Below are positions 1 to 32,117 of a stretch of DNA of 32,117 bases, piece after piece (position 1 is the stretch's first letter; each line of letters begins with the position of its first letter). The notes under the pieces are model-generated. The model was not told the origin of the DNA. It searched no databases and saw only the letters and a program-made list of their open reading frames with translations. The translations under genes were made by a program, and so were the position numbers. The stretch spans positions 1 to 32,117 of the forward strand of contig JAGCAH010000064.1 of assembly GCA_017652805.1 (NCBI GenBank), read 5' to 3'. This DNA comes from Thermoguttaceae bacterium (GTDB lineage Bacteria; Planctomycetota; Planctomycetia; Pirellulales; Thermoguttaceae).

Positions 1-930
1 GATCACCTCTTCAAGCGGCGAGAGTTTCAGTTTGGCGTTGATGTAGCCGACCATCTTCCCCGATTCGCCGTGCTGGATCGCCTCGATCGCGCCGACGCCG
101 AGAACCGCCGCCAGAAGCCGGTCGCCGGGACAGGGAGTCCCTCCCCGCTGAACGTGTCCCAGAACAACGACGCGCATTTCGTAGGGGCTCCCCCCCTCCT
201 TGAGGGCGTTCATCATGTTATACGCGCCGCCCATATCGTCCCCTTCGGCGACGACCATGACCATCGAGCGTTTCCCCAGCTCGCGGTAGTACTTGAGCTT
301 TTCAACGATCTTCGGAATGTCGGTCGGTATCTCGGGCACCGCGACGATCTCGCATCCGCCGGCGACCGCCGTCCGGAGCGCCAGGTCGCCGCAGTGCCGG
401 CCCATCACCTCGACGATGAACATCATGTCGTGGCTGCCGGCGGTGTCGCGGAGCTTGTCGATCGCCTCGACCGCCGTCTGAATCGCCGTCGGAAATCCGA
501 TCGTCGCGTCGGTGCCGAGCAGGTCGTTGTCGATCGTTCCGGGAAGGCCGATGATCTGACCTTTCCAAACCTTCGACAGGTCGAGCGCGCCGGCGAGCGA
601 ACCGTTCCCGCCTATCACGATCAGCGCGTCGAACTCATGTCGGGTCAGCATCTCGGCGGCGCGTCGGTTCCCTTCGGGCGTGGCGAATTCGGGACACCGG
701 CTGCTGTGAAGGATCGTCCCGCCGCGGCTGGTCAGGCCCGAAACATCGCGGGCCCCCAGCACGTTGTAGTTGCCGTCCCCGCGGCGAAAATCTCCGTCCA
801 GAAGTCCCTGGTAGCCGTGACGGATCCCGACCACCTGATGGTGATACAGACCGGCCGCGCGCACGATCGCGCGGATACACGGGTTCATTCCGGGGGCGTC
901 GCCGCCGCTGCACAAAACTCCGATTCTCAT
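1..930 (-). CDS. pfkA: ATP-dependent 6-phosphofructokinase (C-terminus cut by window edge)
   Basis: Phosphorylates fructose 6-phosphate to fructose 1,6-bisphosphate in glycolysis (cytoplasm). The frame is open for 310 codons from the ATG at 930 to the window edge, so the 3' end is missing. Visible family motifs: the N-terminal nucleotide loop SGGDAPGMNP (residues 8-17), the RC pair in a GGTILHSSRCPEF stretch (about 71-82), GGNGS (107-111), the catalytic loop PGTIDND (130-136) and a substrate-binding MGRHCGDL stretch (about 177-184). Gly110 is the residue that usually marks ATP rather than pyrophosphate as phosphoryl donor. The preceding residue is Asn109 where typical enzymes such as E. coli PfkA have Asp103 (GGDGS), which is unusual. 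A GGAG Shine-Dalgarno lies 7 nt before the ATG. It follows the PfkB-type kinase by 47 nt on the same strand, so they are probably cotranscribed. Family assignment is secure; the donor assignment is from family knowledge. Confidence 0.95.
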   Translation of the reverse strand, partial: MRIGVLCSGGDAPGMNPCIRAIVRAAGLYHHQVVGIRHGYQGLLDGDFRRGDGNYNVLGARDVSGLTSRGGTILHSSRCPEFATPEGNRRAAEMLTRHEFDALIVIGGNGSLAGALDLSKVWKGQIIGLPGTIDNDLLGTDATIGFPTAIQTAVEAIDKLRDTAGSHDMMFIVEVMGRHCGDLALRTAVAGGCEIVAVPEIPTDIPKIVEKLKYYRELGKRSMVMVVAEGDDMGGAYNMMNALKEGGSPYEMRVVVLGHVQRGGTPCPGDRLLAAVLGVGAIEAIQHGESGKMVGYINAKLKLSPLEEVI

Positions 931-977
931 GCTTTTTCTCCGTATTTCTTTCTCTGTCCGCCGGAACGGGGACGGTT

Positions 978-1940
978 TCAAATCTGCTGATATTCCAGTC
1001 TGTTTTCGGCGAGAAACGCCTCGGACTCGGCCTTGGTAAAAACCGATTCGGTGGCGCTCACGTGGCGGACGCAGCTCATTCCCTGGGCGCTGGCTCGGCT
1101 CATCAGCGCGTACGGGTCGTCCCCCGCCAGAAGCCCCGCGATGAACCCGGCGGCGAACGCGTCCCCCGAACCGGTTCCGCCGATAAACTCGGTCTTGAAG
1201 ATGCCGGTTCTGAACTTTTCGGCGTCGGAATAGTAGAGCGAACCTTTCTCGCCGCAGGTGATCACCACGCACCTTGCGCCGGCGTCGAGGAAAAACTTCG
1301 CCTGGTCGACCGGGTCGGCCTTGCCGCAGACCGCCAGGCCTTCGTCGTCGTTCGGCGTGAAGTAGTCGACGTAGGGCAGAAGCGGTTTGATCACGTCCCA
1401 GTAAGGACGTTTGCCGTAAAGAACCAAGTCGAGGATCGTCTTCCCTCCGCGCGCCTGAAACTTGCGGAGGAACTCGGCTGTTTCGGGCTTTTCGAGTTCA
1501 GGCATCATGAGGTACCCGCCCAGGTAGAAGACCTCGGCCTCGTCGGCCCAGTCTTGCGGAATGTCGGAAATCGAAAAGTGCCCGTTGGCTCCGGTCGTGC
1601 TGACGAAACGGCGGTCTTCGCCGGTCACGTTGATGATAAGCGAAATTCCGGGACAGGAGTTCGACACACGGCGGAGTCCCGAAACGTCGACGAACGGCGC
1701 GTCGAGCGAACGGATGACAAAATCGCTGAACGAGTCGTCTCCGACGCTCCCGCAAAGCCCGGTCGGGATTTCGAGGCGGGAAAGATTGAGCGCGACATTC
1801 GAGGCGCACCCCCCCAGGGAGAGCATGACCCCTTCGGTCTGAACCAGTTCGCCCGGCACGGGGCAGTGCGGGATCGGCACGCAGCCGACGTCGGCGAAGA
1901 GGATGCCGGCCGAAAGACAGCGGTGTTTACCGGTGGTCAT
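978..1940 (-). CDS. PfkB/ribokinase-family carbohydrate kinase
   Basis: Cytoplasmic kinase of the PfkB/ribokinase superfamily; the sugar or nucleoside substrate cannot be read from the sequence. The N-terminal half has the family GGCASNVALNLSRL signature (substrate lid and binding region). The C-terminal half has VDYFTPNDDE, VVITCGEKGS and the anion-hole/catalytic loop GGTGSGDAFAAGF, whose GSGD supplies the catalytic Asp. The usual DTxGAGD begins with D-T, but here those two positions are G-G. I start at the ATG at 1940, with AAAGG 9 nt upstream. A TTG seven codons further upstream (1961) overlaps the stop of the transporter gene and would give 327 aa instead of 320. It lies between the AI-2E-family gene and pfkA in one minus-strand run. 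Being beside PfkA, a fructose-1-phosphate, tagatose-6-phosphate or ribokinase-like role is possible, but this is not shown. Confidence 0.88.
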   Translation of the reverse strand: MTTGKHRCLSAGILFADVGCVPIPHCPVPGELVQTEGVMLSLGGCASNVALNLSRLEIPTGLCGSVGDDSFSDFVIRSLDAPFVDVSGLRRVSNSCPGISLIINVTGEDRRFVSTTGANGHFSISDIPQDWADEAEVFYLGGYLMMPELEKPETAEFLRKFQARGGKTILDLVLYGKRPYWDVIKPLLPYVDYFTPNDDEGLAVCGKADPVDQAKFFLDAGARCVVITCGEKGSLYYSDAEKFRTGIFKTEFIGGTGSGDAFAAGFIAGLLAGDDPYALMSRASAQGMSCVRHVSATESVFTKAESEAFLAENRLEYQQI

Positions 1941-1957
1941 TGTGTTTAGCCTTTCAT

Positions 1958-3373
1958 TCAATCAGAAGATGACGGAGCCGACGCGGGAGGAGGGAGCGCC
2001 GGTTTCTGTTTCGGGGGTGCGGGCGGGCGGCTCGCCATGAGGACGGCGATCCACCGGGTCTCGTCGAACTGCGAAAGGATGATTTTGCAGATGACCGCCA
2101 GCGGAGGCGAAAGGAACATGCCGACCGACCCCAAAAGCGCGCCCCAGATCACCAGGGAGAGGAGAACGACCAGCGAGGAAATTCCCAGACCGTCCCCCAG
2201 AAGTTTCGGCTCGACGAGGTAGCCGAAGAAAAAGTTGATCACGAGATAGCCCGCTGCGACGATCAGCGCAATGCCGCCCCCCTTGTCGGCGAAAGCGACG
2301 ATGATCGGCGGAATCGCGGCGACGATCGAACCGATGTTCGGAATGAAGTTCAGGAAGAAGGCCAGAAGCCCCCACAGCGCCCAGTACTCGACTTCCAGCG
2401 CCAGGAGGAGAATCATAACCGAAACGGCGACCATCAGGCTGACGATGGTTTTGATCGTCATGTATTTGCGGATCATCGCGACCGTCGAGACGACGCGCTC
2501 GTTCTCCTGGGCGCCGATCGCCGCTTTCACCTTTTCGGGAAGATGGATCGCCTCGACGAGCATGAAGAAGAGGAGCAGCACGACCAGGAAGATCATGCTG
2601 ACAAACGACATGAGTTTGCCGAGCCCCTCGATGAGGTAGCGGTAGATCATCTTCATGCTGACCTGAATCATCTTTTCGGGGGTCTCTTTGAAATTCGTCG
2701 GCGGTAGGATGTCGTCATCCTCGTCGAGAAGCGCAAGCTGCAGCGTGCTTGAAAGCGGGCCCGCGCCGTCGTCGGGAAGGAGAGACTCGTCGCCGTTTTC
2801 CGTCTCGCCGGCGGGATCCGCCGCACCGTCGGGCGCCGGAAGGGCGGGAACCGTCTCCTGCGTCAGCGCGGGAGGCTCGGCGGCATCTTCACTTTTCTTT
2901 TCGAGGAACGGAATGAAGTCGAAGATCTCTTTCAGCTCGATGTTCCGTTTCATCAGCGCGTCGTTCGACTTGATCACCGCCTCGCTGAACGAACTCCAGT
3001 AGGAGGGAAACTTCCGCGAGAACTGGCTCAGCTGCGTCGTCAGAACCATCGTCAGAATCATGCTGAAAAGGAGAACCACGCAGGTGATCAGCGTAACCGC
3101 GCCGATCCGCGAGAACTTGATTCCGAAAAGACCCCGCTCGCGCATGTACGCGTAGAACGAATAGAGGATGACGGCGAAAAAGGCGGCGATGAAGATCGGG
3201 GTCAGCACACCCTGCGCCTGGTGGATTCCGGCAAGGATGACGATGATCGAAATGGCGATGATCCCGTAGTTCGCCAGCCGCCGCTGACCTGTCAGGAGAG
3301 GCTCATGCGGCGGGGATCCGGCCGGTTCCCGCCCCTCGGGGACGGAAAGAGGATCGTTGTTCGTATCGGACAT
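1958..3373 (-). CDS. AI-2E family transporter (PF01594) with an acidic Pro-rich insert
   Basis: Inner-membrane protein of the AI-2E exporter/UPF0118 family; members have been linked to autoinducer-2 export or Na+(Li+)/H+ antiport, so the substrate is open. Hydrophobic segments lie at about residues 35-75 (two), 90-112, 253-273, 308-326, 329-385 (several) and 398-432. The C-terminal core has the family signatures FIPNIGSIVAAIPPI (342-356), VEPKLLGDGLGISSLVVLLSL (near 387-407) and GMFLSPPLAVICKI. Residues about 160-232 form a long acidic, Ala/Pro-rich segment inside the soluble region between membrane halves. The C-terminus (448-471) is Pro-rich. The start is the ATG at 3373 (471 aa). A GTG at 3412 would add 13 residues but sits at the predicted transcription start, so I rejected it. 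The stop lies 17 nt before the PfkB-type kinase start. Confidence 0.88.
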   Translation of the reverse strand: MSDTNNDPLSVPEGREPAGSPPHEPLLTGQRRLANYGIIAISIIVILAGIHQAQGVLTPIFIAAFFAVILYSFYAYMRERGLFGIKFSRIGAVTLITCVVLLFSMILTMVLTTQLSQFSRKFPSYWSSFSEAVIKSNDALMKRNIELKEIFDFIPFLEKKSEDAAEPPALTQETVPALPAPDGAADPAGETENGDESLLPDDGAGPLSSTLQLALLDEDDDILPPTNFKETPEKMIQVSMKMIYRYLIEGLGKLMSFVSMIFLVVLLLFFMLVEAIHLPEKVKAAIGAQENERVVSTVAMIRKYMTIKTIVSLMVAVSVMILLLALEVEYWALWGLLAFFLNFIPNIGSIVAAIPPIIVAFADKGGGIALIVAAGYLVINFFFGYLVEPKLLGDGLGISSLVVLLSLVIWGALLGSVGMFLSPPLAVICKIILSQFDETRWIAVLMASRPPAPPKQKPALPPPASAPSSSD

Positions 3374-3418
3374 GAGGATATGGGGTCTCCGGCTGAGTTG
3401 ACTGTCAAACACCCTTTT

Positions 3419-3447
3419 ATTTTACCGTCTCGCCCTGAATGTGGCAA
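3419..3447 (-). promoter_or_regulatory. Sigma-70-type promoter for the AI-2E/pfkB/pfkA run
   Basis: On the minus strand TTGCCA (3442-3447) and TAAAAT (3419-3424) are separated by 17 nt. The predicted start of transcription is near 3412, about 39 nt before the ATG at 3373. It lies just downstream of the nqr terminator, so this run probably starts its own transcript. Confidence 0.6.
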
Positions 3448-3471
3448 CATCGCTCAGGGGGAAGCGGGCCG

Positions 3472-3511
3472 AAAAAAACCGAAAGAAGAACGGGCGTTCC
3501 CCTTTCGGTTT
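3472..3511 (-). terminator. Rho-independent terminator of the nqr operon
   Basis: On the minus strand a 10-bp outer stem AAACCGAAAG / CTTTCGGTTT (arms at 3502-3511 and 3476-3485) encloses an inner GAACG / CGTTC pairing and is followed by a run of T (3472-3475 and within the arm). It starts 32 nt after the nqrF stop, the expected place to end the nqrABCDEF transcript. Confidence 0.88.
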
Positions 3512-3542
3512 CCTTCGTCCGGCAATCGGAACGGCGGAAGAA

Positions 3543-4769
3543 TCAGCCGCCGAAATCGTCGAAGAAGATGCTGTCCCGCTCGACGCCGACCGAGTCGAGC
3601 ATCTTCAGGGCGGAGCTGATCATCATCGGCGGACCGCACATGTAGTATTCGCAGTCTTCCGGCGCCTTGTGGTCTTTCAGGTACTCGTCGTAAAGGACAT
3701 TGGAGATGAATCCGGTCGAGCCGGTCCAGTTGTCTTCCGGAAGCGGTTCCGAAAGGGCCAGATGCCACGAGAAGTTCGGGAACTCGCGCGCCAGCGCTTC
3801 GAACTCTTCCACATAGAACGCCTCGCGCAGACTCCGCGCGCCGTACCAGTACGAGATCTTCTGGTTGGCGTGGCGATGCTTGAGAAGTTCGAAGACGTGC
3901 GAGCGGAGTGGCGCCATCCCCGCGCCGCCGCCGATGTAGATCTTCTCGGCGGGGGTGTCGCGGACGAAGAATTCGCCGTAGGGGCCGCTGATCGTGACCT
4001 TGTCGCCCGGCTTCAAGCTGAAGATGTAGGAGGACATGATCCCGGGGGGAACGTTCGGCTTCCGCGGCGGGGGAGAGGCGATACGGACGTTGAGCATCAC
4101 CATACCCTTCTCTTCCGGATAGTTCGCCATCGAGTAGGCGCGCATCGCCGGTTCATGAAGAACGCTGCGGTACTGCCAGAGGTTGAATTTGTCCCAGTCG
4201 CCGCGGTATTCCTCGGGAATGTCGTAGTCTTTGTAGGAGATGTCGTAGGGAGGGCACTCGATCTGAATGTAGCCGCCCGCCTTGAAATCGACGTTTTCCC
4301 CTTCGGGCAGATCGAGGATCAGCTCCTTGATGAAGGTCGAAACATTCTTGTTCGAACGAACGGTCGCCTGCCACTTCTTGACCGAGAAGATCTCGGGCGG
4401 GATTTCGATCTGCATATCCTGCTTGACGGGACACTGGCAGGCCAGACGCGTGCCGAGCTTCACCTCTTTGCGCGTCATGTGGCCGAGTTCGGTCGGCAGA
4501 ATGTCGCCGCCGCCGCCCAGGACGCGGACCTTGCACTGGCCGCAGGTTCCGCCGCCGCCGCACGCCGAAGGAACAAAGATGTTCACGTTGGCGAGCGTGT
4601 GGAGGAGTTTCCCCCCCGAAGGAACCGAAACGGATTTACTCGCGTCCCCGTTGATGTTAATCGTGACGTTCCCGGAAGGAATCAAAAGCGCTTTGGCGGA
4701 AAGGATCACCGCCACCAGAAGGAGGACGATCGCGGTAAAGGCAACGACGCCCGATAGAACAACTCCCAT
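3543..4769 (-). CDS. nqrF: Na+-translocating NADH:quinone reductase subunit F
   Basis: Electron entry subunit of the NQR complex: takes hydride from NADH onto FAD and passes electrons through a 2Fe-2S centre on the cytoplasmic side. One N-terminal membrane helix (about residues 5-27) anchors it. A ferredoxin domain follows, with cluster ligands Cys70, Cys76, Cys79 and Cys111 ([12 protein letters not shown] and LACQC). The flavin domain has [11 protein letters not shown] (210-220, FAD-binding RxYS). The NADH domain has [11 protein letters not shown] (280-290), YMCGPPMM (376-383) and the C-terminal FDDFGG (403-408). At 408 aa it has the usual length. An AAGGGA ribosome site lies 6 nt before the ATG. 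It is the last gene of nqrABCDEF, 79 nt after nqrE, and is followed by a strong terminator. All expected cofactor ligands are present. Confidence 0.97.
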
Positions 4770-4848
4770 AATAAATCCCTTGCTATTTCAAGCGATTACA
4801 GCCCGAAGGCCTTCTTCGTTTATCTCTCTTAACTTTCGACTCGGGGGA

Positions 4849-5460
4849 TTACATCCCGGAGAAACACATAAACGCCATCGCCAGAAGACCGACGGTCATA
4901 AAAACGATCCCGATCCCGCGAAGCCCGCGCGGAACGTGGCTGTATTCGAGCTTTTCCATGATCCCCGCCAGAAGAACGATGGCAAACGCCCAGCCGATCC
5001 CCGAAAAGAGCCCGTAGAGGAAGCTGTCGGGAAGGGTGTAGTCGCGCTGCTCCATAAAGAGGGAGCCGCCCATGATGGCGCAGTTGACCGTGATCAGGGG
5101 AAGGAAGATCCCCAGCGCGTTATACAGAGGCGGGAAGAAGCGGTCGAGGGTCATCTCGAGAATCTGAACCATCGCCGCGATCACGCCGATGAAGCTGATC
5201 AAGGTCAGGAACGAAAGGTCGAGGTTCGCCAGGAACGGAACCCCCGTCCAGGCCAGCGCCCCCTCCTTGAGGAAGTAGTTCAGAATAATGTTGTTGACCG
5301 GAATCGTGATCGTCTGAACCACGATCACCGCCACGCCGAGCCCGAGGGCGGTCTTCACCTTTTTGCTGAGCGCCAAAAACGAGCACATTCCCAAAAAGAG
5401 GGAAAGCGCCAGGTTCTGCGTAAAGACCGACTGGATAAACATGTCTGTGATGTGCTGCAT
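4849..5460 (-). CDS. nqrE: Na+-translocating NADH:quinone reductase subunit E
   Basis: Integral membrane subunit of NQR that, with NqrD, builds the sodium channel core and holds an intramembrane iron-sulfur centre. At 203 aa it is nearly all hydrophobic, with about six transmembrane helices. The two cysteines that NqrE contributes to the NqrD/NqrE iron-sulfur centre are visible: Cys26 in LGMCSFLAL and Cys127 in [10 protein letters not shown]. The C-terminal half contains [22 protein letters not shown], typical of NqrE and of its Rnf relative RnfA. Operon context separates it from RnfA, since all six nqr genes are present in order. It lies 74 nt after nqrD; the ribosome site is weak (GAGA about 8 nt before the ATG). 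Confidence 0.96.
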
Positions 5461-5534
5461 CGTATCTATCTCGCTTCGAAATGACCGCGCGCGGGGCGGG
5501 TCTTTTGTTCTCTTGGTTTAAAGGCTTCTCAGGA

Positions 5535-6152
5535 TCACTCGGCCATATCTTTTTTGACCGTCTTGACGACCCAGATAAACGCGGCGATCAGGAAGAAGGC
5601 GCCGGGCGAAAGAACCAAGAGGCCGTTCGGAACGTACCACCCGCCGGCGCTGACCGTCTTCAGGATCGGGAACCCCAGGAGGGAACCGGAACCGAAAAGT
5701 TCACGGATCGAGCCGACGCACAAAAGAACGAAACTGTAGCCGAGCCCGTTCCCCAGACCGTCCAACGCCGATTCGACCGGATTGTGCGTCAGCGCAAACG
5801 CCTCGGTCCGCCCCATCACGATACAGTTGGTGATGATCAGTCCGACGAAGACCGAAAGCTCTTTACTGATGTCGTAGGCGAACGCCTTGATGATCTGGTC
5901 GACCACGATCACCATCGTGGCGATGATCGTCATCTCGACGATCATGCGGATGCTCCCCGGGGTGATCTTCCGAACCAGCGAAACGCCGATGTTCGAAAAG
6001 ACCGTCACAAAGATAACCGCAAAACACATCGTGATCGTCGTCTGGAGTTTCGTCGTCACGGCCAGCGCCGAGCAAATCCCCAGAACCTGAACCGCCACCG
6101 GGTTGTTCCGGACGATCGGGTCGATTAAGATTTTTTTCAGTTTCGGTGTCAT
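5535..6152 (-). CDS. nqrD: Na+-translocating NADH:quinone reductase subunit D
   Basis: Integral membrane subunit of NQR, inverted-topology partner of NqrE. It has 205 aa with about six transmembrane helices. Cys27 (LGICSALAV) and Cys110 ([10 protein letters not shown]) match the positions that ligate the intramembrane iron-sulfur centre shared with NqrE. The stretch [20 protein letters not shown] is characteristic of the NqrD/RnfE family. The ATG at 6152 has AAGGA 11 nt upstream. It sits 62 nt downstream of nqrC. Confidence 0.96.
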
Positions 6153-6214
6153 TTTTTCTGCTATTCCTTCGTCTATCTCAACAGAACGATTTTTCTCTGA
6201 TTTCGGTTACGGCG

Positions 6215-7006
6215 TTATTGCGCGCCGGCGACTTTGAGTTTGGCCAGGAGGGGGCCGAACCCGTCTTCGCCGAGCCAGTAGGAGACCGTGTTGTTCACGC
6301 CGTTGCAGGTGAGCGTCGCGCCCGAAAAACCGTCAACCTCATACTGAGCGTTCGGATCGTCGGCCGAAACCGTCCCCTTCTTGAAATGAACCGCCGGTTT
6401 CCCGTCGGCGCCGTAAGCCGTCTTACCGGACCATTTCGCCATTTTGTCGGGGTTCTGAACCTCGCCCCCCAGACCCGGCGTTTCGCCGTGCTGATAGAAG
6501 GTCAGGTTCTTGACCGTCGCCAGGTCGCCGTTGAGCGCCAGGAACCCGTAGAGCGTCGACCAGAGGCCGCGCCCGTAGACGGGCAGCACCACCGACGAGA
6601 CCTTGCCGGCGTCGTCTTTGACCAGATAGACGACCGACTCGTTCGGAACGCGTTTGATTCCGGCAATGTCGGCTTTGGCGGGGATTTCGCTGCTGGCGGC
6701 GGGATCTTTAAGCTGGCGCTGAATGTCGAGCGCTTCGGGATCGGCTCCCTCGACCGTCTCGCCGGTTTTGGTGTCGACGACGATCGGCTCGATTTTCGCG
6801 TAGAGTTCTTTGACCTCGGCGGCCGAAGGTTTCGCGGCCAGTTCAACCAGGCCGGCGGCTTTGAGCACGTTGACCTGTTTGTCGAGGAGCATATTCTCTT
6901 TTTGTTTCTCTTTGAGTGACGTCGCGGTCAGAGAGACCAGGATCGAACAAACGAGGCAGACCCCCGCGGCCACTCCGAAAACCTTGAAAATGGAATCTTT
7001 TCCCAT
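6215..7006 (-). CDS. nqrC: Na+-translocating NADH:quinone reductase subunit C
   Basis: NQR subunit carrying a covalently bound FMN on the outer face of the membrane. One N-terminal membrane helix (about residues 8-28) leads into an extracytoplasmic FMN domain. The flavinylation motif DGFSGATLT (225-233) is intact, with Thr231 as the expected phosphoester-linked residue. GETPGLGGE (174-182) is a second conserved family block. At 263 aa it is of normal size. FMN attachment needs the flavin transferase ApbE, which is not encoded in this window. It lies 63 nt after nqrB, with GGAAAAGAG before the ATG. Confidence 0.96.
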   Translation of the reverse strand: MGKDSIFKVFGVAAGVCLVCSILVSLTATSLKEKQKENMLLDKQVNVLKAAGLVELAAKPSAAEVKELYAKIEPIVVDTKTGETVEGADPEALDIQRQLKDPAASSEIPAKADIAGIKRVPNESVVYLVKDDAGKVSSVVLPVYGRGLWSTLYGFLALNGDLATVKNLTFYQHGETPGLGGEVQNPDKMAKWSGKTAYGADGKPAVHFKKGTVSADDPNAQYEVDGFSGATLTCNGVNNTVSYWLGEDGFGPLLAKLKVAGAQ

Positions 7007-7069
7007 AGCTCTTTTCCGTGTTGATATCGTTGACTCCGGTCGCGCGGACCGGCATATTTGACTTGGTGG

Positions 7070-8344
7070 TTATTTCGCCGCGAGGCGCTGCTGACGCCGC
7101 TTGACATTCGCCTGAACGACAAACCAGTCGATCAGAGGCGCGCAGCAGTTCCCGAAGAGGATCGCCAGCATGGTTCCCTCGGGATATGCCGGATTCAGGA
7201 CGCGGATCACGATGATCAGCGCGCCGATCAACAGGCCGTAGATATACTGGCCGATATGCGTATTGGCGGCGCTGACCGGATCGGTCGCCATAAAGACCAT
7301 CCCGAACGCGAACCCGCCCAAAACGAAGTGCCAGAACGGCCCCAGGCTGAACGCGGCGTTCGTATCGCTTCCGAGGAAGTACAGAAGAGTCGCCAGGCCC
7401 ATTCCGCCGACGGTCATACTGAGCATGACGCGCCATGAAGCGACGCCGACGACGACCAAAAAGAGCGCGCCGATCAGGCAGGCGAGCGTCGAGGTCTCGC
7501 CGAACGAGCCGGGAATCGTCCCGATAAAGCAACTGAGCATGTCGTACCCGTGCGTGGCCAGACCGGAGACGCCCCCCGACACCGGGTCGGGATTGGTGGC
7601 GACCGCCAACGGCGTGGCGCCGGTGAATCCGTCGACGTAGTTCGTCGTCCAGACCCGTTCGCCGGAAATCGAGCCGGCGTAGGCAAAGAAGAGGAACGCT
7701 CGGGCAACCAGCGCGGGGTTCAGGAAGTTCCGCCCCGTCCCGCCGAAGATCTCTTTTCCGATCACGGTTCCGAACGAGATGGCGACCACCACCTGCCAGA
7801 GCGGAATGTTCGGGGGACAGGTGAGCGGGAAGACGATCCCCGTTACGAAGAACCCCTCGTTGATTTCATGGTTGTTGATCTTGGCGAAGACGGTCTCCCA
7901 GCCGATCCCGACGATCATGGTCACGATGTAAAGCGGGAGGAAGTAGACCAGCCCGTGAATGATATCGCCGACGATGTTCCAGGGGGAAGCGCCGAAGACG
8001 TTCAGGATCGGGCAGATGCCGTCGATCCAGTTTAGGACGGCGGCGTGCCAGTCGCCGGAAGCCTGCGCCGCGCCGGCGAATTCCATGGCGCGGTTCGCCT
8101 GGTAGCCGACATTGTAAAGCCCCATGACCACGCACGGAATCAAGGCGTAGATGACCGTCATCATCATCCGCTTGAAATCGTTGCAGTCGCGGACGTGGCA
8201 TTTCCCCTGCGCCTTTAAGTTCGGGGTAAAAAAGAACGTGTCGGCGGCTTCAAAGAGGGGGGAGATAAAATGGAAAATCTTCCCCTTCGCGAAGAAGGTT
8301 TTATCGACCGATTCGAGAATTTTTTGAGCAAAACGGAGTTTCAT
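7070..8344 (-). CDS. nqrB: Na+-translocating NADH:quinone reductase subunit B
   Basis: Large membrane subunit of NQR, involved in sodium translocation and quinone reduction; carries covalent FMN and binds riboflavin. It has 424 aa with about ten hydrophobic segments. The flavinylation motif DGFTGAT (238-244) gives Thr244 as the FMN attachment residue. Conserved blocks include GLYNVGYQAN (75-84), GKEIFGGTGRNFLNPALVARAF (near 196-217) and the C-terminal MATDPVSAANTHIGQYIYGL. The start codon lies 6 nt after the nqrA stop, with a GAGGAG ribosome site inside the nqrA 3' end, so the two are translationally linked. Confidence 0.97.
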   Translation of the reverse strand: MKLRFAQKILESVDKTFFAKGKIFHFISPLFEAADTFFFTPNLKAQGKCHVRDCNDFKRMMMTVIYALIPCVVMGLYNVGYQANRAMEFAGAAQASGDWHAAVLNWIDGICPILNVFGASPWNIVGDIIHGLVYFLPLYIVTMIVGIGWETVFAKINNHEINEGFFVTGIVFPLTCPPNIPLWQVVVAISFGTVIGKEIFGGTGRNFLNPALVARAFLFFAYAGSISGERVWTTNYVDGFTGATPLAVATNPDPVSGGVSGLATHGYDMLSCFIGTIPGSFGETSTLACLIGALFLVVVGVASWRVMLSMTVGGMGLATLLYFLGSDTNAAFSLGPFWHFVLGGFAFGMVFMATDPVSAANTHIGQYIYGLLIGALIIVIRVLNPAYPEGTMLAILFGNCCAPLIDWFVVQANVKRRQQRLAAK

Positions 8345-8350
8345 CGCGGC

Positions 8351-9721
8351 TTACTCCTCTTCTTTCATGATGGTGTTGAGCATTGTCCGAAGAGTGGTCG
8401 TATAGTCGTTTTTGCCGAGATCGACCAGCGTGCAGAGCGCGACGTCTTCTTCGTCAAGTTCCAGAGCGCCGAGCTTTTCGGCATTGTCGATATCGCCGAC
8501 TTCGAGCGCTTTGAACAGGTAGAGGGGGATAATATCGAGCGGCATCACCTTTTCGAGCGCGTCGTTCGGGAAAACCGCCCGATGACCGCCGTGCAGCGCG
8601 GTGGTCATTTTATACGCCCAACGGGGGAGATACCACGAGGCGACGGTTCGCGCCATCGAGAACTTGCGGAACCCGGGCAGGGTCCAGGCGAAGAGTTCGC
8701 GCGGGTTTCCGTCACCGACCGCCGAAACCTGGTTCACGTAGGGGCCGAGCGCGCACAGACCGTTGTCTTCAATAGCGCGGCCGCAAAGAACGCTCCCCGA
8801 AATGACCCGGACCTCGCCCGAAACGAGTTCCCCTTCGGTCAGCTCTTTTAAGCAGGCGCCGACGCGCGTGCGCAGAAGGCGGGGGTTCTTGACCATCGGG
8901 CCGGAAAGGGCGACGATCCGCTCGGTCGGATACCGACCGGTCGTAAAGAGGGCGCCGATCGCGATCACGTCCTGATAGCCGATCGTCCAGACGGTCTTGC
9001 CCAGCCCGACCGGATCGAGGAAATGGATATGTGTCCCCGCCAGACCCGCCGGGTGCGGACCGGTGACGTTGACCGTCTCGACCTTGGCGATTCCTTCTTC
9101 GGGGACGTCGGCTTCGGGCGCCTTGCAGACCCAAAGGGTGTTGCCGCAGATCCGGCTGAGAACTTTCAGGCCGTTTCGGAAATCGTCGGCCCGTTCGGCA
9201 ATGATCAGCGCCGGGTCGGGCGCGCCGGGATTGGTGTCGATCGCGGTCACGAAAAGGGAATGGGGCGTGGCGCCGAGTTTCGGAATGACGCTGAACGGAC
9301 GGGTCCGAAGCGCGGTCCAGAGTCCCGAAGCGGCAAGGATTTCGCGGACCTTTTCTTCCGGGAGATCGTCAAGCGCTTCGGGCGCGAACTTTTCGAATTC
9401 GACCGACTTGTCAGCGGCGGCGCCTTCGTCCAGCGCGATCATGACGCTGCGGAACGCGCGCTTTTCACCACGGCAGACCTTTTCGACCACGCCGGCTCCG
9501 GGAGAGGTGAACTTGACGCCGGGATTCTTTTTGTCTTCAAAAAGAGTCTCCCCCGCCAGGACGTGCTGACCTTCCTCAACGGCGAGACTCGGCCGAAGCG
9601 CGACATAGTCGGGGCCGGTCACGGCGACGTGCCTGATACTTTTAATGTTCGGATCGATCCGCTGCTGCGGCGCGCCGGCGAGCGCGAGATCCAGGCCTTT
9701 GGTGATTTCAAGATATTTCAC
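8351..9721 (-). CDS. nqrA: Na+-translocating NADH:quinone reductase subunit A
   Basis: Peripheral cytoplasmic subunit of NQR associated with the quinone-binding region; no cofactor motif is expected. It has 456 aa and begins with the typical KGLDLALAGAPQQRI. It then shows the family pattern GETLFEDKKNPGVKFTSPGAG, SVIPKLGATPHSLFVTAIDTNP, and in the middle FLDPVGLGKTVWTIGYQDVIAIG. The start is a GTG at 9721, fixed by the N-terminal family sequence; a GGAG lies 13 nt upstream and is not ideal. It is the first gene of nqrABCDEF, with a leader of roughly 130 nt if the promoter proposed near 9857-9886 is right. Confidence 0.96.
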   Translation of the reverse strand: MKYLEITKGLDLALAGAPQQRIDPNIKSIRHVAVTGPDYVALRPSLAVEEGQHVLAGETLFEDKKNPGVKFTSPGAGVVEKVCRGEKRAFRSVMIALDEGAAADKSVEFEKFAPEALDDLPEEKVREILAASGLWTALRTRPFSVIPKLGATPHSLFVTAIDTNPGAPDPALIIAERADDFRNGLKVLSRICGNTLWVCKAPEADVPEEGIAKVETVNVTGPHPAGLAGTHIHFLDPVGLGKTVWTIGYQDVIAIGALFTTGRYPTERIVALSGPMVKNPRLLRTRVGACLKELTEGELVSGEVRVISGSVLCGRAIEDNGLCALGPYVNQVSAVGDGNPRELFAWTLPGFRKFSMARTVASWYLPRWAYKMTTALHGGHRAVFPNDALEKVMPLDIIPLYLFKALEVGDIDNAEKLGALELDEEDVALCTLVDLGKNDYTTTLRTMLNTIMKEEE

Positions 9722-9754
9722 GATCGAACGCCTGCTCCACTCTTTTGGTGAGAC

Positions 9755-9777
9755 GGGACCTCCCCTTCGTCAGTCCC
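9755..9777 (-). other. Small hairpin in the nqr leader
   Basis: GGGAC (9755-9759) can pair with GTCCC (9773-9777). On the minus strand the loop contains a purine-rich GGGGAG. It lies in the presumed 5' leader of nqrA, 34 nt before the GTG. It does not match a riboswitch that I recognise. It may only be chance pairing in GC-rich DNA. Confidence 0.25.
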
Positions 9778-9856
9778 TCAACAGATAGACGGCACCGGCC
9801 CCCTCGTCCGCGGGCGCGGAACAGTATAAGCCGGACCGGTTAGCTTAAGACCCCCC

Positions 9857-9894
9857 ATATTGGACTAGTTTAATATAAAATTTCAAAAAGTCCA
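9857..9894 (-). promoter_or_regulatory. Probable nqr promoter with flanking inverted repeat
   Basis: In an AT-rich island the minus strand has TTGAAA (9881-9886) and CAATAT (9857-9862) with 18 nt between. TGGACT (9861-9866) and AGTCCA (9889-9894) form an inverted repeat around this core, which could be an operator. A second -10-like TATACT lies at 9823-9828 without a good -35, so the exact start is uncertain. Confidence 0.45.
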
Positions 9895-9903
9895 GACGCG
9901 CGG

Positions 9904-9932
9904 TTTACAACGGGAGAAAATTCGGGGATAAT
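9904..9932 (+). promoter_or_regulatory. Sigma-70-type promoter for the metallophosphoesterase gene
   Basis: TTTACA (9904-9909) and GATAAT (9927-9932) are separated by exactly 17 nt. The expected transcript starts near 9939 and has a leader of about 57 nt. A strong AAGGAG ribosome site (9984-9989) lies 6 nt before the ATG at 9996. It is divergent from the nqr promoter. Confidence 0.65.
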
Positions 9933-9995
9933 CGAAAAGTCGGCGAAAGATCCCCATTTCCCCCCGCGTAAAACCCATGGTTCAAGGAGTTTTCC

Positions 9996-11270
9996 ATGAA
10001 AAAAACCGCGATTCTTTCCTTTCTGCTTCTCGCGCTGGCCGTTCCGCTTTTCGCCGCCGTGCCGAAAGCCGAACTCTTAAACGAGCCCCTCCATACGCCG
10101 ATCGCCGCCGATCAGACGGAGCTTCCGCTCAACGAAAAAATCGGGGACTACTTCAACGTGCGGAGCGTCGCCGGCGATGAAATCGTCGCGCAGTTCGGAA
10201 TCCAGCATCCCGCCGAAGGGGGCGTCACCGTCCGCCTGTTCGAGGGGGAACGCGAGCTGGCCTCGGCCGCCGCTCCGGGAAAGTTCGGACGGATCCTCTT
10301 TACCGGCCTGACCCCGGAGACCGAATATACCCTGACCGCCTCGTGCGAGGCGTGGAAATCGGCGGAAGGCCTGAAGATCAACAATCTGGATGGGGACGAG
10401 GCGTTCGCCTCGCTCACCCGCCGCTGCCGAACCGCCCCGTCGCCGCGCGGGGAACTCCTGGTGAAAGCCGCGCTTGTCTCCGACACCCACGTTTCGATCA
10501 TCACAGCTCCTTCGGGACGCCTGCACTGCGTCAGCCGGGAAATATTCACCGACGTCTGCCGCGACGCCGCCGCGCGGGGCTGTACCCTGATGATCAACTG
10601 CGGCGACGTGACCGACGGGACGCACGACGAAGAGTTCGAGACGGCCGAAAAGGCGATGGCCGAGTTCCCGGGAAAGATCCTCCTTGTTCCGGGAAACCAC
10701 GATATCAAGAAAGACGAGGAGCTCGTCAAGTGGCACGCGGCGTTCGGCGCGGCGGCCTGTTACGACGAGGCGGGAGGCGTCCAGTTCGTTGGCCTGAACA
10801 CCGCCGACGGCCGGTTGAACAAGCCGGAAAACCTCGAAGTGATCGAAAAACTCGATCCCGCGAAACCGGCGATCATCTTTTCGCACTTCCAGCTGGTCAA
10901 AGACGAACATCTCAACGATGAGAACAAGGCAATCAAGGACGCCGACCTTTGCACCGCGCAGCTCGAAAAGATCGCCTCGTCGAAAAGCGTGATTTATGTG
11001 GGACACAAGAACGTGGCGGCGGCCGCCTATCTGGGAAACGTCGTGCAGATCAATATGCCGCAGACGACGCAGTTTCCGATGGGGTGGCTCGAGGCGGAAA
11101 TCCGAACCGACGGCGTCTACCAGAGGTTCGTTTTCAGCTCCACCGCCGACCGCGAAGAACTCTCGCGCGTTTTGGGAGGGTGCTTTCTCGGGACGATCGG
11201 CTACCGCGACTGGCGCTCGGTCGAAATCTGGAACCGTTTCATCCCGTGGCCGGAATCGGGCGAGAAGTGA
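9996..11270 (+). CDS. Secreted calcineurin-like metallophosphoesterase with N-terminal Fn3-like domain
   Basis: Predicted exported phosphoesterase with two metal ions; the substrate is unknown. Residues 1-20 are a clear Sec signal peptide (KK, a hydrophobic core, then FAA). Residues about 50-145 resemble the beta-sandwich domain found before the catalytic domain of purple-acid-phosphatase-like enzymes (VRLFEGERE, ILFTGLTPETEYTLTASCEA). The catalytic domain has all main metal-binding blocks: SDTH (162-165), NCGDVTDG (201-208), PGNHD (232-236), SHFQ (296-299) and GHKN (336-339). The last is usually GHxH; here the second metal-binding His is Asn339, which may alter one metal site. It is monocistronic, and its stop is only 3 nt from the stop of the convergent deoxyribosyltransferase-like gene. 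Confidence 0.85.
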   Translation: MKKTAILSFLLLALAVPLFAAVPKAELLNEPLHTPIAADQTELPLNEKIGDYFNVRSVAGDEIVAQFGIQHPAEGGVTVRLFEGERELASAAAPGKFGRILFTGLTPETEYTLTASCEAWKSAEGLKINNLDGDEAFASLTRRCRTAPSPRGELLVKAALVSDTHVSIITAPSGRLHCVSREIFTDVCRDAAARGCTLMINCGDVTDGTHDEEFETAEKAMAEFPGKILLVPGNHDIKKDEELVKWHAAFGAAACYDEAGGVQFVGLNTADGRLNKPENLEVIEKLDPAKPAIIFSHFQLVKDEHLNDENKAIKDADLCTAQLEKIASSKSVIYVGHKNVAAAAYLGNVVQINMPQTTQFPMGWLEAEIRTDGVYQRFVFSSTADREELSRVLGGCFLGTIGYRDWRSVEIWNRFIPWPESGEK

Positions 11271-11273
11271 GTG

Positions 11274-11720
11274 TCACTCTTTTCCGTGCTCGGCCAAAAG
11301 GGCCGCAAGCTCGCCGTTTTTCACCGAGGCCTTGAACGATTCCATGTCGGGAAAGACCCGGTGCGAAAGGTAGCGGATGACCCAGTTGCGGGTCATTTCG
11401 GTGATCGAGACGATGACCGCGCCGTTCTTCCACGCTTCCCACATCTCCACGGCGGTTCCCATTGAAGCCTCGGGAACGTAGGCGATCAGAAGATCGATCT
11501 CGGTACCGCACATCCTGTTGTGACGCAGGAACGTTTCCTTCCCCTTTTCGTTGCCGTAGTTGACCGAGTCCTGATTCTTGGCGAACGGGTCGTAGACCGA
11601 AAGCTCGGGCATCGTTTCGCGGAAGAAGTCGGTCAGCTCGGTGCGGTAGTCCTGACTGTGAAGCTGTTTTTCGGTACGCGAACCCTGCATAATCCCGGCG
11701 ATAAAAACGCGAACGGTCAT
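11274..11720 (-). CDS. Nucleoside 2-deoxyribosyltransferase-like protein
   Basis: Small protein (148 aa) of the nucleoside 2-deoxyribosyltransferase fold. Relatives move a deoxyribose between bases or cleave N-glycosidic bonds. Visible features are the N-terminal strand-loop VFIAGIMQGS (5-14), the middle YDPF (43-46), the acidic strand TEIDLLIAYVPEASMGTAVEMWEA (73-96), in which Asp76 and Glu92 align with the usual substrate-binding Asp and nucleophilic Glu, and a following VIVSIT strand. The C-terminal part (about 107-130) has MTRNWVIRYLSHRVF, seen in several uncharacterised members. It is the last gene of the seven-gene minus run, 28 nt after queC, so a link to deazaguanine or nucleoside metabolism is possible but not shown. 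The substrate cannot be told from sequence. The ribosome site is mediocre (AGGA about 13 nt away). Confidence 0.7.
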   Translation of the reverse strand: MTVRVFIAGIMQGSRTEKQLHSQDYRTELTDFFRETMPELSVYDPFAKNQDSVNYGNEKGKETFLRHNRMCGTEIDLLIAYVPEASMGTAVEMWEAWKNGAVIVSITEMTRNWVIRYLSHRVFPDMESFKASVKNGELAALLAEHGKE

Positions 11721-11748
11721 ACGATTCTCTTTCCTGATACGAGGTGGA

Positions 11749-12492
11749 TTACGGTTTCTTTACGACGTAGCGCGTCGGGTCGGGAAGATGCGCCTCCTCG
11801 AAACCGGCGCGGCGGAGGCGGCACGCTTCGCACTCGCCGCACGCCCGGCCGTCGGCGTCTGGCGTGTAGCAGGTGACCGTTTCGGCGTAATCGACCCCCA
11901 GGCCGGTGCCGAGACAGATGATCTCGGCTTTCGACATTTTGGCCAGCGGGGTAACGACCGAGAACGCGCGTTTCCCCTCTTTGGCGCCCTCGACCCCCGC
12001 GCGGGTCGCCAGGTTGGCAAGACGCTCGAACGTCTCGATATATTCGGTCCGGCAGTCGGGATACCCGCTGTAATCGATCTGGTTCACGCCGATCCAGAGT
12101 TCCGAGGCGCCGCGCGTTTCGGCATAGGCCAGGGCCAGCGACAGAAAGACCGTGTTGCGCGCCGGCACGTACGAAGTGGGGATCGACTCGCCGATATGCT
12201 CGAGCGAAACCCGGCGGTCGACGGGAATCGACGCGTCGGTCAGGGAACTCCCCCCGAAAAGGGAAAGGTCGAGGGAAAGAACGATATGCTCGGCGACGTT
12301 CCACCGCGCCGCCGCCCGCCGGGCGGCCTCCAGTTCGCAGCGGTGCCGCTGATGATAGTCGAAGGTGAGCGCGTAAATCTCGCGCCCCCGCGACGAGGCC
12401 AGAGCGCAGAGGGTGGTCGAGTCGAGCCCCCCCGAAAGAAGGAGAACCGCCTTCGTCTTTTCGGCGGCGTCGTTTTCCGTGTGATTCGTCAT
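11749..12492 (-). CDS. queC: 7-cyano-7-deazaguanine (preQ0) synthase
   Basis: Converts 7-carboxy-7-deazaguanine plus ammonia to preQ0 using ATP, a step toward queuosine in tRNA (or deazaguanine in DNA). The PP-loop SGGLDS (20-25) is intact, followed by the family pattern ALTFDYHQRHRCELEAA, SYVPARNTVFLSLALAYAE and GVNQIDYSGYPDCR. The C-terminal zinc site is Cys208, Cys218, Cys221 and Cys224. The length of 247 aa is somewhat more than the typical 220-235. It follows prfB by 22 nt and precedes the deoxyribosyltransferase-like gene. No queD, queE or queF is present in the window, so the rest of the pathway must be elsewhere. Confidence 0.95.
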   Translation of the reverse strand: MTNHTENDAAEKTKAVLLLSGGLDSTTLCALASSRGREIYALTFDYHQRHRCELEAARRAAARWNVAEHIVLSLDLSLFGGSSLTDASIPVDRRVSLEHIGESIPTSYVPARNTVFLSLALAYAETRGASELWIGVNQIDYSGYPDCRTEYIETFERLANLATRAGVEGAKEGKRAFSVVTPLAKMSKAEIICLGTGLGVDYAETVTCYTPDADGRACGECEACRLRRAGFEEAHLPDPTRYVVKKP

Positions 12493-12514
12493 CTTTTGTC
12501 CGTCCGCCCGGCTC

Positions 12515-13618
12515 TCAGTCGGTCTTTACGCGCCAGCGGAGGTATTCGTCCATAAACGGCTGAATATTCCCGTTAAGCACGTCGTGAAAGTTCGAGGACT
12601 GGTATCCGGTCCGCGAATCCTTCACCCGCTGTTCGGGGTGGAGAAAGTAATTGCGGATCTGCGAACCGAACCCGACTTTCGCCATATTCTTGTATTTCTC
12701 GCTCATCGCCTGCTCGCGCTTTTCCTCTTCGCGCTGGATCAGACGCGCCTTAAGCATTTTGAGCGCCATCGCGCGGTTTTTATGCTGGCTCCGCTCGTTC
12801 TGACACTGCACCACCGTCCCGGTGGGGATATGCGTCAGGCGGATGGCGCTCGAGGTTTTATTGACGTGCTGACCTCCCGCGCCGCTCGACCGGAAGACGT
12901 CTTCGCGGATATCCTCGTCACGCAGCTCGACGTGGATGGAATCGTCGATATCGGGGTTCACGTCGACCGCCGCGAAACTGGTCATTCGCTTCGCCTCGGA
13001 GTTGAACGGCGAAATGCGGACCAGCCGGTGCGTGCCGATCTCCCCTTTCATGTAGCCGTAGGCCATCGGCCCCTTGATGATGAAGCTGGCGCTGTTGATC
13101 CCCGCCTCCTCATTGTCCTGACGGTCGAGAATCTCGACCGTGTAGCCCGCGCTCTGCGACCAGTTGATATACATTCGCAGGAGCATTTCGGCCCAGTCGT
13201 TCGCGTCGGTGCCGCCGTCGCGCGCGTTGATCGAGACGATCGCGTTGCCGACGTCGAACGGCCCGTTCAGAAGCGCCGAGGTCTCGAGCCGCTCCATCTG
13301 CTTTTCGGCGCCGGCGAGTTTCGGCGGGATCTCGGCGGCGAGCGAGTCGTCTTCGCTCCCCAGTTCGACCAGGACGTCCAATTCGTCGAGCGCCGCGGTG
13401 ATGTCGTCGATCGGCTTGACCACCGCCTTGTACCCCTTCAGACGCGCCACTGTCGCCTGCGACTTTTCGGCGTCGTCCCAGAAGCCCGGGGCAGCCATCT
13501 CTTTTTCGGTCTCGGCGATCAGTTTGAGCTTCTCGTCATAATCGAGCGAATCGTGCAGCTTGGCGATCCCGGTACGAATCGCGTCAATCCGGTCGGTCAG
13601 TTCTTTTTCAATCGGCAT
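12515..13618 (-). CDS. prfB: Peptide chain release factor 2, without programmed frameshift
   Basis: Release factor 2 recognises UAA and UGA stop codons and triggers peptide release. The SPF anticodon-like tripeptide is at 203-205 and the catalytic GGQ at 248-250 (SSGAGGQHVNKTSSAIR context). At 367 aa it matches the usual length. In many bacteria prfB needs a +1 frameshift at a CUU-UGA-C site between Leu25 and Asp26. Here the same residues SLDYD (24-28) are encoded by an uninterrupted CTC-GAT in one frame (13541-13546), so no autoregulatory frameshift exists. The ATG at 13618 gives the family N-terminus. The frame stays open much further upstream, across argC, but that extension has no family character. 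It lies 44 nt after argC. Confidence 0.96.
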   Translation of the reverse strand: MPIEKELTDRIDAIRTGIAKLHDSLDYDEKLKLIAETEKEMAAPGFWDDAEKSQATVARLKGYKAVVKPIDDITAALDELDVLVELGSEDDSLAAEIPPKLAGAEKQMERLETSALLNGPFDVGNAIVSINARDGGTDANDWAEMLLRMYINWSQSAGYTVEILDRQDNEEAGINSASFIIKGPMAYGYMKGEIGTHRLVRISPFNSEAKRMTSFAAVDVNPDIDDSIHVELRDEDIREDVFRSSGAGGQHVNKTSSAIRLTHIPTGTVVQCQNERSQHKNRAMALKMLKARLIQREEEKREQAMSEKYKNMAKVGFGSQIRNYFLHPEQRVKDSRTGYQSSNFHDVLNGNIQPFMDEYLRWRVKTD

Positions 13619-13662
13619 AAATCTGTTTTCCGAAAATGTGTGTGTCGGGAGAGAGCCGGCGT

Positions 13663-14673
13663 TTAGAGAAGCGCCGTCGTCTCGGGGTACCCGAAGAGGA
13701 TGTTGAAGTTCTGAACCGCGGCGCCCGAAGCGCCTTTGATCAGGTTGTCGATCACCGAGATCGTCAGAACCCGGTCGTCGACGATCCGGGCGGTCATGTG
13801 ACAGCGGTTTGTGTAAATCACGTCTTTCGTCGAGGGGAGCGCCTCGACCACCTGAACGAACGGCTCGTCTTTGTAGAAGGCGCCCCACGCGTCGAGGACG
13901 TCGTCCTGCGTGACGCCGGCGCGGGCAATTTTCGCATAGCAGACGGTCAGGATCCCGCGGTCCATCGGGGTCAGGTGGGGGGTAAAGATCACCTTGACCG
14001 CTTTGCCGCTCCCGTCGCCGATGACCTGCTCGATTTCGGGCGTGTGGCGGTGAGTGCCGACGGCGTAAGCCGAAATTGCCTCGTTGCATTCGGGATAGAG
14101 GTTCTTGAGTGAAGGTTTCCGTCCCGCGCCGCTTACGCCGCTTTTGGCGTCGATGATAATATCGCTCGTCTCAACCAGTCCCGCCTTGACCAGAGGGGTA
14201 AGCGGCAGGATCGCCGAGGTCGAATAGCAACCGGGGTTGGCGACCAGCGGCGCGCCTTTGATCGCTTCACGGAAAATTTCGGGCAGGCCGTACGGCACCG
14301 ACGGGAGGCGGTCGGCGTCGGGATGCACCACGTTGTACCACTTTTCATAGACCGCGACGTCGTTAAACCGGTAGTCGGCGCCGAAGTCGATCACCTTCGC
14401 CCCCCCGGCCAGAAGTTCCGGGACAACCGCCGCCGTGGCGGTGTGCGGCAGACAGCTGAACACACAGTCGGCGCGATGCGCGACCTCAGTGGGGGTGAGG
14501 TTTTCGAGTGGCAGTGAAAGCCGGCCGGTCAGAGAGGGATGGACCTGGTCGACCGGGCGGTTTTCCTGCCGACTGGTCAGCGCGACAATCTCCGCCTCCG
14601 GATGACGCAGGAGGAGCTTCATCAGTTCGAGTGCCGTATAGCCTGTTGCTCCGAGAATCGCGATCTTTGTCAT
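13663..14673 (-). CDS. argC: N-acetyl-gamma-glutamyl-phosphate reductase
   Basis: Third step of arginine synthesis: NADPH-dependent reduction of N-acetylglutamyl phosphate to the semialdehyde. The N-terminal Rossmann motif is ILGATGYTALEL (6-17). The catalytic cysteine is Cys149 in NPGCYST. Other family blocks are DFGADYRF (96-103), SGVSGAGRKPS, GTHRHTPEI with the conserved His, and FTPHLTPMDRGILTVCY. The length of 336 aa is typical. It follows the epimerase stop after only 3 nt and precedes prfB, within a run of otherwise unrelated functions. No other arginine genes are in the window. Confidence 0.97.
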   Translation of the reverse strand: MTKIAILGATGYTALELMKLLLRHPEAEIVALTSRQENRPVDQVHPSLTGRLSLPLENLTPTEVAHRADCVFSCLPHTATAAVVPELLAGGAKVIDFGADYRFNDVAVYEKWYNVVHPDADRLPSVPYGLPEIFREAIKGAPLVANPGCYSTSAILPLTPLVKAGLVETSDIIIDAKSGVSGAGRKPSLKNLYPECNEAISAYAVGTHRHTPEIEQVIGDGSGKAVKVIFTPHLTPMDRGILTVCYAKIARAGVTQDDVLDAWGAFYKDEPFVQVVEALPSTKDVIYTNRCHMTARIVDDRVLTISVIDNLIKGASGAAVQNFNILFGYPETTALL

Positions 14674-14676
14674 TTT

Positions 14677-15657
14677 TCAATCCTTCGTTTTTTGTTTATC
14701 GTCGATCACCTGACGAATGATATCGTCAATCGTATAGACCGGTTTCCAGCCGATCAGCCGCCGCGCGCGTTCCAGCGAGGGGACGCGGCGGTGCATATCC
14801 TCGAAATCGGGTCCGAAGACCTCTTCGTAACTCTTCAGCGCGACGGGCGAGTTCGAACCGGTTAGCTCGACCACCCGCCGGGCCAGGTCGCCGATGGCGA
14901 TCTCGTCGTCGGATCCAAGGTTCATCACCTTCCCTGCCGCTTCGGGAGTGCGCGAGACGCGGATCAGCCCTTCGACCACGTCGAGAACCGAACAGAAGCA
15001 GCGCTTCTGCGTCCCGTCGCCATGTACCACGAGCGGGTCTCCGGCCAGCGCGGCGGCGACAAAACGGGGGAGGACCATTCCGTACTTCCCCGTCTGACGC
15101 GCGCCGACCGTGTTAAAGAGGCGCACGATGAAAACGGGAAGCGCGGTCTCTTTATGGTGCGCCAGCAGATAGAACTCGTCGAGCATCTTCGCCGAGGCGT
15201 AGGCCCAGCGCGGCTTGACCGTCGCGCCGATCACCACCGGGTCCTCTTCCCGGAACGGAATCCGCTCCGAGATGCCGTAGACCTCGCTCGTCGAGGTCAG
15301 CAGAATCGGCCTGCGGTACTTCGAGCAGACGTCGGTCAGCTTTTCAGTCGGCTCGACGATCCGGCGGATCGTCTCGACCGGACGTTCGACGACCAGACGT
15401 ACGCCGACAGCGCTCGCCAGGTGAAAGACAAAATCGACCGGTGCGACTTCGCTTTCCAGGAGGTCGGCGTTGTTCATATCGGCGATCACCGCGCGGAAGT
15501 TCGGGTTCCCTTCCAGCGGGGCGATGTTCCGCCACGCGCCGGTCGAAAGGTCGTCGATCACCGTCACGCGGTGCCCCTCGCCCAAAAGGCGCGCGCTCAG
15601 GTGGGAGCCGACGAAACCGGCGCCGCCGGTGATCAGATAACGGAGTTTCGCGGTCAT
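14677..15657 (-). CDS. NAD-dependent sugar-nucleotide epimerase/dehydratase coupled to btaB
   Basis: Extended short-chain dehydrogenase (326 aa) expected to act on a UDP- or dTDP-sugar. Rossmann motif GGAGFVGSH (11-19), VIDDLSTG (33-40) for NAD binding, TSTSEVYG (121-128) and catalytic Tyr153/Lys157 in YASAK. The later blocks VRLFNTVGARQTGKYGMV, GDGTQKRCFCSVLDVVEGL and VMNLGSDDEIAIGDLA fit UDP-glucuronate decarboxylase or 4-epimerase relatives; the exact reaction is not decided. The start is the ATG at 15657, which overlaps the btaB stop (ATGA). The frame is open 20 codons further upstream but that part has no family character. The coupling suggests the sugar product is needed with the betaine lipid, for example for a glycosylated head group or envelope glycan; this is inference. 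Confidence 0.88.
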   Translation of the reverse strand: MTAKLRYLITGGAGFVGSHLSARLLGEGHRVTVIDDLSTGAWRNIAPLEGNPNFRAVIADMNNADLLESEVAPVDFVFHLASAVGVRLVVERPVETIRRIVEPTEKLTDVCSKYRRPILLTSTSEVYGISERIPFREEDPVVIGATVKPRWAYASAKMLDEFYLLAHHKETALPVFIVRLFNTVGARQTGKYGMVLPRFVAAALAGDPLVVHGDGTQKRCFCSVLDVVEGLIRVSRTPEAAGKVMNLGSDDEIAIGDLARRVVELTGSNSPVALKSYEEVFGPDFEDMHRRVPSLERARRLIGWKPVYTIDDIIRQVIDDKQKTKD

Positions 15658-16421
15658 TCGTTCGCGGGAGTTTCGGTCGGCTTTCTTCCGACGTAGATGT
15701 AATACGGCACCTTCCACCAGAAGAGGGGGAAGTAGGGAACCTTCAGCTTTTCGTCGGCGAACAGCTCGGTGTTAAACCGATAGTCCAGGTAGGGGTAATG
15801 ATCCGACGAAAGGAAGACGTTGTCGCACGAAAACCACGCGGGCCAGAAGCTGCGCGTGGCGAACCCCTGCGCCTCCTGCCGCTGGTGCGGGAACTTCCGG
15901 GCGACGTAGAAGTCGACGACCCCGATCAGCCCTCCCGGTTTTAAGATCGAAAGGGCATGGTCGATCGCCCGGAACCAGTCGGGAATCATCGTCAGCGAAT
16001 AGGAGAAGGTCACGACATCGGCTTTCTCCTTCGGGGGAACCCACGAGGTGGCGTCCGCCTCGACCGTCTCGACGTTCGTCCAGCCGGCGTTTTTGATCCG
16101 CTCGTCGGCGATATCCAAAAGCGGTTTGGCCAGATCGAGGATATAGACCTTTTTCAGTTCCGAAAGGCGGTCGCCGAACCCCGCCATATTCGAGCCGGTT
16201 CCGCCCCCCATATCGACCCAGACCGCGTCCTTCAAACTCGGCGTCCGGCTTTGGAGTTCTTCCCAGAGCCGCTCGCGTCCTTTCAGGAGGCGTTTGCGGA
16301 AGCTGTCGTAGTCGCCGGCCTGCGCTTCGTAGAAGCGGTTGAGCCAATCGGCGTGCCCCCGCCCCGCACGGGGACGGAAAACCAGGTGCCAAACTACGTT
16401 CAGGTCGTTCAGGAGTGCCAT
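15654..16421 (-). CDS. btaB: SAM-dependent methyltransferase, probable betaine lipid synthase BtaB
   Basis: Expected to methylate diacylglycerylhomoserine three times to the betaine lipid DGTS, using S-adenosylmethionine. It has 255 aa: an N-terminal helical part (WLNRFYEAQAGDYDSFRKRLLKGRERLW, about 26-53) typical of BtaB-like proteins. SAM motif I is VWVDMGGGTGSN (67-78), followed by acidic VYILDLAKPLL, VEADATSWVPP and VTFSYSLTMIPDW. The C-terminal FWWKVPYYIYVGRK pattern also fits BtaB. The name depends mainly on its place directly after btaA (41 nt), the standard btaAB pair. Its stop overlaps the epimerase start by 4 nt. Alternative: another lipid or small-molecule methyltransferase. Confidence 0.82.
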   Translation of the reverse strand: MALLNDLNVVWHLVFRPRAGRGHADWLNRFYEAQAGDYDSFRKRLLKGRERLWEELQSRTPSLKDAVWVDMGGGTGSNMAGFGDRLSELKKVYILDLAKPLLDIADERIKNAGWTNVETVEADATSWVPPKEKADVVTFSYSLTMIPDWFRAIDHALSILKPGGLIGVVDFYVARKFPHQRQEAQGFATRSFWPAWFSCDNVFLSSDHYPYLDYRFNTELFADEKLKVPYFPLFWWKVPYYIYVGRKPTETPANE

Positions 16422-16462
16422 TGTTTTTTATCTTCTCGGCTCGGCCGCGGGGGAGGCGCCGT

Positions 16463-17656
16463 CTAGCCGGTGATCAGGTCCGCGATGTAGAAACTGCCGT
16501 AGGTGTGAACGCGATCCTCTTTGTGAAGTTCGGCGGCGCGATCCCGGTTCAGCCGAAGAAGATCGCCGAGCCGCTCGGTTTTCCCGCCGCGGGTGATCGG
16601 GATCGAGTCGAGGTAATCGGTCGCCAGCCCGCCGCTGCGCCAGATCGCGCGGGCCGAAGGGGCCGCCTTGGCGAAGATGGCGTTCCATTCCGCCACCAGG
16701 ACGTCGTAGAGGCGGTCGCACAGCCAGTCCATATGGTCGAGGAGGACGAAACGCGAGATCGTCCCGTCAAACCGGCGGAGGAACCGGTCGACCGTATCGG
16801 TATGGACGTGAACCTTCTCGATCAGCCCCTCTTTCAGGGCGTAGAAGTTATGCTCTTGAAGGTACTCGGGACAGCACTCCTTGGTATACGACCCGGTCGC
16901 GTAAAGGCGCCAGAAGTAGTTGTCGCGAACCGACAGACGGCCGAAGACCTCGTCGAGCGCCTCTTCGGCGAACTGCGAGACATGCCCGCCGTAGGTCCGT
17001 TCGATCTGGAGACGCTGGACCCGCGGCACACCCAGGAGCGCCAGAACCGCGTCGCGGTCGATCATGAACCGAACCATGGGGGAAAAGAGCCGCTTTTTGA
17101 TTTCGGGCCAGATCTGCCGCTGATCGTCGACCGACCCCGCGTTAAGGAGGCGGACGATATCGCCGCGCACCCCGCGCCGATCGAGATAGGCGTTCATCTT
17201 CCGAGCGAAGAAACCGCTTGTTCCCCGAAAGAAGAAGGGATACTTCCCGTCGAAGTAGGACGCGATCTTTCGATCCCAGAACTTCTGTGCCGGGGGGGTA
17301 AGACGATCCCGGAGCCGGGTGCGGTACAACTCGGTCACGCCCTTATAGCGTCCCTGACCGAAGAGCTGAAAGAAGGTCTCGAACTCGAGCTCTTTGATCC
17401 CGGCGATCTTCAGCTCCAACAGGGCGTTCTGCCGGTAATTGACGTCGACGGAATGAACCGACCGGGGGGCGTCCAGCGCGTACGAAAGGGCGTTGCACCC
17501 GGCCGAGGTGATGACCAGGACGTCGTCGTCCGAACCGAGACGGAGAGCCTGCTTGTCGATCCGGGGATCTTCCCAGCATGTGTTGTAGACGAGGTTGTTC
17601 CGATGAACGAGATTGAACAACTTCGTGCTGAGGCATTTGCACAGACAGCAGGACAT
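16463..17656 (-). CDS. btaA: S-adenosylmethionine:diacylglycerol 3-amino-3-carboxypropyl transferase (BtaA, DUF3419)
   Basis: Transfers the 3-amino-3-carboxypropyl group of SAM to diacylglycerol, the first step to the phosphorus-free betaine lipid DGTS; acts at the membrane surface. It has 397 aa. The hallmark VYNTCWEDPRIDKQAL (23-38) and ITSAGCNALSYALDAP (49-64, SAM-binding) are followed by VDVNYRQNALLELKIA. The C-terminal half has FVLLDHMDWL, also typical of the family. The first ten residues are MSCCLCKCLS, with four cysteines that are not part of the usual BtaA start. The ATG at 17656 is preceded by AAAGGA 12 nt upstream, which lies inside a perfect dyad. No in-frame alternative start lies closer to that ribosome site. 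It is the first gene of the seven-gene run. Confidence 0.9.
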   Translation of the reverse strand: MSCCLCKCLSTKLFNLVHRNNLVYNTCWEDPRIDKQALRLGSDDDVLVITSAGCNALSYALDAPRSVHSVDVNYRQNALLELKIAGIKELEFETFFQLFGQGRYKGVTELYRTRLRDRLTPPAQKFWDRKIASYFDGKYPFFFRGTSGFFARKMNAYLDRRGVRGDIVRLLNAGSVDDQRQIWPEIKKRLFSPMVRFMIDRDAVLALLGVPRVQRLQIERTYGGHVSQFAEEALDEVFGRLSVRDNYFWRLYATGSYTKECCPEYLQEHNFYALKEGLIEKVHVHTDTVDRFLRRFDGTISRFVLLDHMDWLCDRLYDVLVAEWNAIFAKAAPSARAIWRSGGLATDYLDSIPITRGGKTERLGDLLRLNRDRAAELHKEDRVHTYGSFYIADLITG

Positions 17657-17668
17657 ACGGCGGCAAGA

Positions 17669-17685
17669 TCCTTTCCCGGAAAGGA
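17669..17685 (-). promoter_or_regulatory. Shine-Dalgarno-containing dyad in the btaA leader
   Basis: TCCTTTCC and GGAAAGGA are perfect inverted arms of 8 nt around one central base. As RNA it can fold as a 7-bp stem with a 3-nt loop. The 3' arm contains AAAGGA, the only good ribosome site for btaA, so folding would hide it. It could work as a translational switch or as a DNA operator; which one is not decided by sequence. Confidence 0.5.
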
Positions 17686-17780
17686 GCCTAAGAGGCGCTT
17701 TTCGGCAGGTTTCAAGGGAGGAAAGACCACAAAAACGACCGGAAGGGGGAATCTTCCCGACCTTCCGACTCTTCACTATT

Positions 17781-17809
17781 ATTATAGTCCGTTTTACTCG
17801 ATGAGTAAA
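17781..17809 (-). promoter_or_regulatory. Strong sigma-70 promoter for the bta run, with palindrome over the -35 box
   Basis: On the minus strand TTTACT (17804-17809) and a perfect TATAAT (17781-17786) are separated by 17 nt. The -35 box is part of the palindrome TTTACTC-GAT-GAGTAAA (17793-17809, 7-nt arms, 3-nt centre), a likely repressor or activator site. No match to a PhoB box was seen. The leader to btaA is about 118 nt. Confidence 0.72.
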
Positions 17810-17820
17810 CAGGGGCGAAC

Positions 17821-17837
17821 CCCCGCTGCGCGCGGGG
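17821..17837 (-). terminator. GC hairpin after the sigma-54 regulator gene (weak terminator)
   Basis: CCCCGC (17821-17826) and GCGGGG (17832-17837) form a 6-bp stem with a 5-nt loop, 35 nt after the regulator stop. No T-run follows on the minus strand, so any termination would be weak or Rho-assisted. It sits just before the btaA promoter. Confidence 0.3.
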
Positions 17838-17871
17838 CGGACAGGATCGGGGACGGAGAAAGAAGGGAAAA

Positions 17872-19344
17872 TCAGTCGTCGGCCGGGTTCGACTCCCCCT
17901 CTTTGCCCCCTTCGTACTCTTTCAGACGCCGATAAAGGGTTCGCGGACCGATCCCCAGGATCCGCGCAGCCTCTTCGCGATTTCCGCCGCACAGGTTGAG
18001 AGTCTCTTCGATCAGCATCCGCTCGACCTCGGCGAGGGATCGGCCGACCAGCGGGGCGATCGACGGAACCGCCGGTTCGGCCGGCGAAGGCGTCGGCAGG
18101 GACGCCGCTTGGTCGGCGAGGTTCTCCTCGCCCGCCCACGGACTCGCTTCGACCAGATCATCGTCGCCGATCACGCCGTCCGAATCGAAGACGACCATCG
18201 CTCCGACGGCGTTCTTCAGACCGCGGACGTTTCCCGGCCAGGAGAAGGAGGAAAGCTTCCGACGGGCGCTCGGGGTCACCCCTTTCACGTTTTTGCCGTA
18301 TTCCCTGTTGAAATCGCGAATGAATTTATCGATCAGAAGCGGAATATCCTCGGCGCGCTCACGGAGCGGAGGGATCCGGAGGGTCAGGCCGAGCCGGTGA
18401 TAGAGGTCTTCGCGGAACGTGTGATTCGCCACCCCCTCTTCGAGATTCTGGTTCGTCGCCGAAATGATTCGGACATCGACTTTGATCGTCTCGTTCGACC
18501 CGACGGGGGTGATTTCGTGGTTTTCGAGAACGCGGAGAAGTTTCGCCTGTGTCGACAGGGGCATATCGCCGATCTCGTCGAGAAAGATCGTCCCCCCCTT
18601 GGCGTACTCGAACTTCCCGACCTTGTTCGACGTGGCGCCGGTAAACGCCCCTTTGACGTGACCGAACAGCTCGCTTTCGATAAGATCGCCGGTAAGCGTG
18701 GCGCAGTTGATTTTGACGTATTCCCGACTCTTGCGGGGGGAATTCTGATGGATCGCCTGGGCGAAGAGTTCTTTTCCGGTCCCCGTCTCGCCCAGAATCA
18801 GGACGGACGCGTTGGTCGGCGCGACCTGACTGAGACGCTCGACCGCCTTGTGCATCGCCGGCGAATTCCCGATCACTCCGTTGAACCCGAACTTTTCGTC
18901 GAGCCGCTTGCTCATCTCGCTGTTCTGGCGGCGCAGGCGGGAACTCTCCCCCGCCCGCTGAACCATCGCGCGAAGCTGCTGCAGGTTCTCGAAAGGCTTG
19001 GTCAGGTAGCTGAACGCCCCCAGCTTCATCGCCTTGGCCGCGTTTTCGACCTTTGAGCTGGTGGTCATCAGGATCACTTCGGTCTCGGGAGCGATCTCTT
19101 TGACCCGCTGGAGAATCTCAAACCCCCCGTTCTCCTCATCTTCGATCATCAGGTCGGTTATCACCACGTCGAAGATCTTTTTCCCTAAGATCTCCTCCGC
19201 TTCTTCCCGGGAACGGACAGACTTGCAGACGGCGTTGATCTCGTTGAGTGTTTCGGACATCGCATCGGCGAAGTCCGGCTCGTCGTCAACGATCAGCACC
19301 GAGAGGGGAAGTTTTTCCTCGTTAATCAGTTCGTCTTTGCCCAT
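17872..19344 (-). CDS. NtrC-type sigma-54 activator/response regulator
   Basis: Cytoplasmic transcription factor of 490 aa. The receiver domain (about 14-128) has LIVDDEP (17-23), phosphoacceptor Asp64 in VITDLM, Thr94/Thr95 and Lys116 (TKPF). The AAA+ domain (about 155-385) has Walker A GETGTGKE (185-192), the sigma-54 contact loop GAFTGA (232-237), Walker B GTIFLDEIGD (251-260) and the FREDLYHRL stretch (310-318). The C-terminal Fis-type helix-turn-helix is NREEAARILGIGPRTLYRRLKEY (455-477). The normally conserved WPGNVREL is WPGNVRGL here. An Ala/Pro-rich linker (about 402-432) precedes the DNA-binding part. The ATG at 19344 has AAAGGA 4 nt upstream; a 20-codon upstream extension overlaps the promoter and is rejected. 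No histidine kinase is in the window, so partner and targets are unknown. Confidence 0.94.
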   Translation of the reverse strand: MGKDELINEEKLPLSVLIVDDEPDFADAMSETLNEINAVCKSVRSREEAEEILGKKIFDVVITDLMIEDEENGGFEILQRVKEIAPETEVILMTTSSKVENAAKAMKLGAFSYLTKPFENLQQLRAMVQRAGESSRLRRQNSEMSKRLDEKFGFNGVIGNSPAMHKAVERLSQVAPTNASVLILGETGTGKELFAQAIHQNSPRKSREYVKINCATLTGDLIESELFGHVKGAFTGATSNKVGKFEYAKGGTIFLDEIGDMPLSTQAKLLRVLENHEITPVGSNETIKVDVRIISATNQNLEEGVANHTFREDLYHRLGLTLRIPPLRERAEDIPLLIDKFIRDFNREYGKNVKGVTPSARRKLSSFSWPGNVRGLKNAVGAMVVFDSDGVIGDDDLVEASPWAGEENLADQAASLPTPSPAEPAVPSIAPLVGRSLAEVERMLIEETLNLCGGNREEAARILGIGPRTLYRRLKEYEGGKEGESNPADD

Positions 19345-19406
19345 AGGATCCTTTGTTCGCGAAACGGCGGAAAACGCGGGCCGACGCCCGCCCCACCCTA
19401 TCATAT

Positions 19407-19434
19407 ATCATAGACGCTCGGGGAAAAATGACAA
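19407..19434 (-). promoter_or_regulatory. Sigma-70-type promoter for the sigma-54 regulator gene
   Basis: On the minus strand TTGTCA (19429-19434) and TATGAT (19407-19412) lie 16 nt apart. The transcript would begin near 19400 with a leader of about 56 nt before the ATG at 19344. It is divergent from the GH5 promoter. Confidence 0.58.
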
Positions 19435-19525
19435 GGTCCGCCCCGCTCGGCGGCGGGATCGTCCGCGCTCGATCTTTCCCTTCGTTCGGCTCTCGCGATA
19501 TGAAAACGCTTCACGCGCCAAACCC

Positions 19526-19554
19526 TTGAATTCGGCGCGGGGAGCATTTAAACT
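19526..19554 (+). promoter_or_regulatory. Sigma-70-type promoter for the GH5/esterase pair
   Basis: TTGAAT (19526-19531) and TAAACT (19549-19554) are separated by 17 nt. The predicted start near 19561 leaves a leader of about 124 nt. The spacer is GC-rich in its first half, which may make expression dependent on an activator. Confidence 0.55.
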
Positions 19555-19651
19555 GGTTAGGACGCGTCCCGAACTCCCCGGGACTCGGCGGCCGGGCCGG
19601 AAAGCGCCCTCCAACCGCCGTCAATTTTCAACAGCCACCCGATCGTATTGA

Positions 19652-19667
19652 GCCGCGGACCCGCGGC
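19652..19667 (+). other. GC-rich inverted repeat just before the GH5 ribosome site
   Basis: GCCGCGG (19652-19658) and CCGCGGC (19661-19667) are perfect 7-nt arms with a 2-nt centre, ending 3 nt before the AAGGA ribosome site (19670-19674). As RNA, about 6 bp could pair and would limit access to the start. It could also be an operator. No function is proven. Confidence 0.35.
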
Positions 19668-19684
19668 GGAAGGATTCAGAACCG

Positions 19685-20770
19685 ATGCATTTTCGAAAAA
19701 CAGTGTCATCCGGTATTTTTCTCCTTGTGCTCCTGTTTGTTTCGGTCTCGTCTGCCGACGAGCCGCCCCGCTACCGCGGCGCGATGATCGATCAGGCGAC
19801 CTTCGACGAGGAAAGTCTGAAAGTCTTCGCGGAGGAGTGGAACGGAAACCTGGTCCGATGGCAGCTGAACTTCCACAGCCCGACATCGGAAGAATTCTTC
19901 GATTATCTCGTCAAGGCGTGCGACAAATTCGACGAGATGATTCCCCTCCTCCGGAAATACGGAGTCAGGGCCTGCCTCGATCTCCATTCCGAACCGGGCG
20001 GATTCAACGAGGATTACATCATGAGGATTTTCATCGACGAGCGGTTCAGCAACATGTTCGTCGACATCTGGGAATATCTCGCCAAGCGCTACGCCGGCGA
20101 GAAGGTCATCTGGGGCTACGACCTGATGAACGAACCGGTCGACGGGATTCCGTCCGCGGGCGGTTACCATATCGCCTGGCACGATCTGGCCGAACGGGCC
20201 GCCCGGAAAATCCGCGAAATCGATCCCGAGGCCGTGATCATTTACGAACCCGCAAACTACGCGTCTCCTCTCAGTGCGTTTAACGACCTGGAGCCGCTCG
20301 GCCTGCCGAACGTCGTTTACAGCTGCCATGAGTATGATCCCCTCGCGTTCACGCACCAGAACGTGATGAAGGATTTCACCGAGCCGTGCGTCTATCCGGG
20401 TGAAATCGGCGGAGAGTACTGGGACAAAGAGCGGCTCCGGCAGTCGGTCGCCCATGTCCGCGCGTTCCAACTCAAGTACGGCGTGCCGATTTTCGTGGGG
20501 GAATTCAGCGCGGTTCGATGGGCGCCGGAAAACAGCGCGTATAACTACCTGAAGGACGCCATCGAGATTTTTGAGGAATACGGCTGGGACTGGACCTACC
20601 ACGCGTTCCGCGAATCGGATTTGTGGAGCGTCGAATACCCGAGCGACAGGAACGCCGCCGTCCCGGCGTCGGAACCGACCGACCGGGAGCTTCTCCTGCG
20701 CCGTTACTTCGAAAAGAACGTCCGCGAAAAACAGACATCGGATGACAACCCACTTTCGACAGAACAATGA
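19685..20770 (+). CDS. Secreted glycoside hydrolase family 5-like (cellulase superfamily)
   Basis: Predicted exported retaining glycosidase of clan A (361 aa); likely substrate beta-glucan or mannan type, but not fixed by sequence. A signal peptide covers residues 1-24 (FRK, hydrophobic core, VSSA). The TIM barrel shows ACLDLHSEPGG (96-106), the acid/base Glu150 in GYDLMNEP (144-151), YSCHEYDPL (212-220) with the conserved His-Glu-Tyr, the nucleophile Glu273 in FVGEFSAVRW (270-279), and the late-barrel WDWTYHAFRE. The ribosome site AAGGA is 10 nt before the ATG. Its stop overlaps the start of the esterase by 4 nt (ATGA), so the two are translationally coupled. Both catalytic glutamates are present. 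Confidence 0.88.
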   Translation: MHFRKTVSSGIFLLVLLFVSVSSADEPPRYRGAMIDQATFDEESLKVFAEEWNGNLVRWQLNFHSPTSEEFFDYLVKACDKFDEMIPLLRKYGVRACLDLHSEPGGFNEDYIMRIFIDERFSNMFVDIWEYLAKRYAGEKVIWGYDLMNEPVDGIPSAGGYHIAWHDLAERAARKIREIDPEAVIIYEPANYASPLSAFNDLEPLGLPNVVYSCHEYDPLAFTHQNVMKDFTEPCVYPGEIGGEYWDKERLRQSVAHVRAFQLKYGVPIFVGEFSAVRWAPENSAYNYLKDAIEIFEEYGWDWTYHAFRESDLWSVEYPSDRNAAVPASEPTDRELLLRRYFEKNVREKQTSDDNPLSTEQ

Positions 20771-21732
20771 TGAAACAGCAACTAAAAAAAATCGGCCGTG
20801 CCGTTCCTGTCCTGGCGGCGGCCGCGGCGGTGATCACCGGCGTGTGCGTATGGGTGTTCTGCTGGAAGATCGACCGCTCGTTCCGGTGCGTCGAGGTTCC
20901 GAAAGACCCGGCCCGCTGGCAGGCGGTCCGCGACATCGATTCGGACGGGAAGAAGTCCACGCGGTTCGACCTCTATCTCCCCCAGCCGCCCGACCCGTCG
21001 CGGAACTATTCCCTGATTCTCTACATACACGGCGGCAGTTTCACCCACGGGGACAAGCGGGAGGGGAGGCACATCTGCCCCTATTACGCGTCGAAGGGAA
21101 TCGTCGCCGCTTCGGTCAATTACACGCTCTATTCCGGCCGGGGGTCGGCGACCCTTTTCTCGCTCTACGACGAAATCATCGCCTTGACGCACACCATTAA
21201 AGCCTACTGTGCCGAACACGGCTACAACATTACCGAAATGGCGTTCACCGGCTTTTCGGCGGGCGGGTACGCGGCGCTCGTCGCCGCGTATAAGGACCCC
21301 AACGCCACGGCGGTTCCCGTCAAATTCGTCTTCGAGCAGTCCGGTCCCGCCTCGTTCGAACCGGCGCTGTGGGGAAAAAAGAGCAAACGGAGACAAGCCG
21401 CCTTCATCAGCCTGCTGACCGGCAAGAAGTTCACTGCCGACGACGTCGGAACCGAGGCGTTTCAGGCGGCGGTCGACGCGGTTTCGCCCGCGGCGATGGT
21501 GACGGCCGGCACCGTGCCGACCGTTCTCGCCTACGGGCCGAAAGATTTCCGCGTTCCCCCGGCGCAGAAATTGCCCCTTCTCGAAAAGCTCGACGAGTGC
21601 AATGTTCCGCACGATTACGTCGAGTTTCCCCATTCCGGGCACCGGCTGTTCGACGACCTTGACAAGTCGGAAGTCTACTTCAAAACGGTCGACGCCTACA
21701 TCGAGCGGTATTTCGAAAACGCCGGAAAATAA
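20767..21732 (+). CDS. Membrane-anchored or exported alpha/beta-hydrolase (esterase/lipase type)
   Basis: Carboxylester hydrolase fold, 321 aa. An N-terminal hydrophobic helix (about residues 13-33, with no clear cleavage site) suggests an envelope location. The oxyanion motif is HGGSFTHGDK (88-97). The nucleophile is Ser164 in GFSAGGYAA (162-170), the acid is Asp260 in YGPKDFRVP and the base is His292 in HSGHRLF. The layout fits the hormone-sensitive-lipase/feruloyl or acetyl esterase group. Coupling to the GH5 gene suggests it removes acyl groups from the same polysaccharide, an inference from context. Two ATG codons in tandem overlap the GH5 stop (20767 or 20770). The stop is 40 nt from the convergent lipoprotein gene stop. 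Confidence 0.84.
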   Translation: MMKQQLKKIGRAVPVLAAAAAVITGVCVWVFCWKIDRSFRCVEVPKDPARWQAVRDIDSDGKKSTRFDLYLPQPPDPSRNYSLILYIHGGSFTHGDKREGRHICPYYASKGIVAASVNYTLYSGRGSATLFSLYDEIIALTHTIKAYCAEHGYNITEMAFTGFSAGGYAALVAAYKDPNATAVPVKFVFEQSGPASFEPALWGKKSKRRQAAFISLLTGKKFTADDVGTEAFQAAVDAVSPAAMVTAGTVPTVLAYGPKDFRVPPAQKLPLLEKLDECNVPHDYVEFPHSGHRLFDDLDKSEVYFKTVDAYIERYFENAGK

Positions 21733-21772
21733 CTGCCGCGCCCGCCGTCGGATCGGTTGCGCCGCGTGAGAG

Positions 21773-23002
21773 TTACTCGGCCGGCCGCCGCGCTTGATAC
21801 GTCCACCAGGCCGCCAGAACGGAATAGACGCCGCAACTGGAATTCCGGTGAAAATCGACCAGCTCCAGCGTCGATCGGAGGAACGCCTCCGCCTCGGGCG
21901 GAAAGCTCCGGTTCGGATCCTTTAACAGAATCAGAAGGATTTCCCCACGTTCGCGCGTGTGGTACCAGACGTTACGGTACGGGGGGACAAGCCCGCCGAC
22001 CTCGCGCCAGTCGGGGGCGAGTTCGGTAAGATCGTAATTCTTCTTTTCGTTTTCCAGCCGCGCGATGCGCGAAAGGGCGAGCTGCGACGCCTCGGCGGCC
22101 GCGGCGCAAAGCGTCCCGCGGATTTCCGGATCCGGTTCCATCTCGGCGAGGATCGCCAGCGAGTCCTGCATCTGCAGGATTCCGTAGGTTGCCGTACCGG
22201 AAACGGGATGAAGCGAACCTTCGGCCGCCTCGCGAATATTCGCCCGCCACAATTCGTAATACTCCCGCTCGCCGGTGATCTCCCACGCCGCGGCGTAAAT
22301 CATCGCGAGCCGGGCCGCCTCGTGCGGCATCACGTTTTTCATCTTACAGATGCCGCGCGTACACGGGGAACCGTCGGCGCGCAGAAAATCATAGTCGTTC
22401 TCCGGGGTCACGTTTCGGCGCATCCGGTCGGCCACGTCCTTGACCGACCGGCGTATCCGTTCCCGAACCTCTTCCGAAGGGAGTCCGCTCCGGTAGTATT
22501 CCCACAAAGCCGCGACGGCGTGGGTCACCTGATCCCTGGACGAACCGATGTAAAACAGACCCGGAGCGAACGGACTGAAGCCGCGGGCGACGAACCCTTC
22601 GCCGGGAACCGACTGAATCGACCGTTCAATCCCCCGAAAAACCGCTTCGGCGCGCGCCGGGCCTTCGGCATACTGATCGCATTTGTACCTGTTGAGAACG
22701 GCCGTCATCATGATGCCGGCCGAAATCATGCAGTCCTCCATCCCGGTCCCGTAGCCGCAGTCGTTCGGATACTGGCGGGCGACCTCGTCCGGTTTCGGCA
22801 AATGCGCCAGGCCTTTCCCCTCCTCGTAACTTGTCAGGTAGTCATAAAACTGATCCGTCTGCGGCGAATAGAAACGGCTCCAGACGATCTCCTCGGCGGC
22901 GCGCATTTTTTCCGGCAGGGAGCCGGTGTCTGCGGACCCGCAGGCGGTGAAAAGAATCATCAGGACGATCGCGCGAAACAAAAGTGAAAGTGCCGTTCTC
23001 AT
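21773..23002 (-). CDS. Unrecognised lipoprotein, all-helical, possible carbohydrate-active
   Basis: I do not recognise the family. It has 409 aa. The N-terminus is a lipoprotein signal peptide with a lipobox-like LFTAC; lipidated Cys21. The rest is predicted mostly helical, with regularly spaced aromatic and small residues. A Gly/Asp/Cys-rich block NDCGYGTGMEDCMISAG (80-96) is followed by MTAVLNRY. Further blocks are SSRDQVTHAVAALWEYYRSG, NVMPHEAARLAMIYAAAWEITGEREYYELW and a C-terminal HRNSSCGVYSVLAAWWTY. The repeated helix pairs resemble an alpha/alpha-toroid enzyme, as in some glycosidases and polysaccharide lyases, but no catalytic residues can be named. Its place between GH5/esterase and DUF4838 genes supports a role at polysaccharides outside the cytoplasm. 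GGAGG lies 11 nt before the ATG. Confidence 0.75.
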   Translation of the reverse strand: MRTALSLLFRAIVLMILFTACGSADTGSLPEKMRAAEEIVWSRFYSPQTDQFYDYLTSYEEGKGLAHLPKPDEVARQYPNDCGYGTGMEDCMISAGIMMTAVLNRYKCDQYAEGPARAEAVFRGIERSIQSVPGEGFVARGFSPFAPGLFYIGSSRDQVTHAVAALWEYYRSGLPSEEVRERIRRSVKDVADRMRRNVTPENDYDFLRADGSPCTRGICKMKNVMPHEAARLAMIYAAAWEITGEREYYELWRANIREAAEGSLHPVSGTATYGILQMQDSLAILAEMEPDPEIRGTLCAAAAEASQLALSRIARLENEKKNYDLTELAPDWREVGGLVPPYRNVWYHTRERGEILLILLKDPNRSFPPEAEAFLRSTLELVDFHRNSSCGVYSVLAAWWTYQARRPAE

Positions 23003-23126
23003 CTGCGGCGGTTCCTCCGGATTTATATGACGTTGGTTTTCCGCGGGCCGACCCCGGCGTTTCCGTCCAATTTAACATGAAACGGCGACGAAGGACAGTA
23101 TGCCCGCGAATTCCCGGCGGAGATTC

Positions 23127-23155
23127 TTGAAATTGTTACCCCTCTTTCCTATAAT
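23127..23155 (+). promoter_or_regulatory. Near-consensus sigma-70 promoter for the DUF4838 pair
   Basis: TTGAAA (23127-23132) and a perfect TATAAT (23150-23155) are separated by 17 nt, the best promoter match in the window together with that of btaA. The transcript would start near 23162, about 48 nt before the ATG at 23210. It should drive both tandem genes, as only 60 nt separate them. Confidence 0.75.
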
Positions 23156-23209
23156 GCCAATCATCGAAACACCGTTCCGTAAACAGATCAGACAAAACGG
23201 GGAAAACCA

Positions 23210-25192
23210 ATGAAATTCCGAACAGCCATCCTGACCCTTCTGGTCATCCTCGCCGCGGCCGCCGCCCGGTCCGCCGAAACGCTCACCCTCACCCAAGACG
23301 GAAAGACCGACTATACCGTCGTCCTGCCCGAAAACGCAACGCCGGTTCAGGTCTCGGCGGCCGCCGAACTGGCCGAGACGCTCCGGGCGATCTCCGGCGC
23401 GGCGTTCCCGGTCAAAAAGGAGAGCGAAGTTGCCGCCGATCCCGGCGCCAAACTCCTGGTGATCGGCCCGTCCGAAACTTCGAAAAGCCTTTTGGGCGAT
23501 GCCGCTGACGAAGCGGCGACGCCCTACGACGGGATCATCTTAAAGCAGGTCGGCAGCTCGATCGTCTTTTCGGGCCACCCGGTCCGCGGCCCCCTTTACG
23601 CCGTCTACACGTTCCTGGAAGATGAACTCGGCTGCCGCTGGTGGACGAGCACCGAATCGTTTATTCCGAAAACCGACCGAATCGAGGCCGGCGGCTTCGA
23701 CCGGATCTACGCGCCGAAACTGATCTACCGCGAATCGTTCTACGCCGGCCTGATGGGAGAAAAGAACGCGCGGATCGCCGCCCACTTAAAGACGAACGGC
23801 GCCTCCGAAACCATTCCGCCCGAACTGGGGGGTCATCACAAATACCAGTATTTCGTCCATTCGTTCTATACGGTCATCAAGCCGGAAGAGTTCCTGGACC
23901 ACCCCGAGTGGTTCTCCGAAATCGACGGCCGGCGGAAAATCGGCGGCTGGTGGGGAGTGACCAAAAAGATGAGCGAACTGGTTCCCGCCGAGTCGCTCGA
24001 CGAGCACGGAACCCAGCTCTGCCTGACAAACGACGAACTCTGCCGAACCTTCCTGGAACGGGTCCGAAAAGACCTCGACGCGAACCCCGAAGCGACGATC
24101 GTCTCGATCAGCCAGAACGACTGCCGCGGTCCGTGCCAGTGCGAGAACTGCGCCAAAATCGCCGAAGAGGAAGGTTCCGAATCGGGTCCGCTCCTTTACT
24201 TTGTGAACAAAATCGCCGAGGGGCTCGCCGAGTCGCACCCCAACGTTCTGGTCGACACGCTCGCCTATCAATACACGCGCAAGCCGCCGAAAACCATGAA
24301 GGCGCGCGAGAACGTCATCGTCCGCCTCTGCAGTATCGAATGCTCGTTCAATCAGACCCTCGACGGCGAGTTCGGCCCCTCGTTCGCCGACGGAAACCGC
24401 CGACCCGCTCCCGAGCCGGAAAACCGTTCGTTCCGCGACGACATGGAAAAATGGAATGAACACGCCGACCGGATTTTCATCTGGGACTATGTCACCAACT
24501 TCTCGCAATACATCATTCCCTTCCCGAACTATCGGATACTCTCCGACAACGTCCGGTTCTTCGTCAATCACAACACGATCGGCCTTTTCGAGCAGGGGAA
24601 CTATCAGGGGGCGACCGGCGACTTCGTCCAGATGCGCGCCTGGGTGATGGCCAAGCTCCTCTGGAATCCCGGCGCCAATCAGAAAGCGCTCATGGAAGAA
24701 TTCCTTTCCGGCTACTACGCGCCCGAACTGACGCCGCTCTACATGCGTTATTTCGACCTTCTGTGCGACGCGTCCGAGACGTCGGACAGCAAGCTCGGCA
24801 TCTTCCAACCCGACACCTCCGACTGGCTCGACCTGGACACCTTCAACGCGTGCGCCGAGATTCTGGACCGCGTCGACGCGAAAGCCGCCGAACTCGAAAC
24901 GGCCGACCCGGAGCGGAACGCGGGTCTGCTCGATAAGGTACGCCGCGAACGCCTCTCGTTCGATATGGCGCTGCTTCTCGCCTACAACCGGTTCGCCGAA
25001 CAGGCGCAAAACGAGGGGAAGGAATTCCGCGCCCCGGCACGCGGCGAAATGCCCGCGTTTTGCGACGAGTTCCGCGCCCGCTGCAAAGCCGCCGGTCTGA
25101 CGCAATACAGCGAAGGGGGCGGCCCCGATAAGTTCGAACAGTATCTCACCGGCATCTTCGAAGAGATCGCCGGCGGGACGGCCGCGGAATGA
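23210..25192 (+). CDS. Secreted DUF4838 protein, first tandem copy
   Basis: Exported protein of 660 aa with a Sec signal peptide (residues 1-22, ending ARSA). It matches the DUF4838 type common in PVC bacteria and Bacteroidetes: an N-terminal domain like that before the catalytic part of GH20/GH67 enzymes (about 25-150, with VSAAAELAETLRAISG and VFSGHPVRGPLYAVYTFLED), then the DUF4838 domain. A four-Cys cluster CRGPCQCENC (305-314) probably binds a metal or is structural, followed by the family EEGSESGPLLYFVNKIAEG. WDYVTNF is typical of the second half. The function is unproven; glycan recognition or hydrolysis is likely. The ribosome site is weak (GGGGA). It is very similar to the next gene. 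Confidence 0.85.
   Translation: MKFRTAILTLLVILAAAAARSAETLTLTQDGKTDYTVVLPENATPVQVSAAAELAETLRAISGAAFPVKKESEVAADPGAKLLVIGPSETSKSLLGDAADEAATPYDGIILKQVGSSIVFSGHPVRGPLYAVYTFLEDELGCRWWTSTESFIPKTDRIEAGGFDRIYAPKLIYRESFYAGLMGEKNARIAAHLKTNGASETIPPELGGHHKYQYFVHSFYTVIKPEEFLDHPEWFSEIDGRRKIGGWWGVTKKMSELVPAESLDEHGTQLCLTNDELCRTFLERVRKDLDANPEATIVSISQNDCRGPCQCENCAKIAEEEGSESGPLLYFVNKIAEGLAESHPNVLVDTLAYQYTRKPPKTMKARENVIVRLCSIECSFNQTLDGEFGPSFADGNRRPAPEPENRSFRDDMEKWNEHADRIFIWDYVTNFSQYIIPFPNYRILSDNVRFFVNHNTIGLFEQGNYQGATGDFVQMRAWVMAKLLWNPGANQKALMEEFLSGYYAPELTPLYMRYFDLLCDASETSDSKLGIFQPDTSDWLDLDTFNACAEILDRVDAKAAELETADPERNAGLLDKVRRERLSFDMALLLAYNRFAEQAQNEGKEFRAPARGEMPAFCDEFRARCKAAGLTQYSEGGGPDKFEQYLTGIFEEIAGGTAAE
23551..23598 (+). 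repeat. 48-nt exact direct repeat, copy 1 (inside first DUF4838 gene)
   Basis: These 48 bases are identical to 25594-25641 in the second DUF4838 gene, including all third codon positions. They encode GSSIVFSGHPVRGPLY. Flanking bases differ at synonymous sites, so this block is more conserved than protein constraint needs. Confidence 0.9.
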
Positions 25193-25252
25193 CCGCGCGC
25201 AAGCCACACAAGGATTCCGTATTCACAAAAAGAACAGCATAAAAGGAACCCC

Positions 25253-27238
25253 ATGAAAACACGTCAGATCGTCGTAATCCTCCTTCTGGCGCTTTCGGCC
25301 GCCGCCGCGCGGTCCGCCGAAACGCTCACCCTCACCCGGGACGGGAAAACCGACTACGCCGTCGTCGTTCCCGAAAACGCGGCGCCGGTTCAGGTCTCGG
25401 CGGCAGCCGAACTGGCCGAGACCCTGCGGAAGATTTCCGGCGTCCCGTTCCCGATCAAAAAGGAGAGCGAAGTCGCCGCCGGCCCCGACGCCAAACTCCT
25501 GGTGATCGGCCCCTCCGAGACCTCGAAAAGGCTTCTGGGCGGCGAAGTCGACGAGTCGGCCGTTCCCTACGACGGAATCATCCTCAAACAGGCCGGCAGC
25601 TCGATCGTCTTTTCGGGCCACCCGGTCCGCGGCCCCCTTTATGCCGTCTATACGTTCCTGGAAGACGAACTCGGATGCCGCTGGTGGACCGAGTCCGAAT
25701 CGTTCATTCCGAAAACCGACCGGATCGAAGCCGGCGATTTCGACGTTGTCTACGCGCCGGAACTGATCTACCGCGAATCGTTCTATTCCGGCCTGACGGG
25801 GCGGGCCAACGCGCAAATCGCCGCACACTTAAAGACGAACGGCGCCTCGGAAGATATCCCGCCCGAACTGGGGGGGCATCACGTATATCAGTATTTCGTC
25901 CACTCGTTTTACTCGGTCATCAAGCCGGAAGAGTTTCTGGATCACCCGGACTGGTTCTCCGAAATCGGCGGCCGTCGGAAAGTCGCCGGCTGGGGACTGA
26001 GCAAAGAGGACCTGAGCAGGATACCCGCCGAAAATATCGGCGAAGACGGATCGCAGCTCTGCCTGACGAACGAGGAGCTCTTCGGCGTCTTCCTCGAACG
26101 GGTCCGCAAAGAGCTGGACGCGCATCCCGAAGCGACGATCGTCTCGGTCAGCCAGAACGACTGCGGGGGCTGGTGCGAATGCGGGAAGTGTTCGAAAATC
26201 GCCGAAGAGGAAGGATCGCAGTCGGGACCGATCATCCGTTTCGTGAACCGGATCGCCGAAGAGCTTGAAAAGTCGCACCCGAACGTCCTGGTCGACACAC
26301 TGGCGTACCGCTACTCGCGCAAGCCCCCCGAACATGTCGTGGCGCGCGACAACGTGATCGTCCGCCTCTGCTCGATCGAATGCTCGTTCGTTCAGAACCT
26401 CGACGGGGAATACGGTCCCTCGCTGGTGACCGGCAGGCGCCGGCCGGCCGACGAGCCGCAGAACCGTTCGTTCCGGGACGACATGGTCAAGTGGAGCGAA
26501 CATGCCGCGCATATCTTCGTCTGGGACTACGTCACGAACTTCTCGCAGTATCTGATTCCCTTCCCGAACTACCGCGTGATGCAGGATAACGTCCGCTTCT
26601 TCGTCAGACACCACACGCTCGGCCTCTTCGAGCAGGGGGACTACCAGACGACGACCGGCGACTTCGTACAGATGCGCGCGTGGATTCTGGCCAAACTCCT
26701 CTGGAATCCCGACACGCCCCTTTCGCCGCTCTACGAGGAGTTCCTCTCCGGCTATTACGCGCCGGAGCTGACGCCCCTCTACCTGGAATATTTCGAGCTC
26801 CTTTCGGACGCGGCGGAATCGACGGGAGAGGTGATCGGAATCTACCGGCAGAACACCCTCGGCTGGCTCGATCTGGAGACGTTCAACAAGTGCTCGGACC
26901 TCCTCGACCGGATCACCGCCAAGGCCGAAGAGCTCGAAAGGAGCAATCCGGACCTCTATACGGGCCTCCTCTATAAGGTGCGCCGCGAACGGATCCCGCT
27001 CGATATGGTGCTTCTGCAGAACTACAACGCGTACTCCGAACAGGCGCAAGCCGAAGGGAAGGAGTTCCGCGCGCCGGCCCGGGCTGACATGCCCGCCTTC
27101 TACGAAGAGTTCCGCGCCCGCTGCAAAGCCGCCGGCCTGGTCTGTGTCTACGAAGGGTGTTCCCCGGAACGGTTCGAGGAGTACATGACCGACGTGATCG
27201 GCGAAATCGTCCCTCCCGAAGAAAAGAAGGCTGAATAA
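25253..27238 (+). CDS. Secreted DUF4838 protein, second tandem copy
   Basis: Paralogue of the preceding gene, 661 aa, with the same signal-peptide type (AAAARSA), N-terminal domain and DUF4838 domain. The Cys cluster is CGGWCECGKC (304-313) at the same place, then EEGSQSGPIIRFVNRIAEEL. By eye the first about 220 mature residues differ at about 33 positions (about 85% identity), while the last about 160 residues differ at over 50 (about two thirds identity). The copies are thus unequally diverged along their length. It starts 60 nt after the first gene, with AAAAGGA 5 nt before the ATG, and ends at a strong terminator, so both form one transcript. The substrate may differ between copies, as the divergence is in the C-terminal half. 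Confidence 0.85.
   Translation: MKTRQIVVILLLALSAAAARSAETLTLTRDGKTDYAVVVPENAAPVQVSAAAELAETLRKISGVPFPIKKESEVAAGPDAKLLVIGPSETSKRLLGGEVDESAVPYDGIILKQAGSSIVFSGHPVRGPLYAVYTFLEDELGCRWWTESESFIPKTDRIEAGDFDVVYAPELIYRESFYSGLTGRANAQIAAHLKTNGASEDIPPELGGHHVYQYFVHSFYSVIKPEEFLDHPDWFSEIGGRRKVAGWGLSKEDLSRIPAENIGEDGSQLCLTNEELFGVFLERVRKELDAHPEATIVSVSQNDCGGWCECGKCSKIAEEEGSQSGPIIRFVNRIAEELEKSHPNVLVDTLAYRYSRKPPEHVVARDNVIVRLCSIECSFVQNLDGEYGPSLVTGRRRPADEPQNRSFRDDMVKWSEHAAHIFVWDYVTNFSQYLIPFPNYRVMQDNVRFFVRHHTLGLFEQGDYQTTTGDFVQMRAWILAKLLWNPDTPLSPLYEEFLSGYYAPELTPLYLEYFELLSDAAESTGEVIGIYRQNTLGWLDLETFNKCSDLLDRITAKAEELERSNPDLYTGLLYKVRRERIPLDMVLLQNYNAYSEQAQAEGKEFRAPARADMPAFYEEFRARCKAAGLVCVYEGCSPERFEEYMTDVIGEIVPPEEKKAE
25594..25641 (+). 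repeat. 48-nt exact direct repeat, copy 2 (inside second DUF4838 gene)
   Basis: Identical to 23551-23598; the offset of 2043 nt equals the distance between the two start codons, so the blocks are in register. It would be a site for recombination between the copies. Confidence 0.9.
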
Positions 27239-27266
27239 CGGATTATCCGCAGGCGGAAGATTTAAA

Positions 27267-27295
27267 AAAGAGGGGGGAAGAAATCCCCCCTCTTT
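27267..27295. terminator. Bidirectional Rho-independent terminator between DUF4838 copy 2 and hydF
   Basis: AAAGAGGGGGG (27267-27277) and CCCCCCTCTTT (27285-27295) form a perfect 11-bp stem with a 7-nt loop. The plus strand continues CTCTTTGTTTT, the minus strand with a T-run (TTTTTTAAA) including the end of the arm. It serves both convergent genes, 28 nt after the DUF4838 stop and 15 nt after the hydF stop. Confidence 0.93.
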
Positions 27296-27310
27296 CTCTT
27301 TGTTTTCCCG

Positions 27311-28567
27311 TCATTTTTCAAGCGGCGATAAGGCACGCGGCAGAATCCCGCTCAGCTGCGCCAGCGCCAGGCCGTAGTTGGTGATCGGCACGCCCGCCGC
27401 CTCGCACCGGGCGATCCGCCGGAGCATTTCGCGGCGGTTCCAGACACACGCGCCGCAGTGTATCACCAGATTCCACCGTGCCAAATCCGAATCGGTTTCG
27501 GGAAACTGATGTCCCTGCACATGGCCGACCTCAATCCCTTCGCCCAGTTTTTTACGCAGAAGCCGCGGAATCTTTTCGGTACCGATATCTTCGGCGATCG
27601 GATGGTGCGAACACGCCTCGGCGATCAGGATCCGCGCGTCTTTCGGAAGAGAATTAAGAAGCTCCGCCCCCCGTTTCATGACGGCCAGATCCCCTTTGAC
27701 CCGCGCGAAAAGTACCGAGAACGAGGTCAGCGGAATCGACGGCGGCACGATCGCGTCGACCTCCCGAAACGCCTGCGAGTCGGTGATCACCATCGCCGGC
27801 GGCTCGGTAAGGCGCGTCAGAACGTCGGCCAGCTGGGGGACCTGAGTGACAACCGACGTGCAGCCGGCGTCGAGAATATCGCGTATCGTCTGCACCTGCG
27901 GCATGATCAGACGCCCTTTCGGCGCCTCTTTGTCGATCGGGGCGACCAGAACCGCCATCGCGCCGGGCGGGAGAAGATCCGAAACAATCGGACGCGGCCT
28001 GACGAAATCTTCCGGCAGAAGATCGACCAGACGGTCGCGCAGCGCGCCGACCCCTTCGGCGGCCAGTCCCCGCGCGTCGGCCGACGCGGGGGAAGCGATC
28101 TGGGTATACGGAATCTTCCGCGACGAGAACATTTCGATCAGTTCCGGCGGCGGGCCGGCAAGGTCGGCTTTGGTCAGAACCGCGAGAATCGGCACTCCGC
28201 GGCGGGTAAACTCGCTATACAGGTACTCCTCGAACGTGTCCCAGATTTTTTCGCCGCGCGCCGCGCGCGAAAGGTCGAGCGCCAGAAGCGCGACATCGGT
28301 GCGGTCGAACGTCTGACGCGTCTTGGCGGCGCGCTTCTCGCCCAGCGCGCCGATATCGTCGATCCCGGCGGTATCGATAAAAAGAACCGGGCCGATCGGC
28401 AGGAGCTCCATCGGCTTTTCGACCGGATCGGTCGTCGTTCCCGCCACGTCCGAAACGATCGAAACGTTCTGCCGCGTGATCGCGTTTAAGAGGGTCGACT
28501 TCCCGGCGTTCCGCCGACCGAAGATTCCCAGATGGAGACGCAGACCTTTCGGAGCCGTTTCGTTCAT
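27311..28567 (-). CDS. hydF: [FeFe]-hydrogenase H-cluster maturation GTPase HydF
   Basis: Scaffold GTPase that carries the 2Fe subcluster assembled with HydE and HydG and delivers it to the [FeFe]-hydrogenase. The GTPase domain begins LGIFGRRNAGKSTLLNAI (P-loop GRRNAGKS, 17-24), with switch TTTDPVEK, DTAGIDD and TKAD. A dimerisation part follows, then the iron-sulfur domain with Cys319 in ACSHHP and His370, Cys371 and Cys374 in HCGACVWNRREML. The three cysteines for the 4Fe-4S cluster are all present. At 418 aa it is of usual size. The ATG at 28567 overlaps the stop of the upstream coiled-coil gene (ATGA); the frame is open further upstream but without family character. HydE, HydG and the hydrogenase are not in this window. 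Confidence 0.95.
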   Translation of the reverse strand: MNETAPKGLRLHLGIFGRRNAGKSTLLNAITRQNVSIVSDVAGTTTDPVEKPMELLPIGPVLFIDTAGIDDIGALGEKRAAKTRQTFDRTDVALLALDLSRAARGEKIWDTFEEYLYSEFTRRGVPILAVLTKADLAGPPPELIEMFSSRKIPYTQIASPASADARGLAAEGVGALRDRLVDLLPEDFVRPRPIVSDLLPPGAMAVLVAPIDKEAPKGRLIMPQVQTIRDILDAGCTSVVTQVPQLADVLTRLTEPPAMVITDSQAFREVDAIVPPSIPLTSFSVLFARVKGDLAVMKRGAELLNSLPKDARILIAEACSHHPIAEDIGTEKIPRLLRKKLGEGIEVGHVQGHQFPETDSDLARWNLVIHCGACVWNRREMLRRIARCEAAGVPITNYGLALAQLSGILPRALSPLEK

Positions 28568-29532
28568 TTTTCGGTCACCGCCTGGCGGCTGAGGAGTTTC
28601 AGCTGGGTCTCGATCGTCTTGAGCTCGTCGATCACCTCGTCGAGACGGCGGTTCATCTCGTCGTTCGACTTTTGGAGTTCGGCGATCGCGTCTAAGATTT
28701 TTTGATTTTTGTTTTCCCCGGAATACCACGCGCCGTCAACCTCGGTCGGGTCGGCCGCGGGAGTCTGTGCCCCGCCGAACATCGAGTCGATTTGGTTAAT
28801 GTCGGCGGGATTCAGAGCCGGCATGTTCGCGTCGGCCGCGTCCGCACCGGCGCCGAGCGGAGCGGCTTCGGTCGGCGCTTTTTCGGCGGCGGAAAGATTC
28901 GTCTCCGGGGCGGGCGTCCCGATCCGTTCGTCGAGTTCCTTGATCCGGGCGGTCAGTTCCCGCTGCTGTTCGGTCAGCGACTCGGCCAGCGCTTTATCCT
29001 CCGAACCGAGAGTTCCCAACGTTCGGTTCAAAAGTGTCAGCTGGGTACTCAGTTCGGCACGGGTTCGGCGCATCGTCGCGACGTCCATCCCGTTGAACGG
29101 CGAGAAAGGAGCCGGTTCGGCCGACGGAGCCGCGGTCGGCGCGGGAAAAGAAACGGCCCCGTTCCCCCGGCCGAACATCGGGGCGGGAAAAGCGGTTCCT
29201 GCCGGGTCGGCAACGCCCGTCTGGTCGGTCGTCAGGAGTTCTCCCTGAATCCGCTGAAGTTCTCCGCCGAGTTCGCGGAGCCGGGACTGGAAGTCGGGAT
29301 CGGAACTGTTAAGCTCGGCCATTTGCTGCAGGAGCGCGTCCCGACGCTGAACGAGCTCGTCGGCCGCGGACCGCTGAGGGAGCGAGGCGTTTTCACCCGC
29401 CGCCGACGCCGCTTCGCCGGACGGCACGGACTCCGGCCGGACGGGCGCGTCGCTTATGGCGGACGGTTGGGCGGCGGCCGAAAGAGCGAAGACCCCCATT
29501 ATCAGCGCGGCGGTAAAAAGAGACTTTTTCAT
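28564..29532 (-). CDS. Exported coiled-coil protein of unknown function, coupled to hydF
   Basis: I do not recognise a family. It has 322 aa. A signal peptide covers residues 1-21 (KK, hydrophobic core, SAAA before Gln). The mature part has three predicted coiled-coil stretches: about 58-100 (QRRDALLQQMAELNS and following), about 152-205 (AELSTQLTLLNRTLGTL to IKELDERI) and about 277-317 (DAIAELQKSNDEMNRRLDEV). They are joined by Ala/Pro-rich, low-complexity linkers. No Cys is present and no enzyme motif is seen. It may be a periplasmic scaffold or envelope protein. AAAGGA lies 5 nt before the ATG. The stop overlaps the hydF start, yet a periplasmic protein and a cytoplasmic maturase have no known functional link. 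No convincing promoter for it was found in the 228-nt divergent region with hemL. Confidence 0.7.
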   Translation of the reverse strand: MKKSLFTAALIMGVFALSAAAQPSAISDAPVRPESVPSGEAASAAGENASLPQRSAADELVQRRDALLQQMAELNSSDPDFQSRLRELGGELQRIQGELLTTDQTGVADPAGTAFPAPMFGRGNGAVSFPAPTAAPSAEPAPFSPFNGMDVATMRRTRAELSTQLTLLNRTLGTLGSEDKALAESLTEQQRELTARIKELDERIGTPAPETNLSAAEKAPTEAAPLGAGADAADANMPALNPADINQIDSMFGGAQTPAADPTEVDGAWYSGENKNQKILDAIAELQKSNDEMNRRLDEVIDELKTIETQLKLLSRQAVTEK

Positions 29533-29666
29533 AGCGGTCCTTTCTTTGTACTTTTGTCGCGGGACCCGTGAAGGGGCGAAACCGCGGCGCGGCCGCCTCT
29601 TTTCTTTCAGGCTCTGATTTTACTCCCTTCCCCAGCGGAAAGGAAGCTCGGCGCTCGTTCGTCCTC

Positions 29667-29695
29667 TTGAAAAGAGCGCTGGACTATCGTATTAT
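29667..29695 (+). promoter_or_regulatory. Near-consensus sigma-70 promoter for hemL
   Basis: TTGAAA (29667-29672) and TATTAT (29690-29695) are separated by 17 nt. The start near 29702 leaves a leader of about 59 nt. AAAAGGA (29749-29755) lies 5 nt before the ATG at 29761. Confidence 0.7.
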
Positions 29696-29760
29696 ATTAT
29701 ACCGTATTTTTTCCCGTTAGATCCGAGAATTAAGGGGTTTCCCCGCCGAAAAGGAACGTT

Positions 29761-31056
29761 ATGAACTTTACCGCCAGTCGAACTATTTTCGCCAAAACCG
29801 AGAACCTGATCCCCGGAGGGGTCAACTCGCCGGCCCGCGCGTTCGGCGCGGTCGGGGGGAATCCGCTCGTCATCGACCGCGGAGCGGGATCGAAAATCTA
29901 CGACGCCGACGGAAACGAGTTCATCGACTACGTCCTTTCGTGGGGGCCGCTCATCGTCGGGCACGCCCATCCGGCGGTCCTCGACGCGGTCAGCCGGGCG
30001 GTCAAAGACGGACTCGGGTTCGGCGCGCCGACCCGCGGCGAGACCGAAATCGCCGAGCTTCTGATTGCCCTTTCACCCTCCCTCGAAAAGGTCCGTCTGG
30101 TCAGTTCCGGCACCGAAGCGACGTCGAGCGCGATCCGTTTGGCGCGCGGGTTTACCGGACGCGATAAGATCGTGAAGTTCCGAGGCTGTTACCACGGGCA
30201 CGTCGACTCGCTTCTGGTCGCCGCCGGAAGCGCCGCCGCCACGTTCGGCGTCCCGAACTCGCCCGGGATCACCGCCGGGTGCGCCGCCGACACGCTCGTT
30301 CTGGAATACAATGACATCGACGGGGTCAAAGACGCGTTCGCGCGGTACGGCAAAGAGATCGCCGGGGTGATCGTCGAGCCGGTGGCGGGGAACATGGGCG
30401 TTATCCCCGGCAAACCCGAATTTCTGCGGACTCTGCGCGAGGAGACCCGCGCCGCCGGTTCGATTCTGATTTTCGACGAGGTGATGAGCGGGTTCCGCGT
30501 CGCTCTCGGGAGCGCGCAGTCCCGTTACGGGATCACCCCCGACCTTTCGACGTTCGGCAAGGTGATCGGCGGGGGGCTCCCCGTCGCCGCCTACGGCGGA
30601 AAAGCCGAGATCATGAACGCGGTCATTCCGGTCGGGAAAGTCTTCCAGGCCGGAACCCTCAGCGGAAACCCCGTGGCGGTCGCGGCGGGCCTGGCGACGC
30701 TGAAAATCCTCGCTGAAACCGAAAACTTCCACGCCGATCTGGAAAAGAAAACCGTCCGTCTGGCGGAGGGGCTCGAAGGAGCGGCGCGCCGCGCGGGAAT
30801 CACCGCTGTGGCGCAGAAGTGCGGCGCGATGTTCACCCTCTTTTTCAACGACCCGGCCGACCGCGGGGTCGCCGACTGGCCGTCCGCCGCCCGCTGTGAC
30901 GAAAAACTCTTCGCCCGTTATTTCTGGGGGATGATCGAGCGGGGGGTCTATCTCCCGTGCAGTCAGTTCGAAGCGAACTTCACCTCGTCGGCCCATACCG
31001 ACGACGATATCAATCGGACGATCGACGCCGCCGCCGAGGTCTTCGCCTCCTTCTAG
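29761..31056 (+). CDS. hemL: Glutamate-1-semialdehyde 2,1-aminomutase
   Basis: PLP enzyme that converts glutamate-1-semialdehyde to 5-aminolevulinate, the second step of the C5 route to heme and other tetrapyrroles. It has 431 aa. N-terminal IPGGVNSPARAFGAVGGNP is a hallmark of the family. Other blocks are DYVLSWGPLIVGHAHP, SSGTEATSSAIRLARGFTGR, KFRGCYHGHVDSLLVAAGS, IFDEVMSGFR with the PLP-contacting Asp, and TFGKVIGGGLPVAAYGG with the Schiff-base Lys267. The C-terminal YLPCSQFEANFTSSAHTDDDI is complete. It is a single gene with its own promoter and terminator. It shows that the organism makes tetrapyrrole by the C5 path; heme or cobalamin end products are not fixed by this gene. Confidence 0.97.
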   Translation: MNFTASRTIFAKTENLIPGGVNSPARAFGAVGGNPLVIDRGAGSKIYDADGNEFIDYVLSWGPLIVGHAHPAVLDAVSRAVKDGLGFGAPTRGETEIAELLIALSPSLEKVRLVSSGTEATSSAIRLARGFTGRDKIVKFRGCYHGHVDSLLVAAGSAAATFGVPNSPGITAGCAADTLVLEYNDIDGVKDAFARYGKEIAGVIVEPVAGNMGVIPGKPEFLRTLREETRAAGSILIFDEVMSGFRVALGSAQSRYGITPDLSTFGKVIGGGLPVAAYGGKAEIMNAVIPVGKVFQAGTLSGNPVAVAAGLATLKILAETENFHADLEKKTVRLAEGLEGAARRAGITAVAQKCGAMFTLFFNDPADRGVADWPSAARCDEKLFARYFWGMIERGVYLPCSQFEANFTSSAHTDDDINRTIDAAAEVFASF

Positions 31057-31083
31057 TCTTTCCCCCTTCAAGACGAACTTTTC

Positions 31084-31114
31084 CCCCCGAAAGCGCAGAC
31101 CGCGTTTTCGGGGG
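31084..31114 (+). terminator. Probable terminator after hemL
   Basis: CCCCCGAAA (31084-31092) pairs with TTTCGGGGG (31106-31114), extended by GCG/CGC with a small bulge. It lies 27 nt after the hemL stop. The following TTCCCTATTTT is only partly T-rich, so it is less typical than the other two terminators. Confidence 0.7.
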
Positions 31115-31352
31115 TTCCCTATTTTAATGATAGTAGCGGAGATGCCCTCTTCCTGCCTGAATTCTCATAATTCCTCTTGATTCTTTCCGGGAAAAAGAGT
31201 ATTGATTTTCTGTATTGTAGTTAAAACGCCTAAATTCGCCATTTCATTTCAACGTATCACGCGGAATCGAACCGTGTTTTCAGGCGGGAAAAGGGGAAGG
31301 GAAAGGCCGTAAACCTTCATTACTCGAAACGATAAACGGTTGGGGCTCGAAT
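31115..31352 (+). other. Intergenic region before the DUF11 gene
   Basis: AT-rich compared with the rest of the window. It holds no ORF with family character and no RNA gene I recognise. Several TTGAT and TATTG boxes are present (for example 31178-31216), but no pair has good spacing and match, so I call no promoter. The ribosome site before 31353 is weak. Confidence 0.5.
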
Positions 31353-32117
31353 ATGAGAAAAAAATCAAAGCTGCGAAACATCACCGCTCTTCTCGGAATG
31401 GGACTGGTCGTCTTCGGGGTCGTCTGGGCGTGCCTCAAGACCTCCGAGCCGGGCAGACTGAACGCCGCACCCGGACCGGTCCGTTCGGCCCAGCGGAATC
31501 CGGCCCCTCCGGTCCAGCCGATCGCTCCCTTGGCCGATGACGAGGAGATCACGTTCCCGACATTGGAAGGAGAACCGGAACCGGCTCCGCTCCCCCAGGC
31601 GGCGCCGCTCGATGCCGAGCCGGCCGCCGCGCCGATCGAAGAACCTTCGTTCAACGATCCGACCCTTGGCTTACAGCCCGCCGCGCCCCCCGCCGCGATG
31701 GGAACGCAGATTTCTCCCGTCGCGCCGGACGTGCCGATTCTCTCCCCGTCATCCAAACCGGGGAGTATCGATCTGGAAGGGGTGCAAACCGCGCAGCTGA
31801 TCATCGTCAAAGAGATACCCGAAGAGATCTCGTTCGGCGCCGAATCGTTCTATCGGATCCACATCAAAAACGCGGGGAATTCGATCGCCCGCGGCGTGGT
31901 CGTTCGGGACGCGGTGCCGGAAGGGGCGACCCTCGTCGATTGCCAGCCGACCGCCTCAAATAACGGCGGGCAGCTGACCTGGCCGCCGTTCGACATGAAA
32001 CCGAACGAAGAACGCGTCTTTGAATGTCGGTTCGTCGCCGAAACCGAAGGTGTCATCGGAAGTACCGCCACGGTAACCTTCGCCGCCGAGGCTTCCGGTA
32101 AGACGACCAGTACGCGC
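31353..32117 (+). CDS. Exported DUF11-repeat protein, N-terminal part (runs off the window)
   Basis: The frame is open for 255 codons from the ATG at 31353 to the window end, with no stop. Residues about 9-27 form a hydrophobic signal or anchor helix (RKKSKLRN before it), ending in Ala26-Cys27, which is not a standard lipobox. Residues about 38-140 are Pro/Ala/Glu-rich and low complexity. From about 145 a DUF11-type beta-sandwich starts: LIIVKEIPEEISFGAESFYRI, IHIKNAGNSIARGVVVRDAVPEGATLVDCQ, NGGQLTWPPFDMKPNEER, RFVAETEGVIGSTATVTF. Such domains are repeated in long surface proteins of planctomycetes and related bacteria, probably with structural or adhesive roles. Whether more copies follow cannot be seen. 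Its ribosome site is poor (GGGG about 8 nt before the ATG). Confidence 0.8.
   Translation, partial: MRKKSKLRNITALLGMGLVVFGVVWACLKTSEPGRLNAAPGPVRSAQRNPAPPVQPIAPLADDEEITFPTLEGEPEPAPLPQAAPLDAEPAAAPIEEPSFNDPTLGLQPAAPPAAMGTQISPVAPDVPILSPSSKPGSIDLEGVQTAQLIIVKEIPEEISFGAESFYRIHIKNAGNSIARGVVVRDAVPEGATLVDCQPTASNNGGQLTWPPFDMKPNEERVFECRFVAETEGVIGSTATVTFAAEASGKTTSTR

Follow-up and report, generated by a model that had tools for sequence, protein, structure and literature searches.

A lineage-specific leader as a candidate for translational tuning of btaA in uncultured Thermoguttaceae planctomycetes

The window analyzed here is a stretch of 32,117 nucleotides, contig C269 of a draft Thermoguttaceae genome (2.68 Mb, 87% complete), and carries a run of seven genes on the reverse strand headed by btaA. 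The btaA gene (16463–17656) encodes an S-adenosylmethionine:diacylglycerol 3-amino-3-carboxypropyl transferase of the DUF3419 family, and the Pfam match (PF11899, E = 4e-111) spans residues 13–392, the full length of the product. It is followed by an N-methyltransferase gene (15654–16421), assigned as btaB from methyltransferase family matches and gene order, and by two genes assigned from family matches: an NAD-dependent epimerase/dehydratase (14677–15657), the start of which overlaps the btaB stop, and an argC-like semialdehyde dehydrogenase (13663–14673). Downstream of these are prfB, encoding peptide chain release factor 2 (12515–13618; family match and synteny), a queC-like gene (11749–12492) with an SGGLDS motif in its translation and conserved synteny, for which we keep the name used in a preliminary description of this locus, and a conserved last gene of 148 amino acids (11274–11720). 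The last product resembles nucleoside 2-deoxyribosyltransferases by eye, gave no match in a Pfam search, and is 86–96% identical in four congeners. All seven genes are separated by short gaps or overlap. The inclusion of argC, prfB and queC in the run, as originally described, was confirmed, and the order of the seven genes is the same in five species (the window's own and the congeners G002, G003, G004 and G006). No conserved promoter was seen in alignments of the 60 bases ahead of each later gene, which makes a single transcript for the seven genes plausible.

Two of the coding sequences have features of their own. Programmed frameshifting in prfB is found in many bacteria; here, prfB (12515–13618) can be read from its ATG in a single frame and lacks the in-frame stop at which such a frameshift would occur. 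The N terminus of BtaA in this genus (17620–17656) is cysteine rich (MSCC-x-C-K-C) and lies outside the PF11899 match, which begins at residue 13.

In a public genome collection, the closest relatives of this btaA belonged to uncultured planctomycetes of the RUG series, which we take to be rumen metagenome bins, and the more distant ones to Thermoguttaceae and Planctomycetaceae. The genus was sampled with seven genomes (G000–G006; assemblies 73–91% complete). btaA was present in the five genomes that share the gene order and was not found in the other two. G003 is a deeper congener, with a BtaA 66% identical; the leader was compared in a close set of four species: the window's own, G002, G004 and G006.

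The btaA promoter proposed from the first inspection of the sequence proved to be real. It is of the sigma-70 type (17781–17809, reverse strand), with a −35 box TTTACT (17809–17804), a 17-nucleotide spacer and a −10 box TATAAT (17786–17781), and was supported by scanning and alignment: the TTTACT-17-TATAAT pattern was found once, against an expectation of 0.2. The −10 box is invariant in five congeners, and the −35 box reads TTTACT, TTTACC, TTTACT and TTTGCC in the four close species. The four-way alignment also revealed conserved flanks, (C)CTGTTT and, at the end of the spacer, AAACGGA. This is an ordinary, consensus-like promoter of housekeeping appearance that is probably on all the time.

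A palindrome with perfect 7-nucleotide arms, TTTACTC-ATC-GAGTAAA (17793–17809), does lie exactly on the −35 box, as reported. Its arms match at 7/7 positions in the window's own species, 5/7 in G004, 5/7 in G006 and 3/7 in G002; only the promoter boxes and their immediate flanks are kept in the relatives. In the whole window, palindromes of this kind (arms of at least 7, spacer 0–4) numbered 23 compared with 21.2 in shuffled sequence, and a single one is therefore unremarkable; within the 215-nucleotide intergenic gap, the presence of two independent palindromes exceeds expectation (3 counted registers versus 0.13). A genome scan, proposed at the outset as a way to find related sites, gave no regulon-like set: no second site with at most one mismatch was found in the window's genome, no congener had any site at that threshold, and sites with at most two mismatches numbered 2 in the window's genome, compared with 4 for a reversed control pattern. 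A search for a regulon in this genome and 59 related ones likewise returned nothing above the control. We therefore regard the palindrome as a species-specific extension of the −35 box that most likely arose by chance.

Two other intergenic regions of the window also contain conserved blocks. The gap between the genes for a sigma-54 response regulator and a cellulase (19404–19685) is nearly identical in the window's species and G004 and strongly different in G002 and G006, and contains a conserved TTGTCA...TATGAT-like promoter block. A sigma-54 promoter for the neighboring NtrC-type regulator was considered and rejected because the sites had at best 4 mismatches and fell in differing places. 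The divergent region between the genes at 8351 and 9996 (9721–9996) has long blocks, GTTTACAACGGG and AAAAAGTCC among them, that three species have in common, and a second, TTTACA-17-GATAAT-like promoter; conservation of these blocks is comparable to or above that of the btaA leader.

Betaine lipids are membrane lipids that contain no phosphorus, and their synthesis in bacteria is generally treated as an answer to phosphate starvation. No Pho box had been seen at btaA, and our scan agreed: the best site in each of the four upstream regions had 6 or more mismatches of 14, and its position was not conserved. The missing box is accounted for by the genus apparently having neither PhoB nor Pst. 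No full-length PhoB was found in the seven congeners (assemblies 73–91% complete), in which the best matches scored approximately 90 bits and covered the receiver domain only; most other genera sampled gave full-length matches of approximately 150–256 bits. PstB was also missing from all seven, as it is from some other genera of the family, and a search of the window's genome for PhoU gave no more than a weak match. Assembly gaps are an unlikely reason for the same absence in seven successive genomes. The Pho system appears to have been lost in this rumen planctomycete genus; a PhoB-like protein is present in most of the other genera that were sampled from the family and order. PhoB regulates both btaA and btaB in Sinorhizobium (PMC3972451). 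The BtaA and BtaB enzyme families and the adjacency of the two genes are shared with Sinorhizobium meliloti, whereas the locus studied here has no Pho box, a housekeeping-looking promoter, and a genus background without full-length PhoB or PstB. Replacement of a lost phosphatidylethanolamine pathway by betaine lipid was ruled out, since each of the seven congeners has phosphatidylserine decarboxylase.

The predicted transcript has a leader of approximately 118 nucleotides. At its 5′ end, a stem-loop is predicted (CGGAAGG-tc-GGGA-AGAT-TCCC-CCTTCCG; 17740–17767, reverse strand) that occurs in all four close species with a different sequence in each. Its folding energy was better than that of shuffled sequences in three of the four (z of −2.3, −0.6, −2.0 and −3.1), and z was +0.6 in the deeper congener. 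A T-rich stretch lies beyond it (17735–17731). The stem-loop was rejected as a terminator or attenuator: a scan for terminator-like structures gave no more hits than chance, the T-run does not adjoin the stem but lies a few bases from it and is not in all species, and the upstream room is too small for an antiterminator arm. Three further elements follow on the reverse strand. A pyrimidine tract, TCTTTCCTCCC (17716–17726), is not conserved. A block with the sequence AAACCTGCCG in the window's species and the consensus AAACYTGCCG in the four (17703–17712) has 9 of its 10 columns invariant, compared with 32% for the remaining leader. The upstream arm of helix P2 (17694–17705), an anti-anti-SD element, reads CCGAAAAGCGCC in the window's species and CCGGAAAGAGCC in G002. 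A small upstream reading frame was rejected as the reason for the AAACYTGCCG block, since frames and starts vary among species by eye, and an indel directly ahead of the ATG in G002, also judged by eye, speaks for a non-coding leader.

The Shine-Dalgarno (SD) sequence of btaA, GAAAGGA (17669–17675, reverse strand), lies 12 nucleotides ahead of the ATG (17656) and forms the 3′ arm of a dyad at 17669–17685. This dyad had been described as having 8-nucleotide arms, and the inverted repeat TCCTTTCC-G-GGAAAGGA (17685–17669) is indeed real, but because an RNA loop needs 3 nucleotides, the RNA stem has only 7 bp, closed by a CGG loop. Its other arm, the anti-SD sequence CTTTCCG (17677–17683, reverse strand), has two alternative partners, the SD or the upstream arm. 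The dyad is identical at 14 of 15 positions in the four sister species; conservation in relatives, the test named for both dyads at the outset, therefore held for this one and failed for the −35 palindrome. The SD and the anti-SD arm are each invariant at 7/7 positions; the corresponding values are 51% for fourfold-degenerate positions in btaA and 32% for the remainder of the leader. This conservation of the anti-SD arm, together with that of the upstream block, appears to exceed what the SD alone would explain, a conclusion of moderate strength given the four species compared. The dyad core CTTTCCGSGAAAGGA occurs once per genome, only at btaA, in the four close species, and is absent from G003 and from the two genomes of the genus that gave no btaA. 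Elsewhere, only 1 of 99 other btaA loci had an SD hairpin of at least 6 pairs (start codons in this set are approximate, and it includes some duplicates). A covariance model built from the 3′ half of the leader matched only the four btaA leaders (E of approximately 1e-15 or better); the next-best matches were at chance level, with the three inspected appearing to lie within coding sequence, and further copies of the leader were rejected on this basis.

The SD hairpin and the upstream helix are mutually exclusive because they use a common anti-SD arm, and either can form. When folded in isolation, the SD hairpin had energies of −6.9, −6.9, −2.9 and −5.5 kcal/mol in the four species and the upstream helix −10.8, −18.8, −14.3 and −19.4 kcal/mol; the upstream helix was the stronger in all four, and when it forms, the dyad arm is not available to the SD. 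Compared with shuffled sequences, the upstream-helix segment was clearly better in two species and weakly better in the other two. In helix P2, 92.5% of cells are paired, with four one-sided consistent changes; a single pair is disrupted in the copy of the window's species. Compensatory changes, which alignment had been expected to reveal in the SD dyad, were not seen: among the four sequences, no pair was changed on both sides in either the SD hairpin or the upstream helix. Whole-leader fold energies were mostly no better than those of shuffled sequences (z of −1.8 to +0.5). In the full leader of the window's own species, most bases of the SD had the pyrimidine tract as their predicted partner (probability of approximately 0.75), and pairing with the dyad arm reached only 0.12–0.15. 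The species differ in their predicted default fold because the upstream helix is weakened in this copy and its SD is expected to pair mainly with the tract. Folding of the leader thus did not support the dyad, as the main fold, in the role first given to it of hiding the only good ribosome site.

Taken together, we favor, with a little better than even confidence, a reading in which a constitutive sigma-70-type promoter and a chance palindrome precede a lineage-specific leader that tunes btaA translation. The seven-gene run headed by btaA would be read from an ordinary promoter that is probably always on. The leader would be a real element of this lineage, made up of the 5′ stem-loop, the AAACYTGCCG block, and the CTTTCCG arm common to two exclusive hairpins, of which the stronger upstream one frees the SD and the weaker one hides it. 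Judging from predicted energies, the SD-freeing hairpin is probably the default state in the relatives. Such a leader would most likely set a fixed level of btaA translation through the stability of the 5′ end and the accessibility of the SD, and an effect on btaA translation is probable. E. coli ompA is an example of a 5′ stabilizing stem-loop, and the btaA hairpin resembles it in lying a few nucleotides from the predicted transcript start and in keeping its structure despite sequence change; by comparison with ompA, it is a candidate stabilizer, and in one of the four species it is no better than shuffled sequence.

The alternative that survives best, although we consider it distinctly less probable, is that the leader merely changes slowly and the SD dyad is coincidental, with only the promoter and the SD being functional. 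The lack of compensatory changes, the unremarkable whole-leader energies, the small sample, and the fact that conservation of the SD itself is expected are all consistent with this. Against it, the anti-SD arm and the AAACYTGCCG block are far more conserved than the leader elsewhere (7/7 and 9/10 versus 32%), and the ribosome-site regions of the operon's later genes are not conserved.

It is unlikely that the leader acts as a translational switch, in which a ligand, a protein or temperature would move the anti-SD arm onto the SD and turn btaA translation off. The suggestion of RNA-level control is borne out in part: in the four species, conservation of the SD dyad core and of the upstream block is well above that of the leader as a whole, and formation of a competing anti-anti-SD helix is feasible. 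Two exclusive helices with one invariant arm, the conservation of an AAACYTGCCG block that has no other role, and an element unique to btaA would fit a switch, for which S-adenosylmethionine or a BtaA/BtaB product would be candidate ligands. The likeness to the expression platform of translational riboswitches is that one arm pairs with either the SD or an upstream arm, in mutually exclusive fashion; unlike those riboswitches, this leader has no recognized aptamer, covariation or known ligand and serves one gene in one lineage. Compensatory changes and a second copy are absent, no Rfam match was obtained even at E up to 10, the leader is short with no conserved multi-helix aptamer visible, the upstream arm is damaged in the window's own copy, and the element is confined to one small lineage. 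The favored fold in the relatives also leaves the SD open, and because the energy gaps between the isolated helices are approximately 4 to 14 kcal/mol, the SD-hiding state should be rare. Nothing here requires a true switch, whether it would respond to a ligand, to a protein like CsrA or to temperature. More doubtful still is the broader proposal that a lineage-specific RNA switch of rumen planctomycetes senses a pathway metabolite or membrane state, controls betaine-lipid translation, and has replaced phosphate control in a genus without a Pho system. In the literature collection searched, no paper contained both betaine lipid and riboswitch.

Binding of a protein such as CsrA to GGA motifs near the SD, where it would block ribosomes, is very unlikely. 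CsrA is present in all seven congeners, the SD holds AAGGA, and a second GGA is found in the upstream arm of two of the three relatives; however, the window's own leader has lost that second GGA (CCGAAAAG), the GGA of the SD sits in the stem rather than the loop of the SD hairpin, and the presence of CsrA says little because all 20 of the 20 genomes examined from the order have it. Least probable of all is the dedicated transcription factor first proposed to bind the −35 palindrome and repress the operon: perfect arms placed exactly on the −35 box suit such a factor, but the palindrome is private to one species, stands alone in its genome with fewer two-mismatch relatives than the control, and is of a size found at chance frequency in the window.

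On the preferred reading of a constitutive promoter followed by a tuning leader, the leader offers a compact and concrete candidate for an element that tunes btaA translation. Because btaA has been kept in five of seven genomes of a genus in which neither full-length PhoB nor PstB was found, and lies behind a housekeeping-type promoter, our data suggest that betaine lipid is a standing membrane component of these bacteria in their gut habitat.
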